This document shows positions 1-64,000 of a stretch of 64,000 nt of DNA, in pieces. Made by a program: the position numbers and the translations under genes. Within the stretch, counting starts at the first letter, position 1. Every line of letters starts with the position of its first letter. The stretch is taken from positions 1 through 64,000 of the forward strand of contig JAHRVQ010000011.1 in the NCBI GenBank assembly GCA_019090615.1, written 5' to 3'. This DNA is from Pseudomonadales bacterium. GTDB taxonomy: Bacteria > Pseudomonadota > Gammaproteobacteria > Pseudomonadales > Azotimanducaceae. A model generated the notes under the pieces. The model ran no database searches and was not told the origin of the DNA. It worked only from the letters and a program-made list of their open reading frames with translations.

Positions 1-575
1 ACCTGCCGTAGTTCACTCTCTTCTTCAAGGCTAAAGCGACACATTGCTAATCTATGGCCGTCTGTAGCCACTGTTCTTATATGCCCACCGCCTATTTCGA
101 ACAACATACCATTAAGAAAATAACGCACATCCTGCTGTGCCATCGCAAAAATCGTTCGGCTAATCAGGCGCTTTATTACATCGACATCAACCCTAAAATT
201 CAGGTCTGCCAATGTTTTGTCTATAGAGGGAAAATCAGTTGCTGGAAGGGTCGCTAACGTGGACCGGAAACGACCAGATCTGATGGTTAATTTTTGATCT
301 TTAAGACCAAATTCGATCTCTGCATTTTCTGGCAGTTCACGGCATATATCGACCAACTTGCGAGCAGGAACTGTTACCTCCCCTGGTTCAGCATTGTCCA
401 GTACAACGCGACTAATCATTTCTACTTCAAGATCAGTACCTATCAACGAAAGTAGATTTGACTCAACCTGAAACAAAACGTTAGATAAAACTGGTAAGGT
501 TTGACGCTTCTCAACGACACCTGTTACTTGCTGCAATGGCTTTATAAGCGCTTCTCTATTAACCTTAAATTTCAT
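1..575 (-). CDS. dnaN: DNA polymerase III beta sliding clamp, N-terminal part (cut by window edge)
   Basis: Reading the minus strand from the ATG at 575 gives an uninterrupted frame that leaves the window at base 1, about 191 residues. It begins MKFKVNREALIKPLQQV and contains TLPVLSNVLF and the ATDGHRLA motif, all typical of the beta clamp that encircles DNA and tethers the replicative polymerase. It covers roughly the first domain and part of the second of a protein usually about 366 residues long. It lies downstream of dnaA in the same direction with a gap of about 170 bases, the ancestral dnaA-dnaN order. The family assignment is firm; the C-terminus, including the partner-binding cleft, is outside the window. 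Confidence 0.97.
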   Translation of the reverse strand, partial: MKFKVNREALIKPLQQVTGVVEKRQTLPVLSNVLFQVESNLLSLIGTDLEVEMISRVVLDNAEPGEVTVPARKLVDICRELPENAEIEFGLKDQKLTIRSGRFRSTLATLPATDFPSIDKTLADLNFRVDVDVIKRLISRTIFAMAQQDVRYFLNGMLFEIGGGHIRTVATDGHRLAMCRFSLEEESELRQ

Positions 576-743
576 TATATCCCTGTGCTAATTAGTGCTT
601 ACCAACCCCATAAAGCCATGTTACCGCGAAATACCAAATTACATTTGCTTCAACAACGCCACGACCGAAATACAAAAAGAACTGGTTTTTCAAATGGAGT
701 TAAGCCAGCTTATTGACCATCTAGATATTGCTGTACTACAAAC

Positions 744-2078
744 TTAGGCGGTCAAAATACGCAGTAAATTATTATAATCCTCTCGAATATCCCTTGTATT
801 TTCACGAAGTTCTTCAATTTTTCTACAAGCATGTAAAACAGTAGTATGATCTCTACCACCAAAAGAATCACCAATTTCTGGCAAACTGTGATTTGTGAGT
901 TCCTTTGCAAGTGCCATTGCTACCTGCCTTGGGCGCGCTACTGACCTGTTCCTTCGTTTAGAATGCATATCGGAAATACGAATTTTGAAATAGTCTGCAA
1001 CTGTTTTTTGAATATTTTCGATGCCAACCTGGCGGTCCTGGATTGCCAGTAAATCATTCAAAGATTCTTTAACCTGACTAATGCTAATTTCTCGTTTAGT
1101 GAAATTCGCATTAGCAATTACCCTTTTTAGTGCGCCTTCAAGTTCTCTAACATTCGAACGGATTTTTTCTGCTATAAAAAAAGCAACCTCGTGTGGAAAA
1201 TTGATGGTTTCTGGTTCAGCTTTCTTTATCAATATAGCGGCACGAGTCTCCAGATCCGGCGGTTCAACAGATGCGGTCATACCCCATACAAACCGACTCT
1301 TTAACCTTTCTTCCAACCCAGGAATTTCCTTTGGGTATCGATCGCAAGTAAGAACTATCTGACTACCGTTTTCCTGTAAACGGTTAAAAACGTGAAAAAA
1401 TTCTTCTTGGGATTTAGCACCTTTGGCAAGAAATTGAATATCATCCATCAATAAAACATCTACATCTCTATAATATTGAGTGAAGTCATTCATTGCACCA
1501 CGTTCTATCGCTCGAACCATATCTTCCATAAAACGCTGAGAATACATATAGGCCACCCTGAGATGAGGATGTTTATCTATTATTGCATTGCCAACAGCAT
1601 GCATTAGATGGGTTTTGCCCAATCCTACTCCGCCATAAAGCAACAAACACTTTGATGTTCCGACGTTATCACAGACCTGTAACGCTGCGGCTCTGGCAAA
1701 TTCGTTTGATCTACCTGCCACAAAACTATCAAAGGTAAATTCTTTATTCAAATCAAGTAATGGATAAAATGCGCTGGCTTTCGCTGACTTTGCCTGCCTT
1801 GGACGGTTCAGTTTTTTATCGTTTGCATCATCCGAAATTGGAGTAGAAGTGCCAATATGCAATGACACTTGTTCAAGCCCATTAGCTAATAGAATCTCCT
1901 TAATACGACGCAAAAATTGATCATTAACCTGATCTCGAATATAACGATTCGGGGCCAATAATTTCATCACTCCGGATTCAGATTCTGCCTGTAAAGGCCT
2001 TATCCAGGTACTAAATTGCTTAGAAGATAATTCATCCTCTAGCTCCAACAAACATTTTTGCCAAACTGTCGCCCCCAC
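744..2078 (-). CDS. dnaA: Chromosomal replication initiator DnaA
   Basis: 444 residues. Domain I (about 1-80) is followed by a short linker, then the AAA+ domain with Walker [10 protein letters not shown] at about 149-157 and Walker B LLMDDI at 209-214. The C-terminal DNA-binding domain carries the DnaA signature [15 protein letters not shown] at about 407-421. DnaA-ATP binds DnaA boxes at oriC and opens the adjacent AT-rich DNA. The start is GTG at 2078, chosen because GGAGGG sits a few bases upstream and the N-terminus ([12 protein letters not shown]) matches family starts. The upstream region is the duplicated oriC, whose DnaA boxes could also mediate autoregulation (inference). Linker domain II is short, which is common. 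Confidence 0.99.
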
Positions 2079-2174
2079 AAGCCCTCCGTCGTTTTTTAAA
2101 ATTGAAAAACCCCAGAAATTTTTTCTTGATCATAAAATCAAACTTAACGCCTTTCTGGGCACGAATAGTAACTC

Positions 2175-2520
2175 CATTTAGTCCCTCAAGCCAACACTTG
2201 ATGAAAAAATATCTGTTTTAAATTTTCTTATTTTTCAATGGTTTATGGGACAACCTCTCAACATCCTATGGGTAAGCTGTGGGTAAGTTGTGTATAAAAA
2301 TCCCAGTTTGGTCGATGCAATTCTGCCTGTGGATAAAGACCGATTTTATACCCAGCTTATCTACAGGATAAGCACGTTTATTACATAATCTGACTACAGC
2401 CTTAGAAGTGCTCTATCCCTTTGAAAATTAACCCATAAATGGAGTAATACAGAATTTCAGCGTCTTAATAGTAACTAACAATAATAAATATTTTATATAT
2501 AACTAAAACTATTAATGTAG
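2175..2520 (+). repeat. oriC module, copy 1
   Basis: First of two diverged direct repeats. Order of elements: ACACTTGATG-type start at about 2193, TGTGGGTAA (2278-2286), TGTGTATAA (2289-2297), TGTGGATAA (2328-2336), then opposed boxes TTATACCCA (2346-2354) and TTATCTACA (2357-2365), then a spacer and the AT-rich stretch at about 2478-2515. The same order recurs in copy 2 at a constant offset of 416 bp through the box cluster, falling to 415 at the AT-rich end. Substitutions are scattered between the copies, so the duplication is not recent. Confidence 0.88.
2278..2365. promoter_or_regulatory. DnaA box cluster 1
   Basis: Three boxes read TTACCCACA, TTATACACA and TTATCCACA on the minus strand, followed by two boxes in the opposite orientation (TTATACCCA, TTATCTACA). 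Two match the consensus TTWTNCACA perfectly and the rest differ by one base or so. Confidence 0.85.
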
Positions 2521-2591
2521 ATGACCAATTAATCACCTCATGATTTACGCATTTTTATAAACCAACTGAAATATCATAACGAGTAAGCAAC

Positions 2592-2936
2592 AGCATTAAA
2601 TCCCCTCAGCAACACTTCATCAAAAATTTAGTGTTGAATTTCTCTATTTTTTAAACCTTATTTGAATAACCTCTCGATATCCTTTGAATAAATTGTGGGT
2701 AAGTTGTGTATAAGAATCACAATTTGGTTGATTCAGTTATACCTGTGGATAAAGGCCATATTTATACCCAGCTTATCTACAGGATAAACACCATTATTAC
2801 ACAATCTAACTACAGCCTTGAAAGTACTCTAACCCATTGAAAAATAAAAGATAAAAAGAGTAATACAGAATTACAAAGTCTTAATAATAAACAACAATAA
2901 TAAATATTTATATATAACTAAAACTACTATTATGAG
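2592..2936 (+). repeat. oriC module, copy 2
   Basis: Second direct copy, with TGTGGGTAA (2694-2702), TGTGTATAA (2705-2713), TGTGGATAA (2744-2752), TTATACCCA (2762-2770), TTATCTACA (2773-2781) and the AT-rich stretch at about 2889-2930. All five box positions are preserved relative to copy 1, while the bases between them differ at many places. About 70 bp of mostly unrelated sequence separates the two copies. Confidence 0.88.
2694..2781. promoter_or_regulatory. DnaA box cluster 2
   Basis: Same five boxes, order and orientation as cluster 1, 416 bp further on. Both perfect boxes are kept unchanged although neighbouring bases have diverged, which suggests that they are still bound by DnaA. Confidence 0.85.
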
Positions 2937-3020
2937 TGACTGACTGGTCAGATCTCCATTCGATAATATCATTACGAAATATCGAAACCTGAGAGTAGTT
3001 ACCTGGTAAGTCTATTAAAA

Positions 3021-3049
3021 TTGACAAATACGATGAACTTAATTAGACT
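3021..3049 (+). promoter_or_regulatory. Probable sigma70 promoter for rpmH operon
   Basis: TTGACA at 3021-3026 and TAGACT at 3044-3049 are 17 bp apart, 40 bases upstream of the rpmH start. A strong promoter here is expected for the rpmH-rnpA transcript. Confidence 0.65.
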
Positions 3050-3088
3050 CCCCGCTCATTTTTTCCGCCCCGACTATTGGTAATCAAG

Positions 3089-3223
3089 ATGAAGAGAACA
3101 TTTCAACCTAGTGTAATAAAACGAAAACGTAATCACGGTTTTCGTGCTCGAATGGCGACTAAAAATGGGCGCCTTGTTATAAAACGGCGTAGAGCCAAAG
3201 GACGCAAAGTTTTATCCGCATAA
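3089..3223 (+). CDS. rpmH: 50S ribosomal protein L34
   Basis: A 44-residue, very basic protein starting [22 protein letters not shown] and ending KGRKVLSA, which is unmistakable L34 of the large ribosomal subunit. The length is exactly that of the family. It is first in the operon rpmH-rnpA-yidD-yidC, diverging from dnaA across oriC, with a sigma70-like promoter just upstream. There is no strong Shine-Dalgarno sequence before the ATG. L34 is a late-assembling protein bound to 23S rRNA. Confidence 0.99.
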
Positions 3224-3256
3224 GTTAAACAGGATAATCTTGTTCATACCCATCTG

Positions 3257-3643
3257 ATGTTACATGAACGATATCAATCTGATCGTAGATTACTAACGTC
3301 AGATGAATTTGATGTGGTTTTTAAAAAAAATAATTACCGCATGGGATCCTCTGAATTCCTAATTCTTGCTATGGACACGCAAAACGAATCCAGTCGTTTA
3401 GGCATGGTTATTGGTAAAAGAAACACCGCACTGGCAGTCAACAGAAATCTGATCAAACGTTTAATACGCGAATCTTTCAGAAGGAAATTCCCTAAAAACA
3501 TAGCGATTGACATCGTGATTGTTTCTCGGCAGGGAATTAATAAGGCGCATAATATTGAACTACTTGAACGATTGGAAAGCGCCTGGAATAAACTTGCTAA
3601 AAAAGTAGTTAAAAATTATCAAACTGGTTCAAAACATGATTAA
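3257..3643 (+). CDS. rnpA: Ribonuclease P protein component
   Basis: 128 residues. The RNase P protein signature RNLIKRLIRESFR lies at about 63-75, with the basic face expected for binding the catalytic RNA that trims tRNA 5' leaders. The N-terminus has the FDVVFKKN region of the family. It follows rpmH by 33 bases and its end overlaps yidD by 8 bases, consistent with one transcript and coupled translation. The ATG at 3257 is the first good start in frame. Confidence 0.98.
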   Translation: MLHERYQSDRRLLTSDEFDVVFKKNNYRMGSSEFLILAMDTQNESSRLGMVIGKRNTALAVNRNLIKRLIRESFRRKFPKNIAIDIVIVSRQGINKAHNIELLERLESAWNKLAKKVVKNYQTGSKHD

Positions 3644-3869
3644 ACAATTAGCATTAGCTACTATTCGTTTATATCAAATTTTTTTCAGTTATATATTTGG
3701 CCCTTGTTGCAGGTTTTATCCCAGCTGTTCTAGCTATGCAGAACAATCTATACAACAACACGGTATTTTTAAAGGCGTATGGCTTACCACAAAGCGCATA
3801 ACGAAATGTCATCCATTTCATTCTGGCGGTGTTGATTTAGTACCTCCAAACGATAAATTCAAAGGTTAG
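3636..3869 (+). CDS. yidD: Membrane protein insertion efficiency factor YidD
   Basis: 77 residues with the family hallmark CRFYPSCSSYA at 25-35 and a downstream KGVWLTTKRITKCHPF segment. Members are small membrane-associated proteins encoded between rnpA and yidC that improve membrane protein insertion. An amphipathic/hydrophobic N-terminus (about 5-22) may associate with the membrane. It overlaps rnpA by 8 bases and ends 4 bases before the yidC ATG. Confidence 0.97.
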   Translation: MIKQLALATIRLYQIFFSYIFGPCCRFYPSCSSYAEQSIQQHGIFKGVWLTTKRITKCHPFHSGGVDLVPPNDKFKG

Positions 3870-3873
3870 ATTG

Positions 3874-5571
3874 ATGGATTTTCAACGCATTTTAATATTA
3901 CTGGGCATGGCAGTAACAGCCTATATGTTGATTCTGGCTTGGAATGATGATTATGGTCAACAATCAAGGCTTAATTCAGATTTTCCAGTGACCCTTGAAC
4001 AAGAAGATACCCTATACCAGGAGATTGAAACCAGTACTGCAGGACATTTAACATTAGAAAATTCTGCTGTTGATGTCCCTACTCTCACAGCTGAAAAACA
4101 GCAATACGATCAATTACCTGAGCTTGCTGAACCTTTGATGGAACAACGGTTAGTTCATATTACGACTGATGTATTTAATTTGAAAATTGATCGATTAGGC
4201 GGTGACATTGTTCACGGTGCACTACCAAAATATCCGCAAGCCCTGGAAACACCGGATATCCCCTTTGTTTTATTAGATCAACGTAATCAATATAGCGCAC
4301 AAAGCGGCCTGATTGGTAAAAACGGCACTGATACATCCAATGGCCGGCCATTATTTTCAGTAGCTAAAAGCCATTATGATATTGGTTCAAACGACCAGCT
4401 TGTAATTGATTTTAAATTATTTACTGAAACTGGTGTTGAGATAATCAAGCGCTTTACCTTCAATAAAGGCGATTACCTCATTAATATTGAATATATAGTA
4501 TCTAATCAAACATCTGACCTTTGGCAAGCGGCTTTTTATACTCAGATAAAAAGAAATGGACAGGAACCTGTATCTGCAGAATCTTCTGGTATGGGTATGA
4601 AGCCTTATACAGGTGCTGCAACTTTTAATATTGATTCTCCTTATACCAAACTTAGTTTCGACGATATTGCTGAGGATACCTATCAGGCTAAGGTCGAAGC
4701 AGGTTATATGGCGTTAGTTCAACATTACTTTGTTTCTGCCTGGGTACCTGCTGATCGACAAGTTTATAAATATCAGGCACGCAAACTTGCTGATAAAGAT
4801 ATTTATCTTTTTGGGTTCACAAGTCCCCTGTGGGAGATTAATCCAGGTGAAACCGCCACACAAAAAGCTAGCTTTTATCTAGGGCCAAAAAATCAGGACC
4901 GGCTGGAAGAAATATCCGATGGACTTAATTTAACCGTCGATTATGGTTTCCTCTGGTGGTTGGCTCAACCGTTATTTCAGCTACTCGCTTTTATTCATGG
5001 CTTTGTTAACAATTGGGGCATAGCTATTATTTTTTTAACAATATTTGTTAAATCTTTACTTTATCCCTTGTCTGCAGCCAGTTTTCGTTCAATGGCCAAA
5101 ATGCGCAAATTACAACCTGAAATGGCTCGCCTTAAAGAACGCTTTGGTGATGACAAACAAAAATTTTCCCAGGCGATGATGGAGCTATATAAAAAAGAGG
5201 GTGCTAACCCGTTAGGCGGATGTTTACCGATGCTTGCTCAGATGCCAGTGTTTTTAGCCTTATACTGGTCGTTAATGGAGAGCGTGGAACTAAGACAGGC
5301 GCCCTTCTTTTTATGGATAAATGATCTGTCTGCTATGGATCCGTATTTTGTGCTGCCAATTTTGATGGGTATATCAATGTTTGTTACTCAAATGCTGCAG
5401 CCTGAGCCACCTGACCCGATCCAGGCTAAAGTGTTTAAATTAATGCCTATAATGTTTACCTTTTTCTTTCTCTGGTTTCCGTCTGGCCTGGTTCTGTATT
5501 GGTTTATTAACAATCTGCTTTCTATTCTGCAGCAGTGGTATGTCACACGTCAGATTGAAAAATCTTCATAG
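3874..5571 (+). CDS. yidC: Membrane protein insertase YidC
   Basis: 565 residues from the ATG at 3874; a TTG three bases earlier would add only one residue. One N-terminal membrane segment (about 5-23) is followed by a large periplasmic beta-sandwich domain of the Gram-negative type (to about 340) and then the conserved five-helix insertase core, including the MAKMRKLQPEM loop and the GGCLPMLAQMPVF segment. The charged residue in the hydrophilic groove appears to be Lys (IFVKSLLYPL) where E. coli has Arg, which I recall also in Pseudomonas. It inserts membrane proteins alone or with SecYEG, probably including the ATP synthase subunits encoded downstream. Confidence 0.98.
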   Translation: MDFQRILILLGMAVTAYMLILAWNDDYGQQSRLNSDFPVTLEQEDTLYQEIETSTAGHLTLENSAVDVPTLTAEKQQYDQLPELAEPLMEQRLVHITTDVFNLKIDRLGGDIVHGALPKYPQALETPDIPFVLLDQRNQYSAQSGLIGKNGTDTSNGRPLFSVAKSHYDIGSNDQLVIDFKLFTETGVEIIKRFTFNKGDYLINIEYIVSNQTSDLWQAAFYTQIKRNGQEPVSAESSGMGMKPYTGAATFNIDSPYTKLSFDDIAEDTYQAKVEAGYMALVQHYFVSAWVPADRQVYKYQARKLADKDIYLFGFTSPLWEINPGETATQKASFYLGPKNQDRLEEISDGLNLTVDYGFLWWLAQPLFQLLAFIHGFVNNWGIAIIFLTIFVKSLLYPLSAASFRSMAKMRKLQPEMARLKERFGDDKQKFSQAMMELYKKEGANPLGGCLPMLAQMPVFLALYWSLMESVELRQAPFFLWINDLSAMDPYFVLPILMGISMFVTQMLQPEPPDPIQAKVFKLMPIMFTFFFLWFPSGLVLYWFINNLLSILQQWYVTRQIEKSS

Positions 5572-5583
5572 AGCCTCAGTAAC

Positions 5584-6957
5584 GTGCAACGTGGTCTAAC
5601 CGATAAAAGTACCATCGCCGCACTTGCCACACCGAGTGGTAGAGGCGGTATTGGTATTGTCCGTATATCTGGACCAGATGCTAAATCGATAGCAAAAATT
5701 GTTACCCAGAAAAATCTGACACCGCGGCAAGCGACCTACTGTAATTTCTTTGATGATGACCATAGCGTTATTGATCAGGGTATTAGTTTGTTATTCCCAG
5801 CTCCTCATTCTTTTACAGGTGAAAATGTACTTGAACTGCAGGGTCATGGTGGTCCAGTGGTAATGGATATGTTGTTAAGCCGGGTTATTTCCTTGGGTGC
5901 TAGAATAGCTGAACCCGGTGAATTTTCCGCGCGAGCATTTTTGAATGACAAAATAGATTTATCGCAGGCGGAAGCAATATCAGACCTGATTAATAGCGCC
6001 AGTCAACAAGCAGCGAAAGGTGCTATAAGGTCATTGCAAGGTGAATTTTCTAATTCAATTGAAGATTTGGATTCAAGGGTGGTTGCAATGCGGTTGTATA
6101 TTGAAGCTGCTATTGATTTTCCAGAAGAAGAAATAGATTTTTTATCGGATCAAAAAATCCAGAAAAGTTTATCTGAAATTGATTCATCGTTTCTATCAGT
6201 GCTCAAGAGTGCAACTCAGGGGGCATTGCTAAGAGAAGGGATTAATTTAGTACTGGCTGGACGCCCCAATGCAGGTAAATCGAGTCTAATGAACTGTTTA
6301 GCTGGTAAAAATGCCTCCATCGTCACGGCTATTGCTGGCACTACTCGAGATATTGTTGATGAATATATACATCTAGATGGCATACCTATAAGGCTGGTTG
6401 ACACAGCAGGTATCCATGCGGCGAAGGATGAAGTTGAAAAAGAAGGAATTCGGCGAGCATTTGATGAACTGCAGCATACTGATGCGGCAATTATTCTAAT
6501 AGATTTGAGCCTGGACAAAGCCTGGGAAAAAGTTGTTGATCAATTACTCATAGAAATCCCCTATAATTCGACTGTAAAACCATTGATCGTTTTAAATAAA
6601 ATGGATCTTGTAGATTCTCTGCCAACAGAACAGTTATACCGTGCTATGCCAGTTATTTGTGTTTCTGCAAAAAAAGGCGAAGGAATTGAGTCGTTAAAGG
6701 GCTTGCTTAAAGAAATTTTGGCCATAGATTTTTCAGAGGAAGGATCCTTTATTGCCCGTTCACGCCATATAGATGCAATTAATCGAGCCTATGAACATTT
6801 AAAAGAAGGCCGGAATCAACTTGATCAATTTCAGGCAGGTGAGTTACTTGCTGAAGAATTACGATATTGTCATGAGTCTTTATGTGAAATTACAGGTCAA
6901 TTCACTTCAGACGATCTATTGGGTCGGATATTTTCGACGTTTTGTATTGGCAAATAA
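5584..6957 (+). CDS. mnmE: tRNA modification GTPase MnmE
   Basis: 457 residues starting at GTG 5584. An N-terminal tetrahydrofolate-binding domain is followed by a helical domain into which a G domain is inserted: G1 GRPNAGKSS at about 225-233, DTAGI, NKMD and SAKK motifs. The C-terminus ends FCIGK, containing the conserved cysteine motif needed for function. With MnmG it makes the 5-carboxymethylaminomethyl group on wobble uridines of tRNAs. It follows yidC by 12 bases and precedes mnmG by 97 bases. Confidence 0.98.
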   Translation: MQRGLTDKSTIAALATPSGRGGIGIVRISGPDAKSIAKIVTQKNLTPRQATYCNFFDDDHSVIDQGISLLFPAPHSFTGENVLELQGHGGPVVMDMLLSRVISLGARIAEPGEFSARAFLNDKIDLSQAEAISDLINSASQQAAKGAIRSLQGEFSNSIEDLDSRVVAMRLYIEAAIDFPEEEIDFLSDQKIQKSLSEIDSSFLSVLKSATQGALLREGINLVLAGRPNAGKSSLMNCLAGKNASIVTAIAGTTRDIVDEYIHLDGIPIRLVDTAGIHAAKDEVEKEGIRRAFDELQHTDAAIILIDLSLDKAWEKVVDQLLIEIPYNSTVKPLIVLNKMDLVDSLPTEQLYRAMPVICVSAKKGEGIESLKGLLKEILAIDFSEEGSFIARSRHIDAINRAYEHLKEGRNQLDQFQAGELLAEELRYCHESLCEITGQFTSDDLLGRIFSTFCIGK

Positions 6958-7054
6958 CGTTAGCAATAAATGATATCGTCTGAATAGCGTAGACAATAGC
7001 ACTATCAAGCGTATACTCTCCCACCCGAATTTCGACGACCCAGGTTTTCAATAA

Positions 7055-8941
7055 ATGAACTATCCTAAGCAATTTGATGTAATTGTTGTTGGCGGTGGTC
7101 ATGCCGGAACCGAAGCGGCTTTGGCAGCGGCAAGAATGGGCTGTAAAACCCTATTGGTTACGCAAAATATTGAAACCCTGGGCCAAATGTCGTGCAATCC
7201 TGCGATAGGTGGGATCGGCAAGAGCCATTTGGTGAAAGAGATAGATGCCCTGGGTGGTGTTATGGGTTTGGCCGCGGACCAAGCGGGCATTCACTTTCGG
7301 GTTTTAAATTCTCGTAAAGGACCGGCCGTAAGAGCCACACGCGCACAGGCGGATCGTCAACTATACAAACAGGTAATCCGGGTTTATCTTGAAAATCAGC
7401 AAAATTTGCAGATATTTCAACAATCTGTGGATGATCTAATTGTTGAACAGAATACTGTCTGTGGTGTGATCACCAATAGTGGCATTCGTTTTCGATCTCG
7501 AACAGTAGTTTTAACCGTGGGTACTTTCTTAGGCGGCATTATACATTTGGGGCTGGAAAAACAATCTGGTGGACGTGCTGCAGATCCGGCTTCCAATAGA
7601 TTATCAGATCGATTACGAGAATTACCTTTTAAAGTAGATCGATTAAAAACCGGTACGCCACCACGAATTGATGGTAGGACAGTTAACTTTTCAGTATTAG
7701 AGCCGCAACCAGGTGATCAACCACGGCCAGTAATGTCTTATATAAACACCACGGCGGATCATCCACAGCAGGTAAATTGTTTTATTACGCAGACTAATGC
7801 GCGTACCCATGAAATTATATCAAAAGGCCTTGATCGGTCACCGTTGTTTACTGGTGAAATAGACGGTGTAGGGCCAAGGTATTGCCCTTCTATTGAAGAT
7901 AAGGTGGTGCGTTTTGCTGATCGAGACTCACATCAAATTTTTGTTGAACCAGAAGGACTGAATACCCATGAATTGTATCCAAACGGTATATCAACCAGCT
8001 TACCATTTGATGTGCAATTAGAACTGGTTAGAAGTATTAAGGGTTTTGAAAGTGCAGAAATTACTCGGCCAGGGTATGCAATTGAATATGATTTTTTTGA
8101 CCCTAGAGAACTGAAATTTTCTCTGGAGACTAAACATCTTGAAGGGCTTTATTTTGCAGGACAGATTAATGGTACTACCGGCTATGAAGAGGCTGCAGCA
8201 CAGGGCCTAATAGCGGGTATTAATGCTGCACTTCAGTGTTCTGAGCGGCCACCCTGGTGCCCCGCCAGGAATGAAGCTTATATAGGTGTTCTGATAGATG
8301 ATCTTATAACGGACGGTACTAAAGAACCCTATCGAATGTTTACCAGTAGAGCAGAATACCGGCTGATTTTACGACAGGATAATGCTGATCGGAGATTGAC
8401 TGAAATGGGCCGATCCATGGGCCTGATTGATGAACATAGATGGCACCGTTTTGGTGAGAAAACCAGTTTGTTAAAAGAGAGAAACGTTATACTAAAAAGT
8501 CATTGGTGCCAGCCAGGGGATATCAATGTTGAAACTTATCTCGGCCAAAAATTGTCCAGAGAATATAACCTGGCAGAATTGTTACGGCGACCGAAAGTAC
8601 AGATTGAAGCACTTTTGAAGGCAATAGCACTAGATTGGCCTGATACAGAAGTGAATGAACAGCTTGAAATTGATCTTAAATATGCGGGTTATATCGCGCG
8701 ACAGGAAGATGAAATTGCTCGCATTCGAACCCAACATGACGTTGAACTGCCAGCTGATATGAATTATGCAGAGATAAAGGGTTTGTCGAATGAGGTGAAA
8801 CAAAAGTTACAAGAGGTTCAACCTCAGTCTATTGGGCAGGCTACACGTATTTCTGGTGTTACACCTGCAGCTATATCGCTGCTACTTATTTATCTGAAGA
8901 AATCTAAATTGCTTGTTAAACAACATGTAATTAATCAGTAA
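7055..8941 (+). CDS. mnmG: tRNA uridine-5-carboxymethylaminomethyl modification enzyme MnmG
   Basis: 628 residues. The FAD-binding dinucleotide fold [10 protein letters not shown] is at about 13-22, followed by the [10 protein letters not shown] segment with the conserved cysteine, a second nucleotide site around [16 protein letters not shown], and the C-terminal helical domain that contacts MnmE. Length and motifs match the family throughout. It partners with the upstream MnmE in wobble-uridine modification. The ATG at 7055 is the natural start. Confidence 0.98.
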
Positions 8942-8993
8942 TAATTTACCCGACTCAATAAAATAATATCATGTAATAAGGTTAGCTATACCA

Positions 8994-9626
8994 TTGACTC
9001 AGAATCAACAACAGATTAGCCGAGGATTAGTTGCGATGGGTTTAGCGCACCCGAAGGAACTGATTAGGAAACTAAATTTATTTGTTGATGAACTCTATAA
9101 ATGGAATAAGACCTATAATCTTACAGCGATTCGCGATAAACAAAAAATTGTTACCCTTCACCTACTTGATTCATTAGTTATTCAGCAATTTGTGAAGTCC
9201 GACAGTGTTATTGACATTGGATCTGGCGCAGGGTTTCCGGGCATACCACTGGCGTTGTATTTCCCACAAAAGCAATTTACCTTGCTAGATAGCAATGGTA
9301 AAAAAACACGTTTTTTACAACAGATGAAAATCCAGCTCGGTCTGGATAATTGCGAAATCGTACAATCCAGAGTTGAAGAATATAAACATCAATTTGATTT
9401 GGTTACCTGTCGAGCTTTTGCTTCATTAACAGAAATCAAAGATAAAGCTGCGCATTTGGTGGCCAATAATGGTCAAATATTGGCATTAAAGGCGCAACTT
9501 AAAGAGGTAGAAATACAATCTGATCTTGGACCATTCAAAATATCTGCTATTCATAAGCTTATTGTTCCAGGCGTTGAAGCAGAACGGAATCTGGTGATCA
9601 TGGAAAGATTTAGTGAGACAGTTTAA
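8994..9626 (+). CDS. rsmG: 16S rRNA (guanine527-N7)-methyltransferase RsmG
   Basis: 210 residues from a TTG at 8994; an internal ATG about 14 codons in would shorten the usual N-terminus, so the TTG is preferred although the ribosome binding site is weak. The SAM-binding motif IDIGSGAGFPGIPLA lies at about 70-84, followed by LLDSNGKKTRFL and CRAFASL, which are typical of RsmG/GidB. It methylates G527 of 16S rRNA. It stands between mnmG and parA as in most gammaproteobacteria. Confidence 0.96.
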   Translation: MTQNQQQISRGLVAMGLAHPKELIRKLNLFVDELYKWNKTYNLTAIRDKQKIVTLHLLDSLVIQQFVKSDSVIDIGSGAGFPGIPLALYFPQKQFTLLDSNGKKTRFLQQMKIQLGLDNCEIVQSRVEEYKHQFDLVTCRAFASLTEIKDKAAHLVANNGQILALKAQLKEVEIQSDLGPFKISAIHKLIVPGVEAERNLVIMERFSETV

Positions 9627-9643
9627 TTAGTGGGGTTAATTAG
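9621..9643 (+). repeat. Short imperfect duplication over the rsmG stop codon
   Basis: GTTTAATTAG (9621-9630), which contains the rsmG stop, is echoed by GGTTAATTAG (9634-9643). This is a weak example of the stop-codon repeats seen at other genes of this window and could be chance. Confidence 0.4.
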
Positions 9644-9770
9644 ATAGTCTGATCAGTAGATAGTTGGCTTATGTTGCCAGGCAACCAGGGCACGCGTCAC
9701 TAATATAATACATCTAATGATATACAGGGCGAACAATTCTAATAATGAATAAATCAACAGGGGAACTATC

Positions 9771-10580
9771 TTGGGGGTAGTTTTAGCAATTACGAACCAG
9801 AAAGGTGGGGTTGGCAAAACTACGACCAGTGTTAATTTGGCCGCGTCATTGGCTGCAACTCAACGTAAGGTTTTATTGGTTGATCTGGATCCACAAGGTA
9901 ATGCCACCATGGGTAGTGGTATCGACAAAAACTTGCTGGGCAATTCTGTCTATGAAGTACTTGTAGACAGCAGAACAATTTTGGAATCGGTGTCTCAAAC
10001 CGAAGTATCCGGTTATGAACTATTAGCAGCCAATGTGGACCTTACAGGCGCTGAGTTAGAATTGATGGATTTAGATCGGCGGGAATATCGCTTATCAGAT
10101 GCATTATCAGTAGCTAAACAAAGATATGATTTTATTATACTTGATTGCCCACCTTCTTTAAGCTTGCTCACTATTAATGGCCTGGTCGCGTCTGACGCAG
10201 TTATTATTCCGATGCAATGTGAATATTATGCCCTGGAAGGTTTATCTGCCTTAATCAATACAATTACTAGAATAACCCAGCATTTGAATCCTGATCTAAA
10301 AATCGAAGGCATAGTTCGTACCATGTACGATCCTCGGAATAGTTTAACGCGGGATGTGTCTTTACAATTAATTGATCATTTTGGCGACAAGGTATATCGC
10401 ACAGTAATCCCAAGAAATGTTAGATTAGCTGAGGCACCCAGTTATGGATTACCTGTATTGCATTATGACAAGCGATCACGTGGAGCCAAAGCCTATCTGG
10501 CGCTGGCAGGAGAAATCAATCGACGCTACGTAGATTCAGGGGCAGTGCCTGCCTTAGGGGTTTCAAAAGTAGGACAATAA
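9771..10580 (+). CDS. parA: Chromosome-partitioning ATPase ParA (Soj)
   Basis: 269 residues. A deviant Walker A motif KGGVGKTTT sits at 10-18, with the downstream DLDPQGNAT and LDCPPSLSLL motifs of the ParA/Soj family. It binds DNA nonspecifically as an ATP dimer and, with ParB, moves newly replicated origins apart. The start is TTG at 9771; AGGGGA lies about 6 bases upstream, and no ATG is available before the P-loop. Its stop overlaps the parB start by one base (TAATG). Confidence 0.97.
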   Translation: MGVVLAITNQKGGVGKTTTSVNLAASLAATQRKVLLVDLDPQGNATMGSGIDKNLLGNSVYEVLVDSRTILESVSQTEVSGYELLAANVDLTGAELELMDLDRREYRLSDALSVAKQRYDFIILDCPPSLSLLTINGLVASDAVIIPMQCEYYALEGLSALINTITRITQHLNPDLKIEGIVRTMYDPRNSLTRDVSLQLIDHFGDKVYRTVIPRNVRLAEAPSYGLPVLHYDKRSRGAKAYLALAGEINRRYVDSGAVPALGVSKVGQ

Positions 10581-11443
10581 TGATGGCTAGAAAAAGAGGT
10601 TTAGGTCGCGGATTAGATGCATTATTGGGTGACCAACCCATTAAAGATGAAGTACATGGCCAAACTTTGGATGATATTCCTATAGAGTGGATCCAGCCAG
10701 GCAAATATCAACCACGGAAAGTTATAGATGATGAAGCCCTGCTGGAGTTAGCCGCATCGATAAAAAAACAAGGCGTTATGCAACCGATAGTCTTGCGTTC
10801 AATTAAAGAAAACAGGTACGAAATTATTGCTGGGGAACGTCGATGGCGGGCGACTCAGTTGGCTGGGTTAGCGAAGATTCCAGCAATAATTAAGGAAGTT
10901 AATGATGAAGCCGCTGTGGCCATGTCTTTGATTGAAAATATTCAGCGTGAAGATCTTAATCCGATGGAAGAGGCGCTAGCACTGCAACGACTTATCGAAG
11001 AATTTGATCTAACCCACCAACAGGTTGCAGATGCTGTTGGCAAAAGCCGTACGGCGGTCACAAATTATTTGAGACTGATGAATTTAAGCCCTGAAGTTGG
11101 CCAAATGCTGGTGCACGGTGATATTGAAATGGGCCATGCGCGGTCGCTGCTTAGTTTGTCTTTTGAAAAACAAGGTATTGCTGCGCAACAAATTATTGCC
11201 CAGGGGCTTAATGTTCGCCAGGCAGAATCTATGGTGAGAAAAATTCTTAGCGGTGTTGAAAATCCACAGGTTTTACCCACTGTTGATCCTGATACCAGAA
11301 GGTTAGAAAATAGTTTGTCCTCTAAGCTTGGCCAGGCTGTAAATATTAAACATACAGCTAAGGGTAAAGGTAAGCTTATTATTAAATATAATAGCCTGGA
11401 TGAACTGGATGGTATTTTGACGCGATTTGGAGATCTTGCTTAG
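10580..11443 (+). CDS. parB: Chromosome-partitioning protein ParB (Spo0J)
   Basis: 287 residues. The N-terminal RGLGRGLDALLG stimulates ParA in this family. The CTP-binding region has the arginine patch GERRWRA at about 91-97 and the ENIQREDLNPMEEA segment, followed by the helix-turn-helix (QQVADAVGKSRTAVTNYLRL) that reads parS, and a C-terminal dimerisation domain. A palindromic parS (TGTTTCACGTGAAACA type) was not spotted by eye in the window. It forms an operon with parA. Confidence 0.97.
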   Translation: MMARKRGLGRGLDALLGDQPIKDEVHGQTLDDIPIEWIQPGKYQPRKVIDDEALLELAASIKKQGVMQPIVLRSIKENRYEIIAGERRWRATQLAGLAKIPAIIKEVNDEAAVAMSLIENIQREDLNPMEEALALQRLIEEFDLTHQQVADAVGKSRTAVTNYLRLMNLSPEVGQMLVHGDIEMGHARSLLSLSFEKQGIAAQQIIAQGLNVRQAESMVRKILSGVENPQVLPTVDPDTRRLENSLSSKLGQAVNIKHTAKGKGKLIIKYNSLDELDGILTRFGDLA

Positions 11444-11521
11444 TAAACAATTACAATTGCCTCACCGCGCAGTGTTATATAAAAAAAAAGTAAAATATTA
11501 GCCAATTTATAACGCTTCGTA

Positions 11522-11550
11522 TTGAACGCAAAGATTGAAATCACTATACT
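11522..11550 (+). promoter_or_regulatory. Probable sigma70 promoter of the atp operon
   Basis: TTGAAC at 11522-11527 and TATACT at 11545-11550 are separated by 17 bp, about 90 bases before atpI and after the parB stop. No other good promoter is seen between parB and atpI. Confidence 0.6.
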
Positions 11551-11641
11551 CTGCCCGCGCTGACAAATGGGGTTTATCTCTCCAGGATTATAGAATCGTC
11601 ATTGCTAAGAACATTTGGTGTCCAGGATCATTGAATCAGGT

Positions 11642-12025
11642 ATGAACGTAAATCTACTAGGTTTTTTTAAATCTGGGTCAATGATATGGCGTATTGTTTT
11701 TGTTCAGTACGTGTTTGCTATTGTTCTTGCTGTAGGCATTGCCGCAGTAAGTATTGAAGCTGGCTACTCCATATTATTGGGTGGACTTATTATAGCTATA
11801 CCTAATACTTTAGTGGCAAGGCGCATGGGACGTGAAGTTGCACGGGCAGATAAAGCCTTGAGGTATATTGTAAGTGGTCAACTGGGAAAATTATTATTGA
11901 CCGCATTTTTGTTTGGCATTGTTTTTACATGGGTTGAAGTATTAGCACTGGAGTTTTTGTTCCTGGGCGTTCTACTCAATATTGGATGTAACATATTGGT
12001 ACCTTTGGTTGATCAGTATTTATGA
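11642..12025 (+). CDS. atpI: ATP synthase assembly protein I
   Basis: 127 residues from the ATG at 11642; in-frame TTG/GTG codons at 11615-11620 would add up to 9 residues. Four hydrophobic segments are visible (about 14-34, 38-58, 76-96, 98-118), the pattern of AtpI, a small membrane protein that helps assembly of the c-ring. Sequence conservation in this family is low, so the call leans on position as first gene of the atp operon, length and topology. A gap of about 150 bases separates it from atpB. Confidence 0.9.
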   Translation: MNVNLLGFFKSGSMIWRIVFVQYVFAIVLAVGIAAVSIEAGYSILLGGLIIAIPNTLVARRMGREVARADKALRYIVSGQLGKLLLTAFLFGIVFTWVEVLALEFLFLGVLLNIGCNILVPLVDQYL

Positions 12026-12146
12026 TCAAAAATACGAAAAAAGCGGATCAAGGTCAGTAAACGACTAGTAGTAAATTAGCAAAGAAAGTATTACATATAG
12101 AACCCTAACCTGATTACTACAGTAATTAGACAAATTAGATTGTTAA

Positions 12147-13013
<867 letters not shown>

Positions 13014-13064
13014 TCAAATTTAATTAAATTAATAACTTTTTTGACGAGCAACACTAGGAGTTAA

Positions 13065-13331
<267 letters not shown>

Positions 13332-13383
13332 TACCCTGGCTTAATTGCAGCGGCAATCTATTTATCAACCTAAGGGGTGATTT

Positions 13384-13857
13384 GTGACTTTTAGCTTACT
13401 AACCATGATTGGTCAGATGATATCTTTTGTGTTGTTTGTCTTATTCTGCATGAAATATGTTTGGCCGCCGTTAACGCAGATAATGCAAGAGCGCCAGAGT
13501 CTGTTAGCAGAAGGGCTTGAAAAAGCCAGTGCTGCTGAAAAGCAGCTGGACGATGCTAACAATGCCGCAGCTGAAGAGCTAGATGCGGCAAAGAAGCAAT
13601 CTGCTGATCTGATTGCTCAGGCACGAAATCGTGCTGGTCAGATTGTTGACGATGCCAAAGGTCAGGCACAGGATGAAGCTGATCGAATAAAACAGGGTGC
13701 GCAGGCCGAAATTGATCAGGAAGTGAACCGAGCTCGTGAGACACTACGTAAACAGGTGAGCGTACTGGCAATTGATGGAGCGGAAAAGATTCTTGAAGCA
13801 TCCATTGATAAAAAGGTCCATCAGACCATGCTTGATAAAATTGCAGCTCAACTGTAA
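13384..13857 (+). CDS. atpF: F0F1 ATP synthase subunit b
   Basis: 157 residues from GTG 13384, preceded by AAGGGG. One N-terminal membrane helix (about 6-26, including the [10 protein letters not shown] exit) is followed by a long alanine/charged coiled coil that forms the peripheral stalk tying F1 to subunit a. The length is the family norm (about 156). It sits between atpE and atpH in canonical order. Confidence 0.97.
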
Positions 13858-13898
13858 TTCGATCCGAGTTCCAGTAAAACACTAAAAACAGGTTCACA

Positions 13899-14441
13899 AT
13901 GGCAGAGTCAGAATTAACGACAGTCGCTCGACCCTATGCAAGAGCGGCGTTTTCGCAAGCGCTTGAACAAGCAGCAGGTTTAGAAAACTGGTCCAGAATG
14001 CTGGCTATGCTGGCAGCAACAGTTGAACAGAGTACGGTTAACCAGGCGCTGGATAACCCGCTGTTGACCACCCAGGACAAGGCAAATTTGTTGCTTGGTG
14101 TGATGGGTGAAGAATTGTCTGACTATGGTCAGAACTTTGTTAATGTTCTGGCTGAGTATAATCGTATAGCTTTGCTGCCCCAAATTTCTGAAACCTATGA
14201 GTTGATGAAATCAAACCATGAAAAAACTATGCAGGTTGAAGTTGTTAGTGCTTTTGAAATTGGCGCAAGAGACGAAAAAAAGCTCGCAGGTGCGTTAAAA
14301 GAAAAGTTACAACGGGAAATAATACTTACCTCAAGTGTAGATTCAGACCTCCTGGGAGGGGTTGTGATTCGCGCTGAGGACACAGTGATTGATAATTCAG
14401 TTCGTGGCAAACTAGAAAAACTATCACAAGTACTCAATTAA
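13899..14441 (+). CDS. atpH: F0F1 ATP synthase subunit delta
   Basis: 180 residues. The N-terminus TVARPYARAAFSQALEQA and the C-terminal segment SDLLGGVVIRAEDTVIDNSVRGKL are both signatures of subunit delta (OSCP family), which caps F1 and binds subunit b. Gaps to its neighbours are 41 and 26 bases. The ATG at 13899 is the clear start. Confidence 0.98.
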   Translation: MAESELTTVARPYARAAFSQALEQAAGLENWSRMLAMLAATVEQSTVNQALDNPLLTTQDKANLLLGVMGEELSDYGQNFVNVLAEYNRIALLPQISETYELMKSNHEKTMQVEVVSAFEIGARDEKKLAGALKEKLQREIILTSSVDSDLLGGVVIRAEDTVIDNSVRGKLEKLSQVLN

Positions 14442-14467
14442 ATTAACCATTCCTCGAGGAACGGAAA

Positions 14468-16012
14468 ATGCAACAACTGAATCCTTCCGAAATAAGCGAG
14501 ATTATTAAGCAACGAATAGAAAAGCTTGATGTCTCTTCAGAAGCACGAAATGAAGGTACCATCGTTAGCGTCTCTGATGGTATTGTGCGAATTCATGGTC
14601 TAGCCGATGTTCAGAACGGTGAAATGATCGAATTTGAAGGCAACATATTTGGTTTTGCCTTGAATTTGGAAAGAGATTCCGTCGGCGCGGTTGTTCTTGG
14701 TGATTATAAACCTTTACGAGAAGGACAGACGGCTAAGTGTACTGGTAGGATTCTTGAAGTTCCAACTGGTCCTGAAATGTTAGGTCGTGTGGTTGATGCA
14801 TTAGGCAACCCGATTGATGGCAAAGGCGCCATTAATGCAAGTTCAACGTCACCTGTTGAAAAGGTTGCGCCAGGTGTTATCGCTCGGAAACACGTCAATC
14901 AGCCTGTCCAGACTGGATTGAAATGTATTGATTCCATGATTCCAGTTGGTCGTGGCCAGCGTGAATTGATCATTGGTGATAGACAGACAGGTAAAACAGC
15001 GATTGCTATTGATACCATTATTAACCAGGCAAAATCCGGTATCAAAAGCGTTTATGTTGCTATCGGACAAAAACTATCATCAGTAGCAAATGTGGTTGCA
15101 ACCCTTGAAGAACACGGCGCTATGGAAAACACCGTGGTTGTGGTTGCTGGCGCTGCGGACCCTGCAACTATGCAATATATTGCGGCTTACTCCGGTTGTG
15201 CAATGGGTGAATATTTTCGCGACCGAGGTGAAGACGCACTGATAATTTATGACGACCTTACAAAACAAGCCTGGGCCTACCGCCAAATATCTTTGCTGTT
15301 ACGTCGACCACCTGGTCGAGAAGCTTACCCAGGGGATGTGTTCTATCTTCACTCGCGGTTACTAGAACGTGCTGCCAGAGTTAATGAAGAACATGTAGAA
15401 AAGCTAACAAATGGTGAGGTTAAAGGCCAGACTGGTTCACTCACGGCTTTGCCAATTATTGAAACTCAGGCAGGTGATGTGTCTGCATTTGTACCCACCA
15501 ACGTGATCTCCATCACTGATGGTCAAATATTTCTTGAAACTGATAAGTTTAATGCCGGTGAAAGACCAGCGATGAATCCGGGTATATCTGTATCGCGTGT
15601 TGGTGGTGATGCGCAGGTCAAATTTATGTCCAAGATATCCGGCGGCATTAAATTGGCATTGGCACAATATCGTGAATTGGCAGCATTTTCTCAGTTTGCA
15701 TCGGATTTAGACGACGCTACTCGCCGACAGTTAGAGCATGGTGAAAGAATTAATGAATTAATGAAGCAAAAACAGTATTCACCCATGTCTGTAGCGGAAA
15801 TGGGTATTGTACTTTTCGCAGCCAACGAAGGCTATCTGGTTGATATTGAAGTGGACAAAGTACTTGATTTTGAATCGGCCTTGATCGCATATATGAATGC
15901 TGAACAAGCTGACTTTATGGCTGAGGTTAATGCAAATGGTGCTTATACAGATGAAGTTATAGCCGCTATGAAAGCCGCCTTAGAAAGCTTTAAGTCTACC
16001 CAAACCTGGTAG
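14468..16012 (+). CDS. atpA: F0F1 ATP synthase subunit alpha
   Basis: 514 residues. It contains Walker A GDRQTGKT at about 170-177, the alpha-specific segment [12 protein letters not shown] near the C-terminus and the [18 protein letters not shown]-terminus that binds delta. It forms the non-catalytic nucleotide sites of the alpha3beta3 hexamer. GAGGAACGG precedes the ATG. Sequence is full length without gaps. Confidence 0.99.
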
Positions 16013-16042
16013 TTACCTGAATCCATAGATAACGGGGATGAT

Positions 16043-16903
16043 ATGGCGAACGCCAACGAACTTCGCAAACAGATAGGCAGCATTAAGAATACGCAGAAGA
16101 TCACCAGTGCCATGGAAATGGTGGCTGCAAGTCGAATGCGTAAAACTCAGGAAAGAATGGCCCGTGGTCGTCCTTATTCTGATCATATTCGTACCGTTAT
16201 CGGACATGTTGCTAAAGCGTCACCCGAATATAGACACCAGTTTATGGTAGAACGGGAAGTCAGAAGGATTGGATATATTCTGGTTACAACTGACAAGGGT
16301 TTATGTGGTGGTCTGAATATTAATTTATTAAAGGCCACTGTCAAAGATATTAAGCAGTGGGTAGATCAAGGTATTGAAGTAGACCTTTGCCTTATCGGAA
16401 AAAAAGGTGCGCAGTTTTTTAGAAGCTATGGGGGTAATGTCGTTGCTGCCAGTGATAATGCTAGTGAAGAACCTGAAATGACGGATCTCATCGGTAGTAT
16501 CAAAGTTATGCTAGATTCATTTGCAGAAGGTAAGATCGACAAGGTCTTCCTGGCGAATAATATTTTTGTTAACACCATGACGCAAACACCAACTATCAGA
16601 CAACTAGTGCCCCTGAATGCTGAAGATGATGGCCAGGAAAAACGAATTTGGGATTACATCTACGAACCTGATGCAAGACAGTTAATTGAAGGTCTGGTTA
16701 CGCGATTTATAGAATCACAAGTGTATCAGGCAGTTGTAGAAAACGTTGCCTGCGAACAGGCGGCGAAGATGATTGCTATGAAGAATGCGACAGATAACGC
16801 TGGCGATCTGGTTGATGAGTTACAACTTGTAATGAACAATGCCCGTCAGGCTGCTATTACTCAGGAACTGTCAGAGATTGTTAGTGGTGCAGCTGCGGTA
16901 TAA
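16043..16903 (+). CDS. atpG: F0F1 ATP synthase subunit gamma
   Basis: 286 residues. The N-terminal coiled helix ([29 protein letters not shown] region), the [10 protein letters not shown] motif and the C-terminal helix ending [14 protein letters not shown] are those of the rotating central shaft. Length equals the E. coli protein. Start ATG at 16043 with a GGGGATG context. Confidence 0.98.
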
Positions 16904-16940
16904 TCCTGAGATTGTATAAACACAAGCCTGTAGCGGATAA

Positions 16941-18383
<1,443 letters not shown>

Positions 18384-18454
18384 TATAGCCGAATCGTTGT
18401 AGATTGTTCGGTAGTAGCGCGTTTTGAGCGCATCTGAAAGAGGTCATTTTTGAA

Positions 18455-18868
18455 ATGCCATCAACCGTGTATTGCAGTATTGTCAGTGCGGAAAAAGAGA
18501 TTTTTTCAGGCCAGGTAGAAAATGTCGTTGCGACGGGTACCATCGGCGAACTTGGCCTGTTTCCAGGTCACACGCCTTTATTAACGGGTATTAAGCCTGG
18601 TCCTGTGCGACTAAAACTAGAAGGCGGGGAAGAAGAGATATTTTTCGCCTCTGGTGGATATATAGAAGTCCAACAAAATGCGATTACTATATTAGCCGAT
18701 ACTGCGTTAAGGGCAGATGATCTGGATGAAGCCGCTGCACAGGACGCGCAGAATAAAGCCGAGAAAGAACTAGCAGATAATAAGAGTGATATTGATTTTG
18801 GCCGGGTACAGGCTGATATTCAGGAAACTGCGGCAATGCTTCGAACCATTCGTAAATACAGAAAATAG
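18455..18868 (+). CDS. atpC: F0F1 ATP synthase subunit epsilon
   Basis: 137 residues. An N-terminal beta-sandwich (SAEKEIFSGQVENVVATGTIGELGLFPGHTPLL region) is followed by two C-terminal helices (about 90-135), the arrangement of the regulatory epsilon subunit that can inhibit ATP hydrolysis. AGAGG precedes the ATG. It is the last gene of the operon, followed 17 bases after the stop by a clear terminator. Confidence 0.98.
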   Translation: MPSTVYCSIVSAEKEIFSGQVENVVATGTIGELGLFPGHTPLLTGIKPGPVRLKLEGGEEEIFFASGGYIEVQQNAITILADTALRADDLDEAAAQDAQNKAEKELADNKSDIDFGRVQADIQETAAMLRTIRKYRK

Positions 18869-18885
18869 GTTATAAGTTGAAATAG

Positions 18886-18910
18886 AGGGCGGTTTTTACC
18901 GCCCTTTTTT
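18886..18910 (+). terminator. Rho-independent terminator of the atp operon
   Basis: Perfect 8-bp stem AGGGCGGT (18886-18893) and ACCGCCCT (18898-18905), loop TTTT, followed by a run of T to 18910. Confidence 0.95.
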
Positions 18911-18975
18911 GTGCCTGAAATTTAAATCAAAAATTGAAGATATCCATGGAGAATACGAAAGAGTAAACTTTAACA

Positions 18976-20331
18976 ATGACTAAAAATATTGAAATATGCA
19001 TTCTTGCTGCAGGGAAAGGCAGCCGTATGAAATCTGATCGGCCGAAGGTATTGCAAGAGATTGCAGGTCAGCCAATGTTATTGCTATTGCTAGAAACCGC
19101 ATTGGCAACAAATCCAACAAAATTACACGTGGTTGTTGGTAGTGGTGCGGCGACGGTCAAAGACAAATTTAGCGACTGGGATGTAAATTGGGTATTACAG
19201 GGGGAACAAAAAGGTACCGGGCATGCTGTTCTGCAGGCGGCACCGTATTTTTCGAAAGGATCAAAAGTACTTATCCTGGTTGGTGATGCGCCATTATTAA
19301 GTCTGCAGACTATGCAACAATTGATTTCCCTGGATTGTGAGTTAGGTATTCTAACCGTCGAGCAGCCTAATCCGTTTAATTATGGCCGTATCATTAGAGA
19401 TGGCGAACGGCTGCTTCAAATAGTCGAAGAAAAAGACGCCAGTGAAAAACAGAAAAAAATTACTGAAATTAATTCTGGGGTGATGATTGCTGATGCTGAT
19501 AGTTTAAGGGGCTGGCTGGGAAAACTCGATACAGAAAATGCTCAGGGAGAATATTTACTGACAGATGTGGTAGCGATAGCCAATAAGGACAATTCAGTAG
19601 TCAGGGCTTTAAAGTGTCTTGACAGTGGAGAAGTTCAGGGGGTCAACGACTTTAGGCAACTGGCGCTTGTTGAAAGTTACTATCAACATAAGTTGGCCGA
19701 AAAATATATGTTAGAAGGTGCGCATATTGTGGATCCAGGCAGAATAAATATACGTGGTGATCTGCGCCTGGGGCGCGGTGTATATATTGACATTAATTGT
19801 ATTTTTATTGGCGAAGTTACATTAGCAGATAATGTCATAATTGGTGCTAATTGTATTATTCAGGATTCTATCATAGGTGAAAATTCGGTTATCAAACCCA
19901 ATACGATGCTTGATGGTGCTGAAGTATCAGCAGATTGCGCAGTTGGACCATTTGCCAGAATTCGGCCAGGCACTAAAATGGCTGAGAAAGTTGCTATCGG
20001 GAATTTTGTTGAGATTAAGAAAACTACTATTGGCAAGGGTTCGAAGGCGAGTCATCTTACATATCTGGGTGACAGTCTAATCGGAGAGCGGGTCAATATT
20101 GGGGCGGGTACCATTACCTGTAATTACGACGGCGTTAATAAATTCATTACTGAAATAGCTGATAATGTTTTTGTTGGTTCCAATTCTTCATTAGTAGCGC
20201 CTGTAAAAATTGCCGAAGGTTCAACAATTGCAGCAGGCTCAACTGTTACAAAAACCGTTCCAGAAAAATCTTTAGCAATTGCCCGAGGGCGTCAGAAAAA
20301 TATCACAAACTGGAAAGGACCGAGAGACTGA
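18976..20331 (+). CDS. glmU: Bifunctional UDP-GlcNAc pyrophosphorylase / glucosamine-1-P acetyltransferase
   Basis: 451 residues. The N-terminal uridylyltransferase domain opens with LAAGKGSRMKSDRPKVL (about 9-25). The C-terminal left-handed beta-helix (from about residue 250) carries the acetyltransferase, with GNFVEIKKT and the catalytic-site segment TCNYDGVNK. It makes UDP-N-acetylglucosamine for peptidoglycan and lipopolysaccharide. It is placed directly before glmS, giving the last steps of the pathway together (GlmM is not here). Confidence 0.98.
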   Translation: MTKNIEICILAAGKGSRMKSDRPKVLQEIAGQPMLLLLLETALATNPTKLHVVVGSGAATVKDKFSDWDVNWVLQGEQKGTGHAVLQAAPYFSKGSKVLILVGDAPLLSLQTMQQLISLDCELGILTVEQPNPFNYGRIIRDGERLLQIVEEKDASEKQKKITEINSGVMIADADSLRGWLGKLDTENAQGEYLLTDVVAIANKDNSVVRALKCLDSGEVQGVNDFRQLALVESYYQHKLAEKYMLEGAHIVDPGRINIRGDLRLGRGVYIDINCIFIGEVTLADNVIIGANCIIQDSIIGENSVIKPNTMLDGAEVSADCAVGPFARIRPGTKMAEKVAIGNFVEIKKTTIGKGSKASHLTYLGDSLIGERVNIGAGTITCNYDGVNKFITEIADNVFVGSNSSLVAPVKIAEGSTIAAGSTVTKTVPEKSLAIARGRQKNITNWKGPRD

Positions 20332-20332
20332 T

Positions 20333-22162
20333 ATGTGTGGAATAGTTGGCGCCGTAACCCATAGGAAAGTAACAGGTATATTATTGGAAGGGCTACAACG
20401 GTTAGAATATCGTGGCTACGATTCGGCTGGACTGGCGCTATTTGATGGGCAGAAAAATCTGCAGCGATTGCGTCGAGTTGGCAAGGTACAGGAATTAAGA
20501 TCTGCACACGAAAGTATTGAACTTGAAGGTGTGGTTGGAATAGCACATACCCGCTGGGCCACCCACGGTAAACCGAGTTCAATAAATGCCCACCCACAGG
20601 CATCCAGTGACCTGGTAGCAGTGGTCCATAACGGTATTATTGAAAATCATGAAATTTTAAGTGCAGGTTTGAAAAAACTGGGCTACGAGTTTGAGTCTGA
20701 AACCGATACCGAAGTAATAGCTCACCTGGTGCATAAGGAAGTTGCAAGCCATGGGGATTTTAAAACAGGTGTTCAAAGTGCTTTAGCGCATTTACAAGGT
20801 GCCTATGCGATTGCAGTTATCCACAAAAATTATCCAGATAGTATTATTGCTGCGCGTGTCGGCAGCCCTTTAGTAGTGGGTTTGGGTATTGGTGAGAATT
20901 TTATTGCGTCTGATCCGCAGGCGCTGCGGCCGGTGACTGACAGATTCATTTTTCTCGAAGAAGGCGAACTGGTTGAATTAACAGCTGAATCACTTTCAAT
21001 TGTTGACCTTGATAACCAACCCGTTGAACGTCATTCTGTGGTGTTGGATGATTATCAGGATACCTCAGATAAGGGCGAATACCGTCACTATATGATGAAA
21101 GAAATACATGAGCAACCTGATGCGATATTGGCAACGCTGGATGGCCGCGTGACCGATAAGCATGTATTGGAAAATTGCTTTGGCGTTGGCGCGGGCGCAA
21201 TTTTTGAAAAGACTCAGGCCATTCAGATTGTTGCGTGCGGAAGTAGTTTTTATACCGGCATGGTTGCGAAATACTGGTTCGAAGAAATCGTCGGCATAAA
21301 TTGTCAAGTGGAGATTGCAAGTGAGTTTCGATATCGCCGTGTTGCAGTACTAAAAAATACTTTGCTAGTTACAATTTCTCAGTCCGGAGAAACAGCAGAC
21401 ACGCTTGCTGCTTTGCGCGATGCTACTGACAATAATTATCTGGCGAGTCTGTGTTTGTGTAACTCGCCAAATAGTACAATTGTTAGGGAGTCGGATTTGA
21501 GCTTGCTAATTAAGGCGGGCCCAGAAATATGCGTTGCCTCCACTAAGGCTTTTACAACACAGCTGGCGGATCTGCTGTTACTGGTAATTGCGGTAGGAAA
21601 ACGTAGCGGATTATCTGAAGCGAAAGAAACCGAACTGGTTGCAGCCCTAAATTCAGTACCAGATCTTATTCGTCAAGTATTGGAAAAAGATTCGCTAATA
21701 GAAAAACTTTCTTCAAGGTTTGTAGATAAAGACCATGCGCTTTTTCTTGGTCGAGGTGCACACTACCCGATAGCATTGGAGGGCGCGCTAAAATTAAAAG
21801 AAATATCTTATATTCATGCTGAAGGTTATCCTGCCGGCGAGTTAAAACATGGTCCGCTGGCACTGGTGGATGATAATATGCCTGTAGTAGCAGTCGCACC
21901 GAATGGTGAGTTGTTGGATAAGGTTAAATCCAATTTGGAAGAAGTTAAAGCCAGGGGTGGGCAATTACTTGTTGTTGGTGATGAGTTGCAATTCTCTGAT
22001 GCTGAAGGCACAGATATTTTATTGATGCCTAGTTGCCATCCAGTAGTATCACCCATTATATATACTATTCCTATGCAGTTATTGTCATATCATGTTGCAA
22101 TCCTAAAAGGCACCGACGTAGACCAGCCAAGAAATTTGGCAAAATCTGTAACTGTAGAATAG
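20333..22162 (+). CDS. glmS: Glutamine-fructose-6-phosphate aminotransferase (isomerizing)
   Basis: 609 residues, the same length as E. coli GlmS. The start MCGIVGAV supplies the N-terminal nucleophile Cys2 of the glutaminase domain; two SIS sugar-isomerase domains follow (ACGSSFYTG, SQSGETADT) and the C-terminus ends in the usual LAKSVTVE. It makes glucosamine-6-phosphate. It starts one base after the glmU stop. No GlmY/GlmZ-type leader or glmS riboswitch is possible in such a short gap. Confidence 0.98.
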   Translation: MCGIVGAVTHRKVTGILLEGLQRLEYRGYDSAGLALFDGQKNLQRLRRVGKVQELRSAHESIELEGVVGIAHTRWATHGKPSSINAHPQASSDLVAVVHNGIIENHEILSAGLKKLGYEFESETDTEVIAHLVHKEVASHGDFKTGVQSALAHLQGAYAIAVIHKNYPDSIIAARVGSPLVVGLGIGENFIASDPQALRPVTDRFIFLEEGELVELTAESLSIVDLDNQPVERHSVVLDDYQDTSDKGEYRHYMMKEIHEQPDAILATLDGRVTDKHVLENCFGVGAGAIFEKTQAIQIVACGSSFYTGMVAKYWFEEIVGINCQVEIASEFRYRRVAVLKNTLLVTISQSGETADTLAALRDATDNNYLASLCLCNSPNSTIVRESDLSLLIKAGPEICVASTKAFTTQLADLLLLVIAVGKRSGLSEAKETELVAALNSVPDLIRQVLEKDSLIEKLSSRFVDKDHALFLGRGAHYPIALEGALKLKEISYIHAEGYPAGELKHGPLALVDDNMPVVAVAPNGELLDKVKSNLEEVKARGGQLLVVGDELQFSDAEGTDILLMPSCHPVVSPIIYTIPMQLLSYHVAILKGTDVDQPRNLAKSVTVE

Positions 22163-24382
22163 ATGGAAGTCTCATATATATTAGATGGGCTAAATGATTT
22201 CCAACGCCAGGCTGTTGCTGCGCCGTCAGGTAGTTATCTCATATTAGCGGGCGCCGGTTCAGGTAAAACCAGGGTGCTTGTTAACCGTATAGCCTGGTTG
22301 ATTCAAACTCAGAATATTTCTCCTTATAGTATTTTGGCGGTAACATTTACCAATAAAGCCGCAGCTGAAATGCGTACCAGAATTGAATCGATGCTAGCCA
22401 TGCCTGTAAGGGGTATGTGGATCGGCACTTTTCATGGTATTGCAAATCGCTTATTACGCAGCCATTGGCAGGAAGCGAAATTACCGCAAAATTTTCAGAT
22501 CCTTGATGCAGATGATCAGCTTAGGTTAATCAAGCGGGTTATTATTAGTTTGGAACTAGATGAGAAAAAATGGCCTGCCAGGGCGGCAATGTACTTTATT
22601 AACAGCCATAAAGATCAGGGATTAAGGCCGGGTAATATTGAGGACTATGGTGATATCTATATAAAAACTAATCTTGATATCTATAAATCCTATGAACAGG
22701 CCTGCCAACGAGGTGGAATGGTTGACTTCGGTGAAATGTTATTACGTGCACATGAGTTATGGCTGAATAATTCCACTTTATTGAAGCACTATCAAAACAG
22801 GTTTTCAAACTTATTGGTTGATGAATTTCAGGATACCAATACCATTCAATATGCCTGGATACGGTTGTTGGCTGGCGCCAACGATAACATTATGGTGGTT
22901 GGCGATGACGATCAGTCCATTTACGGTTGGCGCGGTGCCAAGATTGAAAATATTCAATTATTTGGTAGTGATTTTTCAAATAGTGAAACCATACGTTTGG
23001 AACAAAATTATCGTTCTAGCGGTAATATCCTTCAAGCTGCTAATGAATTAATCGCCCATAATCCAGGTCGGTTGGGCAAGCAACTATGGACTGACAGCGA
23101 TGATGGCGAGCCCATTAAGCTCTATGCAGGTTATAACGAAATAGATGAGTCGCGATACATAGTGTCATGTATTAAAGAATGGTCTGATCAAGGTAATCCG
23201 TTTAAAGAGGCAGCTATTTTGTACCGATCGAATGCTCAGTCCAGGGTATTGGAAGAAGCGTTATTACGGTTAAAGATACCTTATCGAATTTATGGTGGGC
23301 AACGCTTTTTTGAGCGTGCAGAGATAAGAACTGTCTTAGCCTATATGCGTTTGATTAGTAATCGCGGTTCTGATGCGGCCTTTGAAAGAATTGTTAATAC
23401 GCCAACACGTGGCATAGGCGATAAAACGGTACAAAATATTCGCCAGTTGGCACGGCATCGAGATGTTTCAATGTGGCAGGCGTCGATTAGCCTGGTGGAT
23501 TCGACCCAGCTAACCAATAGAAGCAGGAATGCTATAGATGTCTTTATTCAATTGATCAATTCATTGGATGAGCTGACAAAGAATTGCGATCTATCAGAAC
23601 TTTGTGAAATTGTTATCGCACAGACTGGGTTGCAGTCCTACTACGAAAAAGAAAAAGGTGAACGTGGCCAGGCAAGGTTAGAAAACCTTAAAGAACTTGT
23701 TACTGCAACCAAGACCTTTGATCCTGAACAAATTGTGTCATTTGATCCATTGAATGATGGGACAAATGGCAGCGAGACTGCTGAAACGCAAACGTTATTA
23801 GATGATTTTTTAAGTCATGCTGCGCTTGAAGCTGGAGAAGGGCAAGGTGATTTGAGTCAGGATTGTGTACAAATGATGACCCTGCATAGTGCCAAGGGTT
23901 TGGAATTTCCGTTAGTTTTTCTCAGTGGGCTGGAAGATGGTTTATTTCCGCATCAGATGTCAATGCAGGAACCTGGGCGTTTAGAGGAAGAACGGCGACT
24001 TTGTTATGTCGGCATCACCAGGGCGATGAAAAAGCTAGTGCTTACCTATGCTGAATCCAGACGCATTAATGGATCAGAAACCTTTAATAGGGTGTCAAGG
24101 TTTATAGAAGAAATCCCCCGTGAGCTAATTGAGGAAGTTAGGCTAAGGGGTAATGTTATTCAACCACCATCTGGTCTAAAGCCATTTAAGAAAAACATAC
24201 TGGCGGGGAACATCGAAGGTACAGGTTTAACATTGGGCCAGACGGTTATGCATAATAAATTTGGTGAGGGCGTGGTTGTGAACTATGAAGGCGAAGGCAA
24301 ACAGGCACGGATACAGGTAAATTTTAAGGGTGAGGGCAGCAAATGGTTGATGTTAGCTTATGCGAACCTGCAGCCGCTTTGA
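22163..24382 (+). CDS. uvrD: DNA helicase II UvrD
   Basis: 739 residues. The N-terminus MEVSYILDGLNDFQRQAV and the INSHKDQGLRP region resemble UvrD more than Rep. Walker A GAGSGKT is at 30-36, motif II VDEFQDTN, GDDDQSIYGWRGA, and motif VI YVGITRA near 616. It is a 3'-5' superfamily 1 helicase for mismatch and excision repair. The start codon follows the glmS stop with no gap, so it is probably co-transcribed. The C-terminal Tudor-like tail (QTVMHNKFGEGVVVNYEG region) that interacts with RNA polymerase in relatives is present. Confidence 0.96.
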   Translation: MEVSYILDGLNDFQRQAVAAPSGSYLILAGAGSGKTRVLVNRIAWLIQTQNISPYSILAVTFTNKAAAEMRTRIESMLAMPVRGMWIGTFHGIANRLLRSHWQEAKLPQNFQILDADDQLRLIKRVIISLELDEKKWPARAAMYFINSHKDQGLRPGNIEDYGDIYIKTNLDIYKSYEQACQRGGMVDFGEMLLRAHELWLNNSTLLKHYQNRFSNLLVDEFQDTNTIQYAWIRLLAGANDNIMVVGDDDQSIYGWRGAKIENIQLFGSDFSNSETIRLEQNYRSSGNILQAANELIAHNPGRLGKQLWTDSDDGEPIKLYAGYNEIDESRYIVSCIKEWSDQGNPFKEAAILYRSNAQSRVLEEALLRLKIPYRIYGGQRFFERAEIRTVLAYMRLISNRGSDAAFERIVNTPTRGIGDKTVQNIRQLARHRDVSMWQASISLVDSTQLTNRSRNAIDVFIQLINSLDELTKNCDLSELCEIVIAQTGLQSYYEKEKGERGQARLENLKELVTATKTFDPEQIVSFDPLNDGTNGSETAETQTLLDDFLSHAALEAGEGQGDLSQDCVQMMTLHSAKGLEFPLVFLSGLEDGLFPHQMSMQEPGRLEEERRLCYVGITRAMKKLVLTYAESRRINGSETFNRVSRFIEEIPRELIEEVRLRGNVIQPPSGLKPFKKNILAGNIEGTGLTLGQTVMHNKFGEGVVVNYEGEGKQARIQVNFKGEGSKWLMLAYANLQPL

Positions 24383-24453
24383 AGACAACCATTGAAGAAT
24401 TTATCAAGTAGCATTTTTAATTTACAGATTCGGTGAACCGAAGTGGAGACAGT

Positions 24454-25554
24454 ATGTTTGTGCGACTGATTATATTGATAGGCGTGATGTTGTTAGTGGC
24501 TTGTGATGGTGGCAATACATCAGTTGAGCAAGGTCAAATACAGGAGGAGTTAAAAACCTATCAATGGCGGCTTGTTACAACCTGGCCAAAAAACTTACCT
24601 GGCATGGGTATGGCGCCTGAAAGATTTGCGGAGTTAGTCAATAAAATGACCAAAGGTAGAATGCAAATTAAGGTTTATGGTGCCGGTGAACTGGTGCCTG
24701 CACTAGAAGTATTTGAAGCGGTGTCTCTTGGTAGTATCGAAATGGGGCATGGTGCAGCATATTACTGGAAGGGTAAGGTGCCGATAGCTCAATTTTTCAC
24801 TGCCGTACCCTTTGGGCTCTCTGCGCAGGAAATGAACGGTTGGTTACATCATGGTGGCGGTATGGAATTGTGGCAGGAGTTATACGCTAAATATGATCTT
24901 GTACCTATCGCGGGCGGCAATACAGGGGTGCAGATGGCTGGCTGGTTTAATAAGGAAATTAACGGCCTGGAAGATCTAAAAGGTATGAAAATGCGCATAC
25001 CTGGGTTGGGTGGCGAGGTATTTGAAAGGGCCGGCGGTACTGCTGTTACGCTGCCTGGCGGTGAAATATATACCAGCCTGCAAACAGGTGTGATTGACGC
25101 CACTGAATGGGTCGGGCCTTATAATGACCTCACCTTTGGATTGCATGAGGTTGCCAGGTATTATTATTACCCTGGTTGGCAGGAGCCTGGGCCAACGCTT
25201 GAGTTTATTATCAATAAAGACGCTTATGATGCATTGCCTGAAGACTTAGCGACAATCATTCAGGCAGCTGCCAGAACAATGAACCATGACCTGTTAGCGG
25301 AATATACAGCACGCAATAATGCAGCCTTACGCGAATTGGTGGATAAACATGGCGTCGAGCTAAGAAAGTTACCTGACGATGTACTGGATAAACTGCATGT
25401 TATTGCAGACGAAATGATTGCCGAAATACCAGGCGACGATCCTTTATCTCAACGTATCTATCAGTCTTATATAAAGTATCGTACCGATATTGCTGAATAT
25501 CATGAGATATCTGAACGAGCTTATATTAACGCACGAGCAAGACCTGTAAATTGA
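24454..25554 (+). CDS. TRAP transporter solute-binding lipoprotein (DctP family, TakP-like)
   Basis: 366 residues from the ATG at 24454, which has GTGGAG upstream. A hydrophobic N-terminus ends in the lipobox LVAC (lipid-modified Cys17), so the protein should be anchored on the periplasmic side. The body (GRMQIKVYGAGELVP, GVIDATEWVGPYNDL, YYPGWQEPGPTLEF) matches the DctP subfamily that includes TakP, for 2-oxoacids and related carboxylates; the exact ligand cannot be read. The permease genes are on the opposite strand, convergent, with only 16 bases between the stop codons. Confidence 0.9.
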   Translation: MFVRLIILIGVMLLVACDGGNTSVEQGQIQEELKTYQWRLVTTWPKNLPGMGMAPERFAELVNKMTKGRMQIKVYGAGELVPALEVFEAVSLGSIEMGHGAAYYWKGKVPIAQFFTAVPFGLSAQEMNGWLHHGGGMELWQELYAKYDLVPIAGGNTGVQMAGWFNKEINGLEDLKGMKMRIPGLGGEVFERAGGTAVTLPGGEIYTSLQTGVIDATEWVGPYNDLTFGLHEVARYYYYPGWQEPGPTLEFIINKDAYDALPEDLATIIQAAARTMNHDLLAEYTARNNAALRELVDKHGVELRKLPDDVLDKLHVIADEMIAEIPGDDPLSQRIYQSYIKYRTDIAEYHEISERAYINARARPVN

Positions 25555-25570
25555 TGTTGTGTTGTTCTGC

Positions 25571-26944
25571 TCATTGTAGGTTTTTAATATAAGCGGGCAA
25601 CCAGGTTGCAAGTGCTGGTTGCCAGGCGAGCAGTGCTAACATGAGTAGTTGCAGTAATATAAAGGGTAAAACACCCTTATATATTTCTAAGGTGGCAACA
25701 GACTCAGGAGCAACCCCACGCAGATAAAAGAGTGCAAAACCGAAAGGCGGGGTTAAAAATGAAGTTTGGAGGTTAATCGCAATCATAACCCCAAGCCATA
25801 CTGGGTCTAGACCCATACTGAGTAATATTGGTCCAACAATGGGCACTACGACAAATGTAATTTCAATAAAGTCGAGCATAAAACCCAGTAGGAATATGAT
25901 TAACATTACAATTAATGTAGCTCTTATCACCCCACCGCCCAGTTGTTCGAACAGGTTTGCAATTAATTCATCGCCGCCAAAACCGCGAAATACTAGAGAG
26001 AATATAGATGCGCCAATAAGAATAAAAAACACCATTGCGGTAGTTTCTACGGTGTTCTTACCTATCTGCAAATTCTGCTTAAAATCGATGCTGCGGTAGC
26101 AGAGTGCCAAAAGGGTTGCACCGATGGCGCCGATAGCTGCCGCCTCTGTGGGGGTGGCAACACCTGTCAGGATGCTGCCTAGCACTGCACCGATGAGTAG
26201 TAGCGGCGGGACTATACTTGTGATGATTTCACTGAACTTAACCGCAGAAGTGTTTTTGGCTGGTGGCGCAAGTTCAGGTTTTAACAGTACGATGCAAAAG
26301 ATATAGCTAAGATATAAGCCGACCAGCAGCAGCCCAGGGATGATTGCGCCAGCAAATAAATCCCCTACAGAGACGGTTTTGGGGGTGAAGATACCTTGCG
26401 AAAGTTGTGCCTGCTGGTATGCGTTGGATAACACATCGCCTAGTAAGACCAATGCTATTGAAGGCGGAATGATTTGCCCAAGTGTGCCTGTTGCGCAAAT
26501 AGTACCTGTTGCAAAGGCAGTATTGTAATTCGACTTTAACATTATGGGGAGTGACATTAACCCCATGGTGACAACGGTGGCGCCGACAATGCCGGTACTA
26601 GCAGCCATTAACATTCCAACAATTGTCACGGAGATACCCAGCCCGCCAGGTAGCCGGCTAAATAGTCGGCCCATTGTATCCAGTAGCCGTTCTGCGATGC
26701 GTGATTTTTCCAGCGTAATGCCCATCAAGACAAATAATGGTACCGCCATTAGCGTCTGGTTGGTGACTAGTCCGAAAAGTCGATTTGGTGTTATTGACAG
26801 TAATCCCAATTCGAATGTGCCGGTAAGTGAGCCTATAGTTGCTGCTAGCAGCGCGGTGCCGCCTAGTGTCAGAGCGACGGGATAACCCAGCAGCAGCAAT
26901 AGAAATACTGCTGCGAACATATATAGCGCGGCATATTCAGCCAT
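25571..26944 (-). CDS. dctM: TRAP transporter large permease subunit (DctM family)
   Basis: 457 residues, about a dozen hydrophobic segments, with the family patterns GYPVALTLGG, VPLFVLMG, ATGTLGQIIPPSIALVLLGD and FLTPPFGFALFYL. DctM is the sodium-driven channel subunit for solute import. It starts 3 bases after the dctQ stop, so the two are co-translated. With the convergent binding-protein gene it probably makes one complete transporter (inference). Confidence 0.94.
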   Translation of the reverse strand: MAEYAALYMFAAVFLLLLLGYPVALTLGGTALLAATIGSLTGTFELGLLSITPNRLFGLVTNQTLMAVPLFVLMGITLEKSRIAERLLDTMGRLFSRLPGGLGISVTIVGMLMAASTGIVGATVVTMGLMSLPIMLKSNYNTAFATGTICATGTLGQIIPPSIALVLLGDVLSNAYQQAQLSQGIFTPKTVSVGDLFAGAIIPGLLLVGLYLSYIFCIVLLKPELAPPAKNTSAVKFSEIITSIVPPLLLIGAVLGSILTGVATPTEAAAIGAIGATLLALCYRSIDFKQNLQIGKNTVETTAMVFFILIGASIFSLVFRGFGGDELIANLFEQLGGGVIRATLIVMLIIFLLGFMLDFIEITFVVVPIVGPILLSMGLDPVWLGVMIAINLQTSFLTPPFGFALFYLRGVAPESVATLEIYKGVLPFILLQLLMLALLAWQPALATWLPAYIKNLQ

Positions 26945-26947
26945 TGT

Positions 26948-27466
26948 TTAGCCTTTGTGAAGCGTGTGAGGTGCCAGTAGGATGCTTAGGTTTCGTGCTA
27001 TTTCAGCGATGCCCTGTAGAAGCAATAAAACTGCCATAATTGGAATGAGTGTCTTTAAAAGGTACACAAAAGGCAGGCCATCAGGCGCAGCTGATTGTTC
27101 TTTGAGCGACCAGGAAAGCGCAATGTAGTCCAAACTGCTCCAACCAATAAAGACCGCCATGGGGATCAGAAATATCAGGCTACCGAATAAATTAACAAAG
27201 GCTTTTTGTGCTGGAGAAATTTTTTGATAGATTATGTCGACCCGTACATGCCCTGATCGTTTTAACGTGTAGGAAATACCAAACATGATGATGATGCCAT
27301 GCAAATACAAAACGGTTTCCTGAAGTTGGGTCGAGCCAATGTCCAAAAAATACCTGAGTACTACTACCACGCAGGTAATAAGCATCATAAGCTGTGCCAG
27401 TGGAGCGATTAGCAGACCTGTAATATCGGCCAGTTTATCCAGTCTGTAGGTAATGGTTTTTAACAT
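26948..27466 (-). CDS. dctQ: TRAP transporter small permease subunit (DctQ family)
   Basis: 172 residues with four predicted membrane helices (about 13-35, 48-66, 88-110, 133-155) and the GHVRVDIIY motif typical of DctQ. It precedes dctM in a two-gene operon. The small subunit aids assembly and function of DctM. The start ATG at 27466 is the first in frame after an AT-rich upstream stretch. Confidence 0.9.
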   Translation of the reverse strand: MLKTITYRLDKLADITGLLIAPLAQLMMLITCVVVVLRYFLDIGSTQLQETVLYLHGIIIMFGISYTLKRSGHVRVDIIYQKISPAQKAFVNLFGSLIFLIPMAVFIGWSSLDYIALSWSLKEQSAAPDGLPFVYLLKTLIPIMAVLLLLQGIAEIARNLSILLAPHTLHKG

Positions 27467-27613
27467 TCAGAATTTATTTACTTGTATTGCGAAGGTGGCT
27501 TGCTACGCCATGTTGATGAAAAATGGCTTGTTTCCAGGGGAAAATCAATTTTTTTGAAAAGCTGCCGAGGATTTTAGCATGATTAAGAATAAGAATAGGA
27601 TCAGCCAGGCGAC

Positions 27614-28516
27614 TTAAGTAGGATTGGCCCAGTAATGAATTATTATGCTTATAAATATAGCTAGTCCAATCCAGTGGTTGTTAAGAAAGGCATTGAAACA
27701 AGCAGCGCGGCGTCGATGTCGAATAAGATACTGCTGATAGATAAAACAACCTGCAGTTATTAATAGGCCTACATAGTACGGCCAGTTGAGTTCGATTAAA
27801 TTAGCCACCAGCAACATGATACAAATGAATAAAACTTGCAGCATGCCGATCATCATCTTATCCAGGTCAGCGAATAGAATCGCGGTAGACTTTAGTCCCA
27901 GTTTAAGATCATCTTCGCGATCTACCATCGCATACTCAGTGTCGTAGGCTACAGTCCAGACGAGGTTAGCAATGAGTAGCAGCCAGGCAATATTGGGTAT
28001 GCTATTTAGTGTTGCAGCGAAACTCATTGGGATTCCAAATGAGAAGGCGATACCAAGAACCACTTGCGGCAAATAGGTGTAGCGCTTCATAAAGGGATAA
28101 ATAAGGGCAATAAGGGCCGCTAAAATAGCCAGGCCCAGGGTTAAAAAGTTGGTTGTTAATACGAGTGCTAATGCAACAATAAGTAATATTGCCAGCAATA
28201 ATAACGCCTCGGATACATCGATGACCCCTGTTGCCAGGGGGCGGGATTGAGTGCGTTGGACGCGGCCATCGAATTCGCGGTCTGCAATATCGTTAATGAT
28301 ACATCCAGCTGAGCGAGTGATAATGGTGCCGAGCACAAATACCAGGAATAGATGTAAGCCTGGAAATCCCTCTGCAGCTATCCATAAACTCCACAGTGTG
28401 GGCCATAAAAGCAGGTAAATACCAATAGGTTTGTTGAGTCGAGTTAACGCAACAAGATGTTCGCTTTTGGGAAAACGTTTGGCAAACCGATCAAGCTGGC
28501 GAGTAAAAATATTCAT
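27614..28516 (-). CDS. ubiA: 4-hydroxybenzoate polyprenyltransferase
   Basis: 300 residues, around eight or nine membrane helices. The two Asp-rich motifs that bind the prenyl diphosphate via magnesium are visible: NDIADREFD at 75-83 and DTEYAMVDREDD at about 191-202. It attaches the polyprenyl tail to 4-hydroxybenzoate in ubiquinone synthesis. The usual partner ubiC is not beside it. It diverges from the rubredoxin gene, a neighbour in several gammaproteobacteria. Confidence 0.97.
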   Translation of the reverse strand: MNIFTRQLDRFAKRFPKSEHLVALTRLNKPIGIYLLLWPTLWSLWIAAEGFPGLHLFLVFVLGTIITRSAGCIINDIADREFDGRVQRTQSRPLATGVIDVSEALLLLAILLIVALALVLTTNFLTLGLAILAALIALIYPFMKRYTYLPQVVLGIAFSFGIPMSFAATLNSIPNIAWLLLIANLVWTVAYDTEYAMVDREDDLKLGLKSTAILFADLDKMMIGMLQVLFICIMLLVANLIELNWPYYVGLLITAGCFIYQQYLIRHRRRAACFNAFLNNHWIGLAIFISIIIHYWANPT

Positions 28517-28685
28517 GTTGTTCCGCTTTGCAGATGGGGCGAATTGTAGGGGATTAACTTATGCTGCGCCATTTCTGCCGCCGATTTATATCCCAGCTGT
28601 GGTAAATCAGTTAGTATACGTGGCTTCATCAGTCCTTCAATTGCGGGACTGCAAAATACTTACATAATTGGTGGTCTGTAGTTTA

Positions 28686-28850
28686 ATGAAAAAATGGCAA
28701 TGCATAGTTTGTGGATTTATTTATGATGAAGCGGAAGGTCTTGAAGAAGAGGGTATCGCGCCGGGTACATTATGGGCAGATATTCCTGAAGATTGGGTTT
28801 GCCCAGAATGCGGTGTAAGTAAAGAAGATTTTGAGATGGAAGAAATGTAA
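28686..28850 (+). CDS. Rubredoxin
   Basis: 54 residues from the ATG at 28686 (a TTG 18 bases upstream is in frame but would add an unlikely tail). The four iron ligands are C6, C9, C39 and C42 in CIVCG and CPECG, and the core YDEAEG...[14 protein letters not shown] is standard. It is a small cytoplasmic one-electron carrier; partners could be an alkane hydroxylase or rubredoxin reductase but none is encoded here. Confidence 0.97.
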
Positions 28851-28865
28851 ACAGCCCTTTTATTC

Positions 28866-28897
28866 GACAATGTTGGTTAAAGACAATGTTGGTTAAA
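28866..28897 (+). repeat. Perfect 16-bp tandem duplication downstream of rubredoxin gene
   Basis: GACAATGTTGGTTAAA occurs at 28866-28881 and again at 28882-28897, 15 bases beyond the rubredoxin stop and before the symporter gene. Confidence 0.9.
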
Positions 28898-28970
28898 TAA
28901 GTCGAACAATTGGGATGTACCGCAATATTTTAGAGAAAACGTTAGCGACCAGAAACCAGAAGGAAGACAA

Positions 28971-30224
28971 ATGGAGCATAGTGGCCTTACGAGAAATATT
29001 CTTATTGGCATGGGCCTGGGAATTGTGCTGGGTTCTGTAGTCCATGCAATGGGTCTATCCAGTGATTCTTTTATTCGGGTATTTATTGTTGATGGATTAT
29101 TTGATGTAGGCGGCCAGGTGTTTATTAACAGCCTTAAGCTGCTTGTTGTACCACTAGTATTTGTCTCTTTGGCCTGTGGTGCAGGCAACCTTGGTAGTGG
29201 CTCAAATATGGGCCGAGTTGGTCTAAAAACCATAGCGCTATATCTATTTACCACTGCCGCGGCAATATCGCTGGCATTGTTAACGGCCACACTTATTAAC
29301 CCCGGCGAAGGTGTAGGTGGCATCAGTGATGCGGTTTATGTTGCCCGCGAAGCACCTTCACTGAAGCAGGTGATAGTGAATATATTTCCTTCGAACCCAA
29401 TTCAGGCGATGGCGGATGGCAATATGTTGCAGGTCATAGTGTTTGCAATTCTGGTAGGCGTGGCCATGTCTAAATGCGGTGATGCAGGGATAAGGGTTAA
29501 AGCGGTTCTGGAGGACTGGAATGACGTCATTATGCGGATGGTGATGTTGCTAATGGCGGTCGCGCCAGTAGGTGTATTTTGTATATTGATCAGTCTATTT
29601 GCCAAATCTGGGTTTGGTGCGATCAGTGACCTTATTGTATATTTTATGTGTGTTGTTGGTGTTCTGCTGCTGCACTTTTTGTTTACTTACGGATTGATGT
29701 TGAAGTTCCTGGCTGGGTTAAACCCGCTGGCATTTTATAAACGTATGAGTCCAGTGATGGCCTACGCCTTCAGCACATCGTCCAGTAATGCCACGATGCC
29801 GATTACCCTGGAGACGGTCGAGCATAAACTGGGCGTTAAAAATGAAGTAGCTTCCTTTACTGTGCCGTTAGGTGCGACTATTAATATGGACGGTACCGCA
29901 ATAATGCAAGGTGTTGCCACAGTTTTTATTGCCCAGGCATACGGCATTGACCTGGCTATGTCTGATTATTTAATGGTTATTCTGACTGCTACCATGGCCT
30001 CTATCGGTACAGCTGGTGTGCCTGGTGTTGGTATTATTATGTTGGCAATGGTTTTGGGTCAAGTCGGTTTACCCGTCGATGGCATTGCGCTCATTATCGG
30101 CGTTGATCGCCTCCTCGACATGATGCGAACTGCCGTCAACGTCACAGGTGATGCCACGGTATCAACAATTGTTGCGCAAAGCGAAGGTAAGTTTGACAGG
30201 AAAATATTCGATTCAGCAAGTTAA
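28971..30224 (+). CDS. Dicarboxylate/amino acid:cation symporter (DAACS family)
   Basis: 417 residues with the features of the GltP/DctA fold: the serine-rich hairpin AFSTSSSNATMPIT, NMDGTAIMQG, the second hairpin TAGVPGVGIIML and DRLLDMMRTAVNVTGDA near the end. The Asp and Asn residues of this last segment bind substrate and sodium or protons in relatives. Likely substrates are glutamate/aspartate or C4-dicarboxylates; the sequence alone does not decide. It is monocistronic or followed after 60 bases by the SDR gene. Confidence 0.93.
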   Translation: MEHSGLTRNILIGMGLGIVLGSVVHAMGLSSDSFIRVFIVDGLFDVGGQVFINSLKLLVVPLVFVSLACGAGNLGSGSNMGRVGLKTIALYLFTTAAAISLALLTATLINPGEGVGGISDAVYVAREAPSLKQVIVNIFPSNPIQAMADGNMLQVIVFAILVGVAMSKCGDAGIRVKAVLEDWNDVIMRMVMLLMAVAPVGVFCILISLFAKSGFGAISDLIVYFMCVVGVLLLHFLFTYGLMLKFLAGLNPLAFYKRMSPVMAYAFSTSSSNATMPITLETVEHKLGVKNEVASFTVPLGATINMDGTAIMQGVATVFIAQAYGIDLAMSDYLMVILTATMASIGTAGVPGVGIIMLAMVLGQVGLPVDGIALIIGVDRLLDMMRTAVNVTGDATVSTIVAQSEGKFDRKIFDSAS

Positions 30225-30284
30225 CAAAAGATAGTATTTGATAGCGTATTTTTTTGAACTTAGATAATTTTAGGAGAAAAGCGT

Positions 30285-31103
30285 ATGAAACTAGCAGGTA
30301 AGGTAGCAATTGTAACAGGCGCAAGTCCTAATATTGGCGGCACTTTGGCGCGGGGTCTGGCCAAAGAGGGTGCCCGTGTGGCGTGTAACGATATCAACCC
30401 TGAAACAGCTCAGGAAGTGGTTGATAAAATTATTGAAGAAGGCGGTGAGGCGATGGCTATACCGGGTAATGTCACTGATGAAACCTATGTGCGATCAGCC
30501 GTCGATCAGGTTGTTGAAAAATGGGGTCAAGTCGATATCCTGGTAAATAATGCGGTAAAGTTTATTACCAAAGGCATTATTGATATGTCTGTAGAAGAAT
30601 TTAATGAGCAGATGCAGATCATAACTACGGGTGCTTTCCTGTTTTCCAAATATGCTGCAAAAGCGATGATTAGTGCAGGCAACGGCGGTGCGATGGTGAA
30701 TATATTATCCACCGCTGCCTGGCAAGGTCAGCCAGGCAATATTGGATATTGTACAGGTAAGAGCGGTATGATTAATTTCACTCGATCAGCGGCAATGGAA
30801 TTTGCAGAACACAATATTCGGGTTAACGCAATAACGCCTACAGCCACCATGCCTGCCGATCCAGAGCGTCGCGCCATGATGGATAAATATGTTGCATCCG
30901 GAAAATGGAAAGATCAAAAATTTCCGTTAGTGATGCCATTTACTGATCTTGCACCCATGAAAGAAGTACCCACTCCAGATGATTATGTGCCGACGTTAAT
31001 ATTGCTGGTTTCTGAGGATGGTCGAATGATTAACGGGACTAATATTTCCGTGGATGCGGGCGCATTATCAAAGTACTGGTTATGGAACCCGAAACAGCCT
31101 TGA
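30285..31103 (+). CDS. Short-chain dehydrogenase/reductase (SDR)
   Basis: 272 residues. The classical SDR pattern is complete: TGASPNIG at 11-18 for the cofactor, NNAV at 88-91, Ser142 and the YCTGK catalytic pair Y155/K159, then INGTNISVDAGA near the end. CNDINPE after beta-strand 2 (acidic residue) suggests NAD(H) preference. The substrate is unknown. TAGGAG precedes the ATG by about 10 bases. The C-terminal residues QP and the stop codon are part of the first unit of a tandem repeat, so the natural end may have been remodelled. Confidence 0.9.
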   Translation: MKLAGKVAIVTGASPNIGGTLARGLAKEGARVACNDINPETAQEVVDKIIEEGGEAMAIPGNVTDETYVRSAVDQVVEKWGQVDILVNNAVKFITKGIIDMSVEEFNEQMQIITTGAFLFSKYAAKAMISAGNGGAMVNILSTAAWQGQPGNIGYCTGKSGMINFTRSAAMEFAEHNIRVNAITPTATMPADPERRAMMDKYVASGKWKDQKFPLVMPFTDLAPMKEVPTPDDYVPTLILLVSEDGRMINGTNISVDAGALSKYWLWNPKQP

Positions 31104-31177
31104 GCGTATAACAGCCTTGAGCGAAATAAACAGCCTTGAGCGAAATAAACAGCCTTAAGCGTATAAACACCTGAGCC
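31094..31177 (+). repeat. Tandem array (17-19 bp units) starting in the SDR gene end
   Basis: Units ACAGCCTTGAGCGTATA (31094-31110), two copies of ACAGCCTTGAGCGAAATAA (31111-31129, 31130-31148), ACAGCCTTAAGCGTATAA (31149-31166) and a partial ACACCTGAGCC. The SDR stop codon TGA (31101-31103) is inside unit 1. The reverse complement core CGCTCAAGGCTGT is shared with arrays at 47077-47276 and, with one base missing, 62189-62290. It lies between the convergent SDR and recG genes. Confidence 0.95.
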
Positions 31178-31191
31178 AGCTAATCTCGGAG

Positions 31192-33258
31192 TTAGATAAG
31201 ACTTAATGCTTCGGCACTTGATAGCCAGCGGTTCATGATGGCATATGCGGTAGTTTTGTCATTTTTTAGCATATGGTCAGCCAGGGTTCTAATTTTTGGC
31301 AGCATATGACTGTCACGCAGCAGATCAGCTAATCTGAATTGCAAGGATCCAGACTGTCGGGTTCCTAATAAATCGCCGGGGCCTCTGATCTCCAGGTCTT
31401 TTTCAGCGATTAGAAACCCGTCCTGGGTTTGCCGCATGACCTGAAGCCGCTGGCGAGAAATATCGCTTAGTGGTGGATGGTATAGCAGGATACAAAAACT
31501 CTTATTGCTACCACGACCGATACGTCCTCGAAGCTGGTGCAACTGGGCTAAGCCCAGGCGTTCGGGGTTTTCAATAACCATCAGGCTTGCATTGGGCACA
31601 TCTACACCGACTTCTATGACGGTAGTAGCCACTAGCAGGTCAATTTTTCCCTGTTTGAATGACTGCATAACTGCGGACTTTTCTGTTGCTTTCATTCTGC
31701 CATGTATTAAGCCGATATTGAGTGAAGGCAGGAGTGAACCAAGTTGCTCAGCTGTTGATTCGGCAGCCTGACATTGGAGTGTTTCTGACTCTTCTATCAG
31801 GGTACAGACCCAGTATGCCTGAGCTTTGTTTTGACAGGCTAATTCGATATGTTGGATAACTTCTTCACGGCGAATATCGGATAACACAGAGGTGGTAATA
31901 GGGCTACGCCCAGGGGGTAATTCATCGATGATAGAGCAATCCATGTCGGCGTAGATACTCATTGTCAGAGTGCGTGGAATGGGCGTTGCTGTCATCACTA
32001 ACTGATGCGGCAGGCGGCCATCAGATTCTCCTTTTTGTCGTAGCGCCAGTCTTTGCTCAACACCAAATTTATGTTGTTCATCGATAATCATTAAACCAAG
32101 ATTAGAAAAGTTAACTTCTTTCTGGAATAGTGCATGTGTGCCAATGACTACAGCCACTTCGCCGTGTTTGATTTGATCAATCTGTGCTTGCCTTTTTTTA
32201 CCTTTGATTTTTCCTGTTAGCCAGCCGGTAGTAATACCAAGCGGCCGCAGCCAATTGGAAAAATTTATATAATGTTGTTCTGCTAATATCTCTGTTGGAG
32301 CCATAATTGCAGTTTGGTAATTGTTTTCAGCAGCATGAGTACTCGCTAGTAGCGCAATAACAGTTTTTCCTGAGCCAACGTCACCCTGAAGTAATCGGAG
32401 CATGGGTGATGGTTTTTGCATATCCAGATTAATTTCCGCGGCGACGCGTGCTTGAGCATTGGTTAATTTGAAGCCGAGGTTTTTCCTTGTAGTCTCATAG
32501 GCTGTGCCAGGTGGGCAGAACTGAGGCGCCAGCAATTTAAGGCATTTTTGCCGAAGCAGTCGCATGCTGGTGTGGTGGGCTAATAACTCCTCGAAACAAA
32601 GGCGCTGTTGAGCAGGATGGTTGCCATCGAGTAATGCATCGATGGCAATATCTGGGGTGGGATGGTGAACCAGTCTGAGTGCTGAGTTAATATCAAATTT
32701 ATTGAGTTCTGGGTATTGTGCACCCAGGTTTTGTAGTACTTTGCCATCATCCATCAGGGTAATTACAGCATTAACCAAACTTCGAAAGCGCGTCTGGTTA
32801 ATTCCCTCTGTGACTGGGTATATAGGTGTCAGTGTTTTATCCAGGGCCTTCAGTTTGGTCGAGTATTCAGGATGGTATATTTCAAATCCGGCTGAACCAC
32901 GCCGGACTTCGCCAATACAACGTACTACTGGGGCATTGAGCAGGATGTTTTGTTGCGCTTTGGAAAAATGAAAAAATCGTAATGCAATTGTGCCACTACT
33001 GTCCTGGATTTTTGCCAGCAGTGATCGTCGCCTGCCAAAAACAAGATCACAGCTAACGACCTTACCCTGAATCACAATATTGGTGCCAGGTTGTGCTGCA
33101 TGAATTGGGGTTAATTTAGTTCTGTCTTCGTAGCGCAGAGGCAGATGAAATAAAACATCCTGTAAGGTAATAATGCCGATGCGGGCTAATTTTGTTGCTA
33201 ATGCAGGGCCAATACCTTTAAGTGTTTGAATATTAGTCTGATCAAGGGTCTCTATCAT
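31192..33258 (-). CDS. recG: ATP-dependent DNA helicase RecG
   Basis: 688 residues. An N-terminal wedge/OB domain (VIQGKVVSCDLVFGRRR region) precedes the helicase core with Walker A GDVGSGKT, the DEQH box in IIDEQHKFG, TATPIPRT and QLRGRIGRG. RecG remodels stalled replication forks and branched recombination intermediates. It starts 6 bases after the ridA stop, at the end of the gmk-rpoZ-spoT-ridA-recG group. The ATG at 33258 opens with a helix-hairpin-helix-like LKGIGPALATKL. Confidence 0.98.
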   Translation of the reverse strand: MIETLDQTNIQTLKGIGPALATKLARIGIITLQDVLFHLPLRYEDRTKLTPIHAAQPGTNIVIQGKVVSCDLVFGRRRSLLAKIQDSSGTIALRFFHFSKAQQNILLNAPVVRCIGEVRRGSAGFEIYHPEYSTKLKALDKTLTPIYPVTEGINQTRFRSLVNAVITLMDDGKVLQNLGAQYPELNKFDINSALRLVHHPTPDIAIDALLDGNHPAQQRLCFEELLAHHTSMRLLRQKCLKLLAPQFCPPGTAYETTRKNLGFKLTNAQARVAAEINLDMQKPSPMLRLLQGDVGSGKTVIALLASTHAAENNYQTAIMAPTEILAEQHYINFSNWLRPLGITTGWLTGKIKGKKRQAQIDQIKHGEVAVVIGTHALFQKEVNFSNLGLMIIDEQHKFGVEQRLALRQKGESDGRLPHQLVMTATPIPRTLTMSIYADMDCSIIDELPPGRSPITTSVLSDIRREEVIQHIELACQNKAQAYWVCTLIEESETLQCQAAESTAEQLGSLLPSLNIGLIHGRMKATEKSAVMQSFKQGKIDLLVATTVIEVGVDVPNASLMVIENPERLGLAQLHQLRGRIGRGSNKSFCILLYHPPLSDISRQRLQVMRQTQDGFLIAEKDLEIRGPGDLLGTRQSGSLQFRLADLLRDSHMLPKIRTLADHMLKNDKTTAYAIMNRWLSSAEALSLI

Positions 33259-33264
33259 CCGTCC

Positions 33265-33696
33265 CTAAGATCCAGCGTTGAGGGCAACCATAGCATCGAT
33301 TTCAACGGCCACGTTTTTCGGTAGTGCGCTGACTTCAACCACGGCTCGGGCAGGATAGGGTGCGGATAATAAATTCTGCATAATTTCGTTGACTAAAGGG
33401 AAGTCTGTCAAATTGGTCAGATAGACCGTAAATTTGATGGCATTATCTAAACGCGTCCCTGCTGCTTCGCAAATTGCGGTTAAATTTTTGAATACCTGAG
33501 AAATTTGTTCGCCTATGTCCTGACTCACCAGGGTCATATTGGCAGGGTTGAGAGGAATTTGGCCGCTAATATACAAAATGCCGGAATAGGTTACTGCCTG
33601 GGAATAGGTGCCGATGGCAGCTGGTGCCTGAGTTGTTGTAATAAATTCTTTGGTCGCTACTGGATTGGTTGCTGGTGTTTTTTTAGTGGGTGCCAT
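33265..33696 (-). CDS. ridA: RidA family enamine/imine deaminase
   Basis: 143 residues from the ATG at 33696. The YjgF/RidA core runs from about residue 20 (TQAPAAIGTYSQAV) through SGQIPLNP and ends with ALPKNVAVEIDAMV; the conserved arginine of the active site is in PARAVVEV. It hydrolyses reactive 2-aminoacrylate-type enamines. Compared with the usual 128 residues there is an N-terminal Thr/Pro/Lys-rich extension of about 18 residues, which could instead mean that translation begins at a later, non-ATG codon. Confidence 0.93.
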   Translation of the reverse strand: MAPTKKTPATNPVATKEFITTTQAPAAIGTYSQAVTYSGILYISGQIPLNPANMTLVSQDIGEQISQVFKNLTAICEAAGTRLDNAIKFTVYLTNLTDFPLVNEIMQNLLSAPYPARAVVEVSALPKNVAVEIDAMVALNAGS

Positions 33697-33725
33697 ATCT
33701 GAAAACAATCCTTTAATAATTTAGA

Positions 33726-35834
33726 TCAACTACGGATTCTGGTTAGTTTGATAATACTACGCATTGTTCTCAAGCGTTTCATTACCCGTGCCAGATGAAT
33801 ACGGTCATGGACTGATAGTACAATATTAACCGTGCTTAATTGGGCGTCTCGTTCAACCATATTAATGCGTTCGATATTAGCATCGGCATTGGTTATGGCT
33901 GATGCCAATATCGCGATAAGCCCTCGTTCATGCTCGAGTTCGATACGTAGTTCTACTGAAAAGTCCTGCTCGACATTGGCTGACCAGCGGACCGACATGG
34001 TTTCTTCCGGTTTTTCTCTGAGGTCTGTCATATTCCGACAACCCTCGGTATGTATGACGATGCCTTTTCCCGCGCTGATATGGCCAATAACAGGATCGCC
34101 CGGAATGGGTTTGCAGCACTTGGCATAGGTCACAACAAAACCTTCGGTACCCATAATCGCTAAAGGTTGTTGATGCAGTTTTTGCGGATTGGTATTTTCT
34201 CGATTCGCAAGCAATGCGCGGGTAATCACGTAAGCCATTTGATTCCCGAGGCCAATAGCTTCGAGTAAATCGTCCAGGCAAGCAAAGTTTCGTTCGTCCA
34301 GAACACTAGCAATTTGATCTGGGTCAATTTCTTCCAGGGTTGCTTTTTCTACGCTGAGCATTCGTGTCAGAAGACGTTTGCCGAGTACGATGGACTCGTT
34401 TCTTTGCTGATTTTTAAGGGCATTGCGGATGCTGCTCCGGGCCTTGCCGGTGATGACGAAACTTAGCCAGGCTGGATTGGGTTGAGCGCCTGGTGCGGTA
34501 ACGATTTCAACGGTTTGGCCACTTTCAAGGTTTGTACTTAAAGGCGCGAGACGCCGATCTATGCGGCAAGCTACGCAGGTATTGCCAATGTCAGTGTGGA
34601 TAGCATAGGCAAAATCTACTGGTGTGGCACCCTGGGCAAGGTCATAGATTTTGCCCATTGGAGAAAATACATAAACTTCATCGGGGAATAAGTCGATCTT
34701 CACATTTTCGATAAACTCCAGTGAGTTGCCGGCACTTTGCTGGAGCTCTAATAGATCTTTCATCCATTCTCTAGCCCGCTCATGGCTACCTGAAGAAGAC
34801 GTGTCGTTGGATTTATACAGCCAATGGCCAGCGATACCGTTATTAGCAACCATTTCCATATCAGGCGTTCTGATCTGTATCTCTATAGGAATACCATGCA
34901 GGCCAAAAAGTGTTGTGTGCAAGGATTGATAACCGTTGGCCTTTGGGATTGCAATATAATCTTTAAATCGACCAGCGACAGGTTTATAGAGATTGTGGAT
35001 TTGACCGAGTACGCGATAACACATATCAACTGAATCAACCACAATTCTAAAGGCGTAAACATCCATAATTTCATTGAAAGATTTACGTTTACTGCGCATT
35101 TTGTCGTAAATACTATAGAGGTGTTTTTCGCGGCCAAAAACCTTTGCAGTTATTTTTTCCCTGATCATACAGGCTTCAATGGATGCAAGGACTTTATTAA
35201 CGACTTCTTTTCGATTGCCGCGAGCCTTGCGAACAGCCTTTTCAATCATACTGGATCTGAGTGGGTACATGGCTTTAAAGCCAAGCTCTTCAAATTCAAC
35301 ACGTATGCTATTCATACCCAGTCGGTTAGCAATGGGGGCGTAAATCTCTAAAGTTTCTTTAGCGATGCGGCGACGTTTTTCACCAGACAAGTGACCTAAC
35401 GTTCGCATATTGTGGAGTCTATCTGCAATCTTTACCAGGATGACCCTGATATCCTTTGCCATTGCGAGGGTCATTTTTTGAAAGTTTTCTGCCTGCGCTT
35501 CGGCGCGAGACTGGAACATACTTTTAAGTTTGCTGACGCCGTCAACAAGATCGGCCACATCTTCGCCAAATTCTACGGCAATAGTATGTTTTGGGACCCC
35601 GGTGTCTTCGATAACATCATGTAGCAGTGCCGCCATCAGGCACTGATGATCCATATGCATTTTGGCCAAAATGGCAGAAACTGCCAGCGGGTGGGTAATA
35701 TATTCTTCGCCAGATTTCCTTTTTTGCCCTGTATGGGCCTCTTTGGCAAACAGGTAGGCATTTTTTACCTGACTAACCTGATCTTTATCTAGATATTCAC
35801 CTAATTCTGCGGTCAGTGATTCAATCGTTAACAA
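33726..35834 (-). CDS. spoT: Bifunctional (p)ppGpp synthetase/hydrolase SpoT
   Basis: 702 residues. The hydrolase HD domain has intact HD (72-73) and ED (76-77) residues; the synthetase domain contains YDKMRSKRKSFNEIMDVYAFRI and DYIAIPKANGYQSLHTT. TGS (about 390-450) and C-terminal ACT domains follow. The intact HD residues support alarmone hydrolysis, and this is the SpoT position next to rpoZ. A separate relA is not in the window. Start ATG at 35834 preceded by AAGGA. Confidence 0.98.
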   Translation of the reverse strand: MLTIESLTAELGEYLDKDQVSQVKNAYLFAKEAHTGQKRKSGEEYITHPLAVSAILAKMHMDHQCLMAALLHDVIEDTGVPKHTIAVEFGEDVADLVDGVSKLKSMFQSRAEAQAENFQKMTLAMAKDIRVILVKIADRLHNMRTLGHLSGEKRRRIAKETLEIYAPIANRLGMNSIRVEFEELGFKAMYPLRSSMIEKAVRKARGNRKEVVNKVLASIEACMIREKITAKVFGREKHLYSIYDKMRSKRKSFNEIMDVYAFRIVVDSVDMCYRVLGQIHNLYKPVAGRFKDYIAIPKANGYQSLHTTLFGLHGIPIEIQIRTPDMEMVANNGIAGHWLYKSNDTSSSGSHERAREWMKDLLELQQSAGNSLEFIENVKIDLFPDEVYVFSPMGKIYDLAQGATPVDFAYAIHTDIGNTCVACRIDRRLAPLSTNLESGQTVEIVTAPGAQPNPAWLSFVITGKARSSIRNALKNQQRNESIVLGKRLLTRMLSVEKATLEEIDPDQIASVLDERNFACLDDLLEAIGLGNQMAYVITRALLANRENTNPQKLHQQPLAIMGTEGFVVTYAKCCKPIPGDPVIGHISAGKGIVIHTEGCRNMTDLREKPEETMSVRWSANVEQDFSVELRIELEHERGLIAILASAITNADANIERINMVERDAQLSTVNIVLSVHDRIHLARVMKRLRTMRSIIKLTRIRS

Positions 35835-35886
35835 GGATGCTCCTTTTCCCTAAAGTTGATTGAATCGCTACATCGATTGTTGAGGA

Positions 35887-36180
35887 TTAGAAATCCGGGT
35901 TTGATTGTTCGATACCGGTAACAGGAATGTCGATAACGGGTACGTTAATAACCAGTTCTTCAGGCACTTCCTGTTTAATTGTATCGTCTAATATTGATGC
36001 GTTTATAAAACCCTGGGCAATTTCTCGTAGTGCAAGTACAGTTGGTTTATCATTTTCCAGAGGCACATGTGGCTCTTTGCCCCCAGTGGCTATTTGGCGC
36101 GCGCGTTTGCTGCTTACCATAACTAATTCAAAGCGGTTCTCTACATTTTCAAGGCAATCTTCAACTGTCACTCGTGCCAT
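35887..36180 (-). CDS. rpoZ: RNA polymerase omega subunit
   Basis: 97 residues. [26 protein letters not shown] and the [14 protein letters not shown] segment define omega, which stabilises the beta-prime subunit and is needed for part of the ppGpp response. The C-terminal tail from about residue 70 is acidic/hydrophobic and variable, as in relatives. It lies between gmk and spoT in the canonical order. Confidence 0.98.
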
Positions 36181-36294
36181 CTAGTTTCTCCAAAAAAATA
36201 AGTGTTGATCCTGCTTATCACTAATAGATTTTTTTTCTATCCATAGCGCATAATCAGCCGCACAGTTTAACCAAATAGTTTGCATAAAACAGTA

Positions 36295-36933
36295 TCAAAG
36301 CGGTTGATCGGGTAACAAATTGGCCAGTAGCGGCATTAATAACTGTTTTTGGCGCATTTGAGTTAGCTCAACCGCCCCAGCCCTGATTACCTGCTCTAGC
36401 TGCTGCAGGGCAATGTCGAAATCGTCATTGACAATGATATAGTCGAATTCATTATAGTGGGAGATTTCGTTAATCGCCTGGGCCATGCGAAAATTGATGG
36501 TGCTGTTGTTGTCCTGGCCACGTCCGGTCAGGCGTTCCGTTAAGCTGCTGATCGATGGCGGAAGGATAAAAATTGTTTCAGCCGCAGGCATACTTTTGCG
36601 AATTTGTTGGGCACCTTGCCAGTCAATCTCGAGGATGAGGTTATTGCCATTCGCCAGCGTCTGGTCAACTGCCTGCTTACTGGTGCCATATCGATTGCCA
36701 AAAACTTCCGCCGTCTCTAAAAATCCACCGTCCTGCTCAAGTTGGTTAAATTCCGTTCGGCTAATGAAGTGATAGTTAATACCGTTAGTTTCGCCTTCGC
36801 GCGGCTGCCGAGTTGTATGTGATATAGCAACATCTACATCACCATTGGCATTCACTAGTGCTTTGACCAGGCTGGTTTTACCGGCACCTGAGGGCGCTGC
36901 CAGGACAAATAGTTTTGCTGGAGGATTGTTCAT
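36295..36933 (-). CDS. gmk: Guanylate kinase
   Basis: 212 residues. P-loop APSGAGKTS at about 13-21, the GMP-binding region SHTTRQPREGETNGINYHF, and the lid R-rich segment LTGRGQDNNSTI are present. It phosphorylates GMP/dGMP to the diphosphates. It is the first gene of the gmk-rpoZ-spoT group; its usual upstream neighbour yicC is displaced by the restriction-modification island. Confidence 0.98.
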   Translation of the reverse strand: MNNPPAKLFVLAAPSGAGKTSLVKALVNANGDVDVAISHTTRQPREGETNGINYHFISRTEFNQLEQDGGFLETAEVFGNRYGTSKQAVDQTLANGNNLILEIDWQGAQQIRKSMPAAETIFILPPSISSLTERLTGRGQDNNSTINFRMAQAINEISHYNEFDYIIVNDDFDIALQQLEQVIRAGAVELTQMRQKQLLMPLLANLLPDQPL

Positions 36934-37262
36934 TATTCTATATTCTAAATTTATTTATAGGGCGAGAATGAAAAGCCGTTAAAAACGGTATGCTATTAAT
37001 GTAGTCAGTCATGGTTAATTACTCCTGTCGCTTAATTTGTCATCAAAAGTTATGCTAATCACCCCAGGCCAATAACCATAATTTGACTGGACTCATTTTA
37101 CTTGGCATTTCCCAATTATTGAGGGAGTGATGTGGTGTATCTCAAGATTCGTGAAAGGGCTTTGAGGCGTAATTACCAGGTTAAATCTGGCAGTTCACAG
37201 AGTTATTTACAGCCTCTAATATATTGATAGCCCATGCTTTAAATACCAGGTATCTTTAAAAT
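36934..37262. other. Intergenic stretch at the left edge of the restriction island
   Basis: 329 bases with no convincing gene. It should contain the gmk promoter on the minus strand. A 31-codon open frame on the plus strand (GTG at about 37135, after GGGAG) has no family I recognise. No flanking direct repeat or integrase remnant was found here by eye. Confidence 0.5.
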
Positions 37263-40200
37263 CTAGCCTTGCACGACCTCCATAAGCTTTTCGTAGCTGT
37301 TGACTACATCGTAGACCACCTGATCTGAGGTGATTTTTTTGAAAAACTTTTTAGCGCACCTGATTTTTATATTTTCAATTTCTTTTAACTGTAAGGAACT
37401 CATTGAGCCTTTTGTTTCAGCCACAAAATAGACGTGCTTCAGCGCACCTTCTTTAAAGGAAATAGCCCAATCAGGGTTGTAGCTACCTACAGGCGTTGGT
37501 ATAGAAAACCCTCTTGGCAGTTTTGCGTAAACAACCACCTCAGAGCTAACATCCAATTTTTGTACAAAATCTGTTTCGACCATTGAATCGGTAAACACAT
37601 AATCGTAGATATGATGATCTACCTTTATCGCCTTACTAAAATCATCCTTTGGCTTTTCGGCAGTAAATATATCGCTCTCATATACCTCGTCCACTGGATC
37701 ATAGGATAGATGTTCAATAATGGCCGTTGCCTTTTGCTCATTAATTAACTCTGACACCTTGGCAATAAAATCTTCTGGATTGGTTCGATATAGGCTAAAT
37801 ACGGCTGTATTTATTTCCTTCAAAATACTAGCAATAGTTCGTCGGGTTAGTTTAGTGCTATCAGCTATTTGACCAATTAGGTCGTATTTGACCGATGACT
37901 TTATCGAGCTGTAATATTTCTCTGTTTTTGTTTCTGAAACCTTAAAGGTTGTGACGCCCTTAATCTTTTCACTGGTGGAATTTTCAACCTGTGCGCCAGA
38001 TTCGATGATATATTGCAAAGGTGATATTTTTATACCATCGTTTTTGTTGAGTGATTTTATACATTTCTCAACAAGCTCATCTGAATCAAAGCTCACCGTA
38101 TACACGGCTTTCCTGTTAATCCTGTTCCAAAGCTGTTGAAACTCTTTTTTACTAAAATTTGCGTTCAATGGATTTTCTTTTGCCTTGCGCCCATCATCAA
38201 TACTTGGCAATAAGGATGCACTAAACACTCCGCTAATCAATGTATGTATTTCTTCAGCATAGGGTTTCAGGTCATCGCTAAAGTCTGCCAGTGTTCCTTC
38301 TCGCTTAGCTTCATGATAGGCATCCACGATCATATCGCCGTCATCGGTATAGTCATTTTTAATCAAATAGCGGTAAATTTGTTTTGCCATTTTATCGTCA
38401 ATTTTCAGCGTTCCATCTTCTGTTTTTATCGTCTTACCTTTGAAATAGGCTTCATCGGCTGATTTTGGTCGCGCAGAAAGTGAGTTCTCAATATCCGTTT
38501 GTAGGGCTTTTACAAAATCTTTATAGCTTTCACTGGCAACCACTGTCAGTACATTAAGTTGATGTACATTCAATGGGTTATCCATGCGCTCACCGTTTTG
38601 GTTTACGGCAAGGCGCAGACCACGGCCAACCTCCTGCCTCCGTGAAATAGTGTTATCGCTATGCTTCAATGCACAGATAGTAAACACATTAGGGTTATCC
38701 CAACCCTCGCGTAAAGCCGAGTGCGAGAAAATAAACCGTACAGGCTCATCCAATGCCAGAAGTCTTGTTTTGTCCTTCAAGATTAAGTCATAAGCATCCA
38801 CATCGTTAGACTCGCCCCTGGTTTCCCCACTCTTTTGAATACTTGGATTAACAAGATTCTTCTTTTTATCTATTGCAAAATAGCCATTATGCGTTTTCTC
38901 TGTGGGTATGTTCTTCAGGTACTTGTGATAAGCCTGATCTTGTGATGAAAGGTCTAAGGCTAAAACCTCATTCAGGTACTTCGTGTATTCTTCTTCAAAT
39001 ACTTTGGCATATTCACCACGCGTATCATCTGGCGTTTCGCCATCGCCAGAATAGCTACGATATTTTGCCACTTCATCAATAAAGAAAAGTGAAAGAACTT
39101 TCAAACCCTGATGGAATAACTCCTGCTCTTTATCAAAATGGGCTTTTATGGTTTCTCTAATTTGAATACGCCGTAGGGCTTCCTCTTTCACATCACCAAT
39201 AGCATCACCAACGGTAAGTTCAACACCGTTGGTAAAGCTCAAAGTGTCTGTAAGTGCATCAATATTAGAGACCACAAAATCTTTATACTGCGCCAAACCC
39301 TGAGACGCATCAAACAAGTTAATGCCTTTGTTAATCTTTCTGACAATACGCCTAATGCCATTTTTTTGTTTCACTTCAAACTCAACGCGCGCCACCGGTG
39401 GCTTGCTTACAGAAACTTCAATGGATTGCAGATAAAGGTAGGCATTTGTGCCACTTAAACCTTTTACCGATATTCCACGTACTGCAATTTTTTTAACCAA
39501 TTTTTGGTTATAGGCATCCAGTGCATCAAGGCGATGGATTTTATTATGTTCGGTTTTGTGCGTGGCTGAATAACGCAAAGTGAACAAAGGGTTGAACTCA
39601 GCCAATGCCTCGGTACTTTTCTTACCCTCCATTTTTTGAGGTTCATCCAAAATCAAAATAGGTCGGTTGGCCTTAATAACATCAATGGGTCGTCGCGATT
39701 GGAAATTATCCAGCTCTTCATAAATTCGACGAGCATCCTTGCCCCGTGCATTGAAGGCTTGCACATTAATGATCATGACATTGATGCCAGCATCCGAAGA
39801 GTAGTTTTCAATCTCATGTAGTGACTTCGAGTTATAAATAAATGTTTTAGCCCTTGTTCCGTATTCTTCCAGAAAATGATCGGCCATGCCCTTGAGTGAT
39901 TGATACACGCCTTCACGAATGGCAATGCTTGGCACGACAACGATGAACTTTTTCCAGCCATAGCGTTTATTCATTTCAAACATGGTTTTGATGTAACAGT
40001 ATGTTTTACCTGTACCTGTTTCCATTTCGGTATCAAGATTGATAGCGCAGGATTTTGTTTTCACCAGCACATCGGAAATTGGCAGATTTTGCTTTTGCTG
40101 TACATTTTGAATGTTGGTAAATATTTGCTCATGTGTGAGCATAAGGTCAGTATTTTTAAAGCCATCCGACAATACATCTACCGTTTTTGTCTCGCCTTTT

Positions 40201-40328
40201 CTAACGTCTCTGCCCGGATCAATACGATACGACAACGCAGAAAGCTTAGGTTGTCCCGCAAAACAGTCCACCACGGCCTCCATAGCCTCGGTTTGATAAG
40301 GTAGATGTTTAAATTTTAAACTCTTCAT
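37263..40328 (-). CDS. res: Type III restriction endonuclease subunit Res
   Basis: 1021 residues from the ATG at 40328, which has AAAGGG upstream; the longer frame to 40412 runs into the neighbouring remnant gene and is rejected. Superfamily 2 helicase motifs: Walker A TGTGKT at 104-109, DEPQ in LILDEPQKM, YSATHKTE, and motif VI EVGRGLRLAV. The C-terminal nuclease has PD at about 952-953 and ETK at 971-973, a PD-(D/E)xK site. It should cut DNA with Mod after ATP-driven communication between unmethylated sites. All key residues are present, so it is probably functional. Confidence 0.95.
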   Translation of the reverse strand: MKSLKFKHLPYQTEAMEAVVDCFAGQPKLSALSYRIDPGRDVRKGETKTVDVLSDGFKNTDLMLTHEQIFTNIQNVQQKQNLPISDVLVKTKSCAINLDTEMETGTGKTYCYIKTMFEMNKRYGWKKFIVVVPSIAIREGVYQSLKGMADHFLEEYGTRAKTFIYNSKSLHEIENYSSDAGINVMIINVQAFNARGKDARRIYEELDNFQSRRPIDVIKANRPILILDEPQKMEGKKSTEALAEFNPLFTLRYSATHKTEHNKIHRLDALDAYNQKLVKKIAVRGISVKGLSGTNAYLYLQSIEVSVSKPPVARVEFEVKQKNGIRRIVRKINKGINLFDASQGLAQYKDFVVSNIDALTDTLSFTNGVELTVGDAIGDVKEEALRRIQIRETIKAHFDKEQELFHQGLKVLSLFFIDEVAKYRSYSGDGETPDDTRGEYAKVFEEEYTKYLNEVLALDLSSQDQAYHKYLKNIPTEKTHNGYFAIDKKKNLVNPSIQKSGETRGESNDVDAYDLILKDKTRLLALDEPVRFIFSHSALREGWDNPNVFTICALKHSDNTISRRQEVGRGLRLAVNQNGERMDNPLNVHQLNVLTVVASESYKDFVKALQTDIENSLSARPKSADEAYFKGKTIKTEDGTLKIDDKMAKQIYRYLIKNDYTDDGDMIVDAYHEAKREGTLADFSDDLKPYAEEIHTLISGVFSASLLPSIDDGRKAKENPLNANFSKKEFQQLWNRINRKAVYTVSFDSDELVEKCIKSLNKNDGIKISPLQYIIESGAQVENSTSEKIKGVTTFKVSETKTEKYYSSIKSSVKYDLIGQIADSTKLTRRTIASILKEINTAVFSLYRTNPEDFIAKVSELINEQKATAIIEHLSYDPVDEVYESDIFTAEKPKDDFSKAIKVDHHIYDYVFTDSMVETDFVQKLDVSSEVVVYAKLPRGFSIPTPVGSYNPDWAISFKEGALKHVYFVAETKGSMSSLQLKEIENIKIRCAKKFFKKITSDQVVYDVVNSYEKLMEVVQG

Positions 40329-40387
40329 ATGACCCTTTCTTTCTACAAAAAAACATATAAATATACTTATAATACAATTAGTTACGA

Positions 40388-40735
40388 TTACATTCTTTCT
40401 GCAATCTTCCATTTTGGCGCGGTGCGAGAGCCAGCATTGTAAATAACGCCTGCGCGCCCTAGATTCGTGAGGAGATTGCCAATTTTCTTAGCTTTTTGGC
40501 GTTTGAAATAAAATGCCGCGACCATTATTTATACTTGGGTCGGCTGTATCAGGGTCGGCGTCGAGTTCATAGATATTACGAAAACTGATACTCGGTTTAG
40601 CACCCTCGGCAATTTGATGTTTCAAACTTTTTTGCCGGTATCATAATCATGTCCTACCTGCTTAAATTCAATGACTTCATTTTCCCAGGTGGAAATCAGC
40701 TTATCTAATAATGTCTGTAGCTCGACTTGATCCAT
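40388..40735 (-). pseudogene. Decayed AlbA_2 (Schlafen-like) DNA-binding gene remnant
   Basis: Not in one open frame. From the ATG at 40735 (11 bases after the mod stop, behind GGGGCG) 37 residues read MDQVELQTLL...ISTWENEVIEFKQVG and end at a TGA. In another frame follow LKHQIAEGAKPSISF and RNIYELD, then after a stop the tail KKIGNLLTNLGRAG to APKWKIAERM. These three pieces resemble the start, middle and winged-helix end of AlbA_2/AAA_4 proteins, often encoded between Type III mod and res. Internal deletions and frameshifts have destroyed it. Assignment is from remembered family sequence, not a search. Confidence 0.75.
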
Positions 40736-40746
40736 AATATCGCCCC

Positions 40747-42723
40747 TTAGATAACCTTGATGTCGGTTGCGGGCGATTTGAGTTTAAAGACCTGCTCTAC
40801 ATTAATTTTAACGCTGTCACCATTCTTACCTGATCCAAAGCCATCGTCACGAAAAACAACACGCAGTGGTTTGCTTGTCGCAAGCTGGGTGACAAATTCT
40901 TCGTTGATCCCTTCATCAAAACAAGCCACCAGTGCATTGTCATCGACAAAGAACACCTCCTTGCCCGCAATCTTTTCACGAATAATAGGAAGCGATAAGT
41001 CCACACCCCAATCAAGAAGTACCTGGAACAGTAAATCTTCTGACGACCGGTCTTTTTTGATATTGCCAATATGGGTATCAAACATATCGGGCTGGGTTTC
41101 ATCGGGTGAGATGTGAACATCTAGCATGTTGGAGCTAGCGATTTTGAATACACGGAAGCCTGTATCAAGGTTTTCGATGCCGTCTTTATTGGCATTGTCT
41201 TCTTTTATTTTTGTTCCTGCACGGCGAAGGCGTTCTTTGGATATTTCAGCAATATTTTTATAGCCTGCTTTGAAGGCTTCAGATATTTCGTCGGTTAATT
41301 CTGGGAGCTGCACTGAAATACATTGTCGAGTTCCGCCATCTTTTAAATTTAACTGCATAACGGCATGAGCCGTTGTGCCTGAACCAGAGAAAAAATCAAA
41401 AGCAATATCGTCCTTAGATAAAACAAAAGATAGATATTTCTCTATCAACGCAACGGGCTTCGGGTTGGTGAATGCGGTCTTAATTTCTGAAAATAGCTGT
41501 CTAACATCATAGGCACCCATGCGTCCATCAAGTATCTCAACACTTGATAATTTTTCCAAATAATCCTTAGCATAAACTTTCAGTTCAATAATTTTATCGT
41601 GACTGTTACCAAATAAAATTTTACCTTCCTCAAGTAACTTCGTCATTGTAGATTCAGGGAACCGATAACCCATTAACGGCTCTTTGCAAGGTGACCTTGT
41701 ATCAGGGTGAATAACATCATATCTATACCCCTCCTTCCCAGGGTTGTGGACGCTTTGACTTCCTGTATAAACCCCGCCAGCGTCAATATATTTATATCTA
41801 TCTAATGCTCCCAATTGCGACTTGTTATTTCGGAACCACTGGGAGTATGCCTTTTGAAGGCTGCCTTGATCTTTGTGTGTTGCGATCAATTCACTTCCAA
41901 TATTTATTAGGATATCTTTCACGTCTGAAAAATTGGATTTCCATACAGGCTCAAGCTTAGCTCTTGACTTGGCATAAACCACAATATACTCATGTTCTGT
42001 TGCTACATTCGTTGGATTATTATCGGTTACATTTTTCCAAATTATATTTCCAATAAAATTTTCCTCCCCGAATACCTCATGGCATATTTTCCGCGTATTA
42101 ATATTTTCATTTTCATCAATAGAAATGAAAATAACGCCATTATCACACAATAAATTGCGAGCTAATTTCAAGCGGGGATACATCATGGAAAGCCAATCTG
42201 AATGGTACCGCCCGTTACTATCAAGATTAGCTACAAGACGACGCCCCCCTTCATCACGTTGACCAGAGGCTTCGTCGAACTCTGCTTTATCTGCCGTAAA
42301 ATTATCGTTGTAAATAAAATCTTTACCCGTGTTATAGGGCGGGTCGATATAGATCATTTTAATTTTATCAAGATAGGTTTCTTGCAGAAGTTTCAACGCA
42401 TCAAGATTGTCACCTTCAATAAAGATATTTTTGGTGTTAGCAAAATCTACACTTTCATCACGGCAAGGGCGTAAAGTTTTAGAAATGGGCGTATTGGCTG
42501 TAACCAAAGCTTCACGCTTGCCCGGCCAGTTAAGGCTGTAACGCTCCTGTGAACCTTCAACGATTGAGCCAGATAGCTCTTGGCGTAAGGCATCAAAATC
42601 GATTGACCGTTCAAGCTCACCACTCTCATTATTCTTCTCAGTTACGCAATTAGGAAATAGCTCGGCTATTTTTTCGATATTTTCATTGGTGAAATTGGGT
42701 GTTTTCAAGTCTAGCTTTACCAT
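40747..42723 (-). CDS. mod: Type III DNA methyltransferase subunit Mod (N6-adenine)
   Basis: 658 residues. The catalytic motif DPPY lies at 127-130 (IDPPYNTG) and the SAM motif FFSGSG at about 444-449, so the order is motif IV before motif I (beta class, N6-adenine). The central part (about 230-420) is the target-recognition region and cannot be translated into a site by eye. Start ATG at 42723. It protects host DNA and supplies site specificity for Res. Confidence 0.95.
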   Translation of the reverse strand: MVKLDLKTPNFTNENIEKIAELFPNCVTEKNNESGELERSIDFDALRQELSGSIVEGSQERYSLNWPGKREALVTANTPISKTLRPCRDESVDFANTKNIFIEGDNLDALKLLQETYLDKIKMIYIDPPYNTGKDFIYNDNFTADKAEFDEASGQRDEGGRRLVANLDSNGRYHSDWLSMMYPRLKLARNLLCDNGVIFISIDENENINTRKICHEVFGEENFIGNIIWKNVTDNNPTNVATEHEYIVVYAKSRAKLEPVWKSNFSDVKDILINIGSELIATHKDQGSLQKAYSQWFRNNKSQLGALDRYKYIDAGGVYTGSQSVHNPGKEGYRYDVIHPDTRSPCKEPLMGYRFPESTMTKLLEEGKILFGNSHDKIIELKVYAKDYLEKLSSVEILDGRMGAYDVRQLFSEIKTAFTNPKPVALIEKYLSFVLSKDDIAFDFFSGSGTTAHAVMQLNLKDGGTRQCISVQLPELTDEISEAFKAGYKNIAEISKERLRRAGTKIKEDNANKDGIENLDTGFRVFKIASSNMLDVHISPDETQPDMFDTHIGNIKKDRSSEDLLFQVLLDWGVDLSLPIIREKIAGKEVFFVDDNALVACFDEGINEEFVTQLATSKPLRVVFRDDGFGSGKNGDSVKINVEQVFKLKSPATDIKVI

Positions 42724-42741
42724 GATTATTGTTGCCCCTCT

Positions 42742-43008
42742 TTATGCTTTATACTTTGCTTTTCCCGTGCGTGTTTCCAACTTGATGTATTCTTTATCCT
42801 TGGCTATAACTTGCCCCATTCGTTCTATATGGGCTTGCAGGCTTTCACCTTTTCTTGAGCCTAGCGGTATAAGTTCGCGCAATATGGGTTCATACAAGCC
42901 AGACAGGTTAAGCACAACAGGCAATTTTTGGTGCACTGATTTTTCAGGTAACCAATCTGTTTCAAAAATTTCGTTATCAACAACCCATTTAACAGTTCCC
43001 TGAAAATA
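42742..43008 (-). pseudogene. 5'-truncated DUF4391 gene remnant
   Basis: An open frame of about 88 residues without a plausible start, bounded upstream by a TGA at 43009-43011. It contains ETDWLPEKSVHQKLPVVL, SGLYEPILRELIPL, RKGESLQAHIERM and a charged end, matching the C-terminal half of DUF4391 proteins as I remember them; those are frequent companions of Type III systems and helicases. The N-terminal half is missing. It ends 18 bases before the mod start, in the same direction. Confidence 0.65.
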
Positions 43009-43270
43009 TCATTGAAGCCCATGACATCTGTTCTATTGGTCAAAGTCCAATGAATTTAGTATGGCATCCGTTGGGCGAAGTTTATTATTCAGGTTTGAGG
43101 CCTTACCTTCGTAGGCCAGTGCCAGCTAATTTCAAATACCTGGCAACCTCTTTCAAGGTTGATACTTTATCAGTCATGATTAACATCGAAGGAATGAATA
43201 AACGGAGCCAGTGAAGTACTACTCGGCTGATTTTTAGCGGTATTATGACCAGGTGATGTTTTCTGAAAAG

Positions 43271-44146
43271 TTACACTATATTCTGCACCTGTTCGCGCAT
43301 TTGCTCGATAATAACTTTTAATTCAACAGACTGGATTGAGGTATTGGCGGCAACTGCTTTGGATGAAAGTGTATTAGCTTCACGGTTTAATTCCTGCATA
43401 AGAAAATCCAGCCGGCGGCCTTTGGCTTTGGATTGTTGCAGGGTACGCCTTACCTCTTCAATATGCGTGTCAAGTCGGTCTATTTCTTCGGCGATGTCAG
43501 ATTTTTGGGCGAGATATACCAGTTCCTGTTCAAGCCGGCCCTTATCAACATCAACTTTTAGCTCCGTTAACCTGGCTTCTATTTTTTGTTTTTGTGACAA
43601 GGTTATTACTGGTACGTCGGCACGTACTGTCTGTACGATAGCTTCCAGTTGATCAAGTTTACTGAGGATGATTTTTTCTAACTCAGCCCCTTCGCGTTGT
43701 CGCATAGCAACTAGTGAGTCCAGGGCGGTTTTGAATGACGCTATTATTTGCTTGTTGCGCGCTGACTGGTCGACTTCCTGGTCTTTTAAGACACCGGGCC
43801 ATTTGAGTAGATCCAGTACACTCACTGTTTGCCCGATGGGATTGTCAGAACCGCTATCAGCTAAAATATTATTGGTCTGTTCTATTGCTGTTTTGAGTTT
43901 GCGCAGCTGGATCTCGTCAATCACTAAATCGTTGCTTACATCAGCATCGAAATTAACTCTGATGAAGCAGTCTACCTTGCCTCGACTGAGGCGATTTCTA
44001 AGAATAGTGCGGAGTTCAGGTTCTACGGTGCGGCAAGTTTCTGGGATTTTAAAAGTAGTATCGAGGTATCGATGGTTGACGGAGCGAATTTCCCAGGAAA
44101 TATTGCCTGATTCAATGCGCGTGAAAGCGGTCATACTATTGGTCAT
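43271..44146 (-). CDS. yicC: YicC family endoribonuclease-like protein
   Basis: 291 residues from the ATG at 44146 (MTNSMTAFTR), the usual YicC beginning; the frame extends 25 codons upstream but those residues are not conserved. SVNHRYLDTTFKIPE, RLSRGKVDCFIRV and the C-terminal GRRLDFLMQELNREANTLSSKA are hallmarks. YicC proteins have been linked to stress survival and, in E. coli, to RNA degradation. It diverges from rph; its normal follower gmk is now 6.3 kb away. Confidence 0.95.
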   Translation of the reverse strand: MTNSMTAFTRIESGNISWEIRSVNHRYLDTTFKIPETCRTVEPELRTILRNRLSRGKVDCFIRVNFDADVSNDLVIDEIQLRKLKTAIEQTNNILADSGSDNPIGQTVSVLDLLKWPGVLKDQEVDQSARNKQIIASFKTALDSLVAMRQREGAELEKIILSKLDQLEAIVQTVRADVPVITLSQKQKIEARLTELKVDVDKGRLEQELVYLAQKSDIAEEIDRLDTHIEEVRRTLQQSKAKGRRLDFLMQELNREANTLSSKAVAANTSIQSVELKVIIEQMREQVQNIV

Positions 44147-44311
44147 ATTATTATCTTTGCAGCGGGCTAAAATATATAGGCCAAGTATAATGTTTTTTCT
44201 CGGTTGCTGGGCATCTGGCACTAAATACTTTGATAAAGTCTGCAGCCAGGCATAAAAACAGCTATCGGGGCATTAAACTCATTAAATAAAGATCAACTTG
44301 AAGGAGAATGT

Positions 44312-45025
44312 ATGGCTTTTAAACGTCCAGGTGATCGGTCATTAGATCAACTGCGTAATATATCGTTAGAGCGTGGATATACAAAACATGCGGAAGGATC
44401 TGTATTAGTAGCTTTTGGCGACACCAAGGTCATATGTACGGCAAGTGTTACCAAAGGAGTGCCATCTTTTTTGCGCGGTAGTGGTCAGGGCTGGATAACG
44501 TCTGAATATGGAATGTTGCCAAGGTCGACCAATACGCGAATGGATCGAGAGGCCGCCAAAGGTAAACAGGGCGGGCGAACAGTAGAGATTCAACGCCTCA
44601 TCGGCCGTTCGCTACGTACTTGCGTAGATATGAAACAATTAGGTGAGCATACTATCAAGATTGACTGTGATGTTATTCAGGCCGATGGCGGTACTCGAAC
44701 TGCTTCGATCACAGGCGCTTGTGTGGCACTTTATGATGCCATGACGAAAATTGGCAAACAGGCGGCTTTTAGCCAATTTGTGGCAGCTGTTTCTGTGGGT
44801 GTTATTAGTGGCCAGGTATTATTGGACCTGGAATATGTGGAAGACTCAAAAGCCGATACCGATATGAATGTTGTAATGGCATCGGATGGTAAGTTTATTG
44901 AAATACAGGGGACAGCGGAAGGTACGCCATTTAGCCGACCGGAGTTGAATGAAATGTTGGCTTTGGCCGAACAAGGCATCGCGGCGCTTATTCAAGCGCA
45001 GAAATCGGTACTGGGGGTAGAATAA
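44312..45025 (+). CDS. rph: Ribonuclease PH
   Basis: 237 residues. The family motifs [34 protein letters not shown] and [18 protein letters not shown] are complete, so it is not the truncated form found in E. coli K-12. It trims tRNA 3' ends with phosphate. GAAGGAG precedes the ATG. Its stop overlaps the pyrE start by one base. Confidence 0.98.
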
Positions 45026-45675
45026 TGTTAGCGGATTACCAGACAGCATTTATTGATTTTGCAATCTCAAATGATGTACTGAAATTTGGCGAATTTACGT
45101 TGAAGTCTGGTCGAATTAGCCCGTATTTTTTTAATGCGGGTGCTTTTGCTTCTGGCAAAGCACTGGCAACGCTGGGGACATTTTATGCGCAGGCATTAAT
45201 TGCTTCAGGGCTTGAATATGATGTACTGTTTGGGCCTGCTTATAAGGGTATTCCACTTGTTTCTGCGACGGTGATTGCACTTGCAACCGATCATGATATT
45301 TCGGTGCCCTATGTATTTAATCGTAAGGAGCAGAAAAATCATGGCGAAGGTGGTTTGTTAGTCGGTGCTCCCCTGCATGGTAAGGCGGTAATTATCGATG
45401 ATGTAATAACCGCAGGTACGGCAATTCGCGAAGTGATTAACATTATACAGCCCACAGAAGCGACGATCTCAGGGGTACTTGTGGCGATAGATCGGCAGGA
45501 AAAGGGCGAACGTCAATTTTCTGCTATCCAGGAGGTCCAACGGGAGTATGGTATACCGGTTGTGAGTATCGTCAAGCTTGAGCATATTGTGCAATACCTT
45601 CAGGTCAATGAAAGCTATGCTGAGGCATTGACCCAGGTTGAGGAGTATCGAAAAAGATATGGTGTTGGGTTTTAA
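45025..45675 (+). CDS. pyrE: Orotate phosphoribosyltransferase
   Basis: 216 residues. The PRPP-binding motif [12 protein letters not shown] lies at about 123-134, and the N-terminal [16 protein letters not shown] and [10 protein letters not shown] are standard. It makes orotidine monophosphate in pyrimidine synthesis. It is coupled to rph by a TAATG overlap, as in E. coli, though no attenuator is visible in that junction. Confidence 0.98.
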
Positions 45676-46366
45676 CGTGGACGCTGGCCTTGTCTCCGAT
45701 ATTGAAAAGATCGCTGATATCGGCAAGGGTAGTAAGACCCCTGCCTTATGGTTTTGTATTAACGCCTTTGTGTGTTTACTCGTCCTATCCATGTTTGCCG
45801 GTAGTGTGAGTGCTGAGCTCTATAAATATATCAATGACGATGGTGTGGTCGTGCTCGATAGTCAGATACCGGCAAGGTTTGTCAAGAATGGATATACGGT
45901 ACTCAGTGTTAGCGGTAACGTTATTGAAGTTATCCCACGAATATTAACCGCCGAGGAATTAGCAATACAAGAGCAGCATTCAGCAATTGAAATAGCGAAC
46001 GCACGCCGTGCAGAAGAAAAAAAACAATATGATGAACACTTGATGATTATGTATTCAAGTCCCCAGGAGGTTATTGATTCACGCAATGCCACTATGGTAA
46101 AAATTGAAAACCATCAATTGCGGGTTGAGCAAAAATTGTCGCGTTTAAATGCTGATAAGCTGGTATTAGAGTTGAAGTTTGCAAATATTGAACGTGCTGG
46201 GGGCAAGATTACTGCGGCAAAATTTGACCAGATACAGCGAGTCGAAGAACTGATTAAACGCAGTGAAGCAGAGGTTAAAATCAGCGCAGAAGATAAAGTT
46301 CTAGTTGACGCTAAATTTGCGCTGGAGTTAAAGCGCGTCCAAGAACTGTATGATAAAACTCGATAG
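45659..46366 (+). CDS. DUF4124-like exported protein with coiled coil
   Basis: 235 residues from the ATG at 45659, overlapping the pyrE end; a start at GTG 45677 is also possible. A hydrophobic segment (about 27-45, ending FAGSVSAEL) looks like a signal peptide or anchor with a long N-region. It is followed by [17 protein letters not shown], the DUF4124 pattern, then a charged helical region of about 120 residues likely to form a coiled coil. DUF4124 genes near pyrE occur in pseudomonads. Function unknown; probably periplasmic. Confidence 0.75.
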
Positions 46367-46385
46367 GCTATTTTTGGCCAACTAT

Positions 46386-46479
46386 TGCATAGCGAAACAA
46401 TGCATAACGAAATAATGCATAACGAAATAATGCATAACGAAAGATAGCATAGCGAACTAAAGCTTAACGAAAGATAGCC
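46386..46479 (-). repeat. 15-bp tandem array overlapping the slmA stop codon
   Basis: On the plus strand: TGCATAGCGAAACAA (46386), two copies of TGCATAACGAAATAA (46401, 46416), TGCATAACGAAAGATA (46431), GCATAGCGAACTAAA (46447) and GCTTAACGAAAGATAGCC (46462-46479). The last unit encodes the final residues AIFR and the TAA of slmA on the minus strand. It fills the gap between the convergent DUF4124-like and slmA genes. Confidence 0.9.
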
Positions 46480-47057
46480 TGGCTCAATGTTTGCCATTGT
46501 AGGTCCCAGTCTTGGGTGGGAATTTTACTAAAATCACTTCTAACGAACTGGCTAATTCGGCCTTCAGCGCAGGCTAACATAAGGTTTGCTGCGGCGTTAT
46601 ATTTAATAAGCGGCTGGTCTTCGTTCCTTAATTCTGCTTCGCGTAATATTTGCTTAATCTGAGTTTCAATTCGGTCGAAGAATTGTGCCACACGGATTCG
46701 TAATCTGTCAGTTTCTCCTGCTAGCGGGTCGCCTGTCAGGATTCTGGTGATGCCTGGGTTTCTTTCCGTGAAGGTCAATAAGAGATGTAGAACTTGTCCG
46801 CATTTCAATTGGGTGGTCGATTCATCGGCAATGATGCGATTTATTCGACTAAAAATAGTTTCCTCTATAAATTCAATTAAGCCCTCAAACATTTTGGCTT
46901 TACTTGGGAAGTGTCGATACAGGGCTGCTTCCGAGACGCCGACCTGTCTTGCAAGGCCGGCAGTTGTAATGCGTTTCCCGGGTGATTTTTCGAGCATTTC
47001 AGCCAGCGCCTGTAAGATCTGCTGTTTGCGAGAAACTTTAGTATTGCCACTGTTCAT
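46464..47057 (-). CDS. slmA: Nucleoid occlusion factor SlmA (TetR family)
   Basis: 197 residues. The N-terminal helix-turn-helix TTAGLARQVGVSEAALYRHFPSKAKM matches SlmA, as do GLIEFIEETIFSRI and the C-terminal SDFSKIPTQDWD. SlmA binds specific DNA sites and blocks FtsZ ring formation over unsegregated DNA. It follows argB on the same strand; the gap between them is filled by an 18-bp tandem array, and its own stop lies in another array. Confidence 0.96.
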   Translation of the reverse strand: MNSGNTKVSRKQQILQALAEMLEKSPGKRITTAGLARQVGVSEAALYRHFPSKAKMFEGLIEFIEETIFSRINRIIADESTTQLKCGQVLHLLLTFTERNPGITRILTGDPLAGETDRLRIRVAQFFDRIETQIKQILREAELRNEDQPLIKYNAAANLMLACAEGRISQFVRSDFSKIPTQDWDLQWQTLSQAIFR

Positions 47058-47076
47058 TGTTTAAATACCTGTTGTG

Positions 47077-50732
<3,656 letters not shown>

Positions 50733-50741
50733 TCGAATCCC

Positions 50742-51197
50742 CTATAGTCTGCCAGATGATCCAAAGCCATCTTCGCCTCGTTCGGTCTCGGCGAAATCAT
50801 TTACTATGGTAAAGGAAGTTTGCTGTACCGGTACAATTACCATTTGAGCAATCCTGTCACCCGGTGTGATGGAGAACTCTGTTTTCCCCCTGTTCCAGCA
50901 CGAAATCATTAGTTCGCCTTGATAGTCTGAGTCAATTAACCCCACCAGGTTGCCTAAAACGATACCGTGTTTATGGCCTAAGCCTGAACGGGGCAATATA
51001 AGTGCGGCATAACCGGGGTCGGCCAGATAGATGGCGATTCCGGTTGGAATTAATTTGCAGTCTCCTGGTGTTAACGTTATCTCAGATTCGATACAAGCAC
51101 GTAGATCCAGCCCTGCGCTGCCCTCAGTAGAGTAGCCTGGTAAAGGAATAGAGTCGCCTATAAGCGCGCTAAGAATTTTAACCTGTAGTTCTTTCAT
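50742..51197 (-). CDS. dut: Deoxyuridine 5'-triphosphate nucleotidohydrolase
   Basis: 151 residues from the ATG at 51197, whose ATGA overlaps the coaBC stop; the longer frame upstream lies inside coaBC and is rejected. Motifs: [43 protein letters not shown] and the C-terminal [10 protein letters not shown] arm. It hydrolyses dUTP to dUMP and keeps uracil out of DNA. Confidence 0.98.
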
Positions 51198-52429
51198 CTG
51201 TTTGTATCGCTGGGTGAGGTTTTTGCTGCTAATTTTTCGGCGATGGTCTGAATAATTTTGCTGGCAATGTTGCGTTTGGACATTTGTGGTAAGACCTTCT
51301 CGCCTGTTGGCCAAATAATAGTTGTCGCGTTGTTTTCGCTATTAAAGCCGATAGCTTTATCGGCAACGTTGTTGGCTATGATCATATCGAGGTTTTTTTT
51401 CTTTAATTTAGTTTTTGCGTATTGTGTAAGGTTTTCAGTTTCAGCAGCAAAGCCAACGGTAAAAGGTCGTGGCTGGGTTTTAGCTACGCTGGCAATTATG
51501 TCGGGGTTTTCTTTTAATTCGATACGCATTGACTGGACGGTTTGGTCGCTGTTCTTTTTTATTTTTTGTTCGGCAACAGCGACTGGTTTAAAATCTGCCA
51601 CCGCTGCGACGCCAATAAATACATCGCAACCATCAAGTTCTGCCAATACCGCAGCGAGCATATCGTCGGCACTGATGATATCGATGGTTTGAATTCTCTC
51701 TGGTGGGGTGAGGTTTGTTGGTCCAGAAATTAAAATAACTTCTGCGCCAGCTTCAACCGCGGCCTCAGCAATCGCGTAGCCCTGTTTGCCAGAACTATGG
51801 TTGCTGATATAGCGAACTGGGTCGATCGCTTCGCGCGTGGGGCCAGCAGTAATCAGAACTTTTTTACCGGCTAAAATCGTCGATGGGAAAAATTGAGAGA
51901 CTTTTTGTACCAGGCTATCTACATCTAGCAAGCGGCCCTGGCCGATTTCTCCGCAAGCTTGTAGGCCACTCTCTGGGCCAAACAGAAGTACATTGGAGGT
52001 TTCTATAGCGCGAATATTTGCCTGGGTTTGGTTATTTGACCACATGGCCTGATTCATGGCTGGTGCGATAGCTATCTGACATTCGGCCGCCAGGCAAACT
52101 GTGGTTAGTAGGTCGTTTCCCAGGCCGCCGTTATATCGGGCAATAAAATCGGCGCTGGCGGGGGCAATCAATATTAAATCTGCCCATCGTGCAAGTTCGA
52201 TATGCCCCATGACTGATTCAGTTTCTGTGTCCAGTATATTGAGATGTACTGGGTATCCCGATAATGCCTGCATTGTTAGTGGGGTGATAAATTCAGTGGC
52301 TGCTTGCGTCATTACAACCCGCACACTTGCCCCCTGATCCTGTAATCTGCGAACCAGTTCTGCGGATTTATAGGCGGCAATGCCGCCAGTGACACCTAAC
52401 AATATTCTTTTGTTTGTTAAATGTTTCAT
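51194..52429 (-). CDS. coaBC: Bifunctional phosphopantothenoylcysteine decarboxylase / synthetase
   Basis: 411 residues. The CoaC domain (1 to about 190) contains [14 protein letters not shown], the conserved His in [14 protein letters not shown] (APAMNQAMW) and the cysteine in [13 protein letters not shown]. The CoaB synthetase domain begins at [22 protein letters not shown]. Together they convert 4'-phosphopantothenate to 4'-phosphopantetheine for coenzyme A. It is translationally coupled to dut. Confidence 0.98.
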
Positions 52430-52685
52430 GTTTTTAATTCAATTTATCTGAATGGAGGATGGGCATAAGCGCACATGATTAATCATCTTTGGATGACATA
52501 TTTAGGCTCAATTTTAGAGGATAAAGATAGCATTGAAAGACCAACGGTGTAAGTGCTTCTTTACTAATCTGTATGTTGATTTCTGGACGTCAAAGATACC
52601 GCCCGGGCAGATTAATAATGGGCGGTAATTTTGACGGGTGTATTAGCCAGGCACTGGTATGCGGTAAAACTGATGGGGGACAATT

Positions 52686-53360
52686 ATGGCCTTAGTAGAC
52701 TGGCCTACGCTAGAAAGACCGAGAGAGAAATTGGTGGCGTTAGGGCCGAGTGCCTTGTCGGATGCGGAATTGTTAGCGATATTTCTTCGCACAGGTGTCA
52801 AAGGCATGCCTGTAATGGAGCTTGCGCGTAAGTTATTAATTGACTTCGGGGGTTTATCTGGCTTGTTGAGGGCGGACTATCAGCAGCTCACCGGTACAGT
52901 TGGGGTTGGCCTGGCAAAGTATGTGCAGCTTAAAGCAGCGCTTGAATTGACTGAACGATATTTACAGTCTGGCTTGCAAAGAGGGGCAGTTATTTCTGAC
53001 CCGAATGCGACTCGGCAGTATCTAAAAACCAGGATGAAAGGTTATGAACGCGAAGTATTTGCCTGCATGTACCTGGATAATCAACATAGATTAATACGTT
53101 ACGAAGAGTTATTTTTTGGCACCATTGATGGGGCCACGGTGCATCCTCGAGAGGTTGTTAAGCGGGCGCTGGAAAATAATGCTGCGGCAGTGATTTTTGC
53201 GCATAATCATCCATCGGGAATTGCCGAGCCGAGCCAGGCAGACAGGCGTATCACTGAACGCCTTAAAGCTGCTTTGGCGATGATCGATGTACGGGTGCTG
53301 GATCATTTCATTGTGGGTGATGAAAGTGTTTTGTCTTTTGCGGAACGGGGGATATTGTGA
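52686..53360 (+). CDS. radC: RadC family JAB-domain protein
   Basis: 224 residues. A helix-hairpin-helix N-terminus (LRADYQQLTGTVGVGLAKYVQL) is followed by the JAMM metalloprotease-like motif HNHPSGIAEPSQAD at about 173-186. Despite the name, a role in DNA repair is not established. It diverges from coaBC and precedes rpmB, its usual place. The stop falls in the left arm of a 9-bp inverted repeat (53351-53359 with 53377-53385). Confidence 0.95.
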   Translation: MALVDWPTLERPREKLVALGPSALSDAELLAIFLRTGVKGMPVMELARKLLIDFGGLSGLLRADYQQLTGTVGVGLAKYVQLKAALELTERYLQSGLQRGAVISDPNATRQYLKTRMKGYEREVFACMYLDNQHRLIRYEELFFGTIDGATVHPREVVKRALENNAAAVIFAHNHPSGIAEPSQADRRITERLKAALAMIDVRVLDHFIVGDESVLSFAERGIL

Positions 53361-53532
53361 ATCGCTAAATATTGGGCACAATATCGTTAATTGAGGTCGG
53401 CTGAATTTGAACTTAGGCTGGCGTTCTGGTATAAAGCACGGCTCTCAGCAGCAGCTCATATATGGGGATGTTGCGAGTTTCATTTTTCCCGGCCAGGGGA
53501 TATTCAGTTAAGCGATTATAAAGGCAATAGAC

Positions 53533-53769
53533 ATGTCCAAGGTATGTCAGGTAACGGGCAAGCGTCCGATTACTGGAAATAATGTTTCACACGCAAATAA
53601 TAGAACGCGGCGTCGTTTTTTACCGAATGTACACGACCATAAGTTTTGGATGGATAGTGAGAGTCGGTTCATTAAATTAAGGGTATCTGCGAAGGGCATG
53701 CGGATCATTGATAAAAAAGGTATCGAACAGGTGATATCTGATATTCGAGCGCGTGGCGATAAAATTTAA
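53533..53769 (+). CDS. rpmB: 50S ribosomal protein L28
   Basis: 78 residues beginning [20 protein letters not shown], with [11 protein letters not shown] and [15 protein letters not shown], all L28 signatures. Only one cysteine remains, the zinc-free form usual in gammaproteobacteria. It is followed after about 200 bases by rpmG. Confidence 0.98.
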
Positions 53770-53971
53770 TTTTTGGCGCCGTTATCACTGTTATTTTTGG
53801 TTCTGGTAAACGAGCGCTAGAATTTACACTGTACTAGAATTTAGATGGTATAGGTTGGGACACAGCACCTATACATAACAGTATTATTGTATTGCCCGGT
53901 ATTTGATGCAGCGGCGCCAGGACTTAGATCAGTTGAGTCCGAAATAACTATTACAAGAGAGAAAATGAGAT

Positions 53972-54127
53972 ATGCGAGATAAGATAAAGTTAGTGTCTTC
54001 AGCAGGCACGGGTCATTATTACACGACTACAAAAAACAAGCGCACCATGCCTGATAAAATGGAAATAAAGAAGTTTGATCCTGTAGTGCGTAAGCATGTG
54101 ATGTATAAAGAATCTAAGATCAAATAA
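53972..54127 (+). CDS. rpmG: 50S ribosomal protein L33
   Basis: 51 residues: [23 protein letters not shown] through [15 protein letters not shown]. It has no cysteine pairs, so it is the zinc-independent form. It is too short for many ORF cut-offs but is unmistakable; AGAGAG precedes the ATG. Together with rpmB it forms the usual L28-L33 pair. Confidence 0.98.
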
Positions 54128-54203
54128 ATTATTGTTAGAACCAGTTTGCTAAAAAGCTTAGGCGCTAGCTGGACCGTAATTTGTTTGATCGAATGATGTA
54201 ATT

Positions 54204-54229
54204 ACAACTAGCGTATTAATGCTAGTTGT
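54204..54229. terminator. Possible hairpin between convergent rpmG and hydantoinase-like gene
   Basis: Perfect 9-bp stem ACAACTAGC (54204-54212) and GCTAGTTGT (54221-54229) with an 8-base loop. There is no good T run on either side, so termination is only a possibility. Confidence 0.35.
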
Positions 54230-56193
54230 CAGGCCGAGTGTAAAAGCAGATTGCCGATTTCATCTAGTTGCAGTTGCCAACCGGTTTTCAGGTAAATTGT
54301 TGTATGGTGTTCGATAATAATTGCTGGCCCTCGATATATTTTGCCCTTTCGTAAGTTAGCACGACGCCATATTGTATTGGCGCGTTTGTGTGTCTGTATA
54401 GCAGTTAGATCCTTTTCTGTTTCGCCCTCTCGCGGCGGTAAATTAATATCCGGTCTCACCGCTTCAATATGCAAACGACAGTTCAGTAGTTCTATGGGGC
54501 GCTTAAGCTGATGTCCATATTGCTGTTCGTGGGCAAGATGGAAAGCTTTTTCAGCAGCAGATAGTTTGCCCTTATAAGGGATATTAATCGTGTAGGTTTG
54601 GCCGATGTAACGTACATCCAGGCTATGAACTATAAAGCACTGATGGATACCCTCCTCAAGCAGTTCGTTTTTCGCCTGGATTGCAATATCGGCAAATATT
54701 TTTTGTAACTCAAAATCTTTGAGCTCAGCCAAAGGTTTTTGATGTGTATGCACCAGTTCTCTACCTGGTTTTGTGGTTAACATACCTAGAGCTGAGAATA
54801 CGCCAGCATGGACTGGGATGATTGCAGTACCCATTTGCAGTGATTCGGCAAGGTCGCATAGATGTAATCCTCCAGCACCACCGAAACACATAAGCGTAAA
54901 CTCTCTAGGGTCATGTCCTCGCTGGACTGAGATAACTCGCATCGCCTGGCTCATATGTTCGTTCGCCAGGTTGATAATTCCCTGGGCTACATCCTGTATG
55001 GGTAGGCCAATTTTATTCGCTAGCTGGGTTAAAGCTGTTTTTGCTGCCTGTTCATCCAGCTTCATACCACCTGCCAGCAAAGCTTTGGCTGGTAGGCGAC
55101 CGAGTACCAGGTTTGCATCCGTAACTGTCGGTTCCGTGCCGCCCTGGCCGTAACAGGCGGGACCTGGGTTGGCACCTGCCGATTTCGGGCCGACCTGTAA
55201 CAGCCCGCCGGCATCCATATAAGCGATTGAGCCTCCACCAGCTCCAATGGTATGAATATCAGCCATCGGTACGCTGACTGGGAAGCCACCGATACGACCG
55301 GCATTGGTTAACTTGATATGGCCTTCAAGTAGTGACACGTCAGTGGATGTGCCGCCCATATCAAAGGTGATCAGATGGTGTTTATTCAATGCCTTGCCGA
55401 TATGTTGCGCCGCGGAAAGACCGCCGGCTGGTCCAGAGAGTAGAAGATTAACGGCTCTGTTTGCAGCCAGTGGGGCGGCGATGGTTAAACCAGACGATTG
55501 CATGATTGATAATGGCGATGGGCTTACCTGGGCTGATAATTCGGTCAGGTAACGGTTGATAAGTGGCCCTATCCAGGCGTTTAGCCAGGTTGTGATACCG
55601 CGTTCATATTCCTTATATTCAGGCAGAACTACGGAAGACCGAGAAACGAAATACTGGTCTTTAAAAATTGCTTCTAATTGTTGTTCATGGGTCGCTGACA
55701 AATAGGAAAATAACAAACTAATGGCGACTGATTCTGGCGCCAATTTTTCCACCAGGGTTTGGAGCTGCGTTAGTTCGTTGCTTGAAAACGGTTTAATTTC
55801 ATTTCCCTTTGCATCTAGCCGTGCTGATACTTCGAGCATCAAATCTGGGTCGAAAGTGAAACTGTTGTTGTTGGGGGTCAGGTCGTAGAGAGCAGGGCGG
55901 GTTTGCCTGCCAAGCAGCAATAGGTCCTGCAGGCCTTGATTGGTAATAAAAACCGTTTTTGCGCCTTGTCGCTGTAACACTGCATTGGTTGCAACTGTGG
56001 TTCCATGCACCAGTCTGACCTGTCCATTGGTCATAAGATCGGTTAGCCCTAATTCCCTGATGCCCTGGATTATTGCCTTTTGTGGTGCTGTTGGCGTAGA
56101 AAGTACTTTGTGGACGCGCAGCGTATCATTATCGATACAGACAAAATCAGTAAATGTTCCACCGGTATCGACACCAAGTAAAATATGCTTCAT
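54229..56193 (-). CDS. Hydantoinase A / oxoprolinase family protein
   Basis: 654 residues. The start MKHILLGVDTGGTFTDFVCID and the inner GPAGG, ITFDMGGTSTDVSL, GAGGGSIAYMDAGGLLQVGP and FGGAGGLHLCDLAE are those of the HyuA domain, an actin-like ATP-using fold used in 5-oxoproline, N-methylhydantoin and acetone carboxylase enzymes. The partner HyuB subunit is not adjacent and the protein is not a fusion, so its reaction is unclear. It is isolated between rpmG and mutM, transcribed toward rpmG. Confidence 0.9.
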   Translation of the reverse strand: MKHILLGVDTGGTFTDFVCIDNDTLRVHKVLSTPTAPQKAIIQGIRELGLTDLMTNGQVRLVHGTTVATNAVLQRQGAKTVFITNQGLQDLLLLGRQTRPALYDLTPNNNSFTFDPDLMLEVSARLDAKGNEIKPFSSNELTQLQTLVEKLAPESVAISLLFSYLSATHEQQLEAIFKDQYFVSRSSVVLPEYKEYERGITTWLNAWIGPLINRYLTELSAQVSPSPLSIMQSSGLTIAAPLAANRAVNLLLSGPAGGLSAAQHIGKALNKHHLITFDMGGTSTDVSLLEGHIKLTNAGRIGGFPVSVPMADIHTIGAGGGSIAYMDAGGLLQVGPKSAGANPGPACYGQGGTEPTVTDANLVLGRLPAKALLAGGMKLDEQAAKTALTQLANKIGLPIQDVAQGIINLANEHMSQAMRVISVQRGHDPREFTLMCFGGAGGLHLCDLAESLQMGTAIIPVHAGVFSALGMLTTKPGRELVHTHQKPLAELKDFELQKIFADIAIQAKNELLEEGIHQCFIVHSLDVRYIGQTYTINIPYKGKLSAAEKAFHLAHEQQYGHQLKRPIELLNCRLHIEAVRPDINLPPREGETEKDLTAIQTHKRANTIWRRANLRKGKIYRGPAIIIEHHTTIYLKTGWQLQLDEIGNLLLHSA

Positions 56194-56397
56194 AGGGGCA
56201 AAATTTGTAGGAAATGTGAGCGTGGTTTAAGGTGTTTATTAGACGGGACCACCGTATCCCAGCGTAAGCTAAAACACAAAGTTAATTATTGCCATCTATC
56301 CGAGTGTTTTATTCAAACAGCAAAAAAACACGATTGGCTAATTTGCTGGTCCGGGACTGCTACCATAGGGCTCCATTTATTAGTCATCAGGGTACCT

Positions 56398-57210
56398 ATG
56401 CCAGAATTGCCTGAAGTTGAAACAACCATGCGTGGTATTGCATCTCATGTGATTGGTCGAACAGTCGTGGCGGTGTTAGTGCGACAGGCAAAATTAAGAT
56501 GGCCGGTATCGCCTGAATTGGGACAACTATTCACTGGTCAAGAAATTTGCTCAGTGAGCCGCAGGGCAAAGTATTTGTTTCTGGAGTCAGAAACCGGCAG
56601 GGTTATGATCCACCTTGGGATGTCGGGTAGTTTAAGAATATTGACGTCTGACCTACAAGCTGGCAAACATGATCATGTGGATTTTGTGTTTGATAATCGA
56701 ACCACACTGCGGTTTCATGATCCCAGACGGTTCGGGTCAATATTCTGGTTGATGGCGGGTGAAGGCCATACCTTGCTAGATGCGTTGGGGCCGGAACCGT
56801 TGGCAGAGGAATTTAATGCGGATCATCTTTTTTCTAGATCCAGAAATAAAAAGGTCGCCGTTAAACAATTTATAATGAATGCGCATAATGTTGTTGGGGT
56901 TGGAAATATTTATGCCAATGAGGCCTTGTTTATGGCGGGTATTCGTCCAGACAGGTCGGCGGGTACGATTTCTTATCAACGCTGTAGGCGATTGACTGAA
57001 GCAATAAAGCAAGTGCTGACTGCCGCGATTCGCGCCGGAGGTACAACGCTTAAAGATTTTGTTCGTGAAGATGGAAATCCCGGCTATTTTAAACAGTCGT
57101 TAGCGGTATATGGTCGAGGCGGCTTACCTTGTAATCGATGTGGTAGAGTACTAAAGGAAGAACGTTTAGGCCAAAGGGCGACTGTTTTTTGTACCAGGTG
57201 CCAACGTTAA
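56398..57210 (+). CDS. mutM: Formamidopyrimidine-DNA glycosylase
   Basis: 270 residues from the ATG at 56398, giving MPELPEVETTMRG with the catalytic Pro/Glu exposed after Met removal; the upstream frame extension to 56185 is ignored for that reason. HLGMSGSLR, NAHNVVGVGNIYANEAL and the C-terminal zinc finger (CNRCGR and CTRCQR) are intact. It removes 8-oxoguanine from DNA. Confidence 0.98.
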   Translation: MPELPEVETTMRGIASHVIGRTVVAVLVRQAKLRWPVSPELGQLFTGQEICSVSRRAKYLFLESETGRVMIHLGMSGSLRILTSDLQAGKHDHVDFVFDNRTTLRFHDPRRFGSIFWLMAGEGHTLLDALGPEPLAEEFNADHLFSRSRNKKVAVKQFIMNAHNVVGVGNIYANEALFMAGIRPDRSAGTISYQRCRRLTEAIKQVLTAAIRAGGTTLKDFVREDGNPGYFKQSLAVYGRGGLPCNRCGRVLKEERLGQRATVFCTRCQR

Positions 57211-57266
57211 CAAGTATCAGCTGATCATCATATGAGTGATATTCAGGCCAGGCAGGTCTTCAATAT

Positions 57267-57288
57267 CTAAGTAATACCTAAGTAATAC
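57267..57288 (+). repeat. Perfect 11-bp tandem duplication downstream of mutM
   Basis: CTAAGTAATAC at 57267-57277 is repeated at 57278-57288, in the 199-base gap between mutM and the next gene. Confidence 0.8.
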
Positions 57289-57409
57289 ATCGGTCATTGT
57301 TAGATAGCGAGTAGAGTTTTTTGGAGCTGACAGCTAAGCTTTGTGGTTTAGAAGAAGGTTCTAAATGCAGTAACAGCCTGTTCAAAAGTAAAGAGAAGGG
57401 AGTGAAATT

Positions 57410-57718
57410 GTGAAGTTAATTATAAATCTGGTGATATTTTTAACATTATCGTTCGGGTTGCCGGCGCAAGCTGGGCAGGTAAACGAAAATCCGGGCGCTT
57501 TTACTATGGTGGGTGATTTACTGGTCGCGCGCCCCATTGGTTTGGGTATATTTAGCCTTGGGTCGTTGGCTTTTGTGGCCACGCTGCCTTTTTCGGTGGC
57601 CGGCGGCAATGTTATGGATGCAGGTAAAGTAATGGTGCTTGATCCGGGCAGAGAAGTTTTTGTACGTTGTCTGGGGTGTCGCCGAATCGGTCGCAAGGAA
57701 AAAATTGGTAACGAATAG
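57410..57718 (+). CDS. Small exported protein of unknown function
   Basis: 102 residues from GTG 57410, preceded by GGGAG at 8 bases. A signal peptide (LVIFLTLSFGLPAQA, cleavage near residue 21) is followed by MVGDLLVARPIGLGIFSLGSL, a second hydrophobic segment, then VFVRCLGCRR. It resembles a small conserved family of pseudomonads that ends in a similar RCLGC motif, sometimes labelled as a transporter without evidence. It is probably periplasmic or membrane-bound. Convergent with coaD. Confidence 0.75.
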   Translation: MKLIINLVIFLTLSFGLPAQAGQVNENPGAFTMVGDLLVARPIGLGIFSLGSLAFVATLPFSVAGGNVMDAGKVMVLDPGREVFVRCLGCRRIGRKEKIGNE

Positions 57719-57841
57719 TTATTCTGCAAGCAACGGTTATGCAGCATAAGCTAAATTTGCTAGCCGTTTATATCTTTAGCAGGTAGCGGTTTTTTAGGCT
57801 TGCTACCTCTAAGAATTATGCAGGTCAGTTACACTGAAGAT

Positions 57842-58327
57842 TTAAGAAATGTCTCCGTTAGCCAATGCTTTGGCGATTGTTGGATGTACAAATTTAGATA
57901 CATCACCGCCATATCCTGCAATTTGGCGTACTAGAGTTGAAGAAATATAAGAATATTCTTCTGATGGAGCAAGGAATATGGTTTCCATGCCTGGTCGCAA
58001 CGAGCGATTCATATTGAGCATTTGAAATTCATATTCAAAATCAGCCATCGTTCGAATGCCTTTAAGAATAATAGTTGCACCAATTTCATGGGCAAAATCT
58101 ACAGTCAGGGTGTTAAAGCCAATGACTTCGACATTTTCCACATGGCTTAAAGCTTCGCGGGCCAGGTTTATTCGTAATTCAAGAATACTTGGGCTTTTAT
58201 GGGGGCTAGTAGCGATTCCAAGTACTAGTTTGCCAAACATTTTAGATGCTCTTTCAACTAAATCGGTATGGCCATTGTGTATTGGATTAAAGGTGCCTGG
58301 ATATAAAACTGTAGTCATTGCATACAT
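57842..58327 (-). CDS. coaD: Phosphopantetheine adenylyltransferase
   Basis: 161 residues from the ATG at 58327; a second ATG three codons later is equally possible and neither has a strong ribosome binding site. The nucleotidyltransferase motif is [10 protein letters not shown] (FNP instead of the common FDP), followed by [11 protein letters not shown] and the ISSTLVR motif. It makes dephospho-coenzyme A, the step after CoaBC encoded nearby. Confidence 0.97.
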
Positions 58328-58471
58328 TTCGATATTGTGAGTGGCGTAAATTATACATTACCGTATTATCGATGACACCCTCAGTAGGCATTGTCGACTA
58401 ATTGTTGGCCCGATATCGGTCATTATTGTTGGTCATAAAACCTGTCATGATAGGTCTGTGCGCTCTCTGGG

Positions 58472-59062
58472 TTAAGAACCCGATGAGCGGACCAGGCAAT
58501 AATGAACGCTGGCGGCTTTTTTCTGGCGAATTATTTGCCAGTTTTCTGGAAGCTGAGCAGGTGTTGTTGGTTGTGCTGATTCGATATAGATCAATCCATC
58601 CTCCGCCAGCATTTTATGCGTTGCGAGCATTGGTAACAGTCGACTTAACTCGTTACTGTCAAACGGCGGGTCAAGAAATACCAAATCCCATTGCTGATTA
58701 CAGTGCTGGTTAATCCAGTGCAGTGCATTTGCATGAACACAAAGGTAACGCGTCGGGTCGGGACAAATATCTTCCAGGTTGCGCTTTATCTGCTCATGAA
58801 TAGGTGCAGACTGCTCAACAATTGTGATGTGATCAGCGCCCCTTGACAACGCTTCGATACTTATGATGCCGCTACCGCCATAAAGCTCAAGGCATTTAGC
58901 ATCCTGAATCGAAGGCTGTAACCAGTTGAATAGTGTTTCTCTGGTTCTATTGGGTGTCGGTCGAACAGCAATATCTGCTGCGAACTTTATTTTCCGTGAA
59001 CGATATTTGCCGCCAATGACCCGTAAATGGTGCGAAGTATGGTGGGTAGATTTTTTAGGCAT
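58472..59062 (-). CDS. rsmD: 16S rRNA (guanine966-N2)-methyltransferase RsmD
   Basis: 196 residues. The start of the domain is RVIGGKYRSRKIKF; RPTPNRTRETLFNWL, the SAM loop ELYGGSGIISIEALSRGA and the catalytic DPPF are present. It methylates G966 of 16S rRNA. It diverges from ftsY as in pseudomonads. The start region has a His/Ser-rich segment of about 11 residues before the conserved domain. Confidence 0.95.
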   Translation of the reverse strand: MPKKSTHHTSHHLRVIGGKYRSRKIKFAADIAVRPTPNRTRETLFNWLQPSIQDAKCLELYGGSGIISIEALSRGADHITIVEQSAPIHEQIKRNLEDICPDPTRYLCVHANALHWINQHCNQQWDLVFLDPPFDSNELSRLLPMLATHKMLAEDGLIYIESAQPTTPAQLPENWQIIRQKKAASVHYCLVRSSGS

Positions 59063-59127
59063 TAATTAAAAACCTGATGTTTTATCGGTGTTTGGGAAAA
59101 ATTTAGGGGTGCGAGGTATGATTTTTG

Positions 59128-59207
59128 AGCCCCGCAGCTCTGGACGTCGCCGCTATACATACCCATAGCCCTGGAAATGATAGCCTATGGGTATGTATAG
59201 CGGGGCT
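59128..59207. repeat. Long perfect inverted repeat between rsmD and ftsY
   Basis: Arms of 19 bp at 59150-59168 (CCGCTATACATACCCATAG) and 59185-59203 (its exact complement) enclose a 16-base loop. The outer part of the right arm (GCGGGGCT, 59200-59207) can also pair with AGCCCCGC at 59128-59135, giving a competing hairpin. It lies in a 338-base divergent gap that shows no gene; the rest of the gap has only presumed promoters. Confidence 0.9.
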
Positions 59208-59400
59208 ATTATATAACGCGGATTGTGCAGAGCGTTAGGAGTCGTCAGCCGGGTGTTTCATCGGCTGCTAAGCCAGGCCAAATCTAGCAGAAGTTTCTAA
59301 ATGGCTCTGGCTGGTTAGATACGATTTGCGGAGTTGGGCTTTTCACCGGATAATCATGTCCCGCTTTGGCGGTTTGAAATTGATATAGATTGGAAACCCT

Positions 59401-60354
59401 ATGTTTGATAAAAAAGGTAAAGCCGAGAAAAAGTCTGGGTTTTTCTCTCGAATAAAATCCGGTATTGCGAAAACGCGTTCCAAGCTGGCAGAGGGAGTAG
59501 CGCGTGTTTTCCTCGGTCAGAAAGTTATAAATGATGAACTATTTGAAGAGATTGAATCTATCCTATTAACCTCTGATGTCGGTGTTGAAGCAACTAATGA
59601 GATCATTGGCGCATTGACGCAAAAAGTAGCCAGGAATGAACTGGCCGACCCCGAAGCTTTGTTTAGTCATCTTAAGCTGCAACTAGCTGATTTATTGATT
59701 GCTGTTGAACAGCCGTTAGAAATACCCGAGAGCGAAAACCCCTATGTGATTTTAATGGTGGGCGTTAATGGTGCCGGAAAAACCACAACAGTGGGGAAAT
59801 TAGCCAAAAGGTTTCAGCAAGCTGGCAAGTCTGTAATGCTTGCCGCGGGTGATACCTATCGAGCTGCTGCGGTCGAACAGCTTAAGGTCTGGGGGGAACG
59901 AAATGACGTGCCGGTTGTTGCACAGGGCACAGGATCGGATAGTGCTTCGGTCATTTATGATGGTCTTGCTGCGGCCAAGGCGCGTAATATTGATGTATTG
60001 ATAGCGGATACGGCGGGCAGGTTACAGAGCAAGAAAAACCTCATGGAAGAATTGTCGAAAATACGCCGCGTTTTAGCCAAATTCGATGAGTCTGCGCCGC
60101 ACGAAGTCATGTTGGTGCTAGATGCCACTACTGGACAGAATGCTATTTCACAGGCGACTATGTTTCAGGAGTCGGTTCAAGTATCAGGATTGGCGTTAAC
60201 TAAATTGGATGGCACGGCCAAAGGCGGGGTGATATTTGCTATTGCTAAGCAGCTTCAGTTACCTATCCGGTTTATTGGTGTAGGTGAGCAGATTGATGAT
60301 TTGCGTCCTTTCAAGGCAGATGAATTTGTTGCAGCATTGTTTGATCAAGTTTGA
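59401..60354 (+). CDS. ftsY: Signal recognition particle receptor FtsY
   Basis: 317 residues. A short basic N-terminal region (about 1-30) replaces the long acidic A domain of E. coli. The NG domain has P-loop GVNGAGKTTT at about 121-130, AAGDTYRAAAVEQL, IADTAGRLQ, TKLDGTAKGG and GVGEQIDDLRPF. It docks ribosome-SRP complexes at the membrane. The stop codon TGA is inside the first units of a 10-bp tandem array. Confidence 0.98.
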   Translation: MFDKKGKAEKKSGFFSRIKSGIAKTRSKLAEGVARVFLGQKVINDELFEEIESILLTSDVGVEATNEIIGALTQKVARNELADPEALFSHLKLQLADLLIAVEQPLEIPESENPYVILMVGVNGAGKTTTVGKLAKRFQQAGKSVMLAAGDTYRAAAVEQLKVWGERNDVPVVAQGTGSDSASVIYDGLAAAKARNIDVLIADTAGRLQSKKNLMEELSKIRRVLAKFDESAPHEVMLVLDATTGQNAISQATMFQESVQVSGLALTKLDGTAKGGVIFAIAKQLQLPIRFIGVGEQIDDLRPFKADEFVAALFDQV

Positions 60355-60440
60355 ACAAGTTTGAACAAGTTTGAACAAGTTTGAACAAGTTTGAACAAGT
60401 TTGAACAAGTTTGAACAAGTTTGAACAAGTTTGAACAGGT
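60341..60440 (+). repeat. 10-bp tandem array on the ftsY stop codon
   Basis: TTGATCAAGT (60341-60350), eight identical TTGAACAAGT units (60351-60430) and TTGAACAGGT (60431-60440). The first units encode the last residues of FtsY (FDQV) and its TGA. The unit is not a multiple of three, so copy number changes would not alter the protein beyond the stop already present in unit 2. Confidence 0.98.
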
Positions 60441-60505
60441 CTGAATTGTATTGCAGTGCGACTATGCGTAAAAAACTTAAAACTAGTGATGAAGTATGAA
60501 TTCTT

Positions 60506-61162
60506 TTGATTAGGTTTGACCAGGTTAGTAAGCGCTATCCAGGTGGCCATGAAGCGCTATCAAGGGTGAGTTTTGAGCTCGAAAATAATGAGATGGTGTT
60601 TCTTACTGGGCATTCCGGTGCGGGTAAAAGCACCTTGATGAAACTTATTATTATGATGGAGCGGCCAAGCCAGGGGCAGGTATTTGTTGATGGGGTGAAC
60701 TTAAATCGGCTCAAAAACCATCACATCCCGGAAATTCGGCGCAATGTGGGCGTGGTATTTCAAAACCATCAATTATTATTTGATCGAAATGTGTTTAATA
60801 ATGTCGCATTGCCGCTGACTATTGGCGGCTATAAACCGAGGGAAATAGGTCGACGAGTAAGAGCGGCTTTATCAAAAGTTGGTTTGGCAGACAAGGAAAA
60901 ACAGTTTCCGATTGCGTTGTCAGGCGGCGAACAACAACGGGTAGGTATTGCGCGTGCGGTCGTTAATAAACCCGCAGTTTTGTTGGCTGATGAACCAACC
61001 GGAAATTTAGACCCCGCCCTGTCTGAAGAAATTATGAACCTTTTCGGGCAATTTAATCAGGTTGGAGTAACGGTCATGATAGCGACCCATGATTTAGGCC
61101 TGGTTAAACAAATGAGCTATCGTCAGCTTGTTCTTTCGCAAGGAAGATTAAATGCCAAATAA
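60506..61162 (+). CDS. ftsE: Cell division ABC-type ATPase FtsE
   Basis: 218 residues from TTG at 60506; an ATG ten bases earlier is in another frame and soon stops. P-loop GHSGAGKST at about 36-44, VFQNHQLLFDRNVFNNVALPL, the ABC signature LSGGEQQRVGIARA and Walker B LLADEPTGNLD are present. With FtsX it controls periplasmic peptidoglycan hydrolase activators at the septum. It overlaps ftsX by 11 bases. Confidence 0.97.
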   Translation: MIRFDQVSKRYPGGHEALSRVSFELENNEMVFLTGHSGAGKSTLMKLIIMMERPSQGQVFVDGVNLNRLKNHHIPEIRRNVGVVFQNHQLLFDRNVFNNVALPLTIGGYKPREIGRRVRAALSKVGLADKEKQFPIALSGGEQQRVGIARAVVNKPAVLLADEPTGNLDPALSEEIMNLFGQFNQVGVTVMIATHDLGLVKQMSYRQLVLSQGRLNAK

Positions 61163-62135
61163 GAGTAACCGTCAGTCGAAAGCTGTTTCTGGTGCAAGTA
61201 CTCACACACATGGCATTGCAGATAAGACAATGGCCTATATCGAAAGCCACCGTACAATTTGTTTGCAAACATTAGGCAACCTCTGTGGCGTATGGTTAAC
61301 CTCTTTAATGACCTGGATGGTCATTGGCATTGCATTGGCGCTACCAACGATACTCTATGTGCTATTGGCGAATATTGGTAATTTGGGTGGTGGATGGGAC
61401 GGCAAACCTCGTATCAGTCTTTATCTTGTTGATCAGATTGAAGAATCCAGGGCAAAGATTTTACTGAGCACCCTGGCAGCAGATGCGGATTTCGAATCTG
61501 TTCGGTATATATCGTCTGCCGATGCGCTGGATGAGTTCCAACGCAATGCAGGCATGGGTGATATATTAGCTTCTTTGCCGATGAACCCATTGCCGATTGT
61601 TATTGAGCTAGAGCCCGCTGAGCTAACGCCGGCTGAACTTAAACTAAAGGTATTACAGTTAGAAACGATGGTCGAGGTGGATTCTATTTCTGTTGATCTG
61701 GAATGGATAGAAAGGTTATTTGCGCTGCTCGCATTAGGCGAGAGGTTCGTTGCAACGCTGGGCGCTTTTCTTGGTTTGGGTGTTCTGCTGGCTATTGGCA
61801 ATACCATCCGCTTAGCCATTGAAAACCGCCGGGCAGAAATAGAGATAATAAAATTGGTCGGCGGTACTGATCGTTATGTTCGGCGTCCTTTTCTTTATCT
61901 TGGTTTTTGGTATGGTTTTGGTGGTGCGTTGGTTGCCTGGTCTATGATCAAATTAAGTTTGTTATTTCTCTCGGGGCCCGTTGAAACGTTGCTGCATTCT
62001 TATCAGGAAGTTTTCACGTTGCAGGGTCTGGATATTGCAGAAACACTGGCGCTTATGTTTGTCGGGTCCTTGTTGGGGATAATTGGTGCAGCCCTGGCTG
62101 TAGGGCGACATTTACATCAGATCAAACCAGGCTAA
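61152..62135 (+). CDS. ftsX: Cell division protein FtsX
   Basis: 327 residues. A hydrophilic N-terminus (about 45 residues) precedes the first membrane helix; a periplasmic loop (about 85-190, KPRISLYLVDQ) follows and three more helices end the protein. NRRAEIEIIKLVGGTDRYVRRPF is the conserved cytoplasmic part. It is the membrane partner of FtsE, and the ftsY-ftsE-ftsX-rpoH order is conserved. Confidence 0.97.
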   Translation: MPNKSNRQSKAVSGASTHTHGIADKTMAYIESHRTICLQTLGNLCGVWLTSLMTWMVIGIALALPTILYVLLANIGNLGGGWDGKPRISLYLVDQIEESRAKILLSTLAADADFESVRYISSADALDEFQRNAGMGDILASLPMNPLPIVIELEPAELTPAELKLKVLQLETMVEVDSISVDLEWIERLFALLALGERFVATLGAFLGLGVLLAIGNTIRLAIENRRAEIEIIKLVGGTDRYVRRPFLYLGFWYGFGGALVAWSMIKLSLLFLSGPVETLLHSYQEVFTLQGLDIAETLALMFVGSLLGIIGAALAVGRHLHQIKPG

Positions 62136-62175
62136 ACTGGAAGCATAACGGGCATTCATGGAAGAAAATACGTTG

Positions 62176-62301
62176 GACACCCTTTTGGGCTCAGACTGTT
62201 ATCCGCTCAGGCTGTTTATTGGCTCAGGCTGTTTATTGGCTCAAGCTGTTTATTGGCTCAAGCTGTTAATCCGCTCAGGCTGTTTACCTGTAAAGGGTGT
62301 C
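62176..62301 (+). repeat. 17-bp tandem array flanked by a 10-bp inverted repeat
   Basis: Six units of type GCTCAGGCTGTTTATTG begin at 62189, 62205, 62222, 62239, 62256 and 62273. The block is enclosed by GACACCCTTT (62176-62185) and its exact complement AAAGGGTGTC (62292-62301). The unit shares the core GCTCARGCTGTT with arrays at 31094 and 47077. It lies between ftsX and rpoH. Confidence 0.93.
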
Positions 62302-62382
62302 TATCTATTCGTTCAATTTTTCTAAATTGGAATTCTGCAGCAATGAATGCTAAAATCCGCAGCCCGCAAAAATGAGTTGCTT

Positions 62383-63231
62383 ATGAGCACAAATATTCAG
62401 CCCATCAATATTTTATCCCCCGGAGGTAATCTGGAGGGGTATATACAGGCTGTCAACAGCATAGTCTTGCTGACCATTGAACAGGAAAGAGCGCTGGCAA
62501 AGAAGCTTTATTACGATGATGATGTGGAAGCCGCGCGGCAGCTGGTTATGGCACATCTTCGGTTTGTTGTTTATATCGCTCGATCCTATTCTGGTTATGG
62601 CCTATCCGAGGCGGATTTGATCCAGGAAGGCAACGTAGGATTAATGAAAGCAGTGAAGCGGTTTAATCCTGAGTTTGGCGTTCGGCTGGTGTCTTTTGCT
62701 GTGCATTGGATTAAAGCGGAAATGCATGAATTCATCTTAAAGAACTGGCGTATTGTTAAGGTGGCGACCACCAAGGCACAGCGTAAATTGTTTTTTAATC
62801 TTCGTAGTTCAAAACGACGTTTAGGCTGGATGAATGAAAAAGAGCTTAAATATATTGCCAGCGAACTAGGTGTAGAGCCGCATCAGGTTAGGCAAATGGA
62901 AGGACGTCTTGCTTCTCAGGATGATGCCTTTGATTCCACAGCTGACGAAGAAGATGAATATATGAATCCTTCGCGGTTTTTAGCTGCAGAGGATAATAAC
63001 CCTGCTGATATTGTTGAACATCAGCGTAAGGTAAGCGGTGAGCAAAAACAACTTCAGGCAGCTTTTGTTACCCTGGATGCGCGAGCGCAAGAAATTTTAC
63101 GCCGACGATGGTTATCAGATCGCAGATCTACTTTACATGAACTAGCTGCTGAATTTGGCGTATCTGCGGAACGAATACGGCAGCTCGAACAAAATGCGAT
63201 TAAGAAACTTCGTAAACATATTATCCCTTGA
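62383..63231 (+). CDS. rpoH: Heat-shock sigma factor RpoH (sigma32)
   Basis: 282 residues from the ATG at 62383 (MSTNIQPINILSPGGNLEGYI); an in-frame ATG at 62347 would add 12 residues. Region 2 AHLRFVVYIARSYSGYGLSEADLIQEGNVGLMKAV, the RpoH box region NLRSSKRRLGW (QRKLFFNLR) and the region 4 helix-turn-helix VSAERIRQLEQNAIKKLR are all there. It directs heat-shock transcription. It may have its own promoter downstream of the tandem array. Confidence 0.97.
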   Translation: MSTNIQPINILSPGGNLEGYIQAVNSIVLLTIEQERALAKKLYYDDDVEAARQLVMAHLRFVVYIARSYSGYGLSEADLIQEGNVGLMKAVKRFNPEFGVRLVSFAVHWIKAEMHEFILKNWRIVKVATTKAQRKLFFNLRSSKRRLGWMNEKELKYIASELGVEPHQVRQMEGRLASQDDAFDSTADEEDEYMNPSRFLAAEDNNPADIVEHQRKVSGEQKQLQAAFVTLDARAQEILRRRWLSDRRSTLHELAAEFGVSAERIRQLEQNAIKKLRKHIIP

Positions 63232-63255
63232 TGCGCCGATTATCCTCTGGCTGCT

Positions 63256-63633
63256 ATGCATAACATTATTTTTACCTTGGCAGGATTCAGTGGCCTGGTG
63301 GCTGTCGCCCTGGGTGCTTTCGCAGCCCATGGCTTGAAGGGCAAACTGGATCAACAGTTGCTGCATGCGTTTGAAACTGGCGTGAACTATCAGATGTTCC
63401 ATACTCTGGTTTTGCTACAGACCTGTTTTATGATTCAACAGTGGGGCAAAAACTGGGCGCTTGAGTATGCTAGCTATGCGTTTGCTATGGGGATATTCCT
63501 ATTTAGTGGCAGCCTGTATCTACTCGCATTGACAAGTATGAAATGGTTAGGCCCGATTACCCCGCTTGGCGGGTTATTTTTCATTCTGGGCTGGGCTCTG
63601 CTGGCATTGGGGATTTGGCAAAATGCCCATTAA
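63256..63633 (+). CDS. DUF423 family membrane protein
   Basis: 125 residues with four membrane helices (about 5-22, 47-62, 70-92, 98-119). AVALGAFAAHGLKGKL, NYQMFHTLVLL, FSGSLYLLALT and GPITPLGGLFFILGWALL are the DUF423/YgdD signatures. Function unknown. The ATG at 63256 lies 24 bases after rpoH, and the end overlaps trmB by 11 bases. Confidence 0.94.
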   Translation: MHNIIFTLAGFSGLVAVALGAFAAHGLKGKLDQQLLHAFETGVNYQMFHTLVLLQTCFMIQQWGKNWALEYASYAFAMGIFLFSGSLYLLALTSMKWLGPITPLGGLFFILGWALLALGIWQNAH

Positions 63634-64000
63634 ATTAGAAAATAAATTCGAAAATAATAGCGCAGCGCAACCTGCCAGTAATAAGCAGGAACACCGGCGT
63701 CAGGTGAGAAGTTTTGTTATTCGAGAAGGGCGAATAACACCTGGGCAGAAAAGAGCATTGCTCAAATACTGGCCTGAATATGGGCTCGACGTTGCGGCAG
63801 ATGGCCTAATATCGGTCGATTCGGTATTTGATAAACAGCAACCCACTGTGTTGGAAATAGGCTTTGGTATGGGCGATTCGCTGTATGAAATGGCCAGTGG
63901 AAATCTTAAGACAAACTTTATCGGGGTTGAAGTTCATCGCCCTGGCATTGGCCATCTTATGCAATTAGCGGCCGCTGCGAATTTGAAAAACCTTAAACTA
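63623..64000 (+). CDS. trmB: tRNA (guanine46-N7)-methyltransferase TrmB, N-terminal part (cut by window edge)
   Basis: The frame opens at ATG 63623 and runs out of the window, 126 codons. After a polar N-terminus it reads RRQVRSFVIREGRITPGQKRAL and VLEIGFGMGDSLYEMA, the SAM-binding start of TrmB, then FIGVEVHRPGIGHLM. It makes m7G46 in tRNA. The catalytic C-terminal half is outside the window. Confidence 0.96.
   Translation, partial: MPIKLENKFENNSAAQPASNKQEHRRQVRSFVIREGRITPGQKRALLKYWPEYGLDVAADGLISVDSVFDKQQPTVLEIGFGMGDSLYEMASGNLKTNFIGVEVHRPGIGHLMQLAAAANLKNLKL

Follow-up and report, generated by a model that had tools for sequence, protein, structure and literature searches.

The gap between dnaA and rpmH in a Pseudomonadales bacterium carries two tandem, diverged copies of an origin module, and among the genomes examined this duplication is restricted to this one. 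The two copies have decayed unequally, with both cores kept. The reading that we consider best, at a probability of about two in three, is a twin oriC specific to this lineage, either core of which would be able to bind DnaA and open, with copy A keeping the dnaA promoter and copy B being origin-only. Judged by its anatomy, the pair belongs with the DnaA-dependent oriC, and it is a real, unusual variant of a well-known element that is well supported as sequence evolution. From the sequence we infer DnaA binding, opening, the identity of the promoter and the use of both copies.

The analyzed stretch of DNA is a window of 64 kb at the start of its contig, taken from a single draft genome (92 contigs, 4.88 Mb, 97.5% complete, estimated contamination 0.17%). 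Among named relatives, the closest are draft genomes from the Pseudomonadales; almost all are MAGs, and some carry the label OM182 or K189A clade. A partial gene that we take to be dnaN is transcribed leftward from the gap together with dnaA, whose identity was checked in Pfam, and what are presumably rpmH, rnpA, yidC, mnmE and mnmG are transcribed rightward. The gap spans 2079-3088 (1010 bp). The GC skew is negative across 1-3000, close to zero between 3 and 5 kb and positive from ~6 kb onward, and it reverses locally at ~37-43 kb; the gap thus adjoins dnaA and rpmH at the skew change, as an oriC is expected to. A plasmid-borne origin was rejected, since 2079-3090 has no blastn match in 72,556 plasmid records. 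An Rfam RNA search of positions 1-8000 of the window gave no match, and a promoter scan found 6 sites, where 5.1 are expected in shuffles. The features of the locus are collected in Table 1.

Table 1. Features of the dnaA-rpmH gap and its flanks in window positions. For the five segments (A coordinates), changes at family-conserved columns are given as B only/A only/both changed/total conserved columns.
Feature	Position	Strand	Changes	Basis or remark
dnaA	744-2078	-		ORF list, 444 aa; Pfam Bac_DnaA, Bac_DnaA_C, DnaA_N
Origin module copy A (dnaA-proximal)	2161-2525			Self-BLAST of gap (gap 83-447) and repeat search
Origin module copy B (rpmH-proximal)	2579-2940			Self-BLAST of gap (gap 501-862)
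Promoter-like element, copy A, probable dnaA promoter	2165-2194	-		-35 TTGGCT 2194-2189, 18 nt, -10 TACTAT 2170-2165
Decayed counterpart of the element, copy B	2579-2618	-		8/16 conserved columns changed, no HMM match
DnaA box A1 TTACCCACA	2278-2286	-		Recurs unchanged as B1, 2694-2702 (-)
DnaA box A2 TTATACACA	2289-2297	-		Recurs unchanged as B2, 2705-2713 (-)
DnaA box A3 TTATCCACA	2328-2336	-		Recurs unchanged as B3, 2744-2752 (-)
DnaA box A4 TTATACCCA (weak)	2346-2354	+		Recurs unchanged as B4, 2762-2770 (+)
DnaA box A5 TTATCTACA	2357-2365	+		Recurs unchanged as B5, 2773-2781 (+)
Unwinding element, copy A, trinucleotide runs TAATAGTAA and TAATAA	2466-2515			Least stable 50-bp window of gap, z 2.82
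Unwinding element, copy B, trinucleotide runs TAATAATAA and TAATAA	2884-2933			Second least stable 50-bp window, z 2.75
Promoter-like site TTGACA-17-TAGACT before rpmH, outside duplicated unit	3021-3049	+		Promoter scan, 10/12
rpmH	3089-3223	+		ORF list; served as tblastn query
Segment: promoter-like	2161-2200		8/0/0/16	
Segment: left AT-rich	2201-2260		4/0/1/23	
Segment: box cluster	2261-2372		1/0/5/44	
Segment: spacer	2373-2455		0/1/4/18	
Segment: pre-element and unwinding element	2456-2512		0/2/7/29	

The preliminary description of this DNA had proposed two direct copies of a module offset by 416 bp, and both the repeat search and a self-BLAST of the gap bear this out. The repeat search gives a direct repeat of 288 nt, 2206-2493 and 2622-2909, with 80% ungapped identity and a spacing of 416; with gaps, the copies are 78% identical over 366 columns at an E value of 1e-80, by which a chance repeat was rejected, and in the module alignment they are 75.8% identical over 360 aligned columns. 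Across the window, the pair is the sole direct repeat of at least 80 nt within 2 kb that this search finds; one more, an unrelated 85-bp repeat at 47069/47195, comes from a BLAST scan. In 400 kb sampled from this genome (~8%) there are 3 places (6 matches) with repeats of at least 80 nt within 2.5 kb, and in 400 kb of a sister genome (G003) there are 2 (2 matches); in samples that are small and non-random, there is no clear excess of tandem intergenic repeats over the sister. One further intergenic array of four copies lies in a non-coding gap upstream of a DUF4212 gene (contig C33:42580-44190). Its unit is ~430 bp, with tandem spacings of 434, 409 and 442, and the copies are 73-76% identical to the first; each of the four copies has an intact 27-mer core that contains TTATCCACA on the minus strand (one variable position), and this pattern, with at most 3 mismatches, was found in one of 38 genomes, which is this one. 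On contig C12:1-3000 there are also three non-coding repeats ~930 bp apart between small genes that by eye resemble toxin-antitoxin pairs, perhaps a cassette array such as an integron.

Each copy of the module holds five DnaA boxes in a common order and orientation, as had been claimed, and the 9-mers are identical at +416. The substitutions described between unchanged boxes are likewise present: within 2270-2372 the copies differ at 17 of the 58 non-box positions and at none of the 45 box positions (Fisher 2.1e-5), and over all positions compared the box count of 0/45 stands against 59/243 elsewhere (24%; Fisher 2.4e-5). When the five-box pattern was slid over the copies in 200 registers, zero mismatches were obtained at the true register alone (mean 8.5). 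A sixth, outer box position is not conserved between the copies and reads TTACCCATA in A and TTATTCAAA in B. Both copies have the DnaA-box cluster of an oriC in the family arrangement, with the same box spacing as in the family modules. Against a model whose alignment includes A and B, and omits three of 48 relatives that contain N, the clusters score 67.0 (A) and 56.9 bits (B); against a profile built without the two copies they score 60.7 and 54.9 bits, and the median of the 48 relatives is 56.5 (leave-one-out controls). At the box position directly before the unwinding element, where the family consensus is TTATCCACA, both copies have the TAATAGAGA-like TAATACAGA. The consensus 9-mer is likewise lacking there in the genomes G001 and G004, so we do not treat this box as defining for an oriC. 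Genome-wide, DnaA-box-like sites are over-represented by the count of TTATNCACA, with 167 occurrences vs 87 for the reversed control pattern, some of them being adapter ends. One remote cluster, on contig C89:5175-5248, has three DnaA-box-like sites spaced by 11 bp (24.6 bits with the origin box model) and sits between transporter-like genes, permease-like and binding-protein-like by eye.

An AT-rich stretch had also been noted after the boxes of each copy, and among all 50-bp windows in the gap these stretches prove to be the two least stable, the third having a z of only 1.28 vs 2.82 and 2.75. By computed stability, an unwinding element that is predicted to open therefore lies beside the boxes in both copies. 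The trinucleotide runs in the two elements are of the kind described as DnaA-trios (PMC12342881; PMC5124646). With an unwinding-element profile, A scores 10.1 and B 15.3 bits, both under the relatives' median of 19.0 (leave-one-out, 48 relatives).

For comparison with relatives, 104 distinct dnaA-upstream sequences were assembled from 40 genomes and 80 named loci, 16 being identical in pairs. Of the 103 others, 99 have a complete dnaA-rpmH gap, and four (G009, G017, G021 and L147, the last of which holds no gap) lack rpmH on the far side. A direct self-repeat is found in one of the 104, namely this one, and the gaps of the four genomes from the same genus measure 698, 578, 569 and 652 bp and contain one module each. 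A 111-position box-cluster model was also run against 206 family genomes, of which 78 matched; the 128 without a match are not judgeable, weak matches being lost to filters. Among the places listed, two same-strand matches in one gap occur in this genome only, and wherever else a second match is listed, it either covers the same place on the opposite strand, falls on a different contig or is weak. One genome (G190) has two same-strand module matches, on contigs C108 and C23, which are 93.7% identical over 3.4 kb; these probably reflect two strains mixed in the bin and were rejected as a second case. It had been set beforehand that relatives with one copy would count against a maintained pair. 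A single copy is indeed what was seen in the four genomes from the same genus and in the other relatives that were examined, which places the duplication in this lineage. Copy B need not be dead for that reason, as the B core has a single B-only change at 91 conserved columns.

The modules of 48 of the 103 others, the closer relatives, could be aligned, the remainder being too distant. In a tree with these relatives, A and B form a clade with support 99.9/100 and are thus nearer to one another than to any other module; in the closest relative, the module shares 59.5% identity with A and 55.3% with B. Among single-copy modules, 14 pairs reach the likeness of A and B (72-80%), and they come from species with DnaA proteins 91-97% identical (median 93.7%), so the duplication is about as old as close-species splits. 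It is also conceivable that copy B was transferred from an unsampled near relative.

With conserved columns defined as those conserved at 70% or more in the 48 relatives, and segment borders set by eye after viewing the alignment, the promoter-like segment and left flank have 12 B-only and no A-only changes at 39 conserved columns, while at the 91 conserved columns of the core (box cluster, spacer and unwinding element) one change is B-only and three are A-only. The contrast in B-only changes, 12/39 vs 1/91, is significant (Fisher p 1.4e-6), and with a threshold of 0.8 it is 4/11 for the promoter-like segment vs 2/80 for 2201-2512 (p 0.0016). Both copies depart from the family consensus at 16 of the 91 core columns. 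Overall B evolves faster, with branch lengths of 0.270 vs 0.056 for A and p<0.05 in a relative-rate test with 5 of 10 outgroups; the branches of B and A are 1.17 vs 0.014 in the upstream-segment tree and 0.121 vs 0.072 in the core-segment tree. In its left AT-rich part, copy B has lost the conserved C at 2236 (A coordinate), which falls in a sequence that resembles an IHF site. The earlier claim that the copies are old and both maintained can thus be retained for their age and for the cores, both of which look maintained; it does not extend to the whole of copy B, which is without the promoter-like element of copy A.

This element keeps 16/16 family-conserved columns in copy A. With the promoter-element profile A scores 21.3 bits, B gives no match, and the relatives' median is 14.4 (leave-one-out, 48 relatives). 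The family form is GATAGTAAC-CCAT...AAGCCAA, which toward dnaA reads as a TANTAT -10 with TTGGCT as a possible -35, and the ATANTA core (TANTAT -10) is present in 43 of the 48 relatives, where 0.21 is expected per 40 bp. The element of copy A is absent from the promoter scan list; by eye it has 8/12 consensus matches, and the scan threshold was 9. Among relatives the element lies at a variable distance from dnaA (mean 120, sd 38), while the second box is 121-125 nt away from it in 31/48 relatives, 111-114 in 14/48 and 133-149 in 3/48. Such a fixed, perhaps helically phased, box distance fits a DnaA-regulated dnaA promoter, and we regard the element as the probable dnaA promoter, kept by copy A only. 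As B has lost it, the copies are not equivalent. The element could alternatively be a part of the origin, and copy B would then be a trimmed origin.

One possible option, which we find rather doubtful, is that a single copy fires and the other is kept for DnaA capture or dnaA regulation. The likeliest split would then be either that B is the origin and A an autoregulatory promoter carrying boxes, or that A is the origin and B a titration cluster near it. All five boxes are kept in both copies, the promoter-like element is kept by A only, and the changes at the 29 conserved columns of the unwinding element number 2 in A and 0 in B, all of which agrees with such a split; near-origin accumulation of boxes and DnaA titration are also reported in E. 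coli (PMC12371093). However, both unwinding elements are kept, as the two least stable windows and with so few copy-specific changes, and a pure titration site should need no unwinding element. That copy B is a functionless, slowly decaying leftover is very improbable. Its faster evolution and lost promoter-like element would agree with this, yet the B-only changes are concentrated upstream and nearly absent from the conserved core columns, the boxes are unchanged, and the box-cluster score of B is near the relatives' median; simple decay of B was rejected on these grounds.

Another hypothesis is that the cores are alike due to gene conversion between the copies and not to selection on each. 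The core is less diverged even at family-variable columns (21/85 vs 17/35 upstream), so conversion may contribute to the likeness. As the sole cause it is unlikely, since the longest identical runs (20, 13 and 27 nt) coincide with boxes and mismatches lie between them, and since inside the core the boxes have 0/45 mismatches vs 40/188 at non-box positions (p 1.1e-4); conversion could still add to the effect. An assembly artefact, or the joined origins of two strains, is hardly credible either. The genome is a draft in many contigs, and two of these (C3:1-45 and C21:1-45) start with a sequence that looks to us like the Nextera/Tn5 adapter, which means that trimming was incomplete and that some TTATACACA matches at contig ends are artefacts. 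Against this, A and B differ by ~24%, their longest identical run is the 27 nt given above, each copy has its own flank, and the estimated contamination is low.

Among known systems, the closest likeness is to the single-module oriC of related Pseudomonadales (Pseudomonas-type placement), which has in common the place, the order, orientation and spacing of the boxes, and the AT-rich element after them; there, one module lies in each dnaA-rpmH gap and here there are two. Bipartite origins, such as those of Bacillus subtilis and Helicobacter pylori, likewise have two DnaA-box clusters near dnaA. According to their description, a spacer gene, usually dnaA, separates the two clusters, and only one of these has an unwinding element (PMC4285127). 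In contrast, A and B are recent paralogues with an unwinding element in each and no accepted gene between them, and a bipartite origin was rejected; a 44-aa ORF at 2706-2840 was rejected as a spacer gene because it lies inside module B. Two candidate origins per chromosome are also known from the putative double origins of Gao (2015), e.g., in Acidaminococcus fermentans and Ochrobactrum anthropi, and from two replicating elements of P. aeruginosa, of which only one is essential according to work cited there (PMC4403523). These cases are split by dnaA, lie in duplicated gene clusters or are far apart, whereas at the present locus 416 bp alone are duplicated in tandem, inside a single gap. In titles and the first lines of abstracts, we found no description of a whole oriC that is naturally duplicated in tandem within a single gap, which does not prove that none exists.

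A mechanism for the favored twin oriC can be proposed from this anatomy. The host would be a Pseudomonadales bacterium related to the OM182/K189A lineages and the locus its chromosomal origin. A unit of ~416 bp that comprises the probable dnaA promoter together with the DnaA-box cluster and the unwinding element was duplicated tandemly inside the dnaA-rpmH gap after the split from the sampled relatives, and selection since then would have kept both cores. DnaA would fill one or both box clusters, the adjacent right-hand AT-rich element would open and the replisome would be loaded. As the copies are 416 bp apart, firing at one would replicate the other at once and make it redundant in that round, so the pair would act as one composite initiation locus with DnaA binding doubled. 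With the doubled binding, initiation might become more robust, or it might be delayed because more DnaA is retained. In copy A the boxes would lie at the dnaA promoter, with the fixed spacing that autoregulation by DnaA leads one to expect, and copy B would have become origin-only by shedding that promoter.

The maintained cores suggest that both copies are still in use. Tentatively, and with the odds somewhat against it, we can propose that A and B are two complete, separately competent tandem oriC units that have been under selection since the duplication with their labour divided, A serving as origin and in dnaA autoregulation and B as origin only. If this is true, the origin would, through the duplication, no longer have had to share its boxes with the dnaA promoter. 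The twin in one gap would be a natural test, with the same DnaA and the same locus acting on two diverged copies, in which the positions kept and lost may show what an origin needs, and the pair would indicate that the functions of origin and dnaA promoter are separable.
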